A DNA stretch of 64,000 nt. Origin: Lysobacter antibioticus. GTDB taxonomy: Bacteria; Pseudomonadota; Gammaproteobacteria; Xanthomonadales; Xanthomonadaceae. The stretch covers positions 2,954,434-3,018,433 of the forward strand of contig NZ_CP013141.1 in the NCBI RefSeq assembly GCF_001442535.1, written 5' to 3'. Under the pieces are notes generated by a model, which searched no databases, was not told where the DNA came from, and was given only the letters and a program-made list of their open reading frames with translations. How positions within the stretch are numbered: the stretch's first letter is position 1; each line of letters begins with the position of its first letter. Shown in pieces: positions 1-64,000 of the stretch. The translations under genes and the position numbers were made by a program.

Positions 1-43
1 TGGCCGCCCCGGCGGCGGCCGCGGTCCGCGCGGCGGCGTCTGA
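1..43 (+). CDS. 3' end of an upstream gene with a Gly/Arg-rich C-terminus (partial)
   Basis: Frame 2 runs into the window and stops at TGA 41-43, encoding GRPGGGRGPRGGV. Such Gly/Arg-rich tails are common at the ends of RNA-binding proteins such as DEAD-box RNA helicases, but too little is visible to name the protein. A good terminator follows at 79-106, which supports a real gene end here. Confidence 0.5.
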   Translation, partial: GRPGGGRGPRGGV

Positions 44-78
44 ACCCAGACGCCGGACACGCTGAAGCAAGACACGAC

Positions 79-106
79 AAAGGGCGCTTCGGCGCCCTTT
101 GTTTTT
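79..106 (+). terminator. Rho-independent terminator
   Basis: A GC-rich stem AAAGGGCGC/GCGCCCTTT with a TTCG tetraloop is followed by GTTTTT. It lies about 35 bp downstream of the Gly/Arg-rich gene end. Confidence 0.85.
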
Positions 107-971
107 ATGCGCGCCTGACCGTTCGTTGCGCACCCGCCGAGTCGATTCAAGAACCGAAGCGGCGTCCCACGGGGATTTCCTGCGGGCACAAGCCGCGAGC
201 GCGCAGCGCCCTCTTGCGCCGCAAGCACATCGCCCCGCGCAACCGCTTCGAGAGTAGGAGCGGCGCGAGCCGCGACCACGCAACGACTACTTGCGTCGAA
301 ACCACTTCGCCCGCGAATGCTCCGCCCCTACGCTTTAATCCCGATGCTCGCCTCGATCCAGGCGCCGGTCCGCGCTATCGAATATGCGTTCGCAGCAAAT
401 CGACCGTTCGCGTTGCTTTCACAACGCGCCTCCGCGTGAACTCCTGCCGATTCACAAAGCACATTAAATCGACGCACTCGCTTGTCATCGACGCTGAAAA
501 CAAGCGCGATCGCGTCGGTACCGCCACATCCATCACGCTATCGGCATCATCGAAAGCCGAGTACGAAACCTGTTCGCCATGCGACGTTTCGTTTCGCGCC
601 CTCGCCGAAAATCCTGCAACGAAACCCTGGAAAAGAAGGAACTTTCGTTTCCAGCGCGCTTGTTGACGCGCCCGCGCGGCTCATGCTCAATCGCCGAATT
701 CGCGGCATCCGCTACAGACAGCGCGTAACAGACAGCACGCATTCGCCGGGACGCGAATCGACGACCGCAGCGAGCGCAATCGTAGCCGCGCCCCCCTCTC
801 CTGCCTCACCGGCCGAGCCGAGGATCGAACCCGAATCCGTCCCTGCCAATACAGCGAATCCGAGCAACCCACCAGACACGCCGCATCCATCGCGGCCTGG
901 ACCCGATGCGTCCATGACGAAGCCGAGATCTCGCCATGGGCAGTCCGCAACCGTCGTCGATAGGAGTCCGT
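107..971. other. Long non-coding stretch (865 bp)
   Basis: No convincing gene. Open frames here lack coding-like composition, a ribosome binding site or recognisable domains. The GC content drops in places (around 440-480). One copy of an interspersed repeat lies at 254-277. The segment just before 972 must carry the promoter of the downstream secreted protein, but no clear promoter motif could be picked out. Confidence 0.6.
254..277 (+). repeat. Interspersed GC-rich repeat, copy 1
   Basis: The segment begins GTAGGAGCGGCGCGAGCC and ends GCGACC. A near-identical copy lies in the opposite orientation at 6711-6734 and a partial copy at 6347-6360. All three are intergenic. The pattern is what I associate with small interspersed repeats in Xanthomonadaceae genomes. 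Confidence 0.6.
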
Positions 972-2081
972 ATGCGCTACGCGAAAATCGTCCTGCTACT
1001 GCTTTGCCTGACCTTGCACGGCACCGCCGCGGCCGTCGTCGCCGGCGGCATGGTCGCGATAGACCGCACCTGGCCGAGCAAGCCCGGCGGTTATCTCGAT
1101 ATGGACTTCAGCATCGCCATCACCCAGGAGCCCGGCTACAACGGACGCACCTATTGGGCGCATCAGTTCGCGCTCAAGAACGGCGACGGCGGCTACGTCG
1201 GCCTGCAACAACGCAGCAATGCCGACAAGGCACTGAATTTCTCGATCTGGCAGGCCACCGGCTGGGTCGCCGAGAGCGGCACCCTGTGCAGCCATTTCTC
1301 CCACGAAGGCAGTGGCGTGCAGTGCTGGGTCGCCTATCCCTGGGTGCAGGGCAAGAAGTACAAGATCCGCATCGTCAGCGAAGCTCCCGGCAGTTGGAGC
1401 GCCTACATCACCGATGTCGCGAGCGGCGCACGCCGCAAGGTCGCCAGCATCCAGGTGCCGCAGGCCTGGGGCGGCCTCAACGAGAAGACCGTCGAGTTCC
1501 TGGAGAACTTCGCCCAGGGCGCCGATCAACTGGAAAGCTGCGCGGCCGCGCCGGCGACGAGTGCGGTGTTCTTCCGCCCCAGCGCCGAGAACGGCACGGT
1601 CGCGCCGTCGACCAGCACCAGCAAGACCTACGGCAACTGCGAATCCATCGCCCGCGCCTCGTGTACCTCGGAGCAGGACTGCATCGCCGCCGACAACAAG
1701 TTCGGCACGCTCGGTTCGCCCAAAGTGCTGCTCAACAGCTACAGCGGTTACTGCCTGGACACCCTGGCCGGCGGCACCCAAGCCGGCTTGTGGAGCTGCG
1801 CGAGCAACAACAACCAGCTGATCGAGCGCGACGACGGCTTCCGTATGTTGATGCGCAGCCGCAGCCAGTGCCTGCAGGCGGAAAGCGACGGCAGCGTCCG
1901 GCTCGCGGCATGCGGCAACGGTTCGGCGCAACGCTGGATGCCGATGCCGGGCTCGGACGGCCTGTACAACGTCGCCAGCGGCACCTGCCTGGACCCGCTC
2001 AACAATGCCGCCCAGGGCGCTTATCTGCGCGTTTATACCTGCCTCGGCAACGGCTACCAGCAGTGGCGCTTGAACCCTTGA
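972..2081 (+). CDS. Secreted DUF3472-like protein with C-terminal ricin-type lectin domain
   Basis: The ATG at 972 has TAGGAG 6 bp upstream and opens a signal peptide (MRYAKIVLLLLCLTLHG, cleavage near AAA-VVAGG); the in-frame ATG at 936 would bury it, so 972 is preferred (369 aa). The N-terminal half contains YWAHQFALKNGDGGYVGLQ and matches what I know of the DUF3472 family. Residues ~240-369 form a ricin-B-like beta-trefoil: repeated Cys-Leu-Asp units (GYCLDTL, GTCLDPL), and QQWRL at the very end resembling the QxW motif. Such lectin domains bind carbohydrate. Predicted role: secreted glycan-binding protein, perhaps of a predatory or polymer-degrading bacterium. The catalytic status of the N-terminal domain is unknown. 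Confidence 0.8.
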   Translation: MRYAKIVLLLLCLTLHGTAAAVVAGGMVAIDRTWPSKPGGYLDMDFSIAITQEPGYNGRTYWAHQFALKNGDGGYVGLQQRSNADKALNFSIWQATGWVAESGTLCSHFSHEGSGVQCWVAYPWVQGKKYKIRIVSEAPGSWSAYITDVASGARRKVASIQVPQAWGGLNEKTVEFLENFAQGADQLESCAAAPATSAVFFRPSAENGTVAPSTSTSKTYGNCESIARASCTSEQDCIAADNKFGTLGSPKVLLNSYSGYCLDTLAGGTQAGLWSCASNNNQLIERDDGFRMLMRSRSQCLQAESDGSVRLAACGNGSAQRWMPMPGSDGLYNVASGTCLDPLNNAAQGAYLRVYTCLGNGYQQWRLNP

Positions 2082-2144
2082 GCCCAGGGCTCGTCTCATA
2101 AGGGCCGCCGCCCGGATGCGACGGCTTCATCGAAGCCCGCACAC

Positions 2145-2181
2145 AACGCCGTCATCGCCTGCGATGGCGGCGTTTTCGTTT
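2145..2181 (+). terminator. Rho-independent terminator after the lectin gene
   Basis: Arms AACGCCGTCATCGC and GCGATGGCGGCGTT pair with one G-U mismatch around a very short loop and are followed by a T-rich run (TTTTCGTTT). It lies 63 bp after the stop at 2081. The rest of 2182-2414 holds no gene that I can see. Confidence 0.75.
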
Positions 2182-2414
2182 CGAGCCCGCGAACTCGCTG
2201 CAGGCCTCGACATGCACAGGCCCGCGCAGTCGTCAGGCGCCGACGATTCTGCGCGGCAGGCCCGGGCGGGCCGGTCCACAGCCCCAGCCGAAAGGTGGCA
2301 CCATCCCGGCTATGCCCCGCACCGATCGCCGTCACGCCCACACCCCGACGCAGGACTGCACGCCGCCGCTCTGACGCCATCCGCTTCCGCTCCGTTCTGC
2401 ACCGAGAAAGACCA

Positions 2415-3182
2415 ATGCGAAACACCCGCCAACGCCGCGAACGGATCCTGCAGATGCTGGTCGAGCACGGCAGCGTGCACGTCGCGCATTTGGCCGAATC
2501 GATGGGCGTGTCCACGGTGACGATCCGCGCCGACCTGGCCCAGATCGAGTCGCAGGGCCTGGCCAAGCGCAACCACGGCGGCGCCACCCTCGTGCGCAAA
2601 CCGCCGCCGGAACAGGACATCCATCTCAAGGACAGTCTCAACAGCAGCTTGAAGGAGTCGATAGGCGCCCGCGCGGCGCAGCTGATCCGGGCCGGCGACA
2701 ACGTCATCATCGATTCCGGCACCACCACCATGACCCTGGCGCGCCATCTGCGCCACGCCGAGGGCGTCACGGTGATGACCAACGGCCTCAATATCGCCTG
2801 GGAACTGGCCAACGCGACGGGCGTCGAGGTGATGCTGACCGGCGGCCTGTTGCGCAAGCAGTCGCTGTCGTTCCAGGGCGCGCAGGCCGAGGCCAGCCTG
2901 ACCAGCTACAGCTTCGATGCGCTATTCCTCGGCGTCGACGGCCTCGACCTGCAGTTCGGCCTGAGCACGCATCACGAAGGCGAAGCCAGTCTCAACCACC
3001 GCATGGTCGAACGCGCACGCAAAGTGATCGTGCTGACCGACGCGTCCAAGTTCGGCCGCGTCGGCCTGCACCGCATCGCCCAGCTGGAATGCGTGCATAC
3101 CATCATCACCGACCCCGGCATCAGCCCGGAATACAGCGAAGGGCTGTTACGTCTCGGCATCGAGCTGATCGTCGTCGACTGA
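2415..3182 (+). CDS. DeoR/GlpR-family transcriptional regulator
   Basis: 255 aa, started at ATG 2415 (weak GAGAAAG upstream); the upstream in-frame ATG adds 40 residues of non-coding character. The N-terminus is a DeoR helix-turn-helix (RQRRERILQMLVEHGSV... VSTVTIRADLAQIE, residues ~4-55). The C-terminus is the sugar-phosphate-sensing DeoRC domain, with the characteristic IDSGTTTMTLARHL and FLGVDGLDLQFGLSTHHEGE. These repressors usually respond to phosphorylated sugars and act on sugar or amino-sugar catabolic genes. No such operon sits beside it, so the target is unknown. The closest style of sequence is the AgaR/GlpR type. Confidence 0.85.
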   Translation: MRNTRQRRERILQMLVEHGSVHVAHLAESMGVSTVTIRADLAQIESQGLAKRNHGGATLVRKPPPEQDIHLKDSLNSSLKESIGARAAQLIRAGDNVIIDSGTTTMTLARHLRHAEGVTVMTNGLNIAWELANATGVEVMLTGGLLRKQSLSFQGAQAEASLTSYSFDALFLGVDGLDLQFGLSTHHEGEASLNHRMVERARKVIVLTDASKFGRVGLHRIAQLECVHTIITDPGISPEYSEGLLRLGIELIVVD

Positions 3183-3200
3183 GGCCGACGACGCGCAGTC

Positions 3201-3668
3201 TTACAGCCCCAGTTCGCTGAGCCCGGGGTGATCGTCCGGACGCCGGCCCTGCGGCCAATGAAACTTGCGCTCGCTCGCCGCGATCGGCCGATCGTTGATG
3301 CTCGCCAGACGCACCGCCATCAGGCCGTCGTCGCCGAACTCCCAGTTCTCGTTGCCGTAGCTGCGGAACCATTGCCCGGAATCGTCGCGCCATTCGTAAG
3401 CGAAGCGCACCGCGATGCGAGCGCCGTCGAAGGCCCACAGCTCCTTGATCAGGCGGTAGTCGAGTTCGCGGGTCCATTTGCGTTCGAGCAAGGCCACCGC
3501 GGCTTCGCGTCCGTCGACGAATTCGGCGCGGTTGCGCCAACGCGTACCGAGCGAATAGGCCAGGCCGATCCGGGCCGGATCGCGCGAGTTCCAGGCGTCT
3601 TCGGCCAGGCGGATCTTTTCGATGGCGCTTTCGCGGGTGAACGGCGGCAAGGGCGGACGGGTATGCAT
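3201..3668 (-). CDS. DUF1348 (NTF2-like fold) protein
   Basis: 155 aa from ATG at 3668; an ORF extension to 3689 is less likely because it would run towards the first operator. It contains the family signature [19 protein letters not shown] and [26 protein letters not shown]1348 proteins are small SnoaL/NTF2-fold proteins of unknown activity. The gene is divergent from the TetR regulator at 3818, and four matching palindromes lie between them, so it is very likely its target. Induction by a small hydrophobic or electrophilic compound would fit the TetR pairing, but this is inference. Confidence 0.85.
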
Positions 3669-3690
3669 GAGGGCGGCTCCTGAGCGCATA

Positions 3691-3706
3691 TAGACAGATC
3701 AGTCTA
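3691..3706. promoter_or_regulatory. TetR-type operator copy 1
   Basis: TAGACAGATCAGTCTA, an inverted repeat with TAGAC/GTCTA half-sites. It lies 22 bp upstream of the DUF1348 start. Confidence 0.75.
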
Positions 3707-3722
3707 TTGCATGATGAATTGA

Positions 3723-3742
3723 TGTAGACAGATCGGTCTACA
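3723..3742. promoter_or_regulatory. TetR-type operator copy 2
   Basis: TGTAGACAGATCGGTCTACA; the core TAGACAGATCGGTCTA at 3725-3740 lies 34 bp from copy 1. Confidence 0.75.
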
Positions 3743-3758
3743 TGGCCAAAATACTCCA

Positions 3759-3778
3759 TGTAGACAGAACTGTCTACA
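3759..3778. promoter_or_regulatory. TetR-type operator copy 3
   Basis: TGTAGACAGAACTGTCTACA, with perfect 9-bp arms either side of the centre. The core starts 36 bp after copy 2. Confidence 0.75.
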
Positions 3779-3791
3779 CGATTGGCGGATG

Positions 3792-3807
3792 TAGACGAAT
3801 CGGTCTA
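3792..3807. promoter_or_regulatory. TetR-type operator copy 4
   Basis: TAGACGAATCGGTCTA, the most degenerate copy. It lies 31 bp after copy 3 and only 10 bp before the TetR start codon, which suggests autoregulation. Confidence 0.7.
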
Positions 3808-3817
3808 CCATCGCGCC

Positions 3818-4405
3818 ATGAACCGCAAAGCCGCTTCGCCAGCCCAGCCATTGCCCGCCCGCGAGCGGATCCTGCAGACCGCCCACGATCTGTTCTATCT
3901 CGAAGGCATCCGCGCCACCGGCATCGACCGGGTGATCGCCGAGTCCGGCGTCACCAAAGTCACGCTGTACCGGCATTTCCCGAGCAAGAACGCCCTGATC
4001 CTGGCGTTCCTGCACTACCGCCACGAACGCTGGATGACCTGGTTCGATGCAGCCCTGCTGCGCCACGGCGCGCGGCCCGGGCACGGCGCCGCGGCGCTGG
4101 TGCCGGCCCTGGCGGAATGGTTCGCCCATCCGCATTTCCGCGGCTGCGCCTTCATCAACGCCGTGGCCGAGATCGGCCCGGCCCTGCCCGAAGCGGTCGA
4201 ATGCTCGCGCCGGCACAAGCGCGAACTCGCCGAACGCGTCGCCGCACTGCTGCCTGAATCGGCCGAACGCGAGGCACGCGCGGGCGCGATCGCCCAGGCT
4301 TTCGACGGCGCGATCGTGCGCGCCGCCGCCGATCCCGGCGCCGCGCAGAGCGCCCTGGATGGCCTCGCACTGACCATCGAGGCCTTGTCGGCACCGGATC
4401 GCTGA
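3818..4405 (+). CDS. TetR-family regulator
   Basis: 195 aa from ATG 3818, which lies just beyond the last operator palindrome; the in-frame ATG at 3782 would place the operator inside the gene. The helix-turn-helix is typical: ERILQTAHDLFYLEGIRATGIDRVIAESG then VTKVTLYRHFPSKNALILAFL (residues ~14-60). The C-terminal ligand domain resembles the AcrR/YcdC-like regulators that control short oxidoreductase or NTF2-like genes. It is divergent from DUF1348 with four operator copies between, so it probably represses both itself and that gene. Confidence 0.85.
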   Translation: MNRKAASPAQPLPARERILQTAHDLFYLEGIRATGIDRVIAESGVTKVTLYRHFPSKNALILAFLHYRHERWMTWFDAALLRHGARPGHGAAALVPALAEWFAHPHFRGCAFINAVAEIGPALPEAVECSRRHKRELAERVAALLPESAEREARAGAIAQAFDGAIVRAAADPGAAQSALDGLALTIEALSAPDR

Positions 4406-4532
4406 CCGAAATCCGGCTCACGTCACGCGCGGCACGTGAGCCTCGTCGCAGGCTCGACTCACTTCACACAGACCCCATACGGGCTTCGTCGAGCCTGCCC
4501 AGACTGCACCGGTCTCCCCACGAGAAACCGGT

Positions 4533-5678
4533 ATGAACCTCGACCCCCAAGCTTACGACTGCGACTTGGTCGTAGTCGGCGCCAGCTTCGCCGGCGCCGC
4601 CTGCGCCCTGGCCGCCGCGCGCGCCGGCCTGCGCGTGGTGGTGCTCGAACGCAAGCGCGACCCCGGCGAGAAATTGCGCACCACCGGCATCGTGGTCAAG
4701 GAAGCCGCCGAACAGACCTGGCTGAGCCGCGCGCCCGCCGGTTGCCTGCACCGCGTCGAACGCGTGCGCCTGTATTCGCCGCGCCTGCGCAGCATGGCCT
4801 TGAGCGCACCGGGTTATTACTTCCTGACCACCGACACGCCGCGGCTGATGCGCTGGCTGACCGAGGAGCTGGTCCGCCACGGCGTCGAATTGCGCCTCGG
4901 CACCTCCTTCACTCAGGCCGAGCGCGAGGACGACGGCTGGCGCATCGAAGGCGTGGGCCGCACCCGTTTCCTCGTCGGCGCCGACGGCGCCAAGTCGCGC
5001 GTCGCCGAGCGCACCGGCCTGGGCCAGACGCGCGAGTTCCTGTACGGCATCGAGTACGAATTCCCCGGTGCCGCCCTGCCCGAGTCCGGCGCCCTGCACT
5101 GCTTCGTCAGCAAGCGCTACGCGCCCGGCTACATCGGCTGGGTGGCGCAGAACCCGACCGGCGTCCAGGCCGGCCTGGCGGTGCGCCACGACCCCGAGCG
5201 CGCGCGCGTGCCCGACATCGACGGCTTCCTGCAGCGAGTGCGCTCGGTGGTCGGCCTCGATGCCGAGGTGCAGCCCGCCGCGACCCGCGCCGGCCTGATT
5301 CCCTGCGGCGGACCGGTGTTCCCGCTCGCCCGCGACGGCGTGATGCTGACCGGCGACGCCGCCGGCATCGTCTCGCCGGTGACGGCCGGCGGCATCCACT
5401 CGGCCTGGGCGCACGGCGAAACCCTGGGCCAGGCGATCGCCCTGCACGCGCTCGGGCAAGGCCCGGCGCCGGAATCGGTCGCCCGCGACAGCGCCCCGCG
5501 CTTCCGCCGCAAACGCGCCCTGCGCTGGGCTTTCGACCACTTCCAGTTCGACTGGCCGTTCGACCTGCTGCTGCATTCGGCGCCGCTACGCTGGGCCGCC
5601 GAGCAGGTGTATTTCCACAAACGCGGCAGCCGCGAGCCGGACGAGGCCGCCGCATCGCGGCCTTCCGAAAGCCTGTGA
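4533..5678 (+). CDS. FAD-dependent oxidoreductase (geranylgeranyl-reductase-like / monooxygenase family)
   Basis: 381 aa. The N-terminal Rossmann motif DLVVVGASFAGAACALAAARAG binds FAD ADP; RFLVGADGAKSRVA and VMLTGDAAGIVSPVTAGGIHSA are the DG and GD motifs of the group A flavoprotein fold. The second motif with SPVTAGGI is closest to the geranylgeranyl reductase family, which reduces prenyl double bonds, rather than to aromatic hydroxylases. Nothing in the immediate neighbourhood identifies the substrate. The next gene starts 50 bp downstream on the same strand and may be cotranscribed. Confidence 0.75.
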   Translation: MNLDPQAYDCDLVVVGASFAGAACALAAARAGLRVVVLERKRDPGEKLRTTGIVVKEAAEQTWLSRAPAGCLHRVERVRLYSPRLRSMALSAPGYYFLTTDTPRLMRWLTEELVRHGVELRLGTSFTQAEREDDGWRIEGVGRTRFLVGADGAKSRVAERTGLGQTREFLYGIEYEFPGAALPESGALHCFVSKRYAPGYIGWVAQNPTGVQAGLAVRHDPERARVPDIDGFLQRVRSVVGLDAEVQPAATRAGLIPCGGPVFPLARDGVMLTGDAAGIVSPVTAGGIHSAWAHGETLGQAIALHALGQGPAPESVARDSAPRFRRKRALRWAFDHFQFDWPFDLLLHSAPLRWAAEQVYFHKRGSREPDEAAASRPSESL

Positions 5679-5728
5679 GCATGTGCGACGGCGCGCCAGA
5701 CACCTGCGAGCCGGCGTACAGTGGCCGC

Positions 5729-6301
5729 ATGAACCTGTCCGCCCTGCCCGCCGCGCTCGCCTGTCTGTTGGCCGCCGCCTTGGCCTGCGCGGACGCGACG
5801 GCTGCGCCCGCTGCAGCCGACTTGCAGGTCGAGATCGACTCGCGCCAGCAGGACTTGCTGCTGATCGACGGCGCCAGGCGCAAACCGCTCAAGCTCGCGC
5901 GCATCACCGACGTCGACGGCGTCGTCGAGCGGCGCGCGCTGCTGGCCGACTCCGGCAACGGCCACGGCCACGGCCCGGGCGAACTGCGCTATCTGTTGAT
6001 CGAGGTCGACACCGCCAGCCGCGCCGACCGCACCCAGGGCCATTGCGGCGCCGGCATCGAGACCGACCTGGTCTGGCTGGCGCTCGACTCCAGCTTGCAG
6101 GTGCGCAAGCACGATGCCTACCGCATCGCGTCCTGTCTGCAGTCGATCGAAGCGGGCGAGCGTGTGGCCGCCGCCGATGGCTCGCTGCGTGTGTCCTTGC
6201 TGCGCCCCGGGCGCGACGGCGAACCCGATCGCGAGGTCACCGTGCGTTACGACGCGGCCGACCCAAGCCAGGGCCTGCAAGTCCACGACCGCCTGCGCTG
6301 A
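5729..6301 (+). CDS. Exported protein of unknown function
   Basis: 190 aa from ATG 5729, which opens a signal peptide (MNLSALPAALACLLAAALAC... ADATAA-APAA). The same frame is open far upstream, but composition and the signal peptide argue for this start. The mature part has no domain that I recognise. Two Cys (in QGHCGAGIE and RIASCLQSIE) could form a disulfide. Short strand-rich segments suggest a small beta-rich periplasmic protein. It lies directly after the FAD oxidoreductase. Confidence 0.65.
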   Translation: MNLSALPAALACLLAAALACADATAAPAAADLQVEIDSRQQDLLLIDGARRKPLKLARITDVDGVVERRALLADSGNGHGHGPGELRYLLIEVDTASRADRTQGHCGAGIETDLVWLALDSSLQVRKHDAYRIASCLQSIEAGERVAAADGSLRVSLLRPGRDGEPDREVTVRYDAADPSQGLQVHDRLR

Positions 6302-6346
6302 ACCCCCGCCGTCCGTTATCCGTCGAAGCGGCGTGCTCGCGCCAGG

Positions 6347-6360
6347 GTAGGAGTGGCGAC
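6347..6360 (+). repeat. Interspersed GC-rich repeat, partial copy
   Basis: GTAGGAGTGGCGAC matches the left end of the repeat at 254-277 with one change. Confidence 0.4.
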
Positions 6361-6378
6361 GGTCTGCCCGAGCTGCTC

Positions 6379-6427
<49 letters not shown>

Positions 6428-6500
6428 GACGAGCTTGGCGCAGTTCCGTGCTCGCGAGAACAACCGTAGACCCGGAGGGCGGCGCACAGGACGTGCGCCG

Positions 6501-6534
6501 TTTTTCGATAGGACAAGGATGTCCTATCGAAAAA
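6501..6534. repeat. Perfect 15-bp hairpin
   Basis: Arms TTTTTCGATAGGACA and TGTCCTATCGAAAAA flank an AGGA loop. The T-run/A-run ends make it terminator-like on both strands, but the stem is AT-rich at its base and lies 160-200 bp from the nearest genes. Confidence 0.7.
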
Positions 6535-6710
6535 TCCCGGCGACAGTTGCGTACTCGCAGGGGAGCTTCGTCAAGGAAGGCCTCCCTTTGGTTAGCTTTG
6601 ACCGAAGGGAATCCAGACGGACTTTTGGGCCAGCAAAAGAAAGTAACCCGGCCGCGTCAGCGGACGGAAGCTTTAGATATTGCTGCCGGCGCAGGCGATC
6701 GGGGCAGCGC

Positions 6711-6734
6711 GGTCGCGGCTTGCGCCGCTCCTAC
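6711..6734 (-). repeat. Interspersed GC-rich repeat, copy 2 (inverted)
   Basis: On the minus strand it begins GTAGGAGCGGCGCAAGCC, differing from the copy at 254-277 at one position. Confidence 0.6.
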
Positions 6735-6774
6735 CCAAGAGCAACGACGGCGGCGCCGCCAACGCTCGAGATAC

Positions 6775-7572
6775 TCAGCGCAACTCGAAGCGGTCGCCGT
6801 CGAGCATGGCCGGGAAACGCTCTCGGTGCGCCGCCAGTTCCGCCGCCTGCAGGGTCGTGGTCACCACCACTTCCTCGTCGGTGCATTCGCTGATCGGGTG
6901 GCCGAGGAAGTCGATCACTGCGCTGTCGCCGGAATAGCTCAGGCCGTTGCCGTCGCTGCCGACGCGGTTGAGCCCGGCGACGTAGCACAGGTTCTCGATC
7001 GCGCGCGCGCGCAGCAGGGTCTTCCACGGATAGGCGCGCGCCGCCGGCCAGTTGGCGACGTACAGCAGCAGATCGAAATCGAGCGCGCCGGGGCGCTCGA
7101 CATCGAAACGATTGCGCGAAAACACCGGGAAACGCAGGTCGTAGCAGACCATCGGGCAGATCCGCCAGCCCTTCCACTCCACCGTCAGGCGTTCGCGGCC
7201 GGCGGCATAGCGCTCGTGTTCCTTGGCGTAACGGAACAGATGGCGCTTGTCGTAGGTTTGCAGCCCACCGTCGGGCGTGGCGAACAACAGGCGGTTGAAC
7301 ACGCCTTCGTCGGTGCGCAGTTGCACGCTGCCGGCGACCGCGGCGCCGAGCTTGGCCGCCTGTTCGCGGATCCAGCTCACGGTCGGCCCGTCCATGGTCT
7401 CGGCGCTGCCGATGGCTTCGTTGCTGAAGCCGCTGGTGAAGGTCTCCGGCAGCAGCACCAGGTCGGTGATGCCGCGCAGCGAAGCGATCAGATGGCCGTA
7501 GTAATCGCGGTTGCCGGCCGGGTCGTGCCAGCGGGTGGCACCTTGGACGAGCGAGATGCGAAGGTCGCGCAT
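6775..7572 (-). CDS. Carbon-nitrogen hydrolase (nitrilase superfamily, omega-amidase YafV-like)
   Basis: 265 aa, full length for the family. The catalytic Glu-Lys-Cys triad is visible: Glu43 in LVLLPETF, Lys in TYDKRHLF, and Cys in ICPMVCYDLRFP. The WPAARAYPWKTLLRARAIEN segment is typical of YafV/NIT2-type omega-amidases, which hydrolyse 2-oxoglutaramate or 2-oxosuccinamate formed by glutamine or asparagine transaminases. A methionine/glutamine-type PLP aminotransferase, the natural partner of such an amidase, is encoded at 34090-35238 on the far side of the secretion locus. A cytoplasmic role in the methionine-salvage transamination cycle is plausible. Confidence 0.85.
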   Translation of the reverse strand: MRDLRISLVQGATRWHDPAGNRDYYGHLIASLRGITDLVLLPETFTSGFSNEAIGSAETMDGPTVSWIREQAAKLGAAVAGSVQLRTDEGVFNRLLFATPDGGLQTYDKRHLFRYAKEHERYAAGRERLTVEWKGWRICPMVCYDLRFPVFSRNRFDVERPGALDFDLLLYVANWPAARAYPWKTLLRARAIENLCYVAGLNRVGSDGNGLSYSGDSAVIDFLGHPISECTDEEVVVTTTLQAAELAAHRERFPAMLDGDRFELR

Positions 7573-7669
7573 ACGAGCTACCGAACAGGGGGTATGCGGG
7601 CATTATGCCCGCGAAGCCGCGCCGCTTGCCGGGCCAGTGCCCGGCAACGCGACGCACGACTCATCCGGC

Positions 7670-9349
7670 TCAGCCGGCGCCGATCTCCAGCACCGGCACC
7701 GACACCTTCGGCAGCAGGCGCTGGGTGAACAGCTTGTCCTGGTAGTACTTGATCTTGTCGCACTTCACCGGGTGCGGGATGCCTTCGTACAGGAACACCT
7801 CGCTGTCGAAGCCCATCGCCTTGAGCTCCTGCGGCAGCATCAGCGCACGACGCTCTTCCGACTCGCTGCGCGAGACTTCGCGGCCGCGGGTAATGTTCTC
7901 CTTGCGCACGGTGGTGTAGCCGAGCATGTCGGAGTAGTCGTTCGCGTCCTGCTGCTCGCGCGGCGCGTAGATGATCTGCAGCGCGTGGTTGGTGATGATG
8001 GTGCGCGAGATGTCCTTGCCGTAGGTGGCGTCGAGCTGCGACATGCTCTGGATGATCGGCAACAGGCGCAGGTTGTAGCCGGCCATGTACGACACCGCCG
8101 AGGCGATGATGTCGACCTTGCCGATCGAGGTGAACTCGTCCATCAGCAACAGGCACTGATGCTTGAGCTCGGGGTTGTTCTGCGGCAGCTCGCGGGTGTT
8201 GAGGTTGATGATCTGGCTGAAGAACAGGTTCACGATCAGACGGCTTTCGGCCAGCTTGTTGGGCTGGATGCCGACGTAGATCGTCATCTTCTTTTTGCGC
8301 AGGTCGGTCAGCAGGAAATCGTCGGTGTTGGTGGCCGCGTCCAGGACCGGGTTGATCCAGGGATTGAGCGGTTCCTTGAAGGTGCCCAGGATCGAGGCGA
8401 AGGTCTCGTCGGCCTGCGACAGCATGTTGGCGAACGCCGACTTGGCGTTGCTGCTGAGGAAGGGCCGCTGCGACAGGCCCTGCAGGAAGGGCTTGAGCTC
8501 GGTCTTGCCGTCGCCCGAGGACAGGCGGTAGACCGCGCCCAGGGTCGGGATGGTGCCGAACGGGAAGCCGACCTTCTTGGCGTCTTCCCAGGCCTCGAAC
8601 AGATACAGGGTGAAGGCCATGAAGGCGTTGCGGGCCTGACTGACCCAGAACTTCTGGTCGTCCGAGCCGTCCGGATACAGCATCGCGGCGATGCTCATCA
8701 GGTCGGAGACGCGGAACGCCGGATCGCTGGACACGTAGGTCAGCGGGTTCCAGCGATGGGTGCGGCGATCCTCGGCAAAGGGGTTGAACAGGAAGATCTC
8801 CTGCCCTTGCTCGGCGCGCCAGCCGCTGGTCAGGTCGAAGTTTTCCTGCTTGATGTCGAGCACGACCATCGAGCCCTGGTAGTTCAACAGGTTCGGGATG
8901 ACGATGCCGACGCCCTTGCCCGAACGGGTCGGCGCGGCGAGGATCACGAACTGCTGGCCGCTGAGTTGCACCAGCTGGCCGTTGAACTTGCCGACCACGA
9001 TGCTGGTCGGGGTCGACTTGAACATGCCCTTGGCGGAGAGGTCGCCGGAGCGCGCGAAACGCGCGTCGCCGTGTATCGACTTCTTCTTCGGCTTCAGCAT
9101 CAGCACGGTCAGGATCAGGTAGCCGACCATCGGCAGGCCATAGCCGATGAAGCCGCCGGCCTTGATCTTGCCCGCATAGGGTTTGTACTGCGGGACGTCC
9201 AGCACCTTGAGGTAATCGAGGTAGGTGGTCCACTTCAGCACGCGGCTGTCGATATCCAACAACATCAACGTCACGTATCCCGACAGATACGTCCCCGCGG
9301 CCAGTACGAATACCAGTACCACCAGGGCAAAAATCAGCTTCCCTTTCAC
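7670..9349 (-). CDS. virD4: VirD4 type IV coupling protein
   Basis: 559 aa. Two N-terminal membrane helices (about residues 5-25 and 65-85) anchor it in the inner membrane. The Walker A motif is at AAPTRSGKGVGIVIPNLL (~residue 140) and Walker B at LLLMDEFTSIG. It is the hexameric ATPase that recruits substrates to the T4SS. In the Xanthomonadaceae systems it binds the XVIPCD at the C-terminus of effectors. It is the last gene of the minus-strand cluster, downstream of the effectors and about 12 kb from the end of the virB genes (virB6). As I recall, in Xanthomonas citri virD4 sits directly before virB7, so the location here is different. The next gene downstream is the unrelated amidase at 7572. 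Confidence 0.95.
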   Translation of the reverse strand: MKGKLIFALVVLVFVLAAGTYLSGYVTLMLLDIDSRVLKWTTYLDYLKVLDVPQYKPYAGKIKAGGFIGYGLPMVGYLILTVLMLKPKKKSIHGDARFARSGDLSAKGMFKSTPTSIVVGKFNGQLVQLSGQQFVILAAPTRSGKGVGIVIPNLLNYQGSMVVLDIKQENFDLTSGWRAEQGQEIFLFNPFAEDRRTHRWNPLTYVSSDPAFRVSDLMSIAAMLYPDGSDDQKFWVSQARNAFMAFTLYLFEAWEDAKKVGFPFGTIPTLGAVYRLSSGDGKTELKPFLQGLSQRPFLSSNAKSAFANMLSQADETFASILGTFKEPLNPWINPVLDAATNTDDFLLTDLRKKKMTIYVGIQPNKLAESRLIVNLFFSQIINLNTRELPQNNPELKHQCLLLMDEFTSIGKVDIIASAVSYMAGYNLRLLPIIQSMSQLDATYGKDISRTIITNHALQIIYAPREQQDANDYSDMLGYTTVRKENITRGREVSRSESEERRALMLPQELKAMGFDSEVFLYEGIPHPVKCDKIKYYQDKLFTQRLLPKVSVPVLEIGAG

Positions 9350-9388
9350 GTAATGTTTCCTGCTTGGTTTCCCCGAACCCGCTGTCGG

Positions 9389-9670
9389 TCAGCGTCGCTT
9401 CCGTACGGCCTGCAGCTTCGAAGGCTCCCCCGGAGGCGATGGCTCCATCATATCCGGCGACGAGCCTCCGCTGGAGGCCCTTTCCTGCTCGATCCAGAAT
9501 TCCAGCCAGTTGCGGGCGTCGGTCAGGGTCAGTTCCTGACGCATTTTGAGCCCGGAAGAGGACATCACCGCGTAGGCGTAGATGTCGTCGCTCTCGAACT
9601 GCGGGTCCGGGGTCAGGGCCACGATCTGGTAGCGGCCGCGGGTCAGGATGTGATGGCGGTATTCGTTCAT
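9389..9670 (-). CDS. Small conserved-looking protein between virD4 and an XVIPCD gene
   Basis: 93 aa, ATG at 9670. I do not recognise the family. It has no signal peptide or membrane helix and should be cytoplasmic. The N-terminal 65 residues look folded (RGRYQIVALTPDPQF, LTDARNWLEFWIEQE), and the C-terminal 28 residues are Pro/Ser-rich and basic. It lies between virD4 (39 bp) and the stand-alone XVIPCD gene (46 bp) on the same strand and so is probably part of the same operon. A role as a small adaptor or chaperone for VirD4 or its substrates is speculation based only on position. Confidence 0.7.
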   Translation of the reverse strand: MNEYRHHILTRGRYQIVALTPDPQFESDDIYAYAVMSSSGLKMRQELTLTDARNWLEFWIEQERASSGGSSPDMMEPSPPGEPSKLQAVRKRR

Positions 9671-9716
9671 TGCAGGCCTCCGATGCCTTCGCGCGCTCTA
9701 CGGCGGCGCGGGCGTT

Positions 9717-10241
9717 TCAGTCTTTGTCTTTGAACAGGGCCCGGGCCAGCGACGGCTCGCGCTCGTTACGGCGGTCCGCCTGGCGTTCGGCCTGGCGCTC
9801 GTCCAGCCGTTGCTGGTCCTGGATGTCCTGTTCGCGATTGAGCTGGGCCAGCTGTTGGCTGCTCCGTTCCATCGATTGCGCCGCCGCCTGGGCGGTGTCG
9901 ACATAGCTCATGCGCCGGCTCGGCGAATCCAGTTCGCCCTCGATCACGAAGGCACGCGAGCCGTCCTTGCTCAGCACCACGTGGTCGGCGCTGCGCAGGC
10001 CGCCGGTGCGCGCTTCCAGGGCCAGGGCCGCGGCCAGGTTGTCGCGCTGGTCGCCGGAGTAGTCCTTGAGCCCCATGTCCTGCTTGTCGAGGCAGACGCG
10101 CACCTGCGAGTACAGGTCGTGATGCGGATGGCTGGGGCTACTGAGCAGCGAGCGCTGCTCGGCGCGGCGCATATCGTCCAGCGTCTGGGTCGTGGCTTGG
10201 CCGTCGACCTTCAATTGCTGTTCCTGAGTGCTTCCGTTCAT
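9717..10241 (-). CDS. Stand-alone XVIPCD protein (putative X-T4SS substrate without a toxin domain)
   Basis: 174 aa. The ATG at 10241 is preceded by GGAGG with good spacing; a longer frame to 10355 has no such signal. After about 27 residues it has an XVIPCD: LLSSPSHPHHDLYSQVRV, then GLRSADHVVLSKDGSRAFVIEG and SYVDTAQAAAQSMERSSQQL, followed by a charged Gln/Arg tail (DERQAERQADRRNERE). This is the VirD4-recognition domain of Xanthomonadaceae T4SS effectors. No enzymatic or PG-binding module precedes it. It could be an effector whose toxic part is very small, a truncated effector, or a regulator that occupies VirD4. No lipoprotein gene directly precedes it. Confidence 0.85.
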   Translation of the reverse strand: MNGSTQEQQLKVDGQATTQTLDDMRRAEQRSLLSSPSHPHHDLYSQVRVCLDKQDMGLKDYSGDQRDNLAAALALEARTGGLRSADHVVLSKDGSRAFVIEGELDSPSRRMSYVDTAQAAAQSMERSSQQLAQLNREQDIQDQQRLDERQAERQADRRNEREPSLARALFKDKD

Positions 10242-10425
10242 CGTTGCACCTCCGGCCGGAACCGAATCGTCATGCTCGCGCAATAGCGGGAGCCCCACAA
10301 GGGCGAGGCGCCCGGGCCGGTGCGCGCAGCCCGGCCTGGTCAGAAACACTGGCATCCCGGCCCCGCCGTCGCCGGCCGGCCGTGTCCGCCCGCCCGATCG
10401 CGGGCGGCCGGCAAAGCGGCAGCGA

Positions 10426-10455
10426 CAGGCTCGATCTCCCTAGCGATCGAGCCTG
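10426..10455. repeat. Perfect 11-bp inverted repeat
   Basis: Arms CAGGCTCGATC and GATCGAGCCTG with an 8-nt loop. Confidence 0.7.
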
Positions 10456-10501
10456 CCCTGCCTGCCCCGCCCCTGCGGGCGAAGCGACGACGTCCCTGTC
10501 C

Positions 10502-10545
10502 GGACATCGCAGTGGTTGCAACGCAATCCCTTGCCTGCGATGTCC
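10502..10545. repeat. Perfect 11-bp inverted repeat
   Basis: Arms GGACATCGCAG and CTGCGATGTCC separated by 22 nt. It lies about 50 bp past the stop of the M23 effector gene on the minus strand. Confidence 0.65.
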
Positions 10546-10595
10546 CCGATCCGGATCGGCGCTCTCCTCCACCAGAGTTGTGCGCCGGCCCAGGG

Positions 10596-11858
10596 TCAAG
10601 CCATCTGCATCCTCGGAGCTTCCTTCTGCGGCGCCTGGGCCTGCTCGCGCGTCGGTGCGTCCTGTTGCACCTGGAAGGTCGAGCGTTCGACCGGCTGCTC
10701 GGCCGCGTATTTCTTTTCCACGTGCACGCGGTTCTGGCTCGGATCGTTGAGTTCGCCCTGCACTGCGAACAGGCCGTTGCCGTTGGCGCTGCGGGTGACG
10801 TGATCGATCGCGGTCAGGCCGCTGACCTTGGCTTCGTAGGTCAGCGCAGCGGCGGCGCGTTCCATCTGCTCGCGATTGCCGAAGCCGCCGTTCGGCCCCA
10901 GCTTCTCGAGCCCGGCCACCGCCTGGCGAAAGATGCCGTTGTCCGGGTGGGCCGGGTTCGACAGCAACGGCGCCTCGCCGGCCTTCTTCAGCGCGTCGAG
11001 CGTCTTCGGACCGGCGATGCCGTCGTCCTTGAGGCCGTGCGCATGCTGGAAGGCCTTGACCGCTTCGCGGGTGCGGTCGCCGAAGTCGCCGTCGGACTTC
11101 AGCGCATGGCCGTGGCCATCGCGGTAACCGAGCTTGTTCAACTGCTCCTGCAGCAAGCGCACGTCGCGGCCGTGTTCGCCTTCGCGGATCACGCCATCGG
11201 CGGCGGCGCCGCGGCTGGCCGGACGCGGCGTCGCTTCGCGATGCCCGGCTTCGCGATGCCCGTCCTCGCGCGCCGGCGCTTCGGCGGTCTGGCCGTTCTT
11301 GGCCGGATAGCGATCCGGAGTGATCACGCCGCGGTCGATGTCGTGGATGTAGCGCTTGAACTGATCGGCCTCGACTTCGACGTGCGCGTGCACCGAGCCG
11401 GGCGTGCCGGTGTCGGACATCGCGCCGAGCGGCTGGCCGTACTGCACGTGCGCGCCTTCCTTGAGCTTGAACGAGTGGGGGTCCATGTGCAGGACCTGGC
11501 CCACCAGCTTGGCGCCGGGCTGGTCGTGCGGACGGTCGTAGATGCGCAGCGCGGCGGTCGGGTCGTTCGGCAGGTAGTGCACATAGCCTTCGACCGGCGC
11601 CGGAATCTGCACCCGGCCCGGGCTGTCCTGGCTGAGGATGAAATCCTTCTTGACCAAGGTGCGGCCGTCGTTGGTGCGGCGGATTTCCTCGAACTCGCCG
11701 TCGACGCGCGCATGCTCGCGACCGTGCTCGAAGTCGGCGTCGCGGCCGGTCTGCAGGCCGCGCGCGTTGCGGCTCGGGTGATGGATGTCGAGGTCGTCGT
11801 AGCTGTGAACGTGCTCGACGCGGCGACCCACGCTTTCCGTGATGCGATAGCGGCTCAT
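10596..11858 (-). CDS. X-T4SS effector: M23-like peptidase + PG-binding + XVIPCD (A)
   Basis: 420 aa; GGAAGGA precedes the ATG at 11858. Residues ~45-170 look like a divergent M23 (LytM) endopeptidase: candidate ligands HARVD (H49/D53), VLHMD (H124) and HAH (H157/H159), with the GxxVxxGxxLG strand pattern. Residues ~219-293 are a PG_binding_1 domain (LNKLGYRDGHGHALKSDG, FGDRTREAVKAFQ). Residues ~294-395 are the XVIPCD (LLSNPAHPDNGIFRQ, LTAIDHVTRSANGNGLFAVQG). The tail is Gln/Pro-rich. Expected to cleave peptide cross-links in the periplasm of attacked cells. The preceding gene (11926-12495) encodes the probable immunity lipoprotein. The first metal-binding motif is less canonical than in the paralogue at 12603. 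Confidence 0.88.
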   Translation of the reverse strand: MSRYRITESVGRRVEHVHSYDDLDIHHPSRNARGLQTGRDADFEHGREHARVDGEFEEIRRTNDGRTLVKKDFILSQDSPGRVQIPAPVEGYVHYLPNDPTAALRIYDRPHDQPGAKLVGQVLHMDPHSFKLKEGAHVQYGQPLGAMSDTGTPGSVHAHVEVEADQFKRYIHDIDRGVITPDRYPAKNGQTAEAPAREDGHREAGHREATPRPASRGAAADGVIREGEHGRDVRLLQEQLNKLGYRDGHGHALKSDGDFGDRTREAVKAFQHAHGLKDDGIAGPKTLDALKKAGEAPLLSNPAHPDNGIFRQAVAGLEKLGPNGGFGNREQMERAAAALTYEAKVSGLTAIDHVTRSANGNGLFAVQGELNDPSQNRVHVEKKYAAEQPVERSTFQVQQDAPTREQAQAPQKEAPRMQMA

Positions 11859-11925
11859 GAGAGTCCTTCCATTGAGTGGTTGAAGATCGTGATTCGGGTG
11901 CGATCAGGGCGCGACCAAGGTGCGA

Positions 11926-12495
11926 TCAGGGCGCGGACGGTTCGGGATCCTCGGCGAGGAACCAGCAACCGTCGCGTCTGACGAAGCGATAGGAATTGCC
12001 TTCCGACATGCCGTACTGGTAGCGGACAAAATAGGCCTCGGCCGCTTCGGCCTTGACCTCGACCGCGACCGGCTTGGGATCGACCGCGCCGGCACTGTCG
12101 ACGACATGGAAACCGTCGTCGCGGTAGGCCAGGTTGAAGCCGGTGTAGTCCTTGCCAGGCACCTGCTCGGTGCGTTGCTGGGTGTCTTCGCCGACGTCGA
12201 CCAGGTCGACGACCTTGACCGTCGGCAAGGTGAAGCGGGTCTTGGTCTGCGCATCGCGTGCGTAGGCCTTGAGGAAATCGTCGAAACCCTGCGCGGGGCA
12301 CGCGGCCGCGGCAGTAGCCGCAGGCGCTGCCGCAGCGGGTGTCGATGCGGTCGCCGTCGCGCCGACCGGCGGCGCTGCGGCCACCGCATTCTGGCTCGCG
12401 CCTTCGAGTTCCTTGAACGGCGAGTCCGATTGCGAGGCGCCGCAGGCGGCAAGCGCCACGGTCAACGGGACTATCAGAAACCGGGGGAGATTCAT
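11926..12495 (-). CDS. Putative immunity lipoprotein (X-Tfi) for M23 effector A
   Basis: 189 aa from ATG 12495; the longer frame to 12567 would hide the lipoprotein signal. The signal peptide ends in a lipobox (VALAAC, Cys at ~20), followed by an Ala/Pro-rich linker and a C-terminal domain starting CPAQGFDDFLKAYARDAQTKTRFT. The same motif (CP.Q.FD.FL...D...Q..FT) occurs in the lipoprotein at 13754, and each precedes an M23-type effector gene. The family is not one that I can name. Anchored in the periplasm, it should neutralise the cognate hydrolase, as known X-Tfi lipoproteins do; the pairing is inferred from gene order. Confidence 0.8.
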   Translation of the reverse strand: MNLPRFLIVPLTVALAACGASQSDSPFKELEGASQNAVAAAPPVGATATASTPAAAAPAATAAAACPAQGFDDFLKAYARDAQTKTRFTLPTVKVVDLVDVGEDTQQRTEQVPGKDYTGFNLAYRDDGFHVVDSAGAVDPKPVAVEVKAEAAEAYFVRYQYGMSEGNSYRFVRRDGCWFLAEDPEPSAP

Positions 12496-12602
12496 GCCTG
12501 TCTTCCTTGTGCGTGGCGATCTTTGCGGGGGTGATCTTTGCGAGCGGAACGGGATCGATGGAGGCACGGCCGATGCGGGGCGAGGATCGGCCGTGCCTGC
12601 GC

Positions 12603-13712
12603 TCAGATCGTGTGCATCCGCGGCGGCTGTTGCTGCTGACGCGGTTCCTGAGCCTGCTGCTGCGCGGTCTGGGCCTGCTGCGGCAGATCCTGTTGCAGCT
12701 TCTGGGTCGATTGCTCGAGCGACTGGTTCATCGCGATGTCCTTGTTGGCGAACACGCGGTGGTGGGCCGGGTCGTTGAGCCCGCCCTGCACCGCGAACAG
12801 ACCGTTGCCGTTCGTGCTGAGCACGACATGGTCGATCTTGTTCAGACCGCTCACCTTCGCCTCGTAGGTCAGACTCGCCGCGGCGCGCTCGAGATCCTCG
12901 CGACCGCGGAAGCCGGCCTGCGGCCCGAGTTTTTCCAGCCCGCCCAGTGCCTGCTGGTACATCGCGTAATGCGGGCTGTTCGGGTTCGACAACAGGTTCG
13001 ACGGCTCGCTTTTCTTGAGCGCATCGAGCGTGCGCTTGCCGGCGATGCCGTCGTCCTTCAAACCCTGGTTGCGCTGGAACGCCAGCAAGGCCTCGCGAGT
13101 GCGGTCGCCGAAATCGCCGTCGGCATGCAGCGGCCGTCCCTGAGCGTCGCGATAGCCGAGCTTGTTGAGATGGTCCTGCATCGCGCGAATGTCGGCGCCA
13201 CGCTCGCCCTGTCGCAGCACGCCGTCGTCGACCGCAGGCCGATCGGCCGCGGCGTGGCCACCGCGCGCACCTACGGCCTGGCGCTGATTCCAGAAGGTTT
13301 CCGGGTTGAGGTTGCGGCCCTCGCTGTCCTTCATCTGGTAATGGACGTGCTGGGCGTACTGCTCGGCGCCGCGCGGGCCGCGGCCGCCCATGGTGCCGAT
13401 CTCGGTACCGGGTTCGACGCGCTGCCCGACCACCACCGATTGGCTCTGCGTATGCAGCAGCTGATGGCTGTTGCCTTCGGCATCGCGGATGCTGATGGTG
13501 CCGTAGCGCCCGCCGACGAATTCGACGGTGCCGGCCACCGGCGAATGAATCGTCGGATGGGTCAGGTTGACGCCGGCCTGGCCGCCGACGTAATTGAAGT
13601 CGGAGCCGCCGTGCGCGCCGTTGTCGCGGTGTTCGCCGTAATGGCCGGTGATATGCGCCGAGCGTCCGTGTTGCGGCGGCAGGATCACGTTCATGGTGTC
13701 CTGGTACGACAT
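12603..13712 (-). CDS. X-T4SS effector: M23 peptidase + PG-binding + XVIPCD (B)
   Basis: 369 aa; GAGGAG lies 8 bp before the ATG at 13712. The N-terminal M23 domain has intact zinc-ligand motifs: H34-GGS-D38, H87 in QLLHTQ, and H122-V-H124, so it should be an active glycyl-glycine or DD-type endopeptidase. A PG_binding_1 domain follows at ~165-240 (LNKLGYRDAQGRPLHADG, FGDRTREALLAFQ), then an XVIPCD at ~245-345 (LLSNPNSPHYAMYQQ, LNKIDHVVLSTNGNGLFAVQG) and a Gln-rich tail. No signal peptide, as expected for a T4SS substrate. The lipoprotein gene at 13754-14248 directly precedes it. Confidence 0.9.
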   Translation of the reverse strand: MSYQDTMNVILPPQHGRSAHITGHYGEHRDNGAHGGSDFNYVGGQAGVNLTHPTIHSPVAGTVEFVGGRYGTISIRDAEGNSHQLLHTQSQSVVVGQRVEPGTEIGTMGGRGPRGAEQYAQHVHYQMKDSEGRNLNPETFWNQRQAVGARGGHAAADRPAVDDGVLRQGERGADIRAMQDHLNKLGYRDAQGRPLHADGDFGDRTREALLAFQRNQGLKDDGIAGKRTLDALKKSEPSNLLSNPNSPHYAMYQQALGGLEKLGPQAGFRGREDLERAAASLTYEAKVSGLNKIDHVVLSTNGNGLFAVQGGLNDPAHHRVFANKDIAMNQSLEQSTQKLQQDLPQQAQTAQQQAQEPRQQQQPPRMHTI

Positions 13713-13753
13713 GTCAGCTTCTCCTCATGGGCTTGGCTTGCATCGGGCGGCGC

Positions 13754-14248
13754 TCACAGGGAATCGTCGCGCGTGCGGTACAAGGTCCAGCATTCGCCCT
13801 TTTTGAAGAAGAACGACATCTGGTAGTCGGTGTCCGGCTTGGCCAGCATCACTTCCTTGTCGCCGTTCAATTCGGTCTGGCTCAGCACGAGTCCATCGCG
13901 CTGTTGTTGCTGCGCGCCCGGCATCACCGGGAAGCGCAAGGCGGTTGCGTCGAGCATCGTCGTGACCGGCCTGGGTTCCGGATCGGCGTTGGCATCGACC
14001 GTCTCGCTCTGCAGCGGGCTTGCGGTAAAGGCCTTCTGGATGGCGACATCGTCCATGAACGCGGCCAGGAAGGCGTCGAATTGCTGCGACGGACACGCCA
14101 CGCCGGTCTTGCCGGCGGCAGCCGCCGCGGCCTTGACCGGGGCCGCGGTTTTATCCGCAGGCGCCGTCGCGCCCGGGCCTCTGGACGCGACCTCGCATCC
14201 GCCCAGCCACACCAGCATCGTCAGCACTAATACTTTTTTGCAGTTCAT
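13754..14248 (-). CDS. Putative immunity lipoprotein (X-Tfi) for M23 effector B
   Basis: 164 aa from ATG 14248. A signal peptide MNCKKVLVLTMLVWLGGC ends in a lipobox (LGGC). After an Ala-rich linker the domain begins CPSQQFDAFLAAFMDDVAIQ, which is clearly related to the corresponding part of the lipoprotein at 11926. The end is rich in aromatic residues (MSFFFKKGECWTLYRTR). It lies 41 bp before the M23 effector gene, so the two are likely cotranscribed. Immunity function is inferred from order and lipoprotein nature. Confidence 0.8.
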   Translation of the reverse strand: MNCKKVLVLTMLVWLGGCEVASRGPGATAPADKTAAPVKAAAAAAGKTGVACPSQQFDAFLAAFMDDVAIQKAFTASPLQSETVDANADPEPRPVTTMLDATALRFPVMPGAQQQQRDGLVLSQTELNGDKEVMLAKPDTDYQMSFFFKKGECWTLYRTRDDSL

Positions 14249-14417
14249 CTTGCTTCCCCAAACACTACGGACTGTCGCAGCGGGCCGACCATCGGCCCCC
14301 GTCGAGCGGCGCCTGCGCCGCTGCCACCTTCCGTGGCCCTGCTGATGCTCCTGGTCCATGCCCGGTTTCTTGCCACCGCTTCCGTACGGATCGAGGGCAA
14401 GGCGCCGAACCTGCCGC

Positions 14418-15080
14418 CTACGACTTCAGATCGGGTTTCAGTCCCACCTGGAACGTGCTGCGCCGATCGCTGTCGTCGAGACGGTAGTACTGGCCGGAAA
14501 CGATCAGGCCGCCATTGCTCCAGCGCAATCCCTGCGCCCCCTCTTCGACCCAGGCCGAGACAGGATCCTTGACGCCGGGCACAGGCACGTCCGCCTGGCC
14601 TTGCACCGCACCGTCGCCCAGCGCGAGCCTGACCACGCGCAACAGCGTCTGCGACGAGGCCTGTTGCGGCTGGGTGTCGGACTGCAACAAGACGTACACC
14701 GAATCGGCTTCGCGCACGCAATGGGTCGCGCGGCTCTGGTAGGTCTGCGTCGGCAATTCCAGGGTGCGCGTCCACAAGGCCTTGCCGGAGGTCTCGGCGA
14801 CGTACGCCACCGGGCGCTGGTTCATGCCGTCGTCGTCGACCGCCGCACCGACCACGCATTGCTTGTTGTCGCCGATCGATTCCGAGGCATAGGAAGAAAA
14901 CCCCGGTGGGATATCGGTGCTCTTGGCGCGGGCGTCGTTCGGCACGCCGTCGTTCGCCGCCGAGGCCAGCGGCTGCGGCGTCGACACCGACGCGTTCGCG
15001 GCCGGATCGGCGCTGCACGCGGCCAGCGCGAAGGTAAGAGCGGATACAGCGAGCAAAGCGGTGTACGGGTTCGTCGTCAT
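14418..15080 (-). CDS. Lipoprotein of unknown function in the effector block (unpaired immunity candidate)
   Basis: 220 aa from ATG 15080; a TTG-started extension of five codons is unlikely. The lipobox is FALAAC. The mature part is unrelated to the FD.FL lipoproteins and looks beta-rich, with repeated short segments (RPVAYVAETSGKALWTRTLELP, SVYVLLQSD, LRWSNGGLIVSGQYYRL) suggestive of a small propeller or sandwich. It follows the GH19 effector gene and is followed by another immunity gene rather than by an effector. It could be a second immunity protein for the GH19 effector, immunity to an effector encoded elsewhere, or a leftover from a lost pair. Confidence 0.75.
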   Translation of the reverse strand: MTTNPYTALLAVSALTFALAACSADPAANASVSTPQPLASAANDGVPNDARAKSTDIPPGFSSYASESIGDNKQCVVGAAVDDDGMNQRPVAYVAETSGKALWTRTLELPTQTYQSRATHCVREADSVYVLLQSDTQPQQASSQTLLRVVRLALGDGAVQGQADVPVPGVKDPVSAWVEEGAQGLRWSNGGLIVSGQYYRLDDSDRRSTFQVGLKPDLKS

Positions 15081-15242
15081 GTGCCGGTCCAACAAGTCCA
15101 GTGATTGAAGCCGCGGGCGACGAACACCGCCCGGGGCGCACTACACGAGCCGGTCTGGCACGCCCGCCGTATCGGCGGCGGACGCACCAGACCACACCAC
15201 GCCCCTCGGTCCCGCGTCCTGCAGAAGCGAAGGGCCACTCGG

Positions 15243-16604
15243 TCAGGCCATCATCGGCCTGGCTTGCTGCTGACGCGCTTCCTGCGTCTGCGGTGCCTGC
15301 TGCTGCACGTCCTGCTGCAACTGCTGGCTCGACTGCTCGACCGTCTGCTGACGCGCCTGGCGGCCGTCGACGTGTACGCGGTGGTTGCCCGGATCGTTGA
15401 GTTCGCCCTGCACCGCGAACAGACCGGTGCCGTTCGCGCTCGGCACGACGTGGTCGATCTTGTTCAGACCGCTGACCCGCGCTTCATAGGTCAGGCTGGC
15501 CGCGGCACGCTCCATGTCCTCGCGGTTGCGGAAGCCGGCCTGCGGGCCCAGGCGCTCCACGCCTTCGAGAGCCTGGCGGTACATCGCGTTGTCGCGATTC
15601 GCCGGGTCCGACAACAACGGCGCGCGTGCCGGATCGGCCTGCTGCGGCGTCGGCTGGGCACGGTCTTGTTGAGCACGATCCTGTGCGGCCGGCTGGGCGC
15701 CGTCGCGGGCGCCCTGCTGCTGGTTAGGCTGCGCGTTGCGCAGCGCTTCCAGGGTCTTGCTGCCGGCGATGCCGTCGTCCTTGAGGCCGTGCTCGCGTTG
15801 GAACGCCTGCACCGCTTCCTTGGTGTGGGCGCCGAAATGCCCATCGGGATTAATCTCGTTGCCCTGCGCGTCGCGAATGCCGAGGCGCTTGAGCTGCTCC
15901 TGCATCTGCTGCACGGCCGGGCCGCGCTCGTTGAGCTTGAGCACGCCGTCGGCCATCGCATCGCGCTGTCCATGGGCGGCCGGCAGCGCCACTTCGCCGC
16001 GCGCCAGGCGCTCCATCACTTCCGGGGTCAACGCGCGTTCCCACTCGCCGACCGCCGCCTTGCGTTCCTTGAGGTGGTTGTAGCCGCCGTTGATGTCGTG
16101 CGTGGCCTCGCGAACATTGGTCTGGTGGCCGTTCGGCACGACCCGGCCTTGCCAGTAGTGCACGGCGATCTTGGCCGCGTTCTCACGATCGGAGGCCAGG
16201 TCGGGATTGCGCACCACGTCGATACCGATCTCGCGCGCAACGCGCTCGTAGTTGTCGCGGCCGGTCAGCTGGACATAGCCGCGACCGTGGAAACGCGCGC
16301 CGTCGCCCGGCTCGGTGTTGCCGAGGTTCTCGCGGCCCCAGGCGCCGCCGTAGATCGCATTGGCGATCGAGTCGCGGCCGCCGCGCACGATCGCGTCGGC
16401 CTCGGCCTTGGTGTCCATGCCGTTGCGGCCCGGGAACACTTCCAGCAGGCGCTCGCTGCTGTAGCCCAGCCCTTCGTGCATGCTCTTGAAGTTGCCGGAC
16501 TCGACCTGCATCTGGCCCATGAACCCGGCCAGTTCCTTCGGATCGCGGATGCCCGCTTCATAGGCGCGGAGCAGCAGAAAATCACGATTGCTTGGGGTCG
16601 ACAT
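15243..16604 (-). CDS. X-T4SS effector: GH19/lysozyme-like glycosidase + PG-binding + XVIPCD
   Basis: 453 aa; a strong AAGGAGG precedes the ATG at 16604. Residues ~1-200 form a GH19-type lysozyme-like domain: FMGQMQVESGNFKSMHEGLGYS with candidate catalytic Glu35, and YGGAWGRENLGNTEPGDG, FHGRGYVQLTGRDNYERV. PG_binding_1 is at ~220-290, a Gln/Ala-rich linker follows, and the XVIPCD covers ~330-430 (LLSDPANRDNAMYRQ, LNKIDHVVPSANGTGLFAVQG). The architecture equals that of the experimentally studied X. citri effector XAC2609, a peptidoglycan glycohydrolase. The gene before it (16658-17335) encodes a lipoprotein, the probable immunity partner. Confidence 0.92.
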   Translation of the reverse strand: MSTPSNRDFLLLRAYEAGIRDPKELAGFMGQMQVESGNFKSMHEGLGYSSERLLEVFPGRNGMDTKAEADAIVRGGRDSIANAIYGGAWGRENLGNTEPGDGARFHGRGYVQLTGRDNYERVAREIGIDVVRNPDLASDRENAAKIAVHYWQGRVVPNGHQTNVREATHDINGGYNHLKERKAAVGEWERALTPEVMERLARGEVALPAAHGQRDAMADGVLKLNERGPAVQQMQEQLKRLGIRDAQGNEINPDGHFGAHTKEAVQAFQREHGLKDDGIAGSKTLEALRNAQPNQQQGARDGAQPAAQDRAQQDRAQPTPQQADPARAPLLSDPANRDNAMYRQALEGVERLGPQAGFRNREDMERAAASLTYEARVSGLNKIDHVVPSANGTGLFAVQGELNDPGNHRVHVDGRQARQQTVEQSSQQLQQDVQQQAPQTQEARQQQARPMMA

Positions 16605-16657
16605 AATTCCTCCTTGATGGATCTTCGATAGCGGCCGGACCCGGTCCGGCCGATGAA

Positions 16658-17335
16658 TTAATTCCTGGGCGGCAGGCCGCGCTTGTCGAGCTGCGCGTCG
16701 CGGTCCCAGCTACGGGTGAACTTGAACAGGACGTTGTCCTCGTTGCGGATCACGCTGTCCTTCTCGCAGGTCAGCGCGGTTTCGGGCTTCGCGGCCGCGT
16801 CGGCCACCACCATCACGCCCTGCTCTTCCAGACCCATTTCGCCGGACACCGAATAGAAGATGTGCTTGCGGCCGCCGTCCTCGAACGAGTAGGCGTAACC
16901 GCCGGTATTGCCGGCAAAACCCAGTTGCGTGCGCTTGAAGCGACGCGCCGGAGCGGACTTGTCCGCCGGAAAGACGTAATCGTTATGACCTGCGGCCCCT
17001 TGTGCGAAGTAGACGTAGCCCGACTGGTCGGTCACGCCCTTCGATGCGCACAGCGACGCTAGCTTCTTCTCGGCGCCGGCGAGGGTGCACGAGATCACCA
17101 CGTCCTCGCCGGCGGCGCACAGCGAACGGCCGTCGCCGGCCGGCGCTTGCGTCGCAGCCGGTGCCGGCGCGGCGGGAGCCGCCGTAGCCGGGGCCGGCGC
17201 TTGCGACGCGGCCTCTGCTGCGGCGGTGGTCGCAGCCGCCGGCGTTGCCGACGTTTCGCCGTTCGCTGCCGTGCCGCCCTGGCAACCGCTCAACACGGTC
17301 AACAGTGCGATGCCCAAGAGATTCACAGATTTCAT
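16658..17335 (-). CDS. Putative immunity lipoprotein for the GH19 effector
   Basis: 225 aa from ATG 17335; the frame extends upstream to 17584 but the lipoprotein signal peptide MKSVNLLGIALLTVLSGC fixes the start. A long Ala/Pro/Thr linker separates the lipid anchor from a domain starting LCAAGEDVVISCTLAGAEKK and LASLCASKG, then GYVYFAQGAAG and a Cys near the end. The C..GE...SC...LCAS pattern belongs to a family that I associate, from memory and without certainty, with XAC2610, the inhibitor of XAC2609. It lies 53 bp before the GH19 effector gene, in the right order for that pair. Confidence 0.8.
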   Translation of the reverse strand: MKSVNLLGIALLTVLSGCQGGTAANGETSATPAAATTAAAEAASQAPAPATAAPAAPAPAATQAPAGDGRSLCAAGEDVVISCTLAGAEKKLASLCASKGVTDQSGYVYFAQGAAGHNDYVFPADKSAPARRFKRTQLGFAGNTGGYAYSFEDGGRKHIFYSVSGEMGLEEQGVMVVADAAAKPETALTCEKDSVIRNEDNVLFKFTRSWDRDAQLDKRGLPPRN

Positions 17336-17656
17336 AGCAATTCCTTGACTGATCGAGGTAACGGGTTGTCGCGTGGTGGATCCGTATTCCAGCGCCGAAC
17401 GCGGCTGCGGAACAGACTGCGCTCGCAGTGCTGATCGGGCCCGGCTGGCTGAAAGAAAGTCGCTGACACGGGCACGACCGGGACGGCCTGGCCAGACCGG
17501 CGCACGAGTGACGACGAAAGAGCTGGGAGCCACCGAACGGACGCGACCACCGCTGCGCCGGCACGCACGCTTACGCGCACGCAACGACGGGCACGAGGCG
17601 ACGCCGACCGAGCGAGACGGCGTTCCGATCGCATGCGCGAACGGAGCGCCGCGCGC
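17336..17656. other. Intergenic region (321 bp) between lipoprotein and lysozyme-like effector genes
   Basis: No gene seen and no clear terminator. GC-rich and not obviously repeated. It is the widest gap inside the minus-strand effector block from 10596 to 19594, so a promoter for the downstream GH19 pair may lie here, but I could not find a convincing -35/-10. Confidence 0.4.
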
Positions 17657-18871
17657 TTACGCGGTCAGGACCTTCGGCTTTTGCTCTTGCGTCGGCGCGG
17701 CCTGCTGCGGTGCGTCCTGCTGGACCTGGAACGTCGACTGCTCGACCGGCTGGTTCGCCGCCTGAGCCTTGTTGACGTGGGCGCGTTGGCTGCCCGGGTC
17801 GGTCAAGCCGCCCTGGACCGCAAACAGCCCGCTTCCGTCCGCATTCGGCACCACGTGATCGATCCGGTTCAGACCGCTCACCTTGGCCTCGTACGTCAGC
17901 GTCGCCGCGGCGCGCTCCAGTTCCTGGCGATTGTGGAACGCCTGCGGACCGAGCTTTTCCAGCCCGTCCACCGCGCCCTTGAACATCGCATGGTCCGGAT
18001 GCGCCGCATTCGACAACAAGGGCGCCTGCTCGGCCTTCTTCAACGCTTCCAGCGTCTTGGGGCCGGCAATGCCGTCGTCCTTCAGGCCATGCGCCTGCTG
18101 GAACGCCTGCAGCGCTTGCTTGCTGCGATCGCCGAAGTCGCCGTCGGCCTTGAGCGGCTGCCCTTGCGCGTCGCGGTAGCCGAGCTTGTTGAGCGTTTCC
18201 TGCATGCCGCGCACTTCCGCGCCATGCTCGCCACGCTTCAACATGCCGTCGGCCATCGCGTCCCTTTCGGGTGCGCGCGGCGTCGTCTGGGTCTGGCCCT
18301 GGGTCGGGGATGCGTCGTTGACGGCCCGCCAAGCGGCTTGTGGCGTCAGGCCCTGGTCGATCGCGGCCTTGTACTCGGCCCGCATCGCCTGCAACGCTTC
18401 GCCGGCCCGCTCGGCCGAGATGGAAGCGCGATTGCCTCCCACTCCGCCGTACCGGCTGCGGCCGGTGTCGGGATCGGCCACGCTGGCCCATTCGGCCGCC
18501 ATCGCTTCCTGAGCATCGTGCAGCGACACACCGGGCTTGCCGGTGATGTAGCCGTGGATGTCGGGACGTTTCTGGACGATCAGGTAGTCGGAGAAGATCC
18601 GCTCCTGGAGCTCCGGCGTAAAACGCTGGTCCGGGTCGAGCCGAAGCCCGCGAACCGCGCCGTCCATGGTGCCGGGGATGATTTGGTACTTGCCGACCGC
18701 GAACAGGCGGTCGGGATCGCGTCGCGGCAGGTGCTGCGCTTCTTGCAGCTCGCCGACGGTCATGCGCGAAAAATCAATCGTGGCGCCACGGGCGTCGCCC
18801 GCGCTTCCGCGATTGTAAGAATTGTACCCGCCCTCACCTTGCGCGATGAGGTCGCCTAGTCTGTTTCCCAT
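17657..18871 (-). CDS. X-T4SS effector: lysozyme-like (muramidase) domain + PG-binding + XVIPCD
   Basis: 404 aa; GGAGG lies 9 bp before ATG 18871, so the extra seven codons upstream (MSWRLTT) are not used. The N-terminal ~165 residues resemble phage-type muramidases or transglycosylases: LIAQGEGGYNSYNRG with candidate catalytic Glu13, IDFSRMTVGELQEAQ, LFAVGKYQIIPGTM. PG_binding_1 follows at ~205-280 (LNKLGYRDAQGQPLKADG), then an XVIPCD (LLSNAAHPDHAMFKG, LNRIDHVVPNADGSGLFAVQG) and a Gln-rich tail. Expected to cut the glycan backbone of rivals' peptidoglycan. The lipoprotein gene at 19067 precedes it. Confidence 0.9.
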   Translation of the reverse strand: MGNRLGDLIAQGEGGYNSYNRGSAGDARGATIDFSRMTVGELQEAQHLPRRDPDRLFAVGKYQIIPGTMDGAVRGLRLDPDQRFTPELQERIFSDYLIVQKRPDIHGYITGKPGVSLHDAQEAMAAEWASVADPDTGRSRYGGVGGNRASISAERAGEALQAMRAEYKAAIDQGLTPQAAWRAVNDASPTQGQTQTTPRAPERDAMADGMLKRGEHGAEVRGMQETLNKLGYRDAQGQPLKADGDFGDRSKQALQAFQQAHGLKDDGIAGPKTLEALKKAEQAPLLSNAAHPDHAMFKGAVDGLEKLGPQAFHNRQELERAAATLTYEAKVSGLNRIDHVVPNADGSGLFAVQGGLTDPGSQRAHVNKAQAANQPVEQSTFQVQQDAPQQAAPTQEQKPKVLTA

Positions 18872-19066
18872 TGTAGTGAGCCTCCAGCTCAAGCAAGTAA
18901 GTCGATGGTTACCTGGAAAACCGATTCATCCTGAATCTTTCCAGGCCATGCGAAACCGGCGTGAGCCGACTTCGACTTTACGGACCGGGCACTTGCAGAC
19001 CCGGGACCGCAATGGCGCATCTGCGCCACGATTTCTTGCGAGCTGGAGCGGCCTCCTGGCCTGTCC

Positions 19067-19594
19067 TCAGCCCTTGGAGGCTTTCGCGAAGCCCCACTCG
19101 GTAACGTTCAAGCGCGAATCCTCACCAGCGACGTTCCAGTCTTCGACCATTCCATAGGTCGTCACGTCCAACTTCTCGCCGCTGCTGACGCTTTCAAAGT
19201 GCATTATGCAGTAGCCGTCGCCACTGCAAGCATCCAATTCGGGAATTTGATCACAAATTTCAGCTTCGCCGCCCACATTTTTCTTGCAGGCCGGCTCCAC
19301 CACCGGGGTCCAGCCGCCCTCGAGCACGAGCTTGCGAAGATCGGCGTAGGCCATGTCCTTCTTGAAGGCGGCCTGCAACTCGGTCGACGAGCGGGTCGGG
19401 CTCTTGGCGACGACCGCTTCGGCCGTGGCTTCGGAAGCGTTGCTATCCATCGCGTTCTCCATAGGCGCAGCGCTGTCGGTTTGCGCTTGTGCTTTGACCA
19501 CTGGCGCCGCGTCCGCCTGTCCCCGGCCCGAGTCGGCCCTGCATGCGCAGAGCGAGGCGGCCAACAGCAACAGGATGATTCGATTCGGCTTCAC
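19067..19594 (-). CDS. Putative immunity lipoprotein for the lysozyme-like effector
   Basis: 175 aa, ATG at 19594. The signal peptide MKPNRIILLLLAASLCAC ends in a lipobox-like Cys. After an Ala/Gln/Asp-rich linker, the C-terminal ~95 residues contain six Cys positions with GGWTPVVEPACKKN, EICDQIPELDACSGDGYCIMHF and LDVTTYGMVEDW. This pattern recurs, as I remember it, in X-T4SS immunity lipoproteins of Xanthomonas. It is the first gene of the effector block, directly downstream of the promoter-like sequence at 19785-19813, and is followed by the lysozyme-like effector. Confidence 0.82.
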   Translation of the reverse strand: MKPNRIILLLLAASLCACRADSGRGQADAAPVVKAQAQTDSAAPMENAMDSNASEATAEAVVAKSPTRSSTELQAAFKKDMAYADLRKLVLEGGWTPVVEPACKKNVGGEAEICDQIPELDACSGDGYCIMHFESVSSGEKLDVTTYGMVEDWNVAGEDSRLNVTEWGFAKASKG

Positions 19595-19925
19595 TGCGAC
19601 TCCTTTGCAGCCCAGAACCGCAGGTTAGCACAGCCGCAAACGCGCCCGGACGGGCTGCGGACAAGGTGGAATCGGACCGAAGTGAAGCGGATGAACGAGG
19701 CAAAGTCGGTTGCTTGCGGAGTTCGCCCCCTGCATTCCGCCCTCCCCCCTTCATCGGAGGGCCCCGCGCTGCGAAAGCACGGATCTTATAGATCCAAAGC
19801 GGTGGACTGTGAAGGTCTCGTCGTTTTGGAGAGCTACCAACTCACAGGGATCGACGGTTGTCGCGAGACGACACCCTCTTTAGCTGACTGCCGTACCAGC
19901 GAACGGAACGACCGTAGAGATCGTG
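19595..19925. other. Intergenic region with promoter-like sequence (331 bp)
   Basis: No gene seen. It contains a good minus-strand sigma70-type promoter (listed separately) and an imperfect palindrome GGATCTTATAGATCC at 19781-19795 that overlaps its -10 element. Confidence 0.6.
19785..19813 (-). promoter_or_regulatory. Candidate sigma70 promoter of the effector/immunity block
   Basis: On the minus strand: TTCACA, 17-bp spacer, TATAAG, each differing from consensus at one position. The -10 is within a palindrome (GGATCT TAT AGATCC), a plausible operator. The first gene downstream starts at 19594, giving a leader of about 180 nt. Confidence 0.6.
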
Positions 19926-20408
19926 TCACCGGACTAGCTGTGGAGGACTGCAATTCGCGTAATGGATGCGGCAATGAGTGTCGTCACGACCGCACTGCCG
20001 CATGCCAAGCTCAGATGCCCTGTCGACGGATCCGGCCGTATGAACGCTGTAGTTCTTGTCCCCGGTAACAAGAATCGCGCATTGATCGAAGTAGGCAACG
20101 TCCAGAACACAGTTGCGACCGCCCTTATCGCGACACTCCGAAAGCGCCTGTGCCTCAGCTTGCCGCTTGGACTTCCTTCCGGTCGAGGTGCCTAAGACGG
20201 CATTCGGCGCATCCGTGGCTATGGCGCCCCAACGACTTTCCCAGCGTGCGGCAGGAGGAGCCTGCTGCGCAGGAGCATTCTGTGGCCATGCACTGGGAGG
20301 TACACACGAAGGGTTCCCGGCAGCGGGAATGCCAGCCGGACACTGCGCCGAAGCGGTGCCCACCCAGAGCATGCAGATACCAACCAATAGCAAGCAGATA
20401 GGTTTCAT
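19926..20408 (-). CDS. Secreted DUF4189 protein 1
   Basis: 160 aa from ATG 20408; the longer frame to 20498 is not needed because a signal peptide begins here (MKPICLLLVGICMLWVGTASA-QC). Directly after cleavage it has the motif QCPAGIPAAGNPSCVPPSAWPQN, which is shared by the two following paralogues. The DUF4189 domain follows: WGAIATD, LGTSTGRKSKRQAEAQALSEC, CAILVTGD. The function of DUF4189 is unknown. It is the most diverged of three tandem copies lying between virB6 and the effector genes, all on the virB strand. Confidence 0.85.
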   Translation of the reverse strand: MKPICLLLVGICMLWVGTASAQCPAGIPAAGNPSCVPPSAWPQNAPAQQAPPAARWESRWGAIATDAPNAVLGTSTGRKSKRQAEAQALSECRDKGGRNCVLDVAYFDQCAILVTGDKNYSVHTAGSVDRASELGMRQCGRDDTHCRIHYANCSPPQLVR

Positions 20409-20504
20409 CTCAACATTCCTTTGTTCAGCTTCGCTCCGTCGCATCAAGCCAAGCTGGCTCTCACCGTTCGGAGCAAGACAGCCGCATCTCGATGACACTC
20501 CCGC

Positions 20505-20533
20505 ATTAAAGTGCAGGCAAACATAACTTTAAT
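20505..20533. repeat. Inverted repeat overlapping the end of DUF4189 gene 2
   Basis: Arms ATTAAAGT and ACTTTAAT, 13 nt apart, covering the stop codon at 20529. AT-rich, so a weak terminator at best; possibly a protein-binding site upstream of DUF4189 gene 1. Confidence 0.35.
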
Positions 20534-21035
20534 CGGCAAGCACCGGCCTTGTGCACTCCGAATAAACGATCCGGCATCCGCGGCTATTGTCGGCGTCGTC
20601 GCCGATGCAACTCTTGAGTGCGAGATCTGACGCCAATTCGACCGTTTCAGCCCCTTGCGTGATAATTCTTGCTCCAGGCACGGACGGCCAAGCGATGACC
20701 GCGCATTGGTTCTCATAAGCGAAAACCAGCCTTGCGCAATCACTTGCGCCTTTCGCGGCGCAATCCTTCAAGGCTTCCCGCTCCGCCTTCTTCTTACTGG
20801 CACTACCAACTGAAGTGCCGACATCCCCCGTGATGGGGTCGATCGCGATGGCGCCCCAAGTCAGTTTCCATCTTGGCGCAGTGGGCGCAGCCTGAGAGGA
20901 GGTCACATTCTGCGGCCAGGCACTCGGCGGAATGCAGTGCGGGTTGCCCGCAGCGGGAATACCACCGGGACACTGAGCGCTCGCTTCGGAGCCGAACACC
21001 AATACACCGAACAATAAAAAATGGATTCCCTTCAT
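20529..21035 (-). CDS. Secreted DUF4189 protein 2
   Basis: 168 aa. Signal peptide MKGIHFLLFGVLVFGSEASA-QC, then CPGGIPAAGNPHCIPPSAWPQN and a DUF4189 domain (TWGAIAIDPITGDVGTSVG, KKKAEREALKDC, NQCAVIAWP, CRIVYSEC). It is more like copy 3 than copy 1 (shared LTWGAIAID and CRIVYSEC). It lies just downstream of the terminator at 21076-21107, so it probably has its own promoter. Confidence 0.85.
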   Translation of the reverse strand: MKGIHFLLFGVLVFGSEASAQCPGGIPAAGNPHCIPPSAWPQNVTSSQAAPTAPRWKLTWGAIAIDPITGDVGTSVGSASKKKAEREALKDCAAKGASDCARLVFAYENQCAVIAWPSVPGARIITQGAETVELASDLALKSCIGDDADNSRGCRIVYSECTRPVLAD

Positions 21036-21075
21036 TTCTATACGTCCGCACTATCGAGCTTTATGGCAACACACC

Positions 21076-21107
21076 AATAAAAAGCCCGCATCTCCACGAC
21101 GCGGGCT
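21076..21107 (-). terminator. Rho-independent terminator after DUF4189 gene 3 / virB operon
   Basis: On the minus strand the arms AGCCCGC and GCGGGCT, with an 11-nt loop, are followed by TTTTATTGG. It is 49 bp past the stop of the DUF4189 gene at 21156 and likely marks the end of the virB7-virB6-DUF4189 transcript. Confidence 0.75.
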
Positions 21108-21155
21108 CTCTAGTTATTCATCGACACAAACATGAAACGCGCCCAAAGAGCGAAG

Positions 21156-21677
21156 TCACCGCGATACGAGCACTGGATCAGAACACTCAGAATAAACGAT
21201 GCGACATTTTCCGCTATCACCAACACTCGTACCGGCACATCTCTTTAGTGCGATTTCAGACGCAGCTGCAACGGTAGCTCCACTTTGCGCAATAACCCCA
21301 GCACCGACTCCCACAACAGCCGGCCACGCAATGACCGCGCATTGATTCTGATAGGAAAACAGAACCTTCTTACAACCCCTCGCGCCGTTTGCCTGGCAGC
21401 GATCGAGCGCTTCGCGTTCAGCCTTTCTCTTATTGAGCTTCCCAACTGCTGTTCCCACATCACCACTATCCAAATCGATAGCGATAGCGCCCCAAGTCAA
21501 TTTCCAACTCGGACCTGCGGGAGCCGATTGCTGGGCTGGTGCGTTCTGCGGCCAGGCACTCGGCGGAATGCATTGTGGGTTCCCCGCTGACGGCATCCCA
21601 GCCTGGCATTGCGCCAAGGCTGGATTCGCGAAGAAAGCACACAAACCGATTACTGCCAAGAGACTGACCGTTTTCAC
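21156..21677 (-). CDS. Secreted DUF4189 protein 3
   Basis: 173 aa. Signal peptide MKTVSLLAVIGLCAFFANPALA-QC, then CQAGMPSAGNPQCIPPSAWPQN and DUF4189 (LTWGAIAIDLDSGDVGTAVG, KRKAEREALDRC, NQCAVIAWPAVVG, CRIVYSECSDP). It begins 11 bp after the virB6 stop and is followed by a terminator, so it is transcriptionally part of the virB operon. A periplasmic or cell-surface accessory role in the T4SS, or a further immunity role, are possibilities that the sequence cannot separate. Confidence 0.85.
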   Translation of the reverse strand: MKTVSLLAVIGLCAFFANPALAQCQAGMPSAGNPQCIPPSAWPQNAPAQQSAPAGPSWKLTWGAIAIDLDSGDVGTAVGKLNKRKAEREALDRCQANGARGCKKVLFSYQNQCAVIAWPAVVGVGAGVIAQSGATVAAASEIALKRCAGTSVGDSGKCRIVYSECSDPVLVSR

Positions 21678-21688
21678 GCTTGGAACTC

Positions 21689-22849
21689 CTATTCCCTGTT
21701 GCCTGCCAACCCACGCTGCCCCGGTGAGGGCTCCGCGTTAGCCTGTTGGCCTGTGAATCGCGGAGCTGCAGCTTGTGACTGCATCTGAGCATGGTACTGA
21801 CTACCTTGTGATTCGGCTGCTCGCTGCGGCTGTGCACCACCTTGCGGAGGAATACCGGGACCCGGCGAAGCGCCTTGCGACCCTGACTTATCAAATACAT
21901 TGTATGAACTGAACTGACCCAACACGCCCTGGAAGAACATCGCGGCCATCGGCGGCGCGCTGACGATCAACACAGTAAGGATCAAACCCAGACCGCCCTG
22001 CTGCAACGCCTGACTCGACATGCCCTGGGTGAAGTTTTGACCCAGGATCGCGCCGGCGATCGCGGTACCCCAGAAGACGAACGCCACCTTCGCAACCATC
22101 TTCATGGCGATCGCGACCATTGCACTCAACATCGCCATCGAAAACATGGTTCCGATGCCATAGTACAGCCACTTGCTGAACAGTTGCTTTGTCTGGTCGA
22201 ACAGCAAACATAATATGAATATTGGTCCCAATCCGATGAACAAAGCCATCGCAATTTCATAAAGCAACAGGGAAATACCCGCGGTGATGGCGGGACCGCC
22301 GGTGCCGAAACCTACCGCCCACATGGCGGTTTTCTTTTGATCGCTCAACTCGGGATCGCTGACCACCTGCATCGCATCGATGCTCGACCAGGCCAACTGC
22401 ATCCAGCCCAGGTTCTCGTCAATCTGAGATTCCGGGGTGGAGTTCGGATCGTCGGTGACGAGCCAATTGATTTCCTTCTTGACGTCTACCGTCAGGAACT
22501 TATGCAAATCCGTTCCGAACGCGCCCATCGAGGTGGCGACGGCGACGATGAAGGTCGCGCGCAGCGCATTGGTCACCAAAGCCATCATCGGCTCGCGCGA
22601 CATGCCGCTGACGATGCGATAGCCCTGAAGCAGGATCCACAAGGTCATCAAGGTCAGCGCGATACCGCCGACCCATGCCATCGCATTCCCCATCATGACT
22701 AGGCCGAAGTCGTATATCTCCTGACGCAAGTAGTTCAGGATCAGCCGGAAGAACATGAAGTCCCCGACCGAATTGATTTGCAGATTCAGCCAATCCATCG
22801 GACTGGTGCCCGACAGCCACCCACCGGTGAGGTTAAGTCCCTTAATCAT
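21689..22849 (-). CDS. virB6: VirB6 inner-membrane T4SS protein
   Basis: 386 aa polytopic membrane protein of the TrbL/VirB6 family. At least five hydrophobic segments are visible (MAWVGGIALTLMTLWILLQG, ALFIGLGPIFILCLLF, AMLSAMVAIAMKMVAKVAFV, LGLILTVLIVSAPPMAAMFF), with the conserved W residues in the periplasmic loop. The C-terminal ~65 residues are a Gln/Pro/Gly-rich soluble tail, longer than usual. VirB6 forms part of the inner-membrane translocation channel. It is the last canonical virB gene of the cluster. Confidence 0.9.
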   Translation of the reverse strand: MIKGLNLTGGWLSGTSPMDWLNLQINSVGDFMFFRLILNYLRQEIYDFGLVMMGNAMAWVGGIALTLMTLWILLQGYRIVSGMSREPMMALVTNALRATFIVAVATSMGAFGTDLHKFLTVDVKKEINWLVTDDPNSTPESQIDENLGWMQLAWSSIDAMQVVSDPELSDQKKTAMWAVGFGTGGPAITAGISLLLYEIAMALFIGLGPIFILCLLFDQTKQLFSKWLYYGIGTMFSMAMLSAMVAIAMKMVAKVAFVFWGTAIAGAILGQNFTQGMSSQALQQGGLGLILTVLIVSAPPMAAMFFQGVLGQFSSYNVFDKSGSQGASPGPGIPPQGGAQPQRAAESQGSQYHAQMQSQAAAPRFTGQQANAEPSPGQRGLAGNRE

Positions 22850-22954
22850 CGCTGCACCCGCTATCCCTGGAATCGCTGTTGCCGTTTAGGCCTGTTTGCA
22901 TGCGACGCTCATATCGCAAGGCAGCCTTGATTCGAACGTCGCCGTTCGCGCCTG

Positions 22955-23722
22955 TCATTGCAGAGCGCCCGCCATCACGCCGGTGCTGAAGGCCTGTCCG
23001 ATCAAGGACGGCTTGCCCTTCAAGCCGCGCTTGGCCAATGTGTTCTGCTTGTCCATCATCGCCACGATGTAGGCGTCATAGATACCCATCTGCGCCTGGT
23101 ACATCTGGTATTTGATATCGAGATCGTTCGCCAGGCGCATCGATTCGCTGGTCACGCCTTCCACGTTGCCCTGATCGCTGCTGGTCCCGCGCTGGCTCTG
23201 TACCTGGCCGAGCAAGCGCTGCATTTCCGGCACGGTGTCGCGCGAGAACCTGACGGTGTAGTTGAACTTCTCGACCTTGGCGCTCTCGATGTTCACGCAG
23301 ATCTGCATCTGCTGCTCGGCGAGATTACCGTCGAGGTTCAGGCCGACACGCGACATCAGATTGCCGAGAATGCTGCCCCCGCCGCTTGGCTGGCGGCAAC
23401 GCTGTTCGACCACCTGCGCCTTATCCAACTCGCGCCAGGGCTCGGAGGTCGGCAAGGCGATCGGATTATCCAGAAAGCTCTGGAACCGGATCAGCTGCTG
23501 CTGGAAGTGGTCGTACTGCTTCTTCCACTCGGCCATTTCCTTGCCGAACTCTGCCGCGCGCTCGACGCTGGTTTTGATCTGCTGACCGATGTTCGCGGCC
23601 ATATGCCCCGGATCGGTGACGACCCATTGCGCGTTGACGCTACCGGCCGCCATGACACAGCTCAGCGCCAGGACACCAACCGCAAGGTTCTTCTTGTACG
23701 CCTGCTTGGCATTCGTTTTCAT
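22955..23722 (-). CDS. virB5: VirB5-like minor pilus protein, copy b
   Basis: 255 aa with signal peptide (…MAAGSVNA-QWVVTDPGH). Predicted largely alpha-helical with long heptad-like segments (FGKEMAEWKKQYDHFQQQLIRFQSFLDNP), as in VirB5/TraC proteins that cap the pilus tip. It is strongly similar along its whole length to the neighbouring copy at 23736 (for example NIESAKV.KFNYTV.F.RD and ESMRLANDLDIKYQ). The pair lies between virB4 and virB6, the standard place for virB5. Either one copy caps the pilus and the other has diverged, or both form a hetero-oligomer. Confidence 0.85.
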   Translation of the reverse strand: MKTNAKQAYKKNLAVGVLALSCVMAAGSVNAQWVVTDPGHMAANIGQQIKTSVERAAEFGKEMAEWKKQYDHFQQQLIRFQSFLDNPIALPTSEPWRELDKAQVVEQRCRQPSGGGSILGNLMSRVGLNLDGNLAEQQMQICVNIESAKVEKFNYTVRFSRDTVPEMQRLLGQVQSQRGTSSDQGNVEGVTSESMRLANDLDIKYQMYQAQMGIYDAYIVAMMDKQNTLAKRGLKGKPSLIGQAFSTGVMAGALQ

Positions 23723-23735
23723 CTTCCCTCTCTCC

Positions 23736-24503
23736 CTAATTGGTAAGGGCGTCGGCCAGGACCATGGTGCTGACGGCCTGCCCCAGGGGGTTCGGCTCGC
23801 CCTTGAGCGCGCGCGTGGCCAAGGTGTTCTGCTTGTCCATCATCGCAGCAATGTAGGCATCGTAAGTCTTCATCTGCGCCTGCCAGGACTGGTACTTGAT
23901 GTCCAGGTCGTTGGCGAGGCGCATCGATTCGCTGTCCACACCCTGGATGTTGCCCTGGCTGCTGCTGGTCCCGCGCTGGCCCTGGATCTTGCCGAGCAGG
24001 CTCTGCATCTGCGGCACCGAGTCGCGAGCGAACTTGACCGTGTAGTTGAACTTGTCGACCTTGGCGCTTTCGATGTTCACGCACACCTGCAACTGCTGCT
24101 TGGCCAGGTCGCCATTGAGCTGCAAGCCGACGCTGTCCATCAGCCGGCCAAGCAGGCTGCCGCCGCTATCGCCGCACTTCTGCTTGACGACCTCGGTCTT
24201 GTCCAGCTCGACCCACGGCTCCGAATTCGGCAAGGCGATCGGATTATTCAGGAAGCTCTGGAACTTGATGAGCTGCTGCTGGAAGTGCTCGTATTGTTTC
24301 TTCCACTCGTCAATCTGCTTGCCGAACTCTATCGCACGCTCGCCCGAGACCATAATCTGCTGGACGACGTTCTGAACGGTGTGACCAGGGTCGGTAACCA
24401 CCCATTGCGCATTCACGCTTCCGGCCGCCATCACGCTACTGAACGCCAGTGCGCAGACAGCCAGCTTCTTAGTGCGCGCCTGCTTGGCAATGTTCGATTT
24501 CAT
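23736..24503 (-). CDS. virB5: VirB5-like minor pilus protein, copy a
   Basis: 255 aa, the same length as the downstream copy, with signal peptide (…MAAGSVNA-QWVVTDPGH). Helical segments FGKQIDEWKKQYEHFQQQLIKF and MRLANDLDIKYQSWQAQMKTYDAYIAAMM. Only 13 bp separate it from copy b, so this is a tandem duplication within the operon. Differences concentrate around residues 40-60, the middle Cys-containing loop, and the C-terminus. Confidence 0.85.
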   Translation of the reverse strand: MKSNIAKQARTKKLAVCALAFSSVMAAGSVNAQWVVTDPGHTVQNVVQQIMVSGERAIEFGKQIDEWKKQYEHFQQQLIKFQSFLNNPIALPNSEPWVELDKTEVVKQKCGDSGGSLLGRLMDSVGLQLNGDLAKQQLQVCVNIESAKVDKFNYTVKFARDSVPQMQSLLGKIQGQRGTSSSQGNIQGVDSESMRLANDLDIKYQSWQAQMKTYDAYIAAMMDKQNTLATRALKGEPNPLGQAVSTMVLADALTN

Positions 24504-24563
24504 CTTCCTTCTCCTGATCTGATGGTTGACGTCAGATACTGCTGAATAAACGGTTCGCCAGGC

Positions 24564-27020
24564 TCAGGCCGCGGCGGAATCGGAAACCGCCTTCTTGGCC
24601 GGACCCTTGCCCGAACCCTTGCGGTTGTCGAAAAAGTCCTGCAGCCAATCGGCGGGAACGAGGTCGCCCTGCGTCACGCCCTTCTTGTGGGCTGCCTTCT
24701 CGAGCACCTGATGCATGATGTCGATGTTGTCGGTCGAAGCGGAAATGACCGCCAAGGCGTCGTCCATGCCGCGCAGGTTGAGCTGGCAGACGACCGCCGA
24801 GTGGCCCTGTTTGACCAGGAAGCAGCGCGAACGCTCGTCGAGGCCCTTCACGACCTGGTACTCGGCATCGGTGAGCTTGAGGCCCTCGATGTAGTCTTCG
24901 CGGCTGGCGTTCGGGTTCGGCAGCAGGATCAGCGTCGCGGTCTGTTCGATCAGAGATGCCGAGATGTCGCTGGCGAGCGCGTCTTCCGGGCTCTGGGTCG
25001 CGAAGATACCCATGCCGTTTTGTTTACGGATGGTCTTCTGCTTGTTCTTGGCGAATTCCTTGAGGCCGCCGCTGCCGTCGAGGATCTTCCAGAATTCGTC
25101 CATGACGTAGATCAACGGACGACCGTCGATCAGCTCTTCGAGGCGGTGCAGCAGGTAGTTGATCACCGGCACGCGCACTTCGGGGTTGTCGATCACGTCG
25201 GTGTAGTCGAAGCCGATGATGCTGGCTTTCTCGAGGTTGACCGTGTCGACCGGGTTGTCGAACACCCACCCCAGCGAATTGCCCGCGGTCCACTTGCGCA
25301 GGCGCGCATACAGACCGTCATCGCCCATGTTGGGCAGGCTCTTCTGCAGGTTGGTCATGCTGCGCAGGTGCGGCGGCGTGTCGAGGATGTTCTCGACCGC
25401 GCGGAAAATGTCCTCTTCCTCGCGCGCCGAATACACGGTCTTGCCGGCCAACACCTTGATCAGGTCCGAGAGGAACTGGGTATTGGTTTCGTTGTTTTCG
25501 CACTGGAACGGATTGAAGCCGGTGGGCTGACCGTTCTCGAGAGCGAGATAGTTGCCGCCGCAGGCGCGCACGAAGATCTCGGCGCCGCGATCCTTGTCGA
25601 AGAAGAAGATCGTCGGCACCGGCTTGAGCTTCTGCACCTGGCTCAACAGGAAGTTGATCAGCGCGGTCTTACCGGTACCCGACTTACCGATCACCATCGT
25701 GTTGGCGATGGCCTTCTCGCCGAGCGAGTTCTCGGCCGGATGGGTGGCGTGGAAATTGAAGTAGTACGGCTGGCCGTTGGTCGTCTGCAACGTGGTGACG
25801 CAGTCGCCCCAGGGATTGTTCTCTTTCTTGCCGGTGGCGAAGTTATGCAACGGCGACAGACCGAGGAAGTTCAGCGAGCTGACGTTGGCCAGGCGCGTGC
25901 GGTACTTCCAGTTGCCCGGGAACTGGGCGTAGAACGACGACGCCACGGCCAGATCTTCCTTGGCCGAAATGAAGCCGGCGTTGGACAGCTCGGCGCGCGA
26001 CATCGCCAGATGCTGAGCGAGCTTTTCCTGACTGTCGGCGTACACCGTAAAGGTGAAGTGATACTCGCCGAGCACGAAGTTGCCCGAGGCGAGCTGGTCC
26101 ATCGCCATATCGAGTTCGATGATCTGGCTGACCGCCTTGTCGCCGGACGAAATCATCATGCCCTTGGTGCGGTCGAGCGCCTTCAGCGCGTCCTGGCGAC
26201 CCATCGGGCTGAACGAATGCGTCACGACGTACTCGAAATCCAGGTACTTCAGGCCGTTGAGGATGCCCGGGTACGTGGCGTCGGTGTATTCCTTGATGTT
26301 GAGAATCGCACCGAAATGATTCACGCCGTTCGGCGTATTGATGACGAAGTCGCCCGACTTGCTCGAGAACATATGCCGACTGACCGGCAGATAGTTGTAG
26401 ACCGGGGCCGGCAGCACCGGCACCGGCTCGTCGATGCGGTTGAGCAGGTAACCGAAGAACTCCAGCGACTCGGAGAACACCAGGCCGTTCTTGGCCTCGT
26501 ACATGCCCAGCCGGTACGGCGCGTAGTCCTTCAGGACCGCCTCGACGTTGCTGGCCAGCTCCATGAGCTTGCCGATCGCCTGGTCCTGCTCTTCCTTCAG
26601 CTGCTCGACGTTCGTCGACTTCTCGACGAAACGCTTGCCCGACACGATCGGGCGGTAAATCATCGTCAGATACAGCTCGTTCTGCATGAGCTTCTGACTG
26701 GACAGCGACGCGAAGTAGCCGTCCGACAATTCCTGGTTGAAGACCTGATCGAACCGGTTCTTGGTGTTGACGCGGCGACGGCGGCGGATGTCGTGCACCC
26801 AGAACGCCACGTTGACGAAGTCCGGCGCACGCAGGGTCTGCAGCATCCGGTTGAACGTGTTGTGGCGGTGCTCCAGCTCCCACTCCTCGCGCCCGACGAA
26901 AGGCAACCCACCCAAATGCCACACCAACAGGAAGTCGCCCCCGGTCGTCTTCAGCACCGTCGGCGATACGTGGGTGGAAAGCGGGATGAACTCGCTGATG
27001 GGAGCGTCGGGCGTCAGCAT
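24564..27020 (-). CDS. virB4: VirB4 T4SS ATPase
   Basis: 818 aa from ATG 27020 (GAAGG about 12 bp upstream); the frame remains open to 27131 but the N-terminal extension lacks family character. Walker A is VIGKSGTGKTALINFLL near residue 445, Walker B VMDEFWKIL, plus the C-terminal IFATQSPEDAL motif of VirB4/CagE ATPases. VirB4 energises pilus assembly and substrate transfer at the inner membrane. It lies between virB3 and the tandem virB5 genes. Confidence 0.95.
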   Translation of the reverse strand: MLTPDAPISEFIPLSTHVSPTVLKTTGGDFLLVWHLGGLPFVGREEWELEHRHNTFNRMLQTLRAPDFVNVAFWVHDIRRRRRVNTKNRFDQVFNQELSDGYFASLSSQKLMQNELYLTMIYRPIVSGKRFVEKSTNVEQLKEEQDQAIGKLMELASNVEAVLKDYAPYRLGMYEAKNGLVFSESLEFFGYLLNRIDEPVPVLPAPVYNYLPVSRHMFSSKSGDFVINTPNGVNHFGAILNIKEYTDATYPGILNGLKYLDFEYVVTHSFSPMGRQDALKALDRTKGMMISSGDKAVSQIIELDMAMDQLASGNFVLGEYHFTFTVYADSQEKLAQHLAMSRAELSNAGFISAKEDLAVASSFYAQFPGNWKYRTRLANVSSLNFLGLSPLHNFATGKKENNPWGDCVTTLQTTNGQPYYFNFHATHPAENSLGEKAIANTMVIGKSGTGKTALINFLLSQVQKLKPVPTIFFFDKDRGAEIFVRACGGNYLALENGQPTGFNPFQCENNETNTQFLSDLIKVLAGKTVYSAREEEDIFRAVENILDTPPHLRSMTNLQKSLPNMGDDGLYARLRKWTAGNSLGWVFDNPVDTVNLEKASIIGFDYTDVIDNPEVRVPVINYLLHRLEELIDGRPLIYVMDEFWKILDGSGGLKEFAKNKQKTIRKQNGMGIFATQSPEDALASDISASLIEQTATLILLPNPNASREDYIEGLKLTDAEYQVVKGLDERSRCFLVKQGHSAVVCQLNLRGMDDALAVISASTDNIDIMHQVLEKAAHKKGVTQGDLVPADWLQDFFDNRKGSGKGPAKKAVSDSAAA

Positions 27021-27174
27021 TGGGGAGTACGTGCCTTCTTGGGTGGATGGGGCGGCTATTGCTGGATGGCTTGGACGGCAGGACCGGTCGAGGAACTCGG
27101 CGAACAGCTGCCGGCGAACGGCTACCGGCAAAGCCGGACGTCACTGCGGGCGAGCCGCAATGACGTCCGGGACT

Positions 27175-27489
27175 TCATTTTTTCGCTTTCTTGTCGCTGG
27201 GGCTGCGATACAGGTTCGGCGTGAACACCCACATGCCCTGGTGATGCTCCAGGTTCCGCACACGGGCGCGGAACTGGAATCGCAGACCTAGCAAGCGGAA
27301 GATCAGCTCATCTCGCCGGGTCATCTGCCGCATGATGAAAATCACCACCGGCAACAGCAAGATGCACCACATATCGATATAGAACGTCAGCAGCATCGAG
27401 GTCCCGGCGCCGAAGGCGAAGGGAATGTACGGCACGCCGAGGAACATCGGCGGGCGCGTACAGCCGCGAAACAGCGCGTTCTTATGCAT
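27175..27489 (-). CDS. virB3: VirB3 inner-membrane protein
   Basis: 104 aa. One or two hydrophobic segments (MLLTFYIDMWCILLLPVVIFIMRQM) after the N-terminal RGCTRPPMFLGVPYIPF that is typical for VirB3/TraL-like proteins. It overlaps the virB2 stop by 8 bp, which indicates translational coupling. A component of the inner-membrane complex with VirB4 and VirB6. Confidence 0.9.
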   Translation of the reverse strand: MHKNALFRGCTRPPMFLGVPYIPFAFGAGTSMLLTFYIDMWCILLLPVVIFIMRQMTRRDELIFRLLGLRFQFRARVRNLEHHQGMWVFTPNLYRSPSDKKAKK

Positions 27490-27850
27490 ACGAGGACAGG
27501 ACGGTCATCACCATCACGTTCTGGCCGACGTCTTCCGGGATCACCATGTTGGCCAGCTGGGCGGCGGCGCCGATCAGGAAGCCGCCGATCAGGACCGGAG
27601 CGACGTCGGCGATGCGCTTGTGAGCGAAGGCGATCTGGTAGCCGGCGAAGATCACGGCGATGGTCACGACCGCGATCGAAGCGATATTGAGCAACGAGTT
27701 CAGGTTGTTGATGAAGCCGCTGACGCGTTCTTCGGCATTGGCGCCGCCGCCCGGCTGAGCGAACGCCAGTTCCGGCAGGGCCAGCATGCCGACGAAGAGA
27801 GCCGCCATACCGAAGGCAGAGACAAAGTTCTTGAGAATGGTGTTGTTCAT
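27482..27850 (-). CDS. virB2: VirB2 major pilin
   Basis: 122 aa. A long signal peptide ends at LALPELAFA-QPGGG. The mature pilin has two hydrophobic helices (IASIAVVTIAVIFAGYQIAFA and VLIGGFLIGAAAQLANMVI) with a short basic loop HKRIADVAP between them, the standard TrbC/VirB2 topology. Start at ATG 27850. Confidence 0.92.
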   Translation of the reverse strand: MNNTILKNFVSAFGMAALFVGMLALPELAFAQPGGGANAEERVSGFINNLNSLLNIASIAVVTIAVIFAGYQIAFAHKRIADVAPVLIGGFLIGAAAQLANMVIPEDVGQNVMVMTVLSSYA

Positions 27851-27975
27851 GAAGAGATCCCTTCTAGTTCGCGAGTGGACAAAGGTGGTGGAGAAGAATC
27901 GTGGGTCTAGGGGTGGAGCTAGGGAATTGGAGCTAGGGAATTGGAGCTAAGGGTTTGGCGCTGGTGGATCGGTGG

Positions 27976-28797
27976 TCAGAAAACGAAAGCCTGGTCTCCC
28001 GGTGACGGCTCCTTCGACGGAGCGGCGGCGGCCGCAGCCGCGTTCATCGGCATCACCCTGACCGGCTGGGACGCCTGCGGAACCAGCGCGGCCATGCCCA
28101 TCGAAACGGGCTGGACCGCAGACGGTGAAGAAACTGGCATTGGTGTAGCTGATAACGGTAACTGGGGCATCGGCGCGGCCATCGGCGGCGGTGCCGGGGT
28201 CGGCTGCGAAGTGGCCAGCGCGGCGGCCAGGCGCTGGGGGCCGGACTGGCGACCCGGCGCGTAGACCGGCTTGGCGGCCGCGGCGACGGCGGCCCCGGCG
28301 GGCTCGGCGCGCGGCGACTTGCCGATCACCGCGATCGCCTGCCCGTCGGATTCGTTGCTCGCAGCCCGGTTGATCGAGGCATAGATCTTCTGCACGTAGC
28401 CGTGCCGGAAACCGGTGACGAAGTTGCCGGAGTAGTAGCAGCTGAAAGATTTGCCCCAATCGTTGTTGGAGCGGCTGTAGCACTCGGCCAGGATGCGCGA
28501 ACCGGCCTGCAGGTTCGGACAGGCCTCGAAGGCTTTCTCGTAAGAGTCCAGACCGTACTTGCCGAGGTTGTAGCGATTGACCTGGGCGACGCCGAGCGAA
28601 AAGTTGTAGCCGCGGCGCTCGAGCATGCGCACGGTCGCGATCGCTTCGGGAAGATTCTTGGGCTGGCGCACGAGGCGGCCACCCACGACGCCGATGGCGT
28701 AGGGATTAAAGGACGACTCCACGCGCACGACGTGGTGCATCACTTCATGTGGAACTGCCAAGCCCGGGCAGTTCATCAGCTCAATTCCGGGCAACAT
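27976..28797 (-). CDS. virB1: VirB1 lytic transglycosylase
   Basis: 273 aa if started at ATG 28797 (GGGGGA upstream); the frame continues 17 codons further, which are less family-like. The N-terminal ~150 residues form an SLT domain: MHHVVRVESSFNPYAIGVVGG with the catalytic Glu, FSLGVAQVNRYNLGKYG, and CYYSGNF. The C-terminal ~120 residues are Ala/Pro-rich and disordered. It opens the peptidoglycan for assembly of the T4SS. It follows virB11, with a 169-bp gap before it. Confidence 0.9.
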   Translation of the reverse strand: MLPGIELMNCPGLAVPHEVMHHVVRVESSFNPYAIGVVGGRLVRQPKNLPEAIATVRMLERRGYNFSLGVAQVNRYNLGKYGLDSYEKAFEACPNLQAGSRILAECYSRSNNDWGKSFSCYYSGNFVTGFRHGYVQKIYASINRAASNESDGQAIAVIGKSPRAEPAGAAVAAAAKPVYAPGRQSGPQRLAAALATSQPTPAPPPMAAPMPQLPLSATPMPVSSPSAVQPVSMGMAALVPQASQPVRVMPMNAAAAAAAPSKEPSPGDQAFVF

Positions 28798-28885
28798 TCC
28801 TTGATCCCCCCTGCCGACCTTGGCGCCGACCCCCTGTAAACAGACCAAAAATGAATGGGTTGCTAGCAGTTGGAACGACGCCGCA

Positions 28886-28914
28886 ATGATTCATGTTGGA
28901 GCCAGGATTGTCAA
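28886..28914 (-). promoter_or_regulatory. Candidate internal promoter before virB1
   Basis: On the minus strand a perfect TTGACA is followed after 17 bp by AATCAT (4/6 match). It lies in the 169-bp gap between virB11 and virB1, the widest break in the early virB operon. The weak -10 makes this tentative. Confidence 0.35.
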
Positions 28915-28966
28915 TGGCTATGCACACTTACGTCACTTTTTCACGAATTTCGCGAACGCAGCGCAC

Positions 28967-30004
28967 CTATTCGGCGTGCGCGCGTTCCGGATTGAAATCG
29001 ATGCCCGTGATATAGCGCTGCCCGGCGTGGGCCTTGATGTGCACGACGATATCGATGGTCATCATCAACAAACGCTTGATGACCGCGAATTCCAATCCCG
29101 AGCCCTCGTTCGAAGCCTTCACCATCAACGCCAGCTGATCCCAGGTCTGGGTGATGCTGCCGGCGTGGCAGCTGGTGATCGATCCCGGGTGGCCCGAGGC
29201 GCAGTTACGAATGAAGTAGAACGATTCGTCGCCACGCAACTCGGCCAGGATGATCCGGTCGGGCTTCATACGCAGGCAGGCCTCCATGCAACTCTTGGCC
29301 GTGACGTTGCTCGTGCTTTGTCCACCTTTTGAGTAGAGCAAGTGCACCACATTCGGCTGTTCGATGAAGAGCTCGCGCGCGTCCTCGATCGTCACCAGCC
29401 GTTCGTAGGCCGGGATGTGGTTGACGAGCGACTTCATGAAGGTGGTCTTGCCGCTGCCGGTGGCGCCGGCGACGACGACGTTCTTCTTGTACTGGACGGC
29501 TTTCTTGAAGAATTCGGCGTAGTTCCTCGACGCACGCAGCTCCAGCAGCTCGCGGTCGTGCTCGCTCAGCACGTGCGTCTGCTCGACGACCTGGGCGAAG
29601 AAGCCGTCCTCCTCGTACTGCTGGAGGGTCTTGCTGTGCTTGGACGGCAAACGGATCGTGATCGAGACCTTGCCTGCGTCGCAGGCCGGCGGGATCACGA
29701 ACTGGGCGCGCTGGCCGGTCGGGAACGTCAACGAGACCACCGGGTCGGCATCGGTGATGCGCTGGCCGGTGTTGCTCTCGTTGACGACCGCGGTGCAGAA
29801 CTGCCGGGCCCGATCGAACGTCAGGCCCGGCACCTCGATCCGGTTCCAGCCCGACCGGGTCTCCAGATAGAGCTCCCCCGGCCGGTTGATACAGATTTCC
29901 GTCACATCCGGCGAGCTCATGTACTCGTGGATGCCCAGCACCTGGTACTGGTATTCCAGGAACGCGTTGGATACCTGGGCGATCGGTGAATTGTCTGTAT
30001 CCAT
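28967..30004 (-). CDS. virB11: VirB11 traffic ATPase
   Basis: 345 aa from ATG 30004; the frame has a TTG three codons earlier. Walker A GATGSGKTTFMKSL near residue 180, Asp box ERLVTIEDARELF, Walker B RIILAELRGDESFYFIRNCASGHPGS with the His box SCHAGS. A hexameric cytoplasmic ATPase that switches the T4SS between pilus assembly and secretion together with VirB4 and VirD4. It starts 28 bp after the virB10 stop. Confidence 0.95.
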   Translation of the reverse strand: MDTDNSPIAQVSNAFLEYQYQVLGIHEYMSSPDVTEICINRPGELYLETRSGWNRIEVPGLTFDRARQFCTAVVNESNTGQRITDADPVVSLTFPTGQRAQFVIPPACDAGKVSITIRLPSKHSKTLQQYEEDGFFAQVVEQTHVLSEHDRELLELRASRNYAEFFKKAVQYKKNVVVAGATGSGKTTFMKSLVNHIPAYERLVTIEDARELFIEQPNVVHLLYSKGGQSTSNVTAKSCMEACLRMKPDRIILAELRGDESFYFIRNCASGHPGSITSCHAGSITQTWDQLALMVKASNEGSGLEFAVIKRLLMMTIDIVVHIKAHAGQRYITGIDFNPERAHAE

Positions 30005-30032
30005 TTCTCTCAACTAACCACTGTGGCCGATA

Positions 30033-31250
30033 TCACCTGAGGACCGACGAGAAGTCGACGTCCTTGGCGACATAGACGTTCACGATCGTGCCCTGGTTGA
30101 TGGTCACGGTCGGCGGACGGTTGATGCTCTTGTCCAGGGCCTGGTTCGCCAGGCGCTCCATCGCTCGAGCGGTGTTGCTCTCGTAGGGCTCCTGGACGGC
30201 CAAGCCGCTGTTGGTAACCGTGGTGCTCTCCGGACCGTTCTTGGCCGCTGCGTATTTGAACGCGTCGCTGATCAGGCTGATCATCAGCGCCGAGGCGATA
30301 CGGCTGCCCCAGTGCGCGTTGAAATCGCCGGGATGGCCGGCACCGCCGAGGTTGTCGATACCCGGGCTGGCCATGTTGACGTCGATGCCGTTCGGGGTGG
30401 TGATGCGATCCCAGATGACCGAAACGCGCGGGCCGTTGATGTTCTCGTTCTGGTAGCGACCGGAAATCTTGGAGCCCTTCGGCAGCAGCAGGCGACGACC
30501 GTTGATCGAGTACGTCGGCTCGGTGACGATGCAGGAGGTGAAGCCCGGCAGGTCGGTGACGATCCGGGTCTCCATCACGCAGCGGATGTACGTACCGCGA
30601 ACCAGCAAGGTATCGGGGTTATAGATCGGCTGGGCAAAGGCGACTTCCTTCGGCGGCTCGACGACGGCGGGCTTCGGGTTCAGACGGGCTTCGGCCGCGG
30701 CGATCTGGGCCGCGACGCGGTCCTCGCTGCTTTGGCCGCTACCGCCGCCCTGCCCGGCCATTTCGCCCATGCGGCGTTCCATCAGGCTGGGGCCGCGCGG
30801 ACCGGCTTCTACCTGTTCCTGCGGCTGCTGGTTCATCTGCGGCTGCGGCGGCGGCATCGGCTCGGCCATCGGCAACGGCGGCATCTCCGGCACCGGCTGC
30901 GGCGGAGGCAACTGCGTCTCGATCGGCTTGGGCAGCGCCGGGATGCTGATTTCCTCTTCCTTGACCTTCTTCGACTCGTCGTCCTCGGAAGTCGCCCGGT
31001 TGAACATCCACAGCGCGGCGATGATCAGCAACAGCACGATGCCGCCGAGGAACAACAGCGCCTTGCGGTTGAGCTTCTGCGCTTCAGCGGACTTCAGGGT
31101 CGGGGTACCGGCATCCAGGTCCGGCGCGGGACCGCTGGCCTGTTGTCCGTAATAGGGATTGGCACCGGCGTAGCCGTAGTTGCCTTCTTGCGACGTGCCC
31201 GTGTTGTCCTCGGGGCGGCCAGGCGGGTTGGGCGGCATGTTCTGGCTCAT
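30033..31250 (-). CDS. virB10: VirB10 core-complex protein
   Basis: 405 aa. A cytoplasmic N-terminus rich in Pro/Gly/Asn, one membrane helix (ALLFLGGIVLLLIIAALWMFN, ~residues 65-85), a Pro-rich periplasmic linker (PIETQLPPPQPVPEMPPLP), and the C-terminal TrbI domain (GTYIRCVMETRIVTDLPG, LLPKGSKISGRY, WGSRIASALMISLISDAF). VirB10 spans both membranes and senses ATPase activity. ATGA overlap (31247-31250) with virB9. Confidence 0.95.
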   Translation of the reverse strand: MSQNMPPNPPGRPEDNTGTSQEGNYGYAGANPYYGQQASGPAPDLDAGTPTLKSAEAQKLNRKALLFLGGIVLLLIIAALWMFNRATSEDDESKKVKEEEISIPALPKPIETQLPPPQPVPEMPPLPMAEPMPPPQPQMNQQPQEQVEAGPRGPSLMERRMGEMAGQGGGSGQSSEDRVAAQIAAAEARLNPKPAVVEPPKEVAFAQPIYNPDTLLVRGTYIRCVMETRIVTDLPGFTSCIVTEPTYSINGRRLLLPKGSKISGRYQNENINGPRVSVIWDRITTPNGIDVNMASPGIDNLGGAGHPGDFNAHWGSRIASALMISLISDAFKYAAAKNGPESTTVTNSGLAVQEPYESNTARAMERLANQALDKSINRPPTVTINQGTIVNVYVAKDVDFSSVLR

Positions 31251-32014
31251 TTCTGCTTCTTCCTGCGCAGACCGACGACGTTGTTGCCGTGCCGGATGAT
31301 CAAGTAGGGATAGGTACCGTGGACGACGATCGTGTTGTTCTCGACCGTGGTGTTGACCACGAAATCCTCGCTGCCTTCGCGTTCGCGACCGAACACGGCC
31401 GGGAAATTGCCGGTCGGCAGGCTCTTCAGTCCACTGATCTTGATGTAGGTGAACTGGCCGTCGTCGTAGACGTTGGTCGGCACCAGCCAGGACGGCTTCT
31501 TGCGGGTCGAATACTGGTAGTCGAAGTTGTAGACGCGGTTCTTGTCGAGCGTCGTGTTCAACTCCGGAACCGGCTCGACCTTGGTCTCCTGAGCGCCGGA
31601 AAACTCGGTGCCGTTCGGGTAGACGAACTTGATCTTGTACTGCACGCCGGCCTGCTTGGCCTGTTCGAGCACGCGCCAGTCGGTGGCGACGACCTTCAAC
31701 TCGAAGATGTACGAGTGCGTGCTCGTACGGATCATCATGTTGGTGTCGACGTCGACGTTCTTGGGCTTGATGTAGAAGACGTTGTCGCGGCGGCTCAGGT
31801 CCCAGCCGGTGCTGAAGCCGGTGCTGTAGTCGAGGATGTTCTCGCTCGGGCTCAGCTCGATCTGGGTGGTGATGCCCAGGCCGGTACGCACCGGATAGAT
31901 ACGGTTGGCTTCGTATTCGTATTCCTGGATAACCTGGGCCGTGGCAGGTAGCGCGAGGCCGGAAACCGCCAGAAACAGCAGGGCGGCCAAGCGGTGTTTA
32001 CGCAGGCAGTTCAT
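31247..32014 (-). CDS. virB9: VirB9 outer-membrane core protein
   Basis: 255 aa. Signal peptide …LLFLAVSGLALPATA-QV. N-terminal beta domain (YPVRTGLGITTQIELSPSE) and C-terminal CagX-type domain (VYNFDYQYSTRKKPSWLVPTNVYDDGQFTYIKI; YLIIRHGNNVVGLRRKK), the region that binds VirB7. Overlaps the virB8 stop by 4 bp (32011-32014). Confidence 0.95.
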   Translation of the reverse strand: MNCLRKHRLAALLFLAVSGLALPATAQVIQEYEYEANRIYPVRTGLGITTQIELSPSENILDYSTGFSTGWDLSRRDNVFYIKPKNVDVDTNMMIRTSTHSYIFELKVVATDWRVLEQAKQAGVQYKIKFVYPNGTEFSGAQETKVEPVPELNTTLDKNRVYNFDYQYSTRKKPSWLVPTNVYDDGQFTYIKISGLKSLPTGNFPAVFGREREGSEDFVVNTTVENNTIVVHGTYPYLIIRHGNNVVGLRRKKQK

Positions 32015-33045
32015 CGGTTGCTGACTCCATTCGCATTGCCAGTCGGTGCAGGTGCGGGTGCCGCCGGCGTCGTTGCCGGATTGGCGGCGGGATTGGGGGG
32101 AACGGGCGCGCCGGGCTGACCGGGCTGGGCCGGTGCCGTCGGCGGGTAGCCTGGGGCGGCGCCGGGAGCGGGCGGAGCCGCGCCGGGAGCTGAGGGATAC
32201 GCAGGCGCCGGCGCCATGGTGCCGTCGGGCATGAGCTGGCCCTGCGGCGCCGCGGGAGCCGGAGCGGCGCCCGGCGTGGTCGGATACTCGCTCTGGATCG
32301 GCGGCGAAGCGGCGTAATCGTTGTCGACGCGGTAACCGGTCACCTGGAAGCCCAAGGGATTGAGCACGCGATTGCGCTCGTCCATCTTGAGGTTCGATTT
32401 GTACAGGTACTCGATCGTGGCGATCTTGCTGTCCAAGGGCTCGGAAGACCCGGTGTCTTTATTCAGCACGCTGCGCTGGAAACGAACCGTGGCGACTTTC
32501 GGCTTCGGACCGGTGTTCTGCTCGCCGTTGAGCTGGATGCTGAGGATCTTGACCCGGACCGTCTTGGCCTTGCCGAAGATCGTGATCGGGTTGTTCGGAT
32601 TGGTATTACCGTACAACTGCGAGTAGCCGCTGGTGACGTGCGGGGCCGCCATCGCGAACACCGTGTTCCAGTCGCGCTCGCCGATCTGCGAGTGGTCGTA
32701 GGACTCGCGCGCCATCACAAAGTGCGAGATGTTGCTCTTGTTGATCGCTTCGCTGCTGGCGATGCTGGGATTGACGAAGTCGTCGCGCAGGCGGGCCACG
32801 GTCGAGGTGCCGGTGTAGGCATCGGCCATGACCAGGTACGGCACCTTTTCCTTGAGCGGCAGGAAGTAGAAATATCCGCCGGCCAGGATCAGCGACATCA
32901 CCAACGAGGCGAACGCCACCATCCAGGCACGGCGTTCGCTGCGTCGCGCAATGTCGGCGACGGTGACTTCGTAGTTGGCCGCCTTGGCGACGGCGTTCTC
33001 GATCTGCGGAGTTACGGGCTTTTTTCCGAACATCTTATGTTGCAT
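32011..33045 (-). CDS. virB8: VirB8 inner-membrane scaffold with long Pro/Ala-rich tail
   Basis: 344 aa from ATG 33045; an in-frame ATG four codons later (33033, MFGKK) is an alternative and neither has a good ribosome site. Cytoplasmic N-terminus, a membrane helix (MVAFASLVMSLILAGGYFYF, ~42-61), then the NTF2-like periplasmic VirB8 domain to about residue 240 (YLVMADAYTGTSTVARL, ERDWNTVFAMAAPHV, LGFQVTGYRVD). The last ~100 residues are almost only Pro, Ala, Gly, Gln, Ser and Thr; typical VirB8 proteins end near residue 240. Confidence 0.93.
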   Translation of the reverse strand: MQHKMFGKKPVTPQIENAVAKAANYEVTVADIARRSERRAWMVAFASLVMSLILAGGYFYFLPLKEKVPYLVMADAYTGTSTVARLRDDFVNPSIASSEAINKSNISHFVMARESYDHSQIGERDWNTVFAMAAPHVTSGYSQLYGNTNPNNPITIFGKAKTVRVKILSIQLNGEQNTGPKPKVATVRFQRSVLNKDTGSSEPLDSKIATIEYLYKSNLKMDERNRVLNPLGFQVTGYRVDNDYAASPPIQSEYPTTPGAAPAPAAPQGQLMPDGTMAPAPAYPSAPGAAPPAPGAAPGYPPTAPAQPGQPGAPVPPNPAANPATTPAAPAPAPTGNANGVSNR

Positions 33046-33132
33046 CCATAACTGGAATCGTTGCCGGCGACCGCGCGTGCTCGCGCACGCAGACCGGATC
33101 GCCCAGGCGGGTCGGCGTTAGCCGGTCGATGG

Positions 33133-33705
33133 TTAAGGCGTCGGACCTGCGGCTTGCGCGACCGCCGCCGTCGAGACCGACGAGGGCGCCGCATCCGCGG
33201 AGGGCGATTCGGCCGGGGCCGCCTCGCTCTTGGTCTTGGCGTGATGGCCAGCCTTCGACTCCGGCTCGGGCAGCGCCGCGGCGGGGCCCGGCGCCGGCGC
33301 GGCGACGGCCGAGCGGACCACGATCTTGTCGCCTTCGCGGGCGACGACCACGCCTTGCGCGGCATACGCGGAATTCAGCTGCGAGACCGCGTCGGGCAGG
33401 CTGGTGGTGTGGATCAGCGACACCGCCTGATGCAGGGTGAAGTCCGAATAATGCTGGTAATCCAGGGTCATATTCGAATCCGTCGCCCAGCGCGTCAGCA
33501 TGTTCTTCAACGTGCCGTCCATCGGCGACGGATAGAACACGTAGGACTGGTGCAGCGGAATTTCGCTCGGTGCCTCGGAATACCGGTTGACCGGCTTCCA
33601 GCGGCCGCCGAAATCCGGCGCGGGTCGAGTGGCGCAGCCCGCCAGCGCAATCGCCAGCAAAATCGCGACCCACAAACGAGGGCTGGTTGCAGTTGTATGT
33701 CTCAC
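33133..33705 (-). CDS. virB7: VirB7 lipoprotein with N0 domain
   Basis: 190 aa. Lipobox LAGC at ~21-24 (IALAGCATRPAPDFGGRW). The segment after the lipid anchor (RPAPDFGGRWKPVNRYSEAP) contains the VirB9-binding stretch. Residues ~45-125 are an N0/STN-like domain (TLKNMLTRWATDSNMTLDY, SLPDAVSQLNSAYAAQGV, GDKIVVRS), which is the hallmark of the Xanthomonadaceae VirB7 that forms an extra outer ring. An Ala/Ser/Pro-rich tail of ~60 residues follows, longer than in the X. citri protein as I remember it. First gene of the virB operon. Confidence 0.92.
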   Translation of the reverse strand: MRHTTATSPRLWVAILLAIALAGCATRPAPDFGGRWKPVNRYSEAPSEIPLHQSYVFYPSPMDGTLKNMLTRWATDSNMTLDYQHYSDFTLHQAVSLIHTTSLPDAVSQLNSAYAAQGVVVAREGDKIVVRSAVAAPAPGPAAALPEPESKAGHHAKTKSEAAPAESPSADAAPSSVSTAAVAQAAGPTP

Positions 33706-33978
33706 GCTTTCCCCGGCTTTATTTGATTGAACTGACGCACGAAATCGCCGCTGAGGCCGCCAGCCACGCCTGGACTCGCCAGTGCGTCGCGACTGGCCCC
33801 GCCGCGGTCATTGTTGGTAACGGATTTGTCGGACCGAAGCCGGCCAAAATGAGACGGCTGACACCTTTGCAGCGGCAGTGCGTAACACGCCTGCCCTTTC
33901 TGCACCGGGTCGCGAAAGTAAGGCCGCGCGAGTCGCGCGACGCGTAATCATCGTTCTGTCCATGAACTCCCCTACAGC

Positions 33979-33991
33979 ACGGTAGTACCGT
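33979..33991. promoter_or_regulatory. Palindrome in the virB upstream region
   Basis: ACGGTA-G-TACCGT, perfect 6-bp arms. It lies about 20 bp downstream of the promoter-like -10, a position suited to repression. No regulator can be named from sequence. Confidence 0.35.
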
Positions 33992-34011
33992 TAAACGCGT
34001 GTCTGACGACA

Positions 34012-34040
34012 CTCGTAGACGAAGATTAGACCGAAGTCAA
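34012..34040 (-). promoter_or_regulatory. Candidate promoter of the virB operon
   Basis: On the minus strand TTGACT, 17-bp spacer, TACGAG. The -35 matches 5/6 and the -10 only 3/6. The predicted leader to virB7 is about 300 nt, so a second promoter nearer the gene is possible. Confidence 0.35.
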
Positions 34041-34089
34041 AGCTTTCGGCAAGTGGGTCGACGAAAAAAGTGCAATCTAGAGTTGCGAC

Positions 34090-35238
34090 TCAAAGTTTGG
34101 CCAGGCGTTCGATCGCCGCGTCCAGGGTCGCTTCGTTCTTGGCGAAGCACAGGCGCGCCAATCGTTGGCCGGCCGGCGGCGACTCGTAGAACGGCGACAG
34201 CGGAATCGCCGCGACGCCCTTCTCTATCGTCAGCCAACGGCAGAAGGCCGCGTCGTCGAGGTCGCTGATCGCCGAGTAGTCGACCAGTTGGAAGTAGCCG
34301 CCCGGTACCGGCAGGGGCTTCAGGCGCGTGGTCGAAAGTTGCTCGCGAAACCGATCCCGCTTGGCCTGGTAGAACTCGCCGAGGCCCAGGTAGTGCTCAG
34401 GCTCGGCCTCGATCATCTCGGCGAAAGCCCACTGCGCCGGGGCGAAGCTGCAGAAGCTGTTGTACTGATGGACCTTGCGCAATTCGGCCGACAACGCCGG
34501 CGGCGCGATGCAGTAGCCGATCTTCCAGCCGGTGCAGTGGTAGGTCTTGCCGAAGCTCGACACCACGAAGGCGCGCGCGCGCAACTCCGGGTAGCGCAGG
34601 ATCGACTCGTGGCGCAGCCCGTCGAACACGATGTGCTCGTAGACCTCATCCGACAACAGCCAGATATCGTGGTCGCGCAGCAACTCGCTCAGGCGCGCGA
34701 TGTCGCTCGCGCCGAACATGGCCCCGGACGGGTTGTGGGGCGAGTTGATCATCAACAGCCGGGTCTTGGGGGTGATCGCGGCGCGCACCCGGTCCCAGTC
34801 GACGGCGAAGGTCTGCGGGTCGAGCGGGACATGCACGGCGCGGCCGCCGGCCAGATCGATGGCCGGCTCGTAGCTGTCGTAGCAGGGGTCGAGCACGATC
34901 ACCTCTTCGCCCGGGCGGACCACCGCCTGGACCGCATCGAAGATCGCCTCGCTCGCGCCGGACACCACGGTGACCTCGCTGTCGGCATCGGGCCGATGGC
35001 CGTAGCAACGCTCGGTCTTGGCGGCGATGGCCTGGCGCAGGGCCGGGATGCCGGTCATCGGCGCGTATTGGTTCTTGCCGTCCTTCATCGCCCGCGCCAA
35101 CGACTCGACCAGCCTCCCCGGCACATCGAAGTCGGGAAAGCCCTGACCCAGATTGACCGCCTGATGCTCGAGGGCGAGCTGCGACATCACGGTGAAGATG
35201 GTGGTGCCGACTTTCGGCAGCTTGGTTTCGAGCGTCAT
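34090..35238 (-). CDS. PLP-dependent aminotransferase (methionine/glutamine transaminase, YbdL-like)
   Basis: 382 aa, fold type I. LLMINSPHNPSGAMF, WLLSDEVYEHIVFDG and the Schiff-base lysine in SFGKTYHCTGWKIGY are characteristic. The N-terminus VMSQLALEHQAVNLGQGFPDFD is that of YbdL/kynurenine-glutamine transaminases, which act on Met, Gln and aromatic amino acids. The omega-amidase at 6775-7572, its natural partner in 2-oxo acid amide clearance, is encoded on the far side of the T4SS locus on the same strand; this raises the possibility that the T4SS cluster was inserted between the two, but it could be chance. Confidence 0.85.
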   Translation of the reverse strand: MTLETKLPKVGTTIFTVMSQLALEHQAVNLGQGFPDFDVPGRLVESLARAMKDGKNQYAPMTGIPALRQAIAAKTERCYGHRPDADSEVTVVSGASEAIFDAVQAVVRPGEEVIVLDPCYDSYEPAIDLAGGRAVHVPLDPQTFAVDWDRVRAAITPKTRLLMINSPHNPSGAMFGASDIARLSELLRDHDIWLLSDEVYEHIVFDGLRHESILRYPELRARAFVVSSFGKTYHCTGWKIGYCIAPPALSAELRKVHQYNSFCSFAPAQWAFAEMIEAEPEHYLGLGEFYQAKRDRFREQLSTTRLKPLPVPGGYFQLVDYSAISDLDDAAFCRWLTIEKGVAAIPLSPFYESPPAGQRLARLCFAKNEATLDAAIERLAKL

Positions 35239-35413
35239 GGGCGGGGACGAATCGCGTACGGGGCATCGAGTGTAACGGCGCGGTGTTGCAGGCCGTTAGA
35301 TCGCATCCGGCGGCAAGCCGTCCGAGTCGACATATCGATATGCGCCCGACGCATTGGACAGCCGCCGATCAACGGGCATTGCGCTGTCCGCCCCGGGTCG
35401 GGACACTGGCGCC

Positions 35414-35887
35414 ATGCGCGAACTACAAGTCGTCAATGCAGCCGAACTGGCGGTCGCTTATGCCGCCGCGGACTATGCGGTGGCCCTGGACGGAGACGCG
35501 CTGCCCTTGCGGGTCGGCCGCCCGGCCGGGGACCTCGAAGCGTACTGGCCGGCGACACACTATATGTTCGTGACTGCCTGGAACCCGGCCTCCGAACCGC
35601 ATTCCGACAGCGCCAACCGCGCCGCCGACGAGCGACTGGTGGCGCGCCTGGATGCCGCCGGGGTGCAACGCCATGCCGCCTGGGCCGAAGACACCGCCGG
35701 CGAATGGCGCGAGCCGGGCTGGCTGCTGGCCGACCTCGACGAAAGCCTCGCCCATGCCCTGGCCCGCGACTTCGGCCAGGCCGGGGTGCTCGCCTGGCGC
35801 CGTGGCGAGCCGGTGCGCTTGCGCATGCTGATCGCGCGCCCGGCCAATGCCGAGCGCTCGGAATACACCGACTGGCTCGGCGATTGA
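35414..35887 (+). CDS. DUF3293 protein
   Basis: 157 aa from ATG 35414; a frame extension upstream crosses the divergent promoter region. FVTAWNPASEPHSDSANRAADERL is the DUF3293 signature. Cytoplasmic, function unknown. Precedes the ccm operon on the same strand, with a 112-bp gap. Confidence 0.8.
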   Translation: MRELQVVNAAELAVAYAAADYAVALDGDALPLRVGRPAGDLEAYWPATHYMFVTAWNPASEPHSDSANRAADERLVARLDAAGVQRHAAWAEDTAGEWREPGWLLADLDESLAHALARDFGQAGVLAWRRGEPVRLRMLIARPANAERSEYTDWLGD

Positions 35888-35999
35888 GCCAGGCGCGATC
35901 CGGGCCGGCGCGACCGCCCTCGCCCGCTCATGGGGGATTTGCGGCGGACTCGCATAAAATGCGCGCTCCGCGGCCCGACCGGGCGCCCGCACCCGACCG

Positions 36000-36644
36000 A
36001 TGACCCCACACGAACGTACCGCCCCGCCGCTGTTGCAAGCCCGCGGACTGCGCTTTGCGCGCAACGACGAACCCGTGTTCGGGCCGCTCGACTTCGCAGT
36101 CGACGCCGGCGAGGCCTTGCTGGTGCAGGGCGACAACGGCGCCGGCAAGACCACCCTGCTGCGGGTGCTGGCCGGCCTGTTGCGGGCCGACGAGGGCGAG
36201 ATCGAACTCGACGGCGAACCGTCCGACCCGGCGCGCCGCGCCCGCGCGATCGCTTACCTCGGCCATCTGCCCGGACTGAAGGCCGACCTCAGCGCGATGG
36301 AGAACCTCGACTTCCTGTGCGGCCTGCAGGGGCGCCGGCGCGGTCAGCTGCCCGAGAACGCCCTGGCCATCGTCGGCCTGGCCGGCTACGAGGATGCCCT
36401 CGCCCGCCAGCTTTCGGCCGGACAGAAGAAACGCCTGTCGCTGGCCCGCCTGTGGATGGCGCCGGCGCCGCTGTGGCTGCTCGACGAGCCCTACGCCAAT
36501 CTCGACCTGGAAGGTATCGAACTGGTCAATCGCATGGTCCAGGCCCACCTGCGCGAGGGCGGCGCCGCCCTGGTCACCACCCACGGCGCTTATGCCGCGC
36601 CGCCGGTGCGCACTCGCATGCTGGTCATGGAGAAGGCGGCATGA
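36000..36644 (+). CDS. ccmA: CcmA, ATP-binding subunit of the cytochrome c maturation ABC transporter
   Basis: 214 aa. Walker [20 protein letters not shown], signature [15 protein letters not shown], Walker [16 protein letters not shown]. With CcmB, CcmC and CcmD it drives release of holo-CcmE. The stop overlaps the ccmB start (ATGA, 36641-36644). Confidence 0.95.
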
Positions 36645-37357
36645 GCGCGCGTCAACGCAATCCCAGCCTGGCCGCCGCCACGCCCGGCCTGATCGGCTCG
36701 GCCCGCGCCCTGATGGCGCGCGACCTGCGCCTGCTGTGGCGCCGCCGCGGCGACGCGCTGCAGCCGGCGCTGTTCGCCTTGCTGGTGGTGGTGCTGTTCG
36801 CTCTGGCCCTGGGCGGCGAGAAGCAGGCCCTGTCGAAGGTATCCGGCGGCGTGCTGTGGCTGTCGGCGCTGCTGGCCGGCCTGCTCGCCCTGGACACCTT
36901 GTTCCGCGGCGACGCCGAGGACGGCTCGCTGGAGCAATGGATGCTGGCGCCGGTGCCGCTGGGCTGGCTGGTCGCGGTGCGCACCTTCATGCACTGGGCC
37001 ACCACCGCCCTGCCACTGCTGGTCGCCACCCCCTTCCTCGCCGAGCTGCTGTACCTGCCGCGCGAGCAATTGCCGGTGCTGCTGGCCTCGCTGGCGTTGG
37101 GCACGCCGCTGCTGAGTCTGCTCGGCGCGGTGGTGGCCGCACTGACGGTCGGGATGCGGCGCTCTGGTATCCTTGTGGCCTTGTTGGCGCTGCCGCTGTA
37201 TGTCCCGGTGCTAGTGTTCGGGGCGGGCAGTGTGGCTCGCTCGGCCCAGGGATTGGACCCGCTAGGCGCGTTGCTGTTGCTGGCCGCCGGCCTGGTGGTC
37301 GCCCTGTTGCTGGCGCCGCTGGCGGCCGCCGCGGCGATCCGCATCGCATTGAACTGA
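36641..37357 (+). CDS. ccmB: CcmB, membrane subunit of the cytochrome c maturation transporter
   Basis: 238 aa from ATG 36641, overlapping the ccmA stop. About six hydrophobic helices ([54 protein letters not shown]). The motif [13 protein letters not shown] is typical for CcmB. Confidence 0.95.
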
Positions 37358-37454
37358 TCGCACCGAACAGATCCTGCGCGGCCGCCGCTTGGCCGCGTCC
37401 CACCGCTCCAGGCCGCTCGCGACCCAGACACCCAGACCCCGAACGAACCACTGA

Positions 37455-38216
37455 ATGAATCCCCTCGTCCGCTGGTTCCACACACTCGGCTCGCCGCCCT
37501 ACTTCGACCGCTTCGCCGCGCGCTGGGCGCCGTGGGGCTACGGCCTGGGCTTGCTGGTCATGGCCTGGGGCCTGTACTCGGCCCTGTTCCTGGTGCCGGC
37601 CGACTACCAGCAGAAGGACAGCTTCCGCATCCTCTACATCCACGTGCCCAGCGCCTGGATGAGCATGGCGGTGTTCGCCCTGATGGCGTTCTATGCCGCC
37701 ATCGCCCTGATCTGGCGGATCAAGCTGTGCGAGATCCTGGCCATGGCCTGCGCGCCGATCGGCGCCGGCTTCACCATCATCACGCTTGCGACCGGCTCGA
37801 TCTGGGGCAAGCCGATGTGGGGCACCTGGTGGGACTGGGACCCGCGCCTGACCACCGAGCTGATCCTGCTGTTCCTGTACCTCGGCGTGATCGGCCTGTA
37901 CAACGCCATCGACGATCGCCGTGCCGCGGCGCGCGCCGCGGCCTTGCTGGCGATCGTGGGCGTCGCCCTGCTGCCGGTGATCCGTTACTCGGTGGTGTGG
38001 TGGAACTCGCTGCACCAAGGCCAGACCATCAGCCTGCTCGGCAAGTCGAGCATGGACGCGAGCATGATGGCGCCGCTGATCTGGATGATCGTCGGCACCA
38101 AGCTGTGGTTCATCGGCGCCCTGCTGACGCGGGCGCGCGCCGACAATCTGCGTCGCGAACAGGGCAAGGCCTGGGTCGCCGAACTCGCAGGTGCCAACAG
38201 CGAGGGCCGTCGATAA
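37455..38216 (+). CDS. ccmC: CcmC, heme delivery to CcmE
   Basis: 253 aa with six membrane helices and the heme-handling tryptophan-rich motif WGTWWDWDPRLTTELILLF. Conserved periplasmic His residues flank it (YIHVPSAWMS and NSLHQG). It follows ccmB after 97 bp. Its stop overlaps the ccmD start by one base (TAATG). Confidence 0.95.
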   Translation: MNPLVRWFHTLGSPPYFDRFAARWAPWGYGLGLLVMAWGLYSALFLVPADYQQKDSFRILYIHVPSAWMSMAVFALMAFYAAIALIWRIKLCEILAMACAPIGAGFTIITLATGSIWGKPMWGTWWDWDPRLTTELILLFLYLGVIGLYNAIDDRRAAARAAALLAIVGVALLPVIRYSVVWWNSLHQGQTISLLGKSSMDASMMAPLIWMIVGTKLWFIGALLTRARADNLRREQGKAWVAELAGANSEGRR

Positions 38217-38380
38217 TGGAATACCAGGAATACATCATCGCCGCGTATGCGGTTTTCGCCATCGTGCTGGGCTGGGACTTCGTCGCCGGCCGCCTGCAGG
38301 TCCGCCGCGAGTTGCGCCTGGCGCGCGCGCGCGCGGCCCGCAGCGCAGCGCGCAGCCAGACAAGTGAATTGAGCCGATGA
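38216..38380 (+). CDS. ccmD: CcmD, small membrane protein of the heme-release complex
   Basis: 54 aa. One membrane helix ([18 protein letters not shown]) followed by a strongly basic Arg/Ala tail, the usual CcmD layout. Overlaps ccmC (TAATG) and ccmE (ATGA, 38377-38380). Confidence 0.92.
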
Positions 38381-38844
38381 ACCCCACTCGCCGTCGTCGC
38401 CTGCTCTGGGTGGTCGGACTGGTCGCCGCCGCCGGCGTCGCGACCGCCTTGGTCGCCACCGCTTTACAGCGCAATGTCGCCTACCTGTACACGCCGAGCG
38501 AGATCCTGCGCGGCGAAGCCAGCGAGCGTGCGCGTTTCCGCCTCGGCGGCATGGTCGCGGCCGGCTCGTTCAAACGCACCCAGGGCACTTTGGACTCGCA
38601 GTTCCGCGTCACCGACGGCGACGCCGAATTGGCCGTGGCTTACACCGGCATCCTGCCCGACCTGTTCCGCGAGAAGCAGGCGGTGGTCGCGACCGGCCGC
38701 ATGCAGGGCGACACCTTCGTCGCCGAGGAAATCCTCGCCAAGCACGACGAGACCTACATGCCGAAGGAAGTCGCCGACAAGATGGGCGCGGCGCACAAGA
38801 AGCACGACGTCGCCGCCCCCGGCGGCGCGGAGCCGGCGCGTTGA
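38377..38844 (+). CDS. ccmE: CcmE, periplasmic heme chaperone
   Basis: 155 aa. N-terminal membrane anchor ([23 protein letters not shown]), an OB-fold domain ([19 protein letters not shown]) and the heme-binding [11 protein letters not shown] with the covalently modified His. It receives heme from CcmC and gives it to CcmF. Confidence 0.95.
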
Positions 38845-38872
38845 TCGCAGTGACCGTGGCGGTAGCGAGAGC

Positions 38873-38993
38873 AAATCCCCCCTGCCCCCCTCAAACAAAG
38901 GGGGGAACGGCTTGGGCGAGTTCTCGAGAATCTGCCCGCTGTGCTAGCTCCGCTGGTCTTCCCCCTTTGTTTGAGGGGGGCCGAGGGGGATTT
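38873..38993. repeat. Long inverted repeat between ccmE and ccmF
   Basis: A 35-bp left arm (38873-38907, starting AAATCCCCCCTGCCCCCCTC) and a 35-bp right arm (38959-38993, ending GAGGGGGATTT) are nearly perfect complements, separated by 51 bp. They form the only intergenic break of the otherwise overlapping ccmCDE-FGHI genes. It is similar in kind to C/G-run repeats scattered in Lysobacter genomes. Confidence 0.75.
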
Positions 38994-39039
38994 GCCGTTG
39001 CTGTTGCCCCATCCCTGATCCTCTCCAAGGGCGACTCCC

Positions 39040-41067
39040 ATGCTGCCTGAACTCGGCCAGATCGCCCTGATCCTCGCCCTGCTGATTTCCATCGTGCAGG
39101 CCAGCCTGCCGATGCTCGGCGCGCATCGCGGCATCGCGCCGTGGATGGCGATCGCGCGGCCGGCCGCGTACGCGCAGCTGATCCTGGTCGGCTTCGCCTT
39201 CGCGATCCTGACCGAAGCCTTCGTGACCCAGGACTTCTCGCTGCGCTACGTCGCCGAGAACAGCAATTCGCTGCTGCCGATGGCGTATCGCTATTCGGCG
39301 GTATGGGGCGCGCACGAAGGTTCGCTGCTGCTGTGGGCGCTGGTGCTGGCGCTGTGGACCGCCGCGGTCGCGCGTTTCTCCAAGGCCTTGCCGCCCGAGG
39401 TGATCTCGCGCGTGCTCGCGGTCATGGGCGTGATCAGCGTCGGCTTCCTCGCCTTCCTGATCTTCACCAGCAATCCGTTCGCGCGCCTGTTGCCGGCGGT
39501 CGCCGAAGGCCGCGATCTCAATCCGCTGCTGCAGGACCCGGGCCTGATCATCCATCCGCCGATGCTGTACATCGGCTACGTCGGCTTCTCGGTGCCGTTC
39601 GCCTTCGCCATCGCCGCCTTGCTCGACGGCAAAGTCGACGCGCGCTGGCTGCGCTGGACGCGGCCGTGGACCAACATCGCCTGGGCCTTCCTCACCCTCG
39701 GCATCGCCCTGGGCTCGTGGTGGGCGTATTACGAACTCGGCTGGGGTGGCTGGTGGTTCTGGGACCCGGTCGAGAACGCCAGCTTCATGCCCTGGCTCGC
39801 CGGCGCCGCCCTGCTGCATTCGCAGGCGGTCACCGAAAAACGCGGCAGTTTCCGCGGCTGGACCCTGTTGCTGGCCATCGCTGCGTTCTCGCTGTCGCTG
39901 CTCGGCACCTTCCTGGTCCGCTCCGGCGTGCTGACCAGCGTGCACACGTTCGCCGCCGATCCCTCGCGCGGCCTGTTCGTGCTGATCTTCCTCGGCATCG
40001 TCATCGGCGGCTCGCTGCTGCTGTACGCCTTGCGCGTGCCGTCCGGCGACGACGACGGCGGCAAGCCGTTCGAGCTCAGTTCGCGCGAGACCTTGTTGCT
40101 CGCCAACAACCTGCTGCTCGCCACCGCCTGCGCGATGGTCCTGCTGGGCACCTTGTATCCGTTGCTGGCCGATGCCCTGGAGCTCGGCAAGATCTCGGTC
40201 GGCCCGCCGTACTTCTCGCTGATGTTCGTGCTGCTGATGGCGCCGCTGGTGCTGTTGCTGCCGTTCGGCCCGCTGTTCCGCTGGCAGCGCGAGCAACCCT
40301 CGCGCCCCCTGGCGATGCTGGTGCCCTGGGCCGGTCTCGCCCTCGGCGCGGCCATCGCGGCCTATTTCCTCGCGCCGCAGGGGCCGTGGAAAGTCGCCGC
40401 CGGCGTCGGCGGCGCGGTGTGGGTCGCGGCCGGCACTCTTCGCTTCGTGTGGACGCGCGTGCGCGGCAACGGCACCCGCTACACCGCCGAAATGCTCGGC
40501 ATGACCCTGGCCCATCTCGGCGTCGCCGTGTTCCTGGTCGGCGCGCTGTTGGTCGAAGGTCTCAGCGTGCAGCGCGAAGTCGCGCTCGCGCCGGGCAAGA
40601 GCCTGGACCTCGGCCGCTACGCGTTCCGCTTCGACAGCGTCGCCCATCGCGTCGGACCCAACTACGAAGCCGACTACGGCACCGTGACCGTGTTCGACGG
40701 CGACGAAGTGCTCGCGGTCATGCATCCGGAAAAGCGCGCCTACGCCAGCGGCGGCCAGGTCATGACCGAAGCGGCGATCGAGCGCGGCATCACCCGCGAT
40801 CTGTATGTCGCCCTCGGCGAATCGCTGGGCGACGGCGCCTGGGCCGTACGCGTGCATATCAAACCGTTCGTGCGCTGGGTCTGGCTGGGCGCTTTGCTGA
40901 TGATGCTCGGCGGTTTCGTCGCAGCGGCCGACCGGCGTTTCCGCGTCAAGGCCGACGCGCGCGAGGCCGATGTGCGCGAGCCCGGCGAACGCTCGCCCGA
41001 GCCGCGTCCGGCGGTGTCGACTGCGAGCGCTGTGGTCGCAGGATCCATTGCAGGAGAACAGGCATGA
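39040..41067 (+). CDS. ccmF: CcmF, heme lyase membrane subunit
   Basis: 675 aa with about 15 hydrophobic helices and the WWD motif WGGWWFWDPVENASFMPWL. Conserved His residues in HEGSLLLWAL and IIHPPMLYIGYVGF. It attaches heme to apocytochrome together with CcmH. Overlaps ccmG by 4 bp. Confidence 0.95.
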   Translation: MLPELGQIALILALLISIVQASLPMLGAHRGIAPWMAIARPAAYAQLILVGFAFAILTEAFVTQDFSLRYVAENSNSLLPMAYRYSAVWGAHEGSLLLWALVLALWTAAVARFSKALPPEVISRVLAVMGVISVGFLAFLIFTSNPFARLLPAVAEGRDLNPLLQDPGLIIHPPMLYIGYVGFSVPFAFAIAALLDGKVDARWLRWTRPWTNIAWAFLTLGIALGSWWAYYELGWGGWWFWDPVENASFMPWLAGAALLHSQAVTEKRGSFRGWTLLLAIAAFSLSLLGTFLVRSGVLTSVHTFAADPSRGLFVLIFLGIVIGGSLLLYALRVPSGDDDGGKPFELSSRETLLLANNLLLATACAMVLLGTLYPLLADALELGKISVGPPYFSLMFVLLMAPLVLLLPFGPLFRWQREQPSRPLAMLVPWAGLALGAAIAAYFLAPQGPWKVAAGVGGAVWVAAGTLRFVWTRVRGNGTRYTAEMLGMTLAHLGVAVFLVGALLVEGLSVQREVALAPGKSLDLGRYAFRFDSVAHRVGPNYEADYGTVTVFDGDEVLAVMHPEKRAYASGGQVMTEAAIERGITRDLYVALGESLGDGAWAVRVHIKPFVRWVWLGALLMMLGGFVAAADRRFRVKADAREADVREPGERSPEPRPAVSTASAVVAGSIAGEQA

Positions 41068-41630
41068 ATACCCCCACCCCGCGCGGCAACAACAGCCGCT
41101 GGTTGCCGTTGGCGGTATTCGCTGCGTTGGCCGTGCTGCTCGCCGCCGGCGTCTGGCTGAGCCGCAAGCCGAACCGCGAGGCGCTGCCGTCACCGTTGAT
41201 CGGCAAGCCGGCACCGGCGTTCTCACTGCCGGTGCTGCACGAGGCCGGGCGCCTGCTCTCGTCCGACGATCTGCGCGGCGAGCCCTACCTGCTCAACGTC
41301 TGGGGCAGTTGGTGCCCGGCCTGCCGCGACGAACATCCGGTGCTGACCCGTTTCGCCGAGACCAAGCGCGTGCGCGTGATCGGCTTCAACTGGAAGGACG
41401 AACACGCCGACGCGCTGCGTTGGCTCGAACAGTTCGGCAACCCCTACTGGGTCGTGGTCACCGACTTCGAAGGCAAGTCGGCGATCGACTGGGGCATCTA
41501 CGGCGCGCCGGAAACCTTCCTGGTCGACGGCAAGGGCATCGTGCGCTGGAAGTTCGTGGGCCCGCTGACCGACGCGACTATCCGCGACGAATTGCTGCCG
41601 AAGTTGGCGGAAGTCGAGAAGGCGCGATGA
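41064..41630 (+). CDS. ccmG: CcmG/DsbE thiol:disulfide oxidoreductase
   Basis: 188 aa from ATG 41064, a membrane-anchored thioredoxin-fold protein. Helix WLPLAVFAALAVLLAAGVWL, active site WGSWCPACRDEH, and the CcmG-type insertion FNWKDEHADALRWLEQFGNPY. It keeps the apocytochrome CxxCH cysteines reduced. Confidence 0.93.
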   Translation: MNTPTPRGNNSRWLPLAVFAALAVLLAAGVWLSRKPNREALPSPLIGKPAPAFSLPVLHEAGRLLSSDDLRGEPYLLNVWGSWCPACRDEHPVLTRFAETKRVRVIGFNWKDEHADALRWLEQFGNPYWVVVTDFEGKSAIDWGIYGAPETFLVDGKGIVRWKFVGPLTDATIRDELLPKLAEVEKAR

Positions 41631-42118
41631 ACGGCTGCGGGAAGAACTCGCCGCGCCGCGCCGCAACCAGGCTGCTGCGGCCGCTTTTGTTCGCACTGCT
41701 GCTCCCCCTGGCCCTCGCCGCGCCGCTCGCTGCGCAGCCGGCCAGCGACCCGGTGCCGTTGAGCTTCAACGACAGCGGCGAAGAACGGCGCTTCCACGCC
41801 CTCGTCGCCGAGCTGCGCTGCGTGATGTGCCAAAACCAGTCGCTGGCCGATTCCAACGCCCAGATCGCCCAGGACCTGCGCCGCGAGGTGTTGGAATTGA
41901 TGCGCCAAGGCAAGGACGACACCGAGATCAAGGACTTCCTGGTCGCGCGTTACGGCGAGTTCGTGCTCTACCGGCCGCAGGTCGAATCCAAGACCTGGCT
42001 GCTGTGGTTCGGCCCGGCCCTGGTGCTGCTGGCCGGCGGCTTCGTGGTGGCGCGCATCGTGCGCCAGCGCAGCGCCGCATCGACTCCGGCACCGGCCGAC
42101 GACGAGCAAGAGTGGTGA
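41627..42118 (+). CDS. ccmH: CcmH, reductant of the heme lyase complex
   Basis: 163 aa from ATG 41627. Signal peptide, then the LRCVMCQNQSLADSNAQIAQDLR motif with the active CxxC, and a C-terminal membrane helix (WLLWFGPALVLLAGGFVVARIV). Overlaps ccmG (ATGA) and ccmI (TGATG). Confidence 0.94.
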   Translation: MNGCGKNSPRRAATRLLRPLLFALLLPLALAAPLAAQPASDPVPLSFNDSGEERRFHALVAELRCVMCQNQSLADSNAQIAQDLRREVLELMRQGKDDTEIKDFLVARYGEFVLYRPQVESKTWLLWFGPALVLLAGGFVVARIVRQRSAASTPAPADDEQEW

Positions 42119-43170
42119 TGGCCGTGGCGATGGGTTCGACGTCGATGACGATGTTCGTGGTGGCGGGCGCGACCCTGGTCGTGTTCGCGCTTGGGTTCGC
42201 CCTGTATCCGCTGTGGCGCTCGCGGCCGTGGCTCGGTGCCGGCGTCGGCCTGGCGCTGGCGGCGGTGACCGCGGCGCTGTACCTCGCGATTGGCACGCCG
42301 GCCGCACTCAATCCGCAGCAGGTCAAGGCTCCGCAGACCCTCGCCGAAGCGGTGACCCAACTCGAAGCCGAGCTCGAACGCGATCCGAACCAGATCGAAG
42401 GCTGGCGCCTGCTCGCCAGCGCCTACACCGCCGAAGGCCTGAGCGAGAAAGCGCGCGATGCCTATGCGCGTGCGGTCAAGCTTGCCCCCGACAACCCCGA
42501 CCTGCTCGCCGAAGCCGCCGAGGCGCGCGCGCTGGCGATGCCGGACCGTCGCTTCGATGCAGAAGCCGTGTCCATGCTGCAGCACGCCCTGCAACAGCAG
42601 CCGATGCACCAGCGCGCGCGCTGGTTCCTCGGCATCGCCCAGCGCCAGGCCGAGCAACCGGCCGAAGCGGCCAAGACCTGGGAGCCGCTGCTCGCCGTAG
42701 TCGATGCGCGCACCGCCGCCAGCCTGCTCGAACAGATCAACGGCGCGCGCCTGGAAGCCGGCCTCGAACCGATGCAGGCGCCGGCGCAGACACCGACCCA
42801 AGCCGCTCGACCCGCTGTCGCGGGCCCCGGCCTCACCGTCAAGGTCAGCCTGGCGCCGGCCCTGGCGGCGAAGCTGCCGGCCAACGCCAGCCTGTTCGTG
42901 CTCGCTCGCCAGCCCAATGGCGCGCCGATGCCGGTCGCGGTCGAGAAACACGCAGCCAAGGATTTCCCGATCGAGGTCCGGCTCGACGACGGCGACAGCC
43001 CGATGCCGACCATGAAACTGTCCCAGCTCGCGCAGGTGCAGGTGCTCGCCCGCATATCGGCCTCGGGCAATGCGATCCCGCAGCCTGGCGACCTCGCCTC
43101 TGCGCCGGCCATCGCGCGCGTGGCCGACAACGGCACGGTCGAGATCGTGATCGATCGCGTGGTCGAATGA
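42118..43170 (+). CDS. ccmI: CcmI, TPR-type apocytochrome c chaperone
   Basis: 350 aa from ATG 42118, overlapping the ccmH stop by one base. Two N-terminal helices (MFVVAGATLVVFALGFALYPLW, GAGVGLALAAVTAALYLAIG), then TPR repeats (EGWRLLASAYTAEGLSEKARDAYARAVKLAPDN) and a C-terminal beta domain (SLFVLARQPNGAPMPVAV). It hands apocytochrome to CcmFH. Last gene of the ccm operon. Confidence 0.9.
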   Translation: MAVAMGSTSMTMFVVAGATLVVFALGFALYPLWRSRPWLGAGVGLALAAVTAALYLAIGTPAALNPQQVKAPQTLAEAVTQLEAELERDPNQIEGWRLLASAYTAEGLSEKARDAYARAVKLAPDNPDLLAEAAEARALAMPDRRFDAEAVSMLQHALQQQPMHQRARWFLGIAQRQAEQPAEAAKTWEPLLAVVDARTAASLLEQINGARLEAGLEPMQAPAQTPTQAARPAVAGPGLTVKVSLAPALAAKLPANASLFVLARQPNGAPMPVAVEKHAAKDFPIEVRLDDGDSPMPTMKLSQLAQVQVLARISASGNAIPQPGDLASAPAIARVADNGTVEIVIDRVVE

Positions 43171-43417
43171 GCGCCGCCGGGTCGGTCCGGTTCGGGGCCG
43201 TCCAGCGGCAAAACGAGGCCTGTTTCGCCATCGGAACGGGCTCATGACGACAGAACGGATGGTGCTGCGACGCACGCCGGGCCTATGGTTTAGGCTGCAC
43301 CGCGATCGCTGCGGGCGAGCGGACGAAACGAACTTCGCAAGCGTCAGCTTCCCGCTCCGCCCTTCCCCTCCGACCCCAAGGACACCGGCCCACGGCCGGC
43401 CAGACGAGCGTTAAGGC

Positions 43418-44560
43418 ATGACCGAATTCATTCCGCCCGGCACCCGCCACATCGACCTGCCATCGCCGTTTCCGATGAAACGCGGCGGCGCGCTGCACGG
43501 CGCCCGCATCGCCTACGAGACCTGGGGCGAGCTCAATGCCGCCCGCGACAACGCCATCCTGATCGTCACCGGCCTGTCGCCCGACGCGCACGCCGCCGCC
43601 AACGCCGGCAATCCGGAACCGGGTTGGTGGGAGGCGATGCTCGGCCCGGGCAAGCCGATCGACAGCCAGCACTGGTTCGTGATCTGCGTGAACTCGCTGG
43701 GCAGTTGCAAGGGCTCGACCGGCCCGGCCTCGGTCGACCCGGTTACCGGCGAGCTGTACCGCCTCGAATTCCCCGAACTGTCGGTCGAAGACGGCGCCGA
43801 TGCGGCCGCTCACGTCGTGGGCGCGCTCGGCATCGAGCACCTGGCCTGCGTGATCGGCAATTCGATGGGCGGCATGACCGCGCTGGCCTTGTTGATCCGT
43901 CATCCGGGCCTGGCGCGCAACCACATCAACATCTCCGGCGCCGCCCGCGCCTTGCCGTTCTCGATCGCGATCCGCTCGCTGCAGCGCGAGGCGATCCGCC
44001 TGGACCCGCAATGGAACCTGGGCCGCTACGACGACGCGCATTACCCCGAGTCCGGCATGCGCATGGCGCGCAAGCTTGGCGTCATCACCTATCGTTCGGC
44101 GCTGGAATGGGACGGCCGCTTCGGCCGCGTGCGTCTGGACTCGGACCGCGCCGACGACGAACCGTTCGGGCTGGAGTTCGAAGTCGAAAGCTACCTCGAA
44201 GGCCACGCCCGCCGCTTCGTCCGCCGTTTCGACCCCAACTGCTACCTCTACCTCAGCCGTTCGATGGACTGGTTCGACCTGGGCGATTACTGCGGCCAGC
44301 CCCTCGCCGACAATGATGAACAGGTGCGACTCGGCCTGGCCTCGATCCGGGTCGAGAAGGCCCTGGCGATCGGCGTCCAAACCGACATCCTGTTCCCCTT
44401 GCAGCAACAGCAGGAAATCGCCGAGGGCCTGAGCGCCGGCGGCGCCGATTCGCGCTTCCTGCCGTTGGAATCGCCGCAGGGGCACGACGCCTTCCTGGTC
44501 GACATCGGCCGTTTTGGGCCGGCCGTCGCAGGATTCCTGGCCGAGCTGCGGGGACGCTAG
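43418..44560 (+). CDS. metX: MetX-family O-acyltransferase (homoserine or serine O-acetyl/succinyltransferase)
   Basis: 380 aa alpha/beta hydrolase. Nucleophile elbow GNSMGGMTAL (Ser ~149), catalytic Asp region GVQTDILFP and His in PQGHDAFLVD. MetX makes O-acyl-homoserine for methionine synthesis. In Xanthomonadaceae some members are, to my knowledge, serine O-succinyltransferases serving cysteine synthesis. The next gene encodes a cysteine dioxygenase-like protein, which fits a cysteine connection, but substrate choice cannot be read from the sequence by eye. Confidence 0.85.
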   Translation: MTEFIPPGTRHIDLPSPFPMKRGGALHGARIAYETWGELNAARDNAILIVTGLSPDAHAAANAGNPEPGWWEAMLGPGKPIDSQHWFVICVNSLGSCKGSTGPASVDPVTGELYRLEFPELSVEDGADAAAHVVGALGIEHLACVIGNSMGGMTALALLIRHPGLARNHINISGAARALPFSIAIRSLQREAIRLDPQWNLGRYDDAHYPESGMRMARKLGVITYRSALEWDGRFGRVRLDSDRADDEPFGLEFEVESYLEGHARRFVRRFDPNCYLYLSRSMDWFDLGDYCGQPLADNDEQVRLGLASIRVEKALAIGVQTDILFPLQQQQEIAEGLSAGGADSRFLPLESPQGHDAFLVDIGRFGPAVAGFLAELRGR

Positions 44561-44572
44561 GACAGGCGTAGA

Positions 44573-45178
44573 ATGGACCGCATGAACGCCACCGACGCCC
44601 TGCCCGACCTCGACTTCCCCGGCCACGACAAGCTGGTCGCCGCCATCGACGATGCCGTCGGCTGCGGCGACGAACACGCGGTCACCGCGGCCCTGCGCAA
44701 TACCCTGTGCAAGATGATCCGCGACCGCGACGTGCACCTGCCCGACTGCGTGTTCGATCCGATCGACGATCACTACGCCCGGCGCGAGATCTACCGCAGC
44801 CCGCAGCTCGGCTACAGCGTCGTGGCGATGACCTGGGGCCCAGGCCAGGGCACGCCGATGCACGACCACAGTGGCCTGTGGTGCGTCGAAGGCGTTTGGG
44901 ACGGCGAACTCGAAATCACCCAGTTCGAACTGCTCGAACGCAACGGCGAGAACTTCCGTTTCCGCGCCGCCGGCGGCATGCATGCCGGCCCGGGCAGCGC
45001 CGGCAGCCTGATCCCGCCGCACGAGTACCACACCATCCGCAACGCCAGTAACGACTCGGTCGCCGTGTCCCTGCACATCTACAAGGCGCCGATGGAAGCC
45101 TGCTCGATGTTCGTGCCACGCGATGGCGAGTGGTTCCGCCGCGTCGACAAGTCGCTGGAAACCGACGAAGCGGCCTGA
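44573..45178 (+). CDS. Cysteine dioxygenase-type cupin
   Basis: 201 aa. Start 44573 or 44582 (MDRMNATD). The iron-binding 3-His pattern is visible in GTPMHDHSGLWCVEGVWDGELE and IPPHEYHTIRN; YSVVAMTWGPGQGTPMHDH is typical of CDO type I. The reaction would be cysteine to cysteine sulfinate with O2. It follows metX after 12 bp, so it is cotranscribed. A mercaptopropionate dioxygenase activity is an alternative. Confidence 0.85.
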   Translation: MDRMNATDALPDLDFPGHDKLVAAIDDAVGCGDEHAVTAALRNTLCKMIRDRDVHLPDCVFDPIDDHYARREIYRSPQLGYSVVAMTWGPGQGTPMHDHSGLWCVEGVWDGELEITQFELLERNGENFRFRAAGGMHAGPGSAGSLIPPHEYHTIRNASNDSVAVSLHIYKAPMEACSMFVPRDGEWFRRVDKSLETDEAA

Positions 45179-45371
45179 GCCGCCGTGCGCCGCACCGCGG
45201 CGCCGCGGCATCGCATCGCCGGCAAGCCTGATGAGCGGCGCGCAGACGCGCCATCCTTACATCACGGCGCCCCACACAACCTGCCGATGGCCCATGCCGG
45301 CGCGCCCGACACCGGGTAGCATCCGCGCGTTCGCTTATTGCCTCTCTCAGCCGCCGCCCGGAGATCAGACG

Positions 45372-45824
45372 ATGCTGACCGACCTGTTGCTCGCTGCCTC
45401 GCACCACCTGCTGATCTTCGCCCTGGTGTCGATGCTCGTCGCCGAATCGATCTTGTTGCGCGGCCCTATCGACGGCGGCGTGCTGCAACGCCTGGCCCGT
45501 CTCGACTCCGGCTACGGCGGCTGCGCCGGCCTGTTGCTGCTGATCGGCCTGGCGCGCGTGTGGTACGGCGTCAAAGGTCACGATTTCTACCTGCACAACC
45601 CGTGGTTCCACGCCAAGCTCGGCGCCTACGTTCTGGTCGGCCTGCTGTCGATCCTGCCGACCGTACGCTTCCTGCGCTGGCGCAAGGCCTTGTCGCTCAA
45701 CCCGGCCTATCTGCCGGACGCCGGCGAAGTGGCGAAGATGCGCGGTCTGGTGCGTTTCGAATTGGTCCTGATCGCGGCGATCTTCGTGCTGGCCGCGGCG
45801 ATGGCGCGCTACGGCGGTTTCTGA
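45372..45824 (+). CDS. DUF2214 membrane protein
   Basis: 150 aa from ATG 45372. Four membrane helices (LLLAASHHLLIFALVSMLVAESIL, GLLLLIGLARVWYG, LGAYVLVGLLSILPTVRF, ELVLIAAIFVLAAAMARY). The pattern ARVWYGVKGHDFYLHNPWFHAKLG is the DUF2214 signature. Function unknown. Confidence 0.85.
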   Translation: MLTDLLLAASHHLLIFALVSMLVAESILLRGPIDGGVLQRLARLDSGYGGCAGLLLLIGLARVWYGVKGHDFYLHNPWFHAKLGAYVLVGLLSILPTVRFLRWRKALSLNPAYLPDAGEVAKMRGLVRFELVLIAAIFVLAAAMARYGGF

Positions 45825-45985
45825 GCCCTCTACCACTGCAATGGCGAGAGTCACTTCGACCCGACCCGGCAAATTGAAGGCATGGGCAGGTGGGCATCTG
45901 ACGAACCCCGGCACAACCCAAACGCCGTGCCTCGTTCAAAGCATGCAGACGCCGAGCGTTCGGCTCGCTATACTGCGCGTCCGCT

Positions 45986-46072
45986 GCCGGAGTGGCGGAA
46001 TCGGTAGACGCAGCGGACTCAAAATCCGCCGCCCTTAAAAGCGTGTGGGTTCGAGTCCCACCTCCGGCACCA
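45986..46072 (+). tRNA. tRNA-Leu (CAA)
   Basis: 87 nt with encoded CCA. Acceptor GCCGGAG/CTCCGGC, anticodon loop CTCAAAA giving CAA, a long variable arm as expected for tRNA-Leu, and T-loop GGTTCGAGTCCC. Confidence 0.95.
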
Positions 46073-46074
46073 TG

Positions 46075-46116
46075 AAAAAACAAGGGCTTAGCCGCAAGGC
46101 TAGGCCCTTTGTTTTT
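46075..46116 (+). terminator. Terminator after tRNA-Leu
   Basis: An almost symmetrical hairpin (CAAGGGCTTAGCC / GGCTAGGCCCTTTG, loop GCAA) flanked by A-run and T-run, so it can act in both directions. Confidence 0.85.
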
Positions 46117-46160
46117 GCGATGCGCCCGACCCGCGCAGCAGGAGTGCGCGAGCGCCGGGC

Positions 46161-46337
46161 TCAGTTCGGCTCGCCGGCGTCGTCGTCGGCCGTAAACGCC
46201 GTTGCCATCGAAGCGGCCGCGGCATCGCCGGCTTCCTGCGGCTCCGCCACCGACTCCGCGCGTTCCGCCGCGCTCATCCGCGCCGCCGCCTGCCAGGCGG
46301 TCACGGTGCATCGGATGGCGGCGGCGGTTGCGAGCAT
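46161..46337 (-). CDS. Small hypothetical protein
   Basis: 58 aa from ATG 46337, starting 6 bp after the stop of the preceding small gene. Hydrophobic/Ala-rich start (MLATAAAIRCTVTAWQAA) and acidic end (TADDDAGEPN). No family recognised. The longer frame to 46511 overlaps the upstream gene and is doubtful. Confidence 0.35.
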   Translation of the reverse strand: MLATAAAIRCTVTAWQAAARMSAAERAESVAEPQEAGDAAAASMATAFTADDDAGEPN

Positions 46338-46342
46338 TGGGA

Positions 46343-46669
46343 TCAGTTTTCTGAATGAGAACGGCGACAGCCCAGGCATCGCCGGGTGTGGCCACGACGG
46401 CCGGACGAGGGCCGCGACAACAGGCCGCCACAAGGGCATTGCGGCTCCAAGCCGCGTTCCCAGCGCCACAGACGCCAGAATGAATACATCATCATCGTGA
46501 AGCCGGCGCATACGCTGCCGAGCTGCAACGATCGTGCGATCGGTGCGAACGCCGCACCGGCGGGCGTGTCGCCCAACTCCAGCAATACCGTACCGGCCGC
46601 GATGCCGCCGGCGGCGATCACCAAGGCCGGCGCGAACAACTGCAGCAACATCCTGGCACCACGATTCAT
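46343..46669 (-). CDS. Small two-helix membrane protein with C-terminal Cys cluster
   Basis: 108 aa from ATG 46669. Helices FAPALVIAAGGIAAGTVLLEL and LGSVCAGFTMMMYSFWRLW, then a basic Cys-containing tail (QCPCGGLLSRPSSGRRGHTRRCLGC) that could bind a metal. I do not recognise the family. Confidence 0.55.
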   Translation of the reverse strand: MNRGARMLLQLFAPALVIAAGGIAAGTVLLELGDTPAGAAFAPIARSLQLGSVCAGFTMMMYSFWRLWRWERGLEPQCPCGGLLSRPSSGRRGHTRRCLGCRRSHSEN

Positions 46670-46861
46670 CGACACGTCTCCCCTTCTGCGCCAGCTAGCA
46701 GAACGTGGAGCGATCTCAGCCGATGAGACGATGGCCAGAATATGGCCAGGCCCGCCGCGCCGCCCCTGCCATTCGTCGTGGCGGCGCTGCGACGCTTGCC
46801 GCTTGCGCGTCGCCGCCGTCCGTGAGCAATGCGGCGACGCGGGCACGGCTAGAATGGCGCG

Positions 46862-47659
46862 ATGTGTCTGATCGCCCTCGCCTGGCAACACCACCCTCGC
46901 TATCGCCTGGCCTTGATCGCCAATCGCGACGAGGCCCATCAGCGCCCGACCGCGGCCGCGGGGCCCGACCCCGACAGCCCCGAGGTCTACGGCGGCCGCG
47001 ACCTGCTCCAGGGCGGCAGTTGGCTGATGGCGTCGAGCGCGGGCCGCTTCGCTGCGGTCACTAACGTGCGCGCCGGGCTCAACCCGGAGGTCGCACCGCG
47101 ATCGCGCGGCGGACTGGTGCGCGAGTTCGTGCGCGATCGTATCGGCGCCTCGGACTACCTCGACGCCTTGCGTCCCGACGCGGCCGAGTTCGGCCGTTTC
47201 AATCTGCTGCTATGGGACGGCGAGGCCTTGATGTTCGCCAGCAATCATCCGCATTTCGTCGCCCGGCCGGTCGCGCCCGGCGTGCATGCGATGTCGAACG
47301 GCGCCTTCGACGCGCCGTGGCCCAAGAGCACTCACGCCACGCGCGCCTTGTCGTCGTGGCTGGATTCGTCGGCATCGACCGCGCCGCAATCGGGCACCGA
47401 CCAATTGGAAATGCTGTTGTCGGCGCTCGCCGACTCCACGCCCGCGCCCGACGAGGCGCTGCCCGATACCGGCGTGGGGCTGGAACTCGAACGCATGCTG
47501 TCGCCGCCGTTCGTGCTCGGCGAGCGCTACGGCACGCGATGCAGCACGGTGGTGTTGATCGATGCGGATTCGATCGCCTTCGTCGAGCGACGCTTCGGCC
47601 CGAACGGCGCGGCCGGCGGAGAATCGGCGACGCTGTTGCCGTTGTCGCCACGCAGCTGA
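46862..47659 (+). CDS. NRDE-family (TANGO2-like) protein
   Basis: 265 aa. The N-terminus MCLIALAWQHHPRYRLALIANRDE carries the NRDE motif and Cys2 that define this Ntn-hydrolase-like family; WLMASSAGRFAAVTNVR and YGTRCSTVVLID are further conserved positions. TANGO2 homologues have been linked to heme and lipid homeostasis, but the bacterial role is unclear. Cytoplasmic. Confidence 0.88.
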   Translation: MCLIALAWQHHPRYRLALIANRDEAHQRPTAAAGPDPDSPEVYGGRDLLQGGSWLMASSAGRFAAVTNVRAGLNPEVAPRSRGGLVREFVRDRIGASDYLDALRPDAAEFGRFNLLLWDGEALMFASNHPHFVARPVAPGVHAMSNGAFDAPWPKSTHATRALSSWLDSSASTAPQSGTDQLEMLLSALADSTPAPDEALPDTGVGLELERMLSPPFVLGERYGTRCSTVVLIDADSIAFVERRFGPNGAAGGESATLLPLSPRS

Positions 47660-47982
47660 GTTCCGGGCGCGCGCACTAACCGAACACGCAATGAGAAGAC
47701 CCGGGCCTTCGAGATTTCCTCGGGTGTCCGGGCCTTCCGTATCGGAGCGATTGCATCGGACTTTCGTCCGTTGGTTGTTCTCCGATGGGCGTAAGTTAAC
47801 GTCGCCGGCGTTACCGGCCGATCAAATTTTCGTAAGCGAAAACGGTCGCGCGCCTGTTCAGGACGCTCGGCGACGCGTTCAGTAATCAGGGCGAGTAGCC
47901 AGGAACCAGGAGTGGAGAGATCGCCGTAGCTTTAGCAGCTACTAATTCCTCACTCCTCACTCCTCACCACTCGTTCCTGGCC
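47660..47982. other. Intergenic region with imperfect inverted repeat (323 bp)
   Basis: No gene seen. Between 47899 and 47980 there is an imperfect inverted repeat (CCAGGAACCAGGAGTGG ... CCACTCGTTCCTGG) enclosing short direct repeats of CTCACTC. The 47780-47840 part is relatively AT-rich. Confidence 0.5.
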
Positions 47983-48420
47983 TCACTGCCTCGACCACGG
48001 CCACCAGCCGCGGCCGGTCTGGGCGTAGCGATCGGCGGCGCGCTCGAACGGATTGCGCACGCTGATGCCGCCGCAAATCAGATACAGCGGCACGAACAAC
48101 AGCCCCAGCACCATGTATTGATAGACGTGGGCGCGCTCGTGATCGGCGAGCAGGATCGGCGGCTCGTCGCCGTGGCCGGCGTCGTGCGCGTAGGTGAAGC
48201 ACGGCGAATCCAGACTATCGCCGGTATGCAGGATGACGTTGCCGAGGGTGATCGCCCCGCCCGGCCCCCACGGCCAATGCTGGAACACCAGGGCCAGGTC
48301 GCTGCGACGCAAACGCAGGCGCGCGCCGAACGGCATTCCGATGACGCCGGCCAACAGACCCAGCGCCGTGATCGGCGAGGTCCAGAGCATGCCGAGCGTG
48401 CCGCCGGCGATTCGCAACAA
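47983..48420 (-). CDS. Membrane protein with HExxH motif (putative metallopeptidase-like)
   Basis: 145 aa if started at the TTG at 48420; ATG 48390 is an alternative. Hydrophobic N-terminus (MLWTSPITALGLLAGVIGMPFG), then a soluble part with LLADHERAHVYQYM, a complete HExxH sequence, followed by a hydrophobic segment (LGLLFVPLYLICGG) and NPFERAADRYA with a Glu/Asp that could be the third zinc ligand. Nearly adjacent to the PspC-domain gene (9 bp). Activity not proven by sequence. Confidence 0.7.
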   Translation of the reverse strand: MLRIAGGTLGMLWTSPITALGLLAGVIGMPFGARLRLRRSDLALVFQHWPWGPGGAITLGNVILHTGDSLDSPCFTYAHDAGHGDEPPILLADHERAHVYQYMVLGLLFVPLYLICGGISVRNPFERAADRYAQTGRGWWPWSRQ

Positions 48421-48429
48421 GCCAGCCAG

Positions 48430-48633
48430 TCAGCAGCCCTCTTCCGACATCAACAGCCACAGGATCAGGTACACCAGCGCGACCGGCAGCAAGAACGTGG
48501 CCAGAGCCAGGACGACGAAAGCGCCGCGCACCAGCACCGGATTCCAATGCATCCGCAAGGCGATACCACCGCAGACGCCGGCGATCATGCGATCGTGGCG
48601 CGAGCGGCAGAACGTTCGCGTGGTACTGCTCAT
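48430..48633 (-). CDS. PspC-domain membrane protein
   Basis: 67 aa. RMIAGVCGGIALRMHWNPVLVR is the PspC domain start, followed by one membrane helix (GAFVVLALATFLLPVALVYLILWLLM). Such stand-alone PspC proteins are linked to envelope stress responses in general. Here there is no pspA or pspF beside it. Confidence 0.88.
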   Translation of the reverse strand: MSSTTRTFCRSRHDRMIAGVCGGIALRMHWNPVLVRGAFVVLALATFLLPVALVYLILWLLMSEEGC

Positions 48634-48679
48634 CCGGGCGTGCTCCGGGTTCCTGCGGGCCCGGAATCAGTCTAACGCG

Positions 48680-49099
48680 TCAGGGTGATGGCGTCGTCGC
48701 CGGCTTGGCGCGCAGCTGAACGAGGCGGGCCTTGAGCCAGGCGGCCGAGGCGACCGGCGGGGCGCCGCCGCAACGGACCCGGTAGGCCTGGCCGCTGAGG
48801 CTGCTTTCGCTGGCGGCACGCTCGATGAACTGCTCGGCAGTGTCGGCCAGATCGCGCTTGCGCAGGTAAGCCAGTTTCTTGCGCAGGTGCGCCTGCGCGG
48901 TCTTGGCGTCGTGCCAGCTGCCGTTGCGTTCGAACTGGCAGGAGGAACTGCCCAGTGCCTGGATCAGCTGCTCGATCTCGCGCTCGGCCTGGGCCGACGG
49001 CGCGGCTTGGGCGACGCCGAGGCCGACGAGCAAGGCGGTCGTCGTCAGGGCCCTGATGAAGGGAATGCGGAAACGAGTGCGGGTGCGGGCGATGTCCAT
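48680..49099 (-). CDS. Exported DUF5329-like protein
   Basis: 139 aa. Signal peptide up to LLVGLGVAQAA, then AEREIEQLIQALGSSSCQFERNGSWHDAKTAQAHLRKKLAYL, which matches the DUF5329 pattern as I know it, and a second Cys in YRVRCGG. Periplasmic, function unknown. Confidence 0.75.
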   Translation of the reverse strand: MDIARTRTRFRIPFIRALTTTALLVGLGVAQAAPSAQAEREIEQLIQALGSSSCQFERNGSWHDAKTAQAHLRKKLAYLRKRDLADTAEQFIERAASESSLSGQAYRVRCGGAPPVASAAWLKARLVQLRAKPATTPSP

Positions 49100-49107
49100 G
49101 CGGCGAA

Positions 49108-49833
49108 TTAAAGCGCACCCAACCAGGCGCCGACCACGTCGATCCAGATTTCGTAGCCGCCGCGGTTCATGTGCAGGGCGTCCTCGAGGAACAGTTCCGG
49201 GCGCGGCGCACCGGAGGCCTGCATCATCGGCGTATACACATCGAGATAGTCCACGCCCTTGGCTTGTTGCGCATAAGCGCGCACCAGGGCGTTCGCTTCG
49301 CGCACCTGCGGCAGCAAGGCCGCGCGCGAGGGGCTGGGCTTGATCGAGATGAAGCCGATCCGCGCCTGCGGCGCGGCGGCGCGCACGCGCTCGACGAAAG
49401 CGGCGAAATCGTCGCGTACCTGCACCGGCGTGCGGCCTTCGGACAAGTCGTTGTCGCCGGCATAGAACACGACCGCGCGCGGCTGATACGGGGTAACGAT
49501 GCGATCGGCGTAGTGAAGCGAATCGTAGACGCGCGAACCGCCGAAACCGCGATTGATGCTGGCCACGCCGGGGAAATCCGTATCCAGGCTTTGCCAGTAA
49601 CGGATCGACGAGCTGCCGACGAAAACGATGCTGCCGGGACGGCGGCGGACCACCGCGTCCTCGCGCTCGAAGGCCTGGATGTCGAGTTCCCAGCGGCTGG
49701 AATCGGTGCCGGCTGCTGCGGCTGCTGCGGCGGCCGGGACTGCCGCGGTCGTCGTTGCGGCCAGGGGTGTCGGCGCGGTGCTGGCGCAGGCGCTAAGCAG
49801 GGCCAGCAGCAAGGGAAGCAGGATGCGGCGCAT
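49108..49833 (-). CDS. SGNH/GDSL-type hydrolase lipoprotein
   Basis: 241 aa. Lipobox LLSACAS. SGNH blocks: IVFVGSSSIRYW (nucleophile Ser), INRGFGGSRVYD (Gly), VVFYAGDNDLSEG (Asn) and EDALHMNRGGYEIW (Asp-x-x-His). Likely an esterase or acyl hydrolase anchored in the envelope. It starts 9 bp after the preceding gene in this list, but is transcribed ahead of it; the two could form an operon. Confidence 0.88.
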   Translation of the reverse strand: MRRILLPLLLALLSACASTAPTPLAATTTAAVPAAAAAAAAGTDSSRWELDIQAFEREDAVVRRRPGSIVFVGSSSIRYWQSLDTDFPGVASINRGFGGSRVYDSLHYADRIVTPYQPRAVVFYAGDNDLSEGRTPVQVRDDFAAFVERVRAAAPQARIGFISIKPSPSRAALLPQVREANALVRAYAQQAKGVDYLDVYTPMMQASGAPRPELFLEDALHMNRGGYEIWIDVVGAWLGAL

Positions 49834-49913
49834 GGGTGTTCTCTGACTGACGAGTTGCCGAGACTAAACGTCTCGGCGGGACGATGCATCTCGGGGCGAC
49901 GCGCAGGATTCGC

Positions 49914-49954
49914 TTGCCCTCACCCCGTCCCTCTCCCGCAAGCGGGACAGGGAG
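49914..49954. repeat. REP-like hairpin downstream of phaC
   Basis: CCCTCACCCCGTCCCTCTCCCG-type sequence with the imperfect stem GTCCCTCTCCCGC/GCGGGACAGGGAG around AA. Located between phaC and the hydrolase gene; a typical repetitive extragenic palindrome in this family as I remember it. Confidence 0.5.
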
Positions 49955-49997
49955 CGGTTCGCGGCGCGGCGACGGCGCTGTCGTTCTTGCGGCTGCC

Positions 49998-51068
49998 TCA
50001 GCGCGAGCGCTGCGCCAACCAGTCGTGAATCGCCTGGGGCACTTCGCGCTGGGCACGGCCGGACACGTAGATGCCGATGTGGCCGCCGCGGAACGACAGC
50101 TCCGAGTAGTCCTGCGTACCGACCAGCTTGGCCAGCGCCCGCGATGCGGCCGGCGGCACCAGGTGGTCCTGCTCGGCGAAGATGTTCAGCACCGGCATGC
50201 CGATGTAGGCCAGATCGACCGCGCGACCGCCGATGTCGATGCCGCCGTTGACGAAGCCGTTGCCCTGGTAGAACTGCTTGATGAATTGGCGGAAGGCTTC
50301 GCCGGCCTGGTCGGGCGAGTCGAAGATCCACTTCTCCATGCGCAGGAAGTCCTCGAGCGCACGCTTGTCGTCGAGGATGTCGATCAGGCCGACGTACTTC
50401 TGCACGAACAAGCGCCACGGCTTCAAGGTGAGGTAGCACCAGTTCATGACGTCGGCCGGGACGTTGCCGAGGGTGTCGACGAACTGGTCGATGTCCAGGC
50501 CGCGGGTCCAGTTCGACAGCATGTTGTCGTCGGTGTGGAAATCCACCGGCGTGACCATGGTGATCAGGTTGCGCACCTTGCTGGGGTTCAAGGCCGAATA
50601 GCACAACGAGAACGCACCGCCCTGGCAGATGCCGAGCAGGTTGATCGCGTCCATGCGGTACTCGCGGCGCAGATGGTCGACCGCGCCGCCGAGGAAACGT
50701 TGAATGTAATCCTCGAGCTCGAGGTAGCGGTCGGAGCGGTCGGGATAACCCCAGTCCAGGATGTAGACGTCTTCGCCGCGTTCCAGCAGGCCGCGCACGA
50801 TCGACTTGTCGGCCTGCAGATCGACCATGTAGGGGCGATTGACCAGGGCGTAGGCGATCAGCAGCGGGACCTTCGCGGTCGGCGCCTTGTCGCCGCGGAA
50901 GCGATACAACACCACCTTGCCGTCGCGCCAGACTTCCTCGCGCTCGGTCGCGCCGTAGTCGATGTTGCCGACCTGGTGCAGCGAATCCAGGCCGGCGCGC
51001 AATTTGTTCTGCGCCTGCATCGCTTCCTGGGCCAGGGACTCGGCGCTGAAATTGATCGGTGAGGTCAT
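49998..51068 (-). CDS. phaC: PhaC, class III PHA synthase catalytic subunit
   Basis: 356 aa, the class III length. Lipase-like box LLGICQGGAFSL with the catalytic Cys at ~149; Asp and His in FAEQDHLVPP and FRGGHIGIYVSG. It polymerises hydroxyacyl-CoA into storage polyester and requires PhaE, whose gene ends 1 bp before it. Cytoplasmic, at granule surfaces. Confidence 0.93.
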   Translation of the reverse strand: MTSPINFSAESLAQEAMQAQNKLRAGLDSLHQVGNIDYGATEREEVWRDGKVVLYRFRGDKAPTAKVPLLIAYALVNRPYMVDLQADKSIVRGLLERGEDVYILDWGYPDRSDRYLELEDYIQRFLGGAVDHLRREYRMDAINLLGICQGGAFSLCYSALNPSKVRNLITMVTPVDFHTDDNMLSNWTRGLDIDQFVDTLGNVPADVMNWCYLTLKPWRLFVQKYVGLIDILDDKRALEDFLRMEKWIFDSPDQAGEAFRQFIKQFYQGNGFVNGGIDIGGRAVDLAYIGMPVLNIFAEQDHLVPPAASRALAKLVGTQDYSELSFRGGHIGIYVSGRAQREVPQAIHDWLAQRSR

Positions 51069-51069
51069 G

Positions 51070-52296
51070 TCAGCGCGCCTTCTGGCTGGTCTTGGCCGGC
51101 TTCACCGCGGCGGCGGCGCTGGGCCGGGTCGGCGGTTGCGGACGGGCGATCGCGGTCTTTTTCGCCAGCTTGGGCTTGCCCGGCGACACATCGCCCGACT
51201 TGCTGGCGGCGGCCGCCGCGGCCTGGGCCGCACGCGGCTTGACCGTTTTCTTCGCCGCGGGCTTGGCGGATTTCGCCGCTGATTTTGCCGCTGATTTCGA
51301 TGCGGGCTTCGCAACCGGCTGGGCCGGCGCACGCGGCGCTTCCGCGGCCCGGCGCGGTGCCTCGTTCGCGCTTACCGAGCGCGACTGCTGCACTTCGTCG
51401 CGCAGGCGGCGCAGCTCGCGTTCGAGTTGCGCGATCTTGCGGTGCGCGGCGTCGATCTCGGTGCGGGTCGGGATACCGAAGCCGCCGCTGGCCTGTTCGA
51501 CTTCCTTCTGCACGCCGGCGCGCAGACGCATCTGCGAATTCACCAGGGCCGCATAGGCATCGCGGAACCGCGGCGACAAGGCGATTTGCGCATAGGCCTC
51601 CTCGGCCGCGTCGATCCACAGATCGAACAGCGCGCGTGCGCTGGAGAGTTGGCGACCCGGCTCGCTGCGCTCGGCCAGCTTGTCCTCGAAACGCGAGAAC
51701 GCGTCCTGGCCGGCTTCGGCCATCAAGGCGTTATAGGCCTGGCTTTGCTTCTGGTAATCGACGTGCGCCTGGGCCAGCGCCTGCAGGCGCTCCTGATGCT
51801 CGCGCGCAAAACCGAATGCGGGCAGGCCGAGGATCGATTGGCCCTGGCCTTGCAGGCGTTCGAGAAACGGCGCGACCTGCTCGACCCAGCGCGACAGGTC
51901 CTGCTGACCCGGGCCGCGCATGGCCCCGAACACGTCGGCGAAAGGATTGGCGGCATTGCCGCCGAGGGCCCGCTTCCAGGCCCCGGCGATGTCGCCGGCC
52001 GAGGCGTCGCTGCCGGCGAACTGCGCCGCCAGCTTCTGGATTTCGCCGAACCAGCCGCGCGCCTGGCTGTTGAAACGGTCCAGGGTTTCGTCGGCCTGCG
52101 GGCTCGCGCCCTTGGCCAGTTGCGACCACCAGTTCACGGCCTCGTTCCAACCCGGAACCGACGGCTGCGAGGGCTGCGCGCCGGCGCCGCGCATCATCTG
52201 CCCCCATGCGCTCCAGTACTGTCGCGCCAGAGCATCCAGATCGGGGCCGGCGCCGAAATCGCCGGGATTAGTCGAGCCGAAACCGAAATTCGCCAT
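51070..52296 (-). CDS. phaE: PhaE, class III PHA synthase subunit with basic Ala/Lys/Pro tail
   Basis: 408 aa from ATG 52296, which has GGAGG six bases upstream; ATG 52308 would include that site in the coding region. Residues ~1-300 are the PhaE domain (DLDALARQYWSAWGQMM; YNALMAEAGQDAFSRFEDKL; YAALVNSQMRLRAGVQKEVE), ending in a coiled coil (IDAAHRKIAQLERELRRLRDEVQQ). The last ~92 residues are Ala, Lys, Pro-rich with KSAAKSAAKSAKPAAKK, like the tails of histone H1-like proteins and PhaF-type phasins. Confidence 0.9.
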   Translation of the reverse strand: MANFGFGSTNPGDFGAGPDLDALARQYWSAWGQMMRGAGAQPSQPSVPGWNEAVNWWSQLAKGASPQADETLDRFNSQARGWFGEIQKLAAQFAGSDASAGDIAGAWKRALGGNAANPFADVFGAMRGPGQQDLSRWVEQVAPFLERLQGQGQSILGLPAFGFAREHQERLQALAQAHVDYQKQSQAYNALMAEAGQDAFSRFEDKLAERSEPGRQLSSARALFDLWIDAAEEAYAQIALSPRFRDAYAALVNSQMRLRAGVQKEVEQASGGFGIPTRTEIDAAHRKIAQLERELRRLRDEVQQSRSVSANEAPRRAAEAPRAPAQPVAKPASKSAAKSAAKSAKPAAKKTVKPRAAQAAAAAASKSGDVSPGKPKLAKKTAIARPQPPTRPSAAAAVKPAKTSQKAR

Positions 52297-52489
52297 CGCC
52301 GCCTCCATGATTTGATCCGATCATAGCAACGGCCTGTTGCCGCGCGCTGTGTCGGCAGCACCGCCACGCGATGGCGGCCGATCGATGCACCGACGATGTG
52401 TCGGCCGCCTCGATGCGCAAACTGCGCGCGGCTACGCGGTCGGCCCGGGCTTGGGTATGCTTGCGGCACATTCAGGCAAGGAGCCACTC

Positions 52490-53401
52490 GTGGCCATTGG
52501 CGAGTATTCGCAGATCTACCGCGGCAAGCGCATCGTGAACTTCAGCATGGGCGAGACGCCCGCCGGCGGCGACGTCGTCTACCGCCTGCACCAGGACTAC
52601 GACAGCGCCGAAAGCCAGGGCGATCTGCTCGGCAGTCTGCTGTCGCAGGTCGACCCGGGCACGCTCGATGCGCTGGTCGTCGGCCCCTGGAGCGAAGCGC
52701 ACGACGAAAGCCCCTCGGGCTATCTCGACCTGTTGATCGAACGCCGCGCCGAACTGCCCGCGCTCAAAGGCCTGTTCGTCGGCGACATGACTTACGAAGA
52801 CTGCGAAATCTCCTGGATCATCCAGACCTCGTACAACGCCCTGCTCGCCGCCTACCCGACGCTGGAGTCCCTGCGCATCCGCGGTTCCAGCAGTCTGGAA
52901 CTGCAGGCCTTCGAGCATGAGCATCTGCAGGAACTGGCGATCGAATGCGGCGGCCTGCCTTCGAAGATCGTCGACGCCCTCGCCGGCTCCAGGCTGCCGG
53001 CGCTGCACCATCTGGAACTGTGGCTCGGCGACGACAACTACGGCTACGACGGCGACCTGGCGACCTACCAGCGCCTGTTCACCGCGATCCAGCCCGAGCG
53101 CCTGCGCTACCTGGGCCTGCGCAACGCCAGCATCACCGACGAGCTCGCCGTATGGCTGGCCGCGCAGCCCTGGCTGGGCGGCTTGCAGACCCTCGACCTG
53201 TCGCTGGGCACCATCGGCGATGTCGGTGCGCAGGCCCTGTTCGAAAGCCCGAACCTCGGCGGCATCGAACGCATCAACCTGAGCCACCACTACATCTCGC
53301 CGGAATGGCAGAAAAAACTCGCCAGCCTGCCCTGCGAGGTCGTGCTCGACGAGCATGAAGACGAGGACGACGGCGAACGTTACGTCGCAGTCGCCGAGTA
53401 A
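52490..53401 (+). CDS. STM4015 family leucine-rich-repeat-like protein
   Basis: 303 aa from GTG 52490, which has AAGGAG at good spacing; the longer frame from 52337 overlaps the phaE promoter region. The N-terminus (YSQIYRGKRIVNFSMGETP) fits the STM4015 family as I know it. Irregular leucine-rich repeats follow (YPTLESLRIRGSSSLELQAF, LRYLGLRNASITDELAVWL, LQTLDLSLGTIGDVGAQAL), ending in an acidic tail (DEHEDEDDGE). Probably a binding or scaffold protein. First gene of a five-gene operon; the next gene starts 2 bp after its stop. Confidence 0.88.
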   Translation: MAIGEYSQIYRGKRIVNFSMGETPAGGDVVYRLHQDYDSAESQGDLLGSLLSQVDPGTLDALVVGPWSEAHDESPSGYLDLLIERRAELPALKGLFVGDMTYEDCEISWIIQTSYNALLAAYPTLESLRIRGSSSLELQAFEHEHLQELAIECGGLPSKIVDALAGSRLPALHHLELWLGDDNYGYDGDLATYQRLFTAIQPERLRYLGLRNASITDELAVWLAAQPWLGGLQTLDLSLGTIGDVGAQALFESPNLGGIERINLSHHYISPEWQKKLASLPCEVVLDEHEDEDDGERYVAVAE

Positions 53402-53403
53402 CC

Positions 53404-54546
53404 GTGTCCGCCGCCCCCTGGCTGTTGTTCGGCCCGCACGACAGCCGCCGGGTCCGGGGGTTGCAGCAGGCCCTGCGCGAGCGCGGCCTGCCTGCGGCCG
53501 AGGTCGTCGACTACCAGAGCCTGCTGAGCGCACCGGAACGCGCCGCCGAGGCGATCGCCGGCCGTCGCGGCGCGATGGTCAAGCTGGAATCGCCCGGCGA
53601 AGCGCCGGCCCTGCACGCCGCCCTGATCGAACGCGGCTGGCATCGGCTCGGCGCGCCGTGTCCGGCACCGCAGCCGCTCGAACATGGCGAGCTCGCCTAC
53701 CAGCAGTACTGGTACGCCGGCTTCGCCGATCTGCTGCGCTCGCTGCCGGCCGAGGCCGCTTATCTCAATCCGCCCGACGACATCGCCTGCATGAGCGACA
53801 AGCTGGCCTGCCAGCAACGCCTGATTGCGGCCGGGATCGAAGTGCCGCCGCTGCTCGGCCCGGTCGAAGGCTATGAAGCTCTGCGCGAACGCTTGCGCGA
53901 CTGCGCCTGCGATCAGGTTTTCGTCAAGGCGCGCTACGGTTCCTCGGGCGCCGGCGTGCTGGCGTATCGGCGCAACCGCGTCGGCCGCGAGATCGCCTAC
54001 GGCTCGGCCGAATTGGTCGAAAGCGACGGACGGGCACGCGTGTTCAACTCGCTGCGTCCGCGCCGCTACACCGCCACCGGCGAGATCGCCCGCCTCGTCG
54101 ACACCCTGGCCGCGCAAGGCGCCTACCTCGAGCGTTGGATACCGAAACCGCGCGCGCCCGATGCCCTCGGCGGCCACTACGACCTGCGCGTGGTCGCCCT
54201 GGACGGCCAGGCGCGGCAACGCGTCGCCCGGGTCAGCCGAAGGCCGCTGACCAATCTGCACCTGGGCAATCGCCGCGGCGCGCTGGAAGCCTGGCTCGAC
54301 ACGGACTCGATGCAGGCGCTCGAAGCCGCCACCAAACGTGCCGCCAGCGTGTTCCCGCGCAGCCGCATGATCGGCTTCGACCTGATCCTGCGCGACCGCC
54401 GCAGTTGGCTGCTCGAAGCCAATGCCTTCGGCGATCTGCTTCCTAACTTGCTGTGGCAGGGTCGCGGCACGTACGACGATCAAGCCGCACTGACGCCCTC
54501 GCCGCAAGCCACGACCGGCCCGCAACGAAGCCTCGCCCATGCCTGA
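53404..54546 (+). CDS. STM4014 family ATP-grasp-like protein
   Basis: 380 aa, GTG start at 53404. ATP-grasp features: CMSDKLACQQRLIAAGIEVP (start of the central domain), FVKARYGSSGAGVLAYRR (nucleotide-binding lysine), YDLRVVALDG, and the Mg-site FDLILRDRRSWLLEANAFGDLLP. ATP-grasp enzymes join a carboxylate to an amine or thiol by way of an acyl phosphate. Together with two radical SAM enzymes it suggests a peptide or small-molecule modification pathway. Overlaps the next gene by 8 bp. Confidence 0.88.
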   Translation: MSAAPWLLFGPHDSRRVRGLQQALRERGLPAAEVVDYQSLLSAPERAAEAIAGRRGAMVKLESPGEAPALHAALIERGWHRLGAPCPAPQPLEHGELAYQQYWYAGFADLLRSLPAEAAYLNPPDDIACMSDKLACQQRLIAAGIEVPPLLGPVEGYEALRERLRDCACDQVFVKARYGSSGAGVLAYRRNRVGREIAYGSAELVESDGRARVFNSLRPRRYTATGEIARLVDTLAAQGAYLERWIPKPRAPDALGGHYDLRVVALDGQARQRVARVSRRPLTNLHLGNRRGALEAWLDTDSMQALEAATKRAASVFPRSRMIGFDLILRDRRSWLLEANAFGDLLPNLLWQGRGTYDDQAALTPSPQATTGPQRSLAHA

Positions 54547-55357
54547 TGCCCTGCCCGACATGCGCGCCATCGTCGGCGATCACGACCTGGTCCTGATCAC
54601 CCTCGATACCCTGCGCTACGACGCCGCGCAGGCCTGTTTCGAACGCGGCGAACTGCCGGTGCTCGGGCCGCACTTGCCGCCGGAAGGCTGGGAGCGCCGG
54701 CACACGCCCGGCAGCTTCACCTATGCCGCTCACGCAGCGTTCTTCGCCGGCTTCCTGCCCACACCGGCCTCGCCCGGCCCGCATCCGCGTTTGTTCGCGC
54801 TCGACTTCGAAGGCAGCGAAACCACCGCCGCCAACACCTACGTGTTCCGCGACCGCGCCGACATCGTCTCCGGCCTGCGCGATGCCGGCTATCGCACCAT
54901 CTGCATCGGCGGGGTCGGCTTCTTCAACAAGCGCAACCCGCTCGGTTCGCAACTGCCGGGCTTGTTCGACGAGAGCCACTGGGAACCGGGCTTCGGCGTC
55001 ACCGCGGTCGATTCCACCGAGCGCCAGGTCGCCCTGGCCTGCGCACGCCTGCGCAGCGAGGAACTGCGCGATACGCGTTGCTTCATCTTCATCAACGTCT
55101 CCGCCCTGCACCAGCCCAATCGCCACTACCTCGCCGGCGCCGAGCACGACGGCTACGACAGCCATTGCGCAGCCCTGCGCTACGTCGACGCCGCGCTCGC
55201 GCCCTTGTTCGCCGCCTTGCGCGAACGCGGACGCGCCTTCGTCATCGCCTGTTCCGACCACGGCACCGCCTACGGCGAGGACGGCTACCACGGCCACCGC
55301 CTCGCCCACGAAGTGGTGATGACCGTGCCCTACGCGCATTTCATACTCACGCCATGA
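54539..55357 (+). CDS. STM4013 family alkaline-phosphatase-superfamily hydrolase
   Basis: 272 aa. Metal-site motifs of the sulfatase/phosphatase superfamily: LITLDTLRYDAA (Asp23), the nucleophile region TPGSFTYAAHAAFF, and SDHGTAYGEDGYHGHRLAHE with Asp/His ligands. It should hydrolyse or transfer a phosphate or sulfate ester, or act as a phosphopentomutase-like isomerase. No signal peptide, so cytoplasmic. It overlaps STM4014 (8 bp) and STM4012 (4 bp). Confidence 0.88.
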   Translation: MPDALPDMRAIVGDHDLVLITLDTLRYDAAQACFERGELPVLGPHLPPEGWERRHTPGSFTYAAHAAFFAGFLPTPASPGPHPRLFALDFEGSETTAANTYVFRDRADIVSGLRDAGYRTICIGGVGFFNKRNPLGSQLPGLFDESHWEPGFGVTAVDSTERQVALACARLRSEELRDTRCFIFINVSALHQPNRHYLAGAEHDGYDSHCAALRYVDAALAPLFAALRERGRAFVIACSDHGTAYGEDGYHGHRLAHEVVMTVPYAHFILTP

Positions 55358-56727
55358 CCGCTGCCCTTGCTTCGCCCGGCCTCGCCGACCTGCTGCGCCT
55401 GCCTCCGTACCAGGCGTATTCGTATTCCTATCCGCACAAGACCGCGTATCGGCCGATCGAACCGGCGCAGCCTTTGGCGAAACTCTGGGCCGGCGAACGC
55501 CGCGATGCGCTGTTCCTGTATCTGCACATCCCGTTTTGCTCGTACCGCTGCGGCTTCTGCAATCTGTTCGCGCTGGCGCGGCCGGAACCGGCCAAGGTCG
55601 AGCGCTATCTGCAACAGATGGAACGGCAGCTGCAGGCCACCACGCAGGCCCTCGGCGATCACCGTTTCGTACGTTTCGCGCTCGGCGGCGGCACCCCGAC
55701 CTACCTCGACGCCGAGCAATTGCGGCGCGTGTTCGCGATGGCCGAGCGCTACGCCTCGATCGACTTGAAAGCCACGCCGGCCGGCATCGAGGTGTCGCCG
55801 GAAACCGTCGACGCCGACAAGCTGCGGGTCTGCCGCGAAGCCGGCATCGACCGCGTCAGCATGGGCATCCAGAGCTTCAGCGACGCCGAGGTGCGCTCGC
55901 TGGTGCGGCCGCAACAGCGCGAGGTGGTCGAGCGCGCGATCGCGACGATCCGCGCCGAGGCCTTCCCGATCCTCAATCTCGACCTGATCTACGGCATCGC
56001 CGGGCAGACGGTGACGAGTTTTCTCGCCTCGATCGACAGCGCCCTGACGCACGGGCCCGAAGAGATTTATCTGTATCCGCTGTATGTGCGGCCGTTGACC
56101 GGCCTGGGCCGGATCGAAGCCAAGGCCGGCGCCAAGCCCGGGTTCGCCCTGCAAGCCGAACCGATGGACACGCGCCTGGCCCTGTACGAAGCCGGCCGCG
56201 ACCATCTGCTCGCGGCCGGCTACACCCAGGTTTCGATGCGCATGTTCCGTGCGCCGCATTCGCCGGACATCGCCGCGCCGGTCTATTGCTGCCAGAGCGA
56301 CGGCATGGTCGGGGTCGGCTGCGGTGCGCGTTCGTACACCGGCACCCTGCATTACTCCAGCGAGTACGGTGTCGCCCGCCGCAGCGTGGCCGAGATCCTC
56401 GATCACTATCTGGCCCGCGACCCGGCCTCGTTCGCCTATGCCGACTACGGCATCGAGCTCGACGACGACGAACGCCGGCGCCGCCACGTCATCCAGTCCC
56501 TGCTGATCCGCCCGGGCCTGGATCGCGACGACTACCGCCGCCGTTTCGGCGCCGACTGCCTCGACGATTTGCCGCAGCTGCGCGACCTGCTCGCACTCGA
56601 CTTGGCCCAAGGCGACGAGGGGATGCTCGCCCTGACCGACGCCGGCCTCGCCCGCGCCGACACCATCGGCCCGTGGCTGACCTCGGCGCGCATCGCCGAG
56701 CGCATGCACGACTACCGCCTCGGCTGA
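55354..56727 (+). CDS. STM4012 family radical SAM protein (HemN-like)
   Basis: 457 aa from ATG 55354 (ATGA overlap with the previous gene). Radical SAM cluster C62-SYR-C66-GF-C69 within YLHIPFCSYRCGFCNL, followed by ALGGGTPTYL and IGIQSFSD-like MGIQSFSDAEVRSL, as in coproporphyrinogen dehydrogenase HemN. The C-terminal winged region is also HemN-like. True HemN genes do not sit in such operons, so the family probably acts on another substrate. Confidence 0.9.
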   Translation: MTAALASPGLADLLRLPPYQAYSYSYPHKTAYRPIEPAQPLAKLWAGERRDALFLYLHIPFCSYRCGFCNLFALARPEPAKVERYLQQMERQLQATTQALGDHRFVRFALGGGTPTYLDAEQLRRVFAMAERYASIDLKATPAGIEVSPETVDADKLRVCREAGIDRVSMGIQSFSDAEVRSLVRPQQREVVERAIATIRAEAFPILNLDLIYGIAGQTVTSFLASIDSALTHGPEEIYLYPLYVRPLTGLGRIEAKAGAKPGFALQAEPMDTRLALYEAGRDHLLAAGYTQVSMRMFRAPHSPDIAAPVYCCQSDGMVGVGCGARSYTGTLHYSSEYGVARRSVAEILDHYLARDPASFAYADYGIELDDDERRRRHVIQSLLIRPGLDRDDYRRRFGADCLDDLPQLRDLLALDLAQGDEGMLALTDAGLARADTIGPWLTSARIAERMHDYRLG

Positions 56728-56731
56728 GCGC

Positions 56732-57586
56732 ATGCACCTGTCCCTGCTCTATCGCGGCCGGCTCAGCAGTTGCAACTACGAGTGCGCCTACTGCCCGTTC
56801 GCGAAGACCTACGACAGCCGCGCCGCCCTGCGTCGCGACGCCGACGACCTGGCGCGTTTCGTCGATTGGGCGACCCAGCAGCGGATGGATCTGTCGATCC
56901 TGTTCACGCCCTGGGGCGAAGGCCTGGTGCGCCGTCACTACCGCGACGCGATGACTCGCCTGAGCCACCTGCCGCAGGTACGCCGGGTCGCGATCCAGAC
57001 CAACCTGTGCGTCGGCATGCGCTGGCTCGACGAGGTCGATACCCGCACGCTCGCCCTGTGGTGCACCTACCACCCGACCCAGGTCAGCCGCGCCGCCTTC
57101 CTCGCCCGCTGTCGCGAACTGACGCGCCGCGGCGTGCGCCACAGCGTCGGCATGGTCGCGCTGCACGAGCACCTGGACGAGATCGAGGCACTGCGCGCCG
57201 AGCTGCCGGCGCACACGCCGCTATGGCTCAACGCCTACGACGAACGGCCGCCGGGTTATTACGAGGATGCACGGATCGAACGCCTGCAGCGCATCGACCC
57301 GCATTTCCGCTACAACCTCGACCCCGCGCCGAGCCTGGGCGCGCCCTGCCTGACCGGCGAGAACGTGGTCTCGGTCGATGGCGACGGCAACGTCAAGCGC
57401 TGCCACTTCGTCGCCGAACCGCTCGGCAACCTCTATGACGGCAGCTACGCCGCACAGCTGCGCGCCCGCACCTGCCCCAACTCGCGTTGCGACTGCTACA
57501 TCGGCTACGCCCATCGCCCGGACCTGCCGTTCCAGCGCGACTACGCCGGCGGCGTACTGGAACGGGTGCCGTCGTTCGTCCTATGA
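56732..57586 (+). CDS. STM4011 family radical SAM protein
   Basis: 284 aa. Radical SAM cluster C14-NYE-C18-AY-C21 at the very N-terminus (SCNYECAYCPFAK). The C-terminal part has CHFVAEPLGNLYDG and CPNSRCDCYIGYAH, a SPASM-like arrangement that may hold an auxiliary Fe-S cluster, as in peptide-modifying radical SAM enzymes. Starts 4 bp after STM4012; last gene of the operon. Confidence 0.9.
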   Translation: MHLSLLYRGRLSSCNYECAYCPFAKTYDSRAALRRDADDLARFVDWATQQRMDLSILFTPWGEGLVRRHYRDAMTRLSHLPQVRRVAIQTNLCVGMRWLDEVDTRTLALWCTYHPTQVSRAAFLARCRELTRRGVRHSVGMVALHEHLDEIEALRAELPAHTPLWLNAYDERPPGYYEDARIERLQRIDPHFRYNLDPAPSLGAPCLTGENVVSVDGDGNVKRCHFVAEPLGNLYDGSYAAQLRARTCPNSRCDCYIGYAHRPDLPFQRDYAGGVLERVPSFVL

Positions 57587-57675
57587 CTTCGGCGGGCCCG
57601 CATGCCCTGCCCGCCCCCGCCAGCCGGCCGCATCGAACCGGCGGACAGCCCTCTTACCACGCAAAGGATCGCTCC

Positions 57676-58425
57676 ATGTCCCGCACCCCTCTCCGTAATG
57701 CGCTGTTGGCCGCGCTGTTGATTCCGGCTGTGCTCGCGCCGGCCTTCGACCCGGCCTTCGCCGCCAAGCCGTCCAAGGCCGCCAAAGCCAAGACCCGGGC
57801 GCCCAAGATCACCATGAAGCCCGAGCAGGTCGCCGAGCTTTACGCGCGCGTCGCGCTGAGGCAGGACCTCGAAGCGGCGAAGCAACTCAACGCCTACTCC
57901 AAACCGCTGTACGCCAACAACGAAAACGCGTTCGACCTCGAGGGCCTGGCCGACACTGTCGGTCTGGAGCAGCAGTACGAAGGCTTTGCCGACGGCATTC
58001 TGGCGGACATGCCGAAGGTCGACAAAGCCAAGGCCAAGCCGGCCCTGTTCGCCGCGATCAAGCGGGTCAACCAACTGGCGGCCGACGCGCAATGCCGCGG
58101 CCTGTCGAACACCGAACAAGCGAACGAATACGTCAAGAACGGGCGGATCAGCGAGGTCGAACTCGAATGCACCGTGCCGGCGCTGAGCGCGCGCATGCAG
58201 GACGTGCTGGCGAAGAAGGGCAATCCGGCCAAGCTCAAGACCAAGAAATTGCTGGAAGGGCTGGCCGAGTTCGATCGCTTGCTCGATCAGGCCGGCAGCC
58301 GGGTGATTCCGGCCAAGATGACTTTGTATGCGCCGGGCAAGGGGCAGCCGTGGTCCACCGGCGGCTATAACGACATCATCGAGACCGTGCACAACGGCAT
58401 GTACGCCGAAGGCGCGGCCGATTAA
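57676..58425 (+). CDS. Exported protein of unknown function
   Basis: 249 aa from ATG 57676 with AAAGGATC upstream. Signal peptide MSRTPLRNALLAALLIPAV...AFA-AKPSK. The mature part is largely helical and Lys/Ala-rich, with two Cys (DAQCRGLS and LECTVPALS) and a C-terminus PGKGQPWSTGGYNDIIETVHNG. Not recognised. It lies 89 bp after STM4011 on the same strand, so it could belong to the same transcript, but the gap and start suggest its own control. Confidence 0.7.
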   Translation: MSRTPLRNALLAALLIPAVLAPAFDPAFAAKPSKAAKAKTRAPKITMKPEQVAELYARVALRQDLEAAKQLNAYSKPLYANNENAFDLEGLADTVGLEQQYEGFADGILADMPKVDKAKAKPALFAAIKRVNQLAADAQCRGLSNTEQANEYVKNGRISEVELECTVPALSARMQDVLAKKGNPAKLKTKKLLEGLAEFDRLLDQAGSRVIPAKMTLYAPGKGQPWSTGGYNDIIETVHNGMYAEGAAD

Positions 58426-58492
58426 GGCCGATCGAGGCTGATCGAGAAGTACCCGGAAGAGCGCCCGCGGCGGTGCAACGACTACATCGGCA

Positions 58493-58516
58493 ATGCGCGC
58501 GCCGCGGCGCGCGCAT
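58493..58516. repeat. Perfect 24-bp palindrome
   Basis: ATGCGCGCGCCG followed directly by its reverse complement, no loop. It lies in the gap after the exported-protein gene. Confidence 0.7.
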
Positions 58517-58543
58517 CCGCGCTGCGATCTCGTCGGCGCGCTT

Positions 58544-58569
58544 GCGATCTTCGCCTCGTCGAAGATCGC
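58544..58569. repeat. Perfect 10-bp hairpin
   Basis: Arms GCGATCTTCG and CGAAGATCGC with loop CCTCGT, 27 bp from the preceding palindrome. Confidence 0.65.
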
Positions 58570-58716
58570 GGCTCGACTCGCGCGCCGCGCGCGCGACGCA
58601 TCGCTGCGCATCGCAGGCCTTACGCGCTGCGCTCACAGAGCTTTGCAAGGAGACGCACGAAAGCGCAGCCGCGGACGCGGGCATGTCGGCGATTTTCGTT
58701 CATCGCGCGCAAGAAA

Positions 58717-58750
58717 ACACAGAAGGCCGCCTTTCGGCGGCCTTCTGTGT
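58717..58750 (-). terminator. Terminator of the tRNA-Ala/tRNA-Glu transcript
   Basis: 15-bp perfect stem ACACAGAAGGCCGCC/GGCGGCCTTCTGTGT with loop TTTC. On the minus strand the stem is followed by TTTTCTT, 5 bp after the tRNA-Glu 3' end. Confidence 0.8.
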
Positions 58751-58754
58751 TGTT

Positions 58755-58830
58755 TGGCGTCCCCACGGGGATTCGAACCCCGGTCGCTACCGTGAAAGGG
58801 TAATGTCCTAGGCCTCTAGACGATGGGGAC
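58755..58830 (-). tRNA. tRNA-Glu (TTC)
   Basis: 76 nt with encoded CCA. Acceptor GTCCCCA/TGGGGAC, anticodon loop CTTTCAC giving TTC, T-loop GGTTCGAATCC. Confidence 0.95.
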
Positions 58831-58885
58831 AAAACTTGTTGTTCTTGCAGCTAACTCGTCCGGAAACCCTTTCAGTTCCGAAGAG

Positions 58886-58961
<76 letters not shown>

Positions 58962-59006
58962 ACGTGCTGGAAAGACGAACATCTTAGCGGGCGTTCAGCG
59001 ATGTCG

Positions 59007-59543
59007 TCAAGCATTCATCGCTAAATTTTTTCCCGGTCCCGCGTCGCCTGGGCCGAATGGATCGGGCTGCGCGGGGTCGTGTTCGACCGGGCGCAATGTT
59101 GCCATGCCATGACCCCGTTCCGCTAGATACTCGAGCCACTTTCCTAAAAAAGTATTCATGCGCATGCGGTGGCCGATCACCTCCGCCGGCGGCGGGTACA
59201 TGCCGATGACGTCCTGCCAGCGCCGGCCGACATAGCAATGGGTGGCTTCGACCTGGTGCGCGTCGTGATACAGGCGCAGATACGCGGAAGGATCCGGCTC
59301 GCCGGTCAAGGGGTCCTGCAGCGCATACGTCAAGCGCATTTCGGTGGTGTAGCGGTGTTGCTCGATCACGTCCAGGCGCAGGTCGAGGCCGTCGCCGACG
59401 TCGGACAGGTACACGCCGCGTGCGAGTTCGGCCGGAGAAAACAGACGCGAAAGACGCTCGTGATTCTCCGCGTACAAGCCCATCAACCAACCGAAGCGGC
59501 TGAGTTTGGGGAGGCGCGCGAAGCGGGAGGCGGCGGTGCTCAT
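59007..59543 (-). CDS. DUF1249 family protein
   Basis: 178 aa from ATG 59543; the frame runs to 59627 but MSTAASRFARLPKLSRFGWLMGLYAENHERL is the natural family N-terminus. HRYTTEMRLTYAL and LRLYHDAHQVEATHCY match the DUF1249 (YqiB-like) family. Cytoplasmic, function unknown. Confidence 0.85.
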   Translation of the reverse strand: MSTAASRFARLPKLSRFGWLMGLYAENHERLSRLFSPAELARGVYLSDVGDGLDLRLDVIEQHRYTTEMRLTYALQDPLTGEPDPSAYLRLYHDAHQVEATHCYVGRRWQDVIGMYPPPAEVIGHRMRMNTFLGKWLEYLAERGHGMATLRPVEHDPAQPDPFGPGDAGPGKNLAMNA

Positions 59544-59876
59544 GTTCGCGATCCTACACGCCTTGCGCAGCGCGCGGCAGCATTGACGGAATGACGAAAA
59601 AGCCTTAATTTGTAGGCTCTTCGCCAAGGCGAACGAGATCGGGAAAAGGTTTGCTCAGCGAACCGCCCGGCGGCCTGCGAACCGCGGCCTCAGCCCGCGT
59701 CCCCACTCCCCGATTCATCTACCCCCTGCCCCGCACTCCTGGAGTGACTCCCTGCGCGAGTCGATCCGTGATTGCGTCTGCGAGCCATCGTCTCGCTGCC
59801 CTCCCGCAACGTTTTCAGCCCGCCCTGCTCCGGCATCACGCCTGCGCCGCACGCGGCGGCGCGGCGCACGGCGGCC

Positions 59877-60698
59877 TCAGAACATTTCGCGATGGATGCC
59901 CAGGGTGGTCAGCACCTTGCTCGAGATTTCCTCGATCGAGGTGTGGGTGGTGCTCAGCGTCGGGATGCGCTCGGCGCGGAACATCATCTCGGCCGCGGCG
60001 ACCTCGCGCTTGCAGGTTTCGAACTGGGCATAGCGCGAATTCGGCCGGCGTTCCTGGCGGATCTGCTGCAGCCGAATCGGGTCGATGGTCAGGCCGAACA
60101 GCTTGCTGCGGTAGGGCCGCAGGCGCGGCGGCAGGCGGTCGTGCTCGAGGTCTTCCTCGGTCAGCGGATAGTTGGCCGCGCGCACCCCGTAATGCAGCGC
60201 CAGATAAACGCAGGTCGGGGTCTTGCCGGCCCGCGACACCGCCACCAGGATCAGGTCGGCCTCGGCGTAATCGACGCTGGCCCCGTCGTCGTGGGTCAAG
60301 GCGAAATTCATCGCATTGATGCGGCGGTGATAGGTCTCGAAGTCGGCGATGCCGTGGGCCTGGCCGACCCGGCGCTGACGGGTCTCGTGCAGCTCGCGCT
60401 CCAGCGGTTCTATGAACGGCGCGAATACGTCCAGCATCAGGGCCCCGCTCTCGGCCAGGGCCGCGCCGACCTCCCCGTCCATGCAGGAATTGATCACCAC
60501 CGGCCGTACCCCGTGGACCACGGCGGCCTCGCGGATCTTGGCCGCCGCGTCCTGGGCGCGCTCGACGCTGTCCACGAAAGCGATGCGATCTGTGACGAAC
60601 CGGGTCTCGGTGAACTGGGTCAGCAAACTGTGACCGATGGTCTCGGCGGTGATGCCGGTACCGTCGGAAACGTAGAAAACCGGTCTTGTTCCTGCCAT
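59877..60698 (-). CDS. ppsR: PpsR, bifunctional regulator (kinase/phosphorylase) of PEP synthase
   Basis: 273 aa from ATG 60698. [25 protein letters not shown] is the DUF299 N-terminus and [28 protein letters not shown] the P-loop region. PpsR phosphorylates and dephosphorylates PEP synthase on a Thr near its catalytic His, in an ADP/Pi-dependent manner. It is divergent from ppsA, the standard arrangement. Confidence 0.95.
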
Positions 60699-60831
60699 CG
60701 CCCACCCCGTCTCGAAGCTGCACCAATACGAAAAAGCCCGTCGGATCAAGCTTGTATGCACCCGACGCCCGGGCGATCATAGCCGCTTGGCCGCGCCCCG
60801 ACGTGACCTCCCCCCTCGGAGATTGTGTGTC

Positions 60832-63216
60832 TTGAACGAGAACATCCTCTGGCTGCACGCGTTACGCCTCAACGATCTCGCCCGCGTAGGCGGAAAGAAT
60901 TCCTCGCTCGGCGAGATGATCGGCAACCTCGCCAACCTCGGCGTATCGGTGCCCGGCGGCTACGCCACCACCTCGGAAGCCTTCAAGGCCTTCATCGCCC
61001 ATAACAACCTGCACCAGCGCATCTTCGACAAGCTCGCGACGCTGGACGTGGAAGACGTGCCGGCCCTGAACGCCGCCGGCGCCGAGATCCGCGGTTGGGT
61101 CATCGAGTCGCCGCTGCAGGACGATCTCGACCAGGACATCCGCACCGCTTACCGCAAGCTGTGCAACGAGAACGGTGGCGGCGACGTCGCCGTCGCGGTG
61201 CGCTCCTCGGCCACCGCCGAAGACCTTCCCGACGCGTCCTTCGCCGGCCAGCAGGAAACCTTCCTTAACGTCACCGGCGAAGACGACGTGGTGCGCAAGG
61301 TCAAGGAAGTGTTCGCCAGCCTCTACAACGACCGTGCGATCGCCTACCGCGTGCATCACGGTTTCAAGCACGAGGACGTGTTCCTGTCGGCCGGTGTGCA
61401 GTTGATGGTTCGCTCCGATGTCGGCGCCTCCGGCGTGTTGTTCACCCTCGACACCGAGTCGGGCTTCCGCGACGTGGTCTTCATCACCTCCAGCTACGGC
61501 CTGGGCGAGATGGTCGTGCAAGGCGCGGTCAACCCCGACGAGTTCTACGTCTACAAGCCCACCCTGCAACAGGGCAAGCCGGCGATCCTGCGTCGCTCGG
61601 TCGGCGCCAAGCAGCTGCGCATGGTCTATTCCGACCAGCCCGGCGAGCGCGTGCGCACCGAGAACACCCCGGCCGAACTGCGCGCGACGTTCTCGATCAA
61701 CGATGCCGACGTGCACGAGCTCGCCAAGCAGGCGCTGGTCATCGAAAAGCATTACGGCCGTCCGATGGACGTGGAATGGGCGAAGGACGGTGTCAGCGGC
61801 AAGCTGTTCATCGTCCAGGCGCGCCCGGAGACGGTGAAGTCGCGCGGCAAGGCCACCCAGATCGAGCGCTACCAGCTCGAAAAGCGCGGCGAAGTCATCA
61901 CCGAAGGCCGCGCGATCGGCCAGAAGATCGGCAGCGGCGTGGCGCGCGTGGTGCGCAACCTCGACGACATGAGCCGGGTGCAGCCGGGCGACGTGCTCGT
62001 CGCCGATATGACCGACCCCGATTGGGAGCCGGTGATGAAGCGCGCCGCGGCGATCGTGACCAACCGCGGCGGCCGCACCTGCCACGCGGCGATCATCGCC
62101 CGCGAGCTCGGCGTGCCGGCCGTGGTCGGCACCACCAATGGCCTGGATGCGATCAAGGACGGCCAGATCGTCACGGTCAGCTGCGCCGAAGGCGACACCG
62201 GTTTCATCTACGACGGCAGCCTGCCGTTCGAACGCCATGTCGCCGACCTCGACAAGATGCCGCCGGCGCCGCTCAAGGTGATGATGAACGTCGCCAACCC
62301 GGAACGCGCGTTCGACTTCGCGATGCTGCCGAACGCCGGCGTCGGCCTGGCGCGCCTGGAGATGATCATCGCCAGCCACATCGGCATCCATCCGAAGGCG
62401 CTGCTCGAATACGCCTCGCAGGACGCCGACACCAAGAAGAAGATCGACGCCAAGATCGCCGGCTACGGCAACGACCCGGTGCAGTTCTACGTCGACCGCC
62501 TGGCCGAAGGCATCGCCACCATCACCGCGTCGTTCGCGCCGCATCCGGTGATCGTGCGCCTGTCGGACTTCAAGTCGAACGAATACGCCAACCTGATCGG
62601 CGGCACCCGCTACGAGCCGCACGAAGAGAACCCGATGATCGGCTTCCGCGGCGCCAGCCGTTACGTCGACCCGAGCTTCTCCGACGCCTTCGCCCTGGAG
62701 TGCCAGGCGGTGTTGAAGGTGCGCGAGGAAATGGGCCTGACCAACTGCTGGATCATGATCCCGTTCGTGCGCACCCTCGACGAAGGTCGCCGCGTACTGG
62801 AAGTGCTGGAGAAGAACGGCCTGCGCAAGGGCGAGAATGGTCTGAAGATCATCATGATGTGCGAGGTCCCTTCGAACGCCTTGCTGGCCGACGAGTTCCT
62901 CGAGATCTTCGACGGCTTCTCGATCGGCTCCAACGATCTGACCCAGCTCAGCCTCGGCCTGGACCGCGACTCGGCGATCGTCGCCCACCTGTTCGACGAA
63001 CGCGATCCGGCGGTCAAGAAGCTGCTGGCGATGGCGATCTCGGCCGCGCGCGCCAAGGGCAAGTACGTCGGCATCTGCGGCCAGGGCCCGAGCGATCACC
63101 CAGACCTGGCCGAATGGCTGATGGACCAGGGCATCGAGTCGGTGTCGCTGAACCCGGATACCGTGGTCGACACCTGGCTGCGCCTGGCCAAGGCGAAAGC
63201 CAAGGCCCAGGCCTGA
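60832..63216 (+). CDS. ppsA: Phosphoenolpyruvate synthase
   Basis: 794 aa if started at TTG 60832 with CGGAGA upstream; this gives [23 protein letters not shown], the usual family N-terminus. No ATG lies nearby. Domains: PEP/pyruvate-binding nucleotide domain (~1-340), the swivelling phosphohistidine domain with [21 protein letters not shown] (catalytic His ~418), and the C-terminal PEP-utilising TIM barrel with [16 protein letters not shown] and [11 protein letters not shown]. It converts pyruvate + ATP to PEP for gluconeogenesis. Confidence 0.95.
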
Positions 63217-63223
63217 GCGCACG

Positions 63224-64000
63224 ATGACGGAAAAGGACGCGGTGCAGGCGCTGGTCCCCAAGTCCCTGCTGGGGCTTGAGGCCGGCTTCGACATCGACAA
63301 GCTGCTCGCCTGGGCGCAGACCAAGGGCTTGGTCCTGATCAGCGCCCTGGCGATCCTGCTGATCGGCCTGTGGCTGGCCAAGTGGCTGTCGCGCGCATTG
63401 GAGCGGGTCATGACCCGCGCCAACATGGAAGTCACCCTGCGTGGCTTTCTGCGCAACATCGCCTACGCGGCGATGATCGTGATCGTTGCGGTCGCGGCCC
63501 TGCAGCAGCTCGGCGTGCCGATGACCTCGGTGCTCGCCGTGCTCGGCGCCGCCGGTCTGGCCATCGGCCTGGCGCTGAAGGACTCGCTGTCCAATATCGC
63601 CTCCGGGGTGATGCTGATCGTGCTGCGCCCGTTCCGGGCCGGCGACCATGTCCAGGCCGCCGGCATCGAGGGCACGGTCGAACAGATCCGCGTGTTCCAG
63701 ACCCGCCTGCGCACCATCGACAACCGCGTGATCGTGCTGCCGAACAGCCTGATCACCACCGCGGCGATCATCAACTTCACCGCCAACCCGAAGCGCCGCA
63801 TCGACCTGACCGTCGGCGTGGGCTACGACGACGACCTCAAGGTCGCCAAGGAAACCCTGCTGGCCCTGGCCACGGCGCACCCGAACGTGCTGCAGGACCC
63901 GGCGCCGGAAGTGTTGGTGACCGCTCTGGCCGAAAGCAGCGTCAATCTGGAGCTGCGCTCCTGGGTCAAGACCGCGAACCTGATGCGGACCAAGAGCGAC
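63224..64000 (+). CDS. MscS-type mechanosensitive channel (partial, cut by window end)
   Basis: 259 codons are visible from ATG 63224. Membrane helices GLVLISALAILLIGLWLAKWL, NIAYAAMIVIVAVAALQQLGV and the pore-lining TM3 region VLAVLGAAGLAIGLALKDSLSNIASGVMLIVLRPF, then the beta domain GDHVQAAGIEGTVEQI and VIVLPNSLITTAAIIN, and part of the C-terminal domain. Starts 8 bp after ppsA. Releases solutes during hypo-osmotic shock. Confidence 0.92.
   Translation, partial: MTEKDAVQALVPKSLLGLEAGFDIDKLLAWAQTKGLVLISALAILLIGLWLAKWLSRALERVMTRANMEVTLRGFLRNIAYAAMIVIVAVAALQQLGVPMTSVLAVLGAAGLAIGLALKDSLSNIASGVMLIVLRPFRAGDHVQAAGIEGTVEQIRVFQTRLRTIDNRVIVLPNSLITTAAIINFTANPKRRIDLTVGVGYDDDLKVAKETLLALATAHPNVLQDPAPEVLVTALAESSVNLELRSWVKTANLMRTKSD

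Follow-up and report, generated by a model that had tools for sequence, protein, structure and literature searches.

We analysed a 64,000-nucleotide stretch of the Lysobacter antibioticus genome (the window), in which five genes lie on the forward strand in one closely packed operon:

52490..53401, + strand: STM4015-family leucine-rich-repeat (LRR) protein, 303 aa, GTG start; proposed carrier
53404..54546, + strand: STM4014-family ATP-grasp protein, 380 aa, GTG start; proposed LysX/RimK-like ligase
54539..55357, + strand: STM4013-family alkaline-phosphatase-superfamily hydrolase, 272 aa, matching NF038075 and Pfam Sulfatase
55354..56727, + strand: STM4012-family HemN-like radical SAM protein, 457 aa, matching NF006067
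56732..57586, + strand: STM4011-family radical SAM protein with an auxiliary cysteine cluster, 284 aa, matching NF038073

All five window proteins pass their own NCBIfam cut-offs (STM4015 vs. NF038076, 302.3 bits for a cut-off of 275; STM4014 vs. NF038074, 336.6 for 175; STM4013 vs. NF038075, 394.2 for 250; STM4012 vs. NF006067, 587.6 for 380; STM4011 vs. NF038073, 379.9 for 200) and are members of families whose model titles are names without a role. The first-pass annotation had described five intact genes in the order STM4015-4014-4013-4012-4011 across 52490-57586, packed with short gaps and overlaps, and both descriptions hold, the spacing of the window ORFs being +2, -8, -4 and +4 bp. An RNA family search of window positions 50000-60000 returned two tRNAs and nothing else, and inspection by eye of the upstream regions of 16 Xanthomonadales and relatives revealed nothing conserved except a ribosome-binding-like stretch. 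The five families are widespread, yet they are named by Salmonella locus numbers alone. In agreement with the earlier statement that no product is assigned, we found no function for STM4011-STM4015 in the open-licence PMC literature; STM4011, STM4013, STM4014, STM4015 and SEN3800 appear in passages of it as table mentions only, and no mention of STM4012 or of DUF6745, a partner of the operon, was found there. One study with metabolic annotation groups STM4012-type sequences (PRK08208) under a HemN/HemZ orthology number (PMC11964587).

STM4015, which matches only LRR models in Pfam at E up to 1, terminates in a fixed tail, R-[Y/F]-x-A-V-[G/S/A]-E-COOH, preceded by a variable acidic linker. In the window these are:

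53348..53377, + strand: variable acidic linker, D287-E296 (positions -8 to -24 have an entropy of 2.67-3.52 bits in 97 representatives)
53378..53398, + strand: conserved tail RYVAVAE, R297-E303, in which E303 is the last residue

The terminal Glu is shared by 103 of the 104 ORFs in the first locus set (ORF starts in the locus counts are approximate) and by 157 of 162 pooled family-level proteins, a pool that leans toward exceptions because the second locus set within it was chosen partly for odd-looking members, and from which six STM4015 matches below 280 bits, three of them ending in E, had been left out beforehand. This fixed C-terminal Glu tail is a new observation of this analysis. The protein had previously been taken for an LRR-like binding scaffold; the LRR likeness stands, but given the invariant Glu tail STM4015 is better read as a substrate carrier. 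Moreover, STM4015 is often multicopy and STM4011 single-copy.

Judged from its sequence, STM4014 is an ATP-grasp enzyme whose closest kin are LysX/ArgX and RimK, ligases acting on a protein C-terminal Glu, the RimK acceptor being the C-terminal Glu of a protein. It lies nearest to LysX/ArgX by sequence profile and by fold, tied with RimK, and retains two conserved blocks:

54229..54276, + strand: R276...T283-N284-L285-H286-L287...R291, aligned to 'RRSAHWITN' of LysX (of 84 sequences, 83 or more keep each of R276 and T283-L287, and 82 keep R291)
54379..54423, + strand: D326...E338-x-N340, which we assign to the usual metal site of ATP-grasp enzymes (each residue conserved in 83 or more of 84 sequences)

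In structure comparisons, glutathione synthetase (Z 21.2), DcsG (20.6) and Ddl (20.3) score little differently from LysX and RimK, so that the fold of STM4014 leaves its substrate unfixed, a point that counts against a carrier pathway.

The catalytic cysteines of both radical SAM proteins are intact, and the clusters named in the first-pass annotation are present in the translations:

55537..55560, + strand: STM4012 CxxxCxxC, C62-C66-C69 (of 89 sequences, 88 or more have C66 and likewise C69, and 86 have C62)
56771..56794, + strand: STM4011 CxxxCxxC, C14-C18-C21 (invariant in 12 of 12 aligned sequences)
57347..57496, + strand: STM4011 auxiliary (SPASM/twitch-like) cysteines C206, C224, C248, C253 and C255 (each conserved in 90 or more of 91 sequences)

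The auxiliary set of STM4011 comprises five conserved cysteines, compared to the seven that define a full SPASM domain. STM4012 belongs to a HemN-like family (match to 1olt, E 6.1e-27), but it is linked to this operon and falls below the NCBIfam cut-offs for both HemN (133.8 bits vs. 324.95) and HemW, which speaks against the earlier proviso that it might simply be coproporphyrinogen dehydrogenase. Across the window genome, the HemN model gave nothing over its cut-off and two matches under it, one of them STM4012. STM4013 exceeds the Pfam Sulfatase cut-off (29.9 bits vs. 25), and its residues H191, D217, D240, H241, H253 and H257 are each kept in at least 87 of 88 sequences.

We propose, at what we would call even chances, that the operon encodes a carrier-protein pathway with STM4015 as a LysW-like carrier, STM4014 as its loader, STM4011 and STM4012 performing radical chemistry and STM4013 ester hydrolysis. 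Our reading of the ligation and its acceptor, of the radical steps, of release and of the product is an inference and runs as follows. STM4015 would serve as a carrier with a leucine-rich-repeat fold and a tail terminating in a free, nearly invariant Glu; STM4014, of the LysX/ArgX/RimK type, would attach an amine-bearing substrate to this Glu at the expense of ATP; the tethered group, or the tail beside it, would next be the target of STM4012 and STM4011; and STM4013, together with a HAD phosphatase in some bacteria, would hydrolyse an ester, of phosphate or sulfate, in a processing or release step. A defined acceptor residue would turn an 'unknown pathway' into a one-protein mass-spectrometry question.

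The main rival, which we regard as possible though rather unlikely, holds that the tail, packed against the repeat domain, is a structural or docking element through which STM4015, as a non-catalytic scaffold or regulator, binds STM4014 or the radical enzymes, with a free small molecule as the ATP-grasp substrate. LRR proteins are usually binding proteins. In the AF2 model, moreover, residues 291-300 are confidently placed on the domain (pLDDT 94; 75 for residues 301-303) and the alignment with the 2ra8 crystal structure extends through the last model residue, which suggests that the tail lies against the repeat domain instead of being free and also counts against the carrier pathway. Intact-tail satellite copies of STM4015 adjoin ATP-grasp relatives with altered catalytic positions; these relatives may only bind STM4015, and the arrangement likewise counts against a carrier role. 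However, a packing element need not end at the same residue, and the same Glu, in nearly every pooled protein, and the fixed residue is the one used by LysX-type enzymes. Furthermore, two tail-less copies (L129 and L130) retain the repeat domain (profile positions 34-344 and 35-343 of 353), indicating that the tail is not needed for it. Glu is lost in five family-level STM4015 copies, four of them from STM4011-bearing genomes, an observation that counts against the carrier pathway.

STM4015 could instead be a very large precursor, its last seven residues (R-Y/F-x-A-V-x-E) forming a core peptide that is cross-linked by the radical SAM enzymes and released by a protease in the manner of PQQ, an alternative we consider improbable. 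The multicopy nature of STM4015 fits this reading, as do the terminal [YF]x4E of 153 of the 162 pooled proteins and the auxiliary cysteine cluster of STM4011 together with its weak likeness to peptide maturases (SkfB at E 0.17 for the window protein; PapB at 0.026 and the mycofactocin radical SAM protein at 0.031 for a Bacteroides STM4011). Yet 13 of 97 representatives have F in place of Y, the tail block is all but invariant, in contrast with the variable cores that many radical-SAM-matured peptides have, and the operon contains no protease gene. The maturase matches are weak, and window STM4011 is closer to MoaA, itself a weak match (E 5.1e-4); the substrate of MoaA is a free small molecule, so this match counts against the carrier pathway too. 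The first-pass annotation had suggested a search of the flanks for a conserved short precursor-peptide ORF, and none was found in the 900 bp flanking the operon on each side at 21 representative loci (735 frames of 18-110 aa; the search ended at that distance). Four matches with an E of 1e-3 or lower are listed: a frame lying within DUF6745 (L023/L024), two matches between Janthinobacterium and Massilia, and one between Janthinobacterium and the window (E 4.8e-4) that pairs an upstream with a downstream frame.

A full set of the five genes in this one order is present at 82 of 91 loci, a linkage beyond chance that bears out the earlier reading of two radical SAM enzymes, an ATP-grasp enzyme and an alkaline-phosphatase-superfamily hydrolase in one linked operon, and that removes the concern, raised with it, of inconsistent linkage. 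The same order bears on a third alternative, very unlikely in our judgement, in which STM4014 adds residues to the STM4015 C-terminus for its own sake, as RimK does, and so controls binding, while the radical enzymes act on another, unlinked substrate: a separate regulatory modification leaves the linkage to the radical SAM pair and hydrolase unexplained. Five of the nine incomplete loci are short or cut contigs (L041, L050, L059, L070, L106) and one has an internal deletion (L021). STM4014 is apparently lost in the other three, but L028 carries it in a single frame with STM4013, and L076 and L092 have it elsewhere in the genome. Its position outside the operon at L076 and L092 counts against the carrier pathway; in one of these genomes, no STM4015 lies within 15 kb around the displaced STM4014 (L118). 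STM4015 and STM4014 are also found as a separate unit in some genomes.

The proposed carrier pathway resembles the amino-group carrier pathways in its negatively charged carrier and in its ATP-grasp ligase of the same fold, LysX/ArgX being the nearest sequence kin of STM4014 in a tie with RimK. In the amino-group carrier systems the cargo is held by an isopeptide bond to the gamma-carboxylate of Glu. The LysW-type carrier, however, is a small protein, whereas STM4015 is a leucine-rich protein of ~300 aa, and their kinase/reductase/aminotransferase set is absent from this operon, for which radical SAM chemistry is proposed. That the five genes include no LysZ/LysY-like gene and no protease counts against the carrier pathway. 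RimK shares the ATP-grasp fold and motif of STM4014, but its target, ribosomal protein S6, is no biosynthetic carrier, and the present operon continues with two radical SAM enzymes and a hydrolase. Graspetide systems (PsnB, MdnB/C) also use an ATP-grasp ligase, and PsnB is the top Foldseek match of STM4014; unlike them, the operon has two radical SAM enzymes and no short precursor seen within 900 bp. PMC10452190 regards ArgX and LysX as similar in structure to the ATP-grasp ligases of RiPPs. The carriers of the amino-group pathways (LysW/ArgW with LysX/ArgX; Vzb22 in vazabitide) are described in parts of PMC9303977 as folded, with a C-terminal extension ending in Glu, as in STM4015. The same passages describe pearlins (carrier peptide plus PEARL; for example 3-thiaglutamate and 3-thiahomoleucine), where the C-terminus of a ribosomal carrier is built on and then tailored, as proposed here, and the tmo pathway includes a radical SAM enzyme (PMC9303977); the five genes include neither PEARL nor protease and have an ATP-grasp ligase and a large folded carrier instead.

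More tentatively still, the operon may stand for carrier-protein biosynthesis of a new class, present in at least five phyla: the growing molecule would be amide-bound to the nearly invariant terminal Glu of an LRR protein and remodelled there by the two radical SAM enzymes, and DUF6745 and a ~100-aa protein would be additional, so far unrecognised members. If true, a metabolite would be built in a new way, by radical SAM enzymes working on a folded LRR carrier.

The five-gene operon occurs across several phyla, and Lysobacter enzymogenes has it too (L031); as the best 80 of at least 590 relatives in genome contigs were kept, distant lineages are under-sampled, and the plasmid sample covers 10 of 13 records. 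Although the operon had been called complete, and its five genes are intact, DUF6745 and the ~100-aa protein are partners in the same system in many lineages, and a HAD phosphatase adjoins or is fused at one Salmonella and one Bacteroides locus. Among 147 sampled genomes of one streptomycete-containing order, 65 pass the STM4011 cut-off, and the DUF6745 model is matched in 61 of 147 genomes (co-occurrence counts are raw and ignore kinship). DUF6745 gave no match in the window genome, in a search where 14 controls gave none either. Two genomes, G369 and G401, exceed the STM4011 cut-off without an STM4015 match, which counts against the carrier pathway; G401 keeps STM4011 and STM4012 without STM4013-4015 nearby. 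Anti-phage defence finds no support in PADLOC: four of the five proteins had no match, and that of STM4012 to PDC-M51A (36.2 bits) spans just residues 123-245, which lie within its radical SAM part. The Salmonella operon had no megablast match in E. coli genomes, and no relative was found in viral contigs. A tblastn search of phage records with STM4012 gave 37 matching records; the two best of the five listed are Salmonella-named and are perhaps host DNA.

The five tightly packed genes that the first-pass annotation had placed at 52490–57586 (+ strand), in the order STM4015-STM4014-STM4013-STM4012-STM4011, were borne out, with gaps of +2, −8, −4 and +4 bp, and all five proteins exceed the curated NCBIfam thresholds, which serve as cut-offs here unless another database is named. 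Searches against Pfam returned a marginal leucine-rich repeat (22.0 bits; cut-off 23.4), an ATP-grasp domain (33.5 bits; cut-off 31.4), a Sulfatase domain (29.9 bits; cut-off 25) and Radical_SAM twice, at 66.1 bits and at 28.1 bits, the latter slightly below the cut-off of 29.5.

STM4015 proteins terminate in the block R-[Y/F]-[V/I/T]-A-[V/L/I]-[G/S/A]-E, preceded by a variable acidic linker and reading RYVAVAE in the window. Glutamate is the last residue in 103 of 104 STM4015 ORFs of a first set, the sole exception being a 151-bit leucine-rich-repeat paralogue. When this set was pooled with two later ones, Glu was terminal in 157 of 162 proteins scoring at least 280 bits, and 150/162 fitted the end R[YF]x4E. 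The five pooled non-Glu exceptions are three alike copies ending in GIGA, each standing second, in the direction of transcription, in a run of four tandem STM4015 copies, and two alike copies ending in VGPLTY, one being the only over-cut-off STM4015 of a genome without an STM4011 match (G414) and the other an extra STM4015 in a genome that has STM4011 (G394). Across 97 representatives, entropy was 0.17 bits at the last position, 0.41 at R-7 and 2.67 to 3.52 in the linker. A Planctomycetota sample gave a match at 1e-30 in 12 of 392 genomes (10 over cut-off), and 12 of 14 fetched loci carry an STM4015 with terminal Glu; of the remaining two, L201 has an STM4015 copy interrupted by an in-frame stop, and L202 a 145-bit paralogue on an 8.9-kb contig without other operon genes. 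No such fixed end was seen in the other four operon proteins.

STM4015 may thus be read as a LysW-like carrier, loaded on its last Glu by the ATP-grasp protein STM4014, in which case the operon would work like the amino-group carrier system. However, that system has a small LysW-type carrier, a feature absent from the operon, which we therefore do not class with it. Names already exist for the STM4011–STM4015 families. In the open-licence PMC literature searched we met neither the STM4015 tail nor its reading as a carrier, and neither the arrangement in two modules nor the DUF6745 link described below.

DUF6745 (PF20530) and a ~100-aa protein adjoin the operon in 39 of 91 loci, from Actinomycetota, Deinococcus, Methylobacterium and one Gemmataceae genome, and neither was found within the flanks examined of Gamma- or Betaproteobacteria loci. 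Among 147 genomes of a streptomycete-containing order, DUF6745 matched in 61, 60 of them with some STM4011 match, and in 1 of 78 genomes lacking any; at both cut-offs, 57 genomes had both, 8 STM4011 only and 3 DUF6745 only. In the 39 loci the DUF6745 C-terminus is itself fixed (Y at −7, 39/39; P at −5, 38/39; Q/E at −2, 39/39; T/A at −1, 39/39), with the Y-to-Q/E spacing of the STM4015 tail's Y-to-E and one extra residue after it. The ~100-aa partner (e.g., L023:10891-11187, L026:3115-3441) has the pattern GEVTGHxH...HEEH...QREYxP and matches phrog_27831, a phage family of unknown function. A gene for a HAD-IIB hydrolase overlaps the STM4011 gene on one Salmonella plasmid record, and on a Bacteroides plasmid the two are fused.

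In 5 of 14 Planctomycetota loci (L190, L191, L192, L198, L203), the STM4015–STM4014 pair and the STM4013-4012-4011 trio are encoded on opposite strands. One genome holds STM4014 with one STM4015 copy apart from the remaining genes (L119); at L118 STM4014 is likewise apart from the operon, with no STM4015 within the 15 kb fetched. In Embleya, a single open frame (L028:5096-7390) holds STM4014 and STM4013. Over-cut-off STM4015 matches reach six in one genome (G286) and five in two, and STM4011 is single in every genome bearing it apart from G349, where it matches as two partial pieces. The extra tail-bearing copies suggest several carriers common to one machinery, but nine satellite loci (L137, L139–L143, L147–L149) pair a tail-bearing STM4015 with a weak STM4014 relative (64–93 bits among six scores listed; catalytic positions altered in all three sequences read), which counts against so simple a picture.

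The 91 loci comprise plasmid records (STM4011 in 13, ten fetched), the best 80 of at least 590 genome_contigs loci, and the window. Gene order is complete in 82, from Pseudomonadota, Actinomycetota, Deinococcota, Bacillota and Planctomycetota, with STM4015 tandem-doubled in 16. Bacteroidota contribute L021, a Bacteroides finegoldii plasmid locus with an internal deletion; only STM4013 and STM4012 remnants lie between STM4014 and the STM4011-HAD fusion, and its STM4015 bears an N-terminal WGR domain. The other eight incomplete loci are five short or cut contigs, one with STM4014 and STM4013 in a single frame, and two with STM4014 elsewhere. Distribution is patchy: STM4011 exceeds its cut-off in 3/274 sampled genomes of the window's class and 14/149 of its family (own genome counted in each), and in 65/147 of the streptomycete-containing order, where by the cut-offs 63 genomes have both STM4011 and STM4015, two STM4011 alone, two STM4015 alone and 80 neither. 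The two with STM4011 alone (G369, G401) look like operon remnants; no STM4013–4015 was found near STM4011 and STM4012 of G401.

STM4012 belongs to a HemN-like group, its nearest solved sequences being HemN 1olt and the methyltransferase NocN. It scored under cut-off both as HemN (133.8 bits; 324.95) and as HemW (144.6 bits; 205.4), and the HemN model had no match over cut-off in the window genome, a 5.77-Mb single contig. STM4012 relatives also occur in Salmonella-named phage-collection records (OR850900.1, AFYI01000005.1), perhaps as carried-over host DNA. STM4011 combines a CxxxCxxC motif with five further cysteines (C-x12-G-x4-C and CxxxxCxC), whose spacing probably makes them part of a SPASM-like set; a protein search placed STM4011 closest to a protein of Lysobacter sp. 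Hz 25 (96% identity). STM4013 keeps a His/Asp set that presumably resembles that of the alkaline-phosphatase superfamily.

Upstream of STM4015 lie two divergent ORFs (49998–52308, − strand) that may encode a PhaC/PhaE-like class III polyhydroxyalkanoate synthase, and 3′ of the operon are two tRNA genes (58758–58830 and 58889–58961, − strand).
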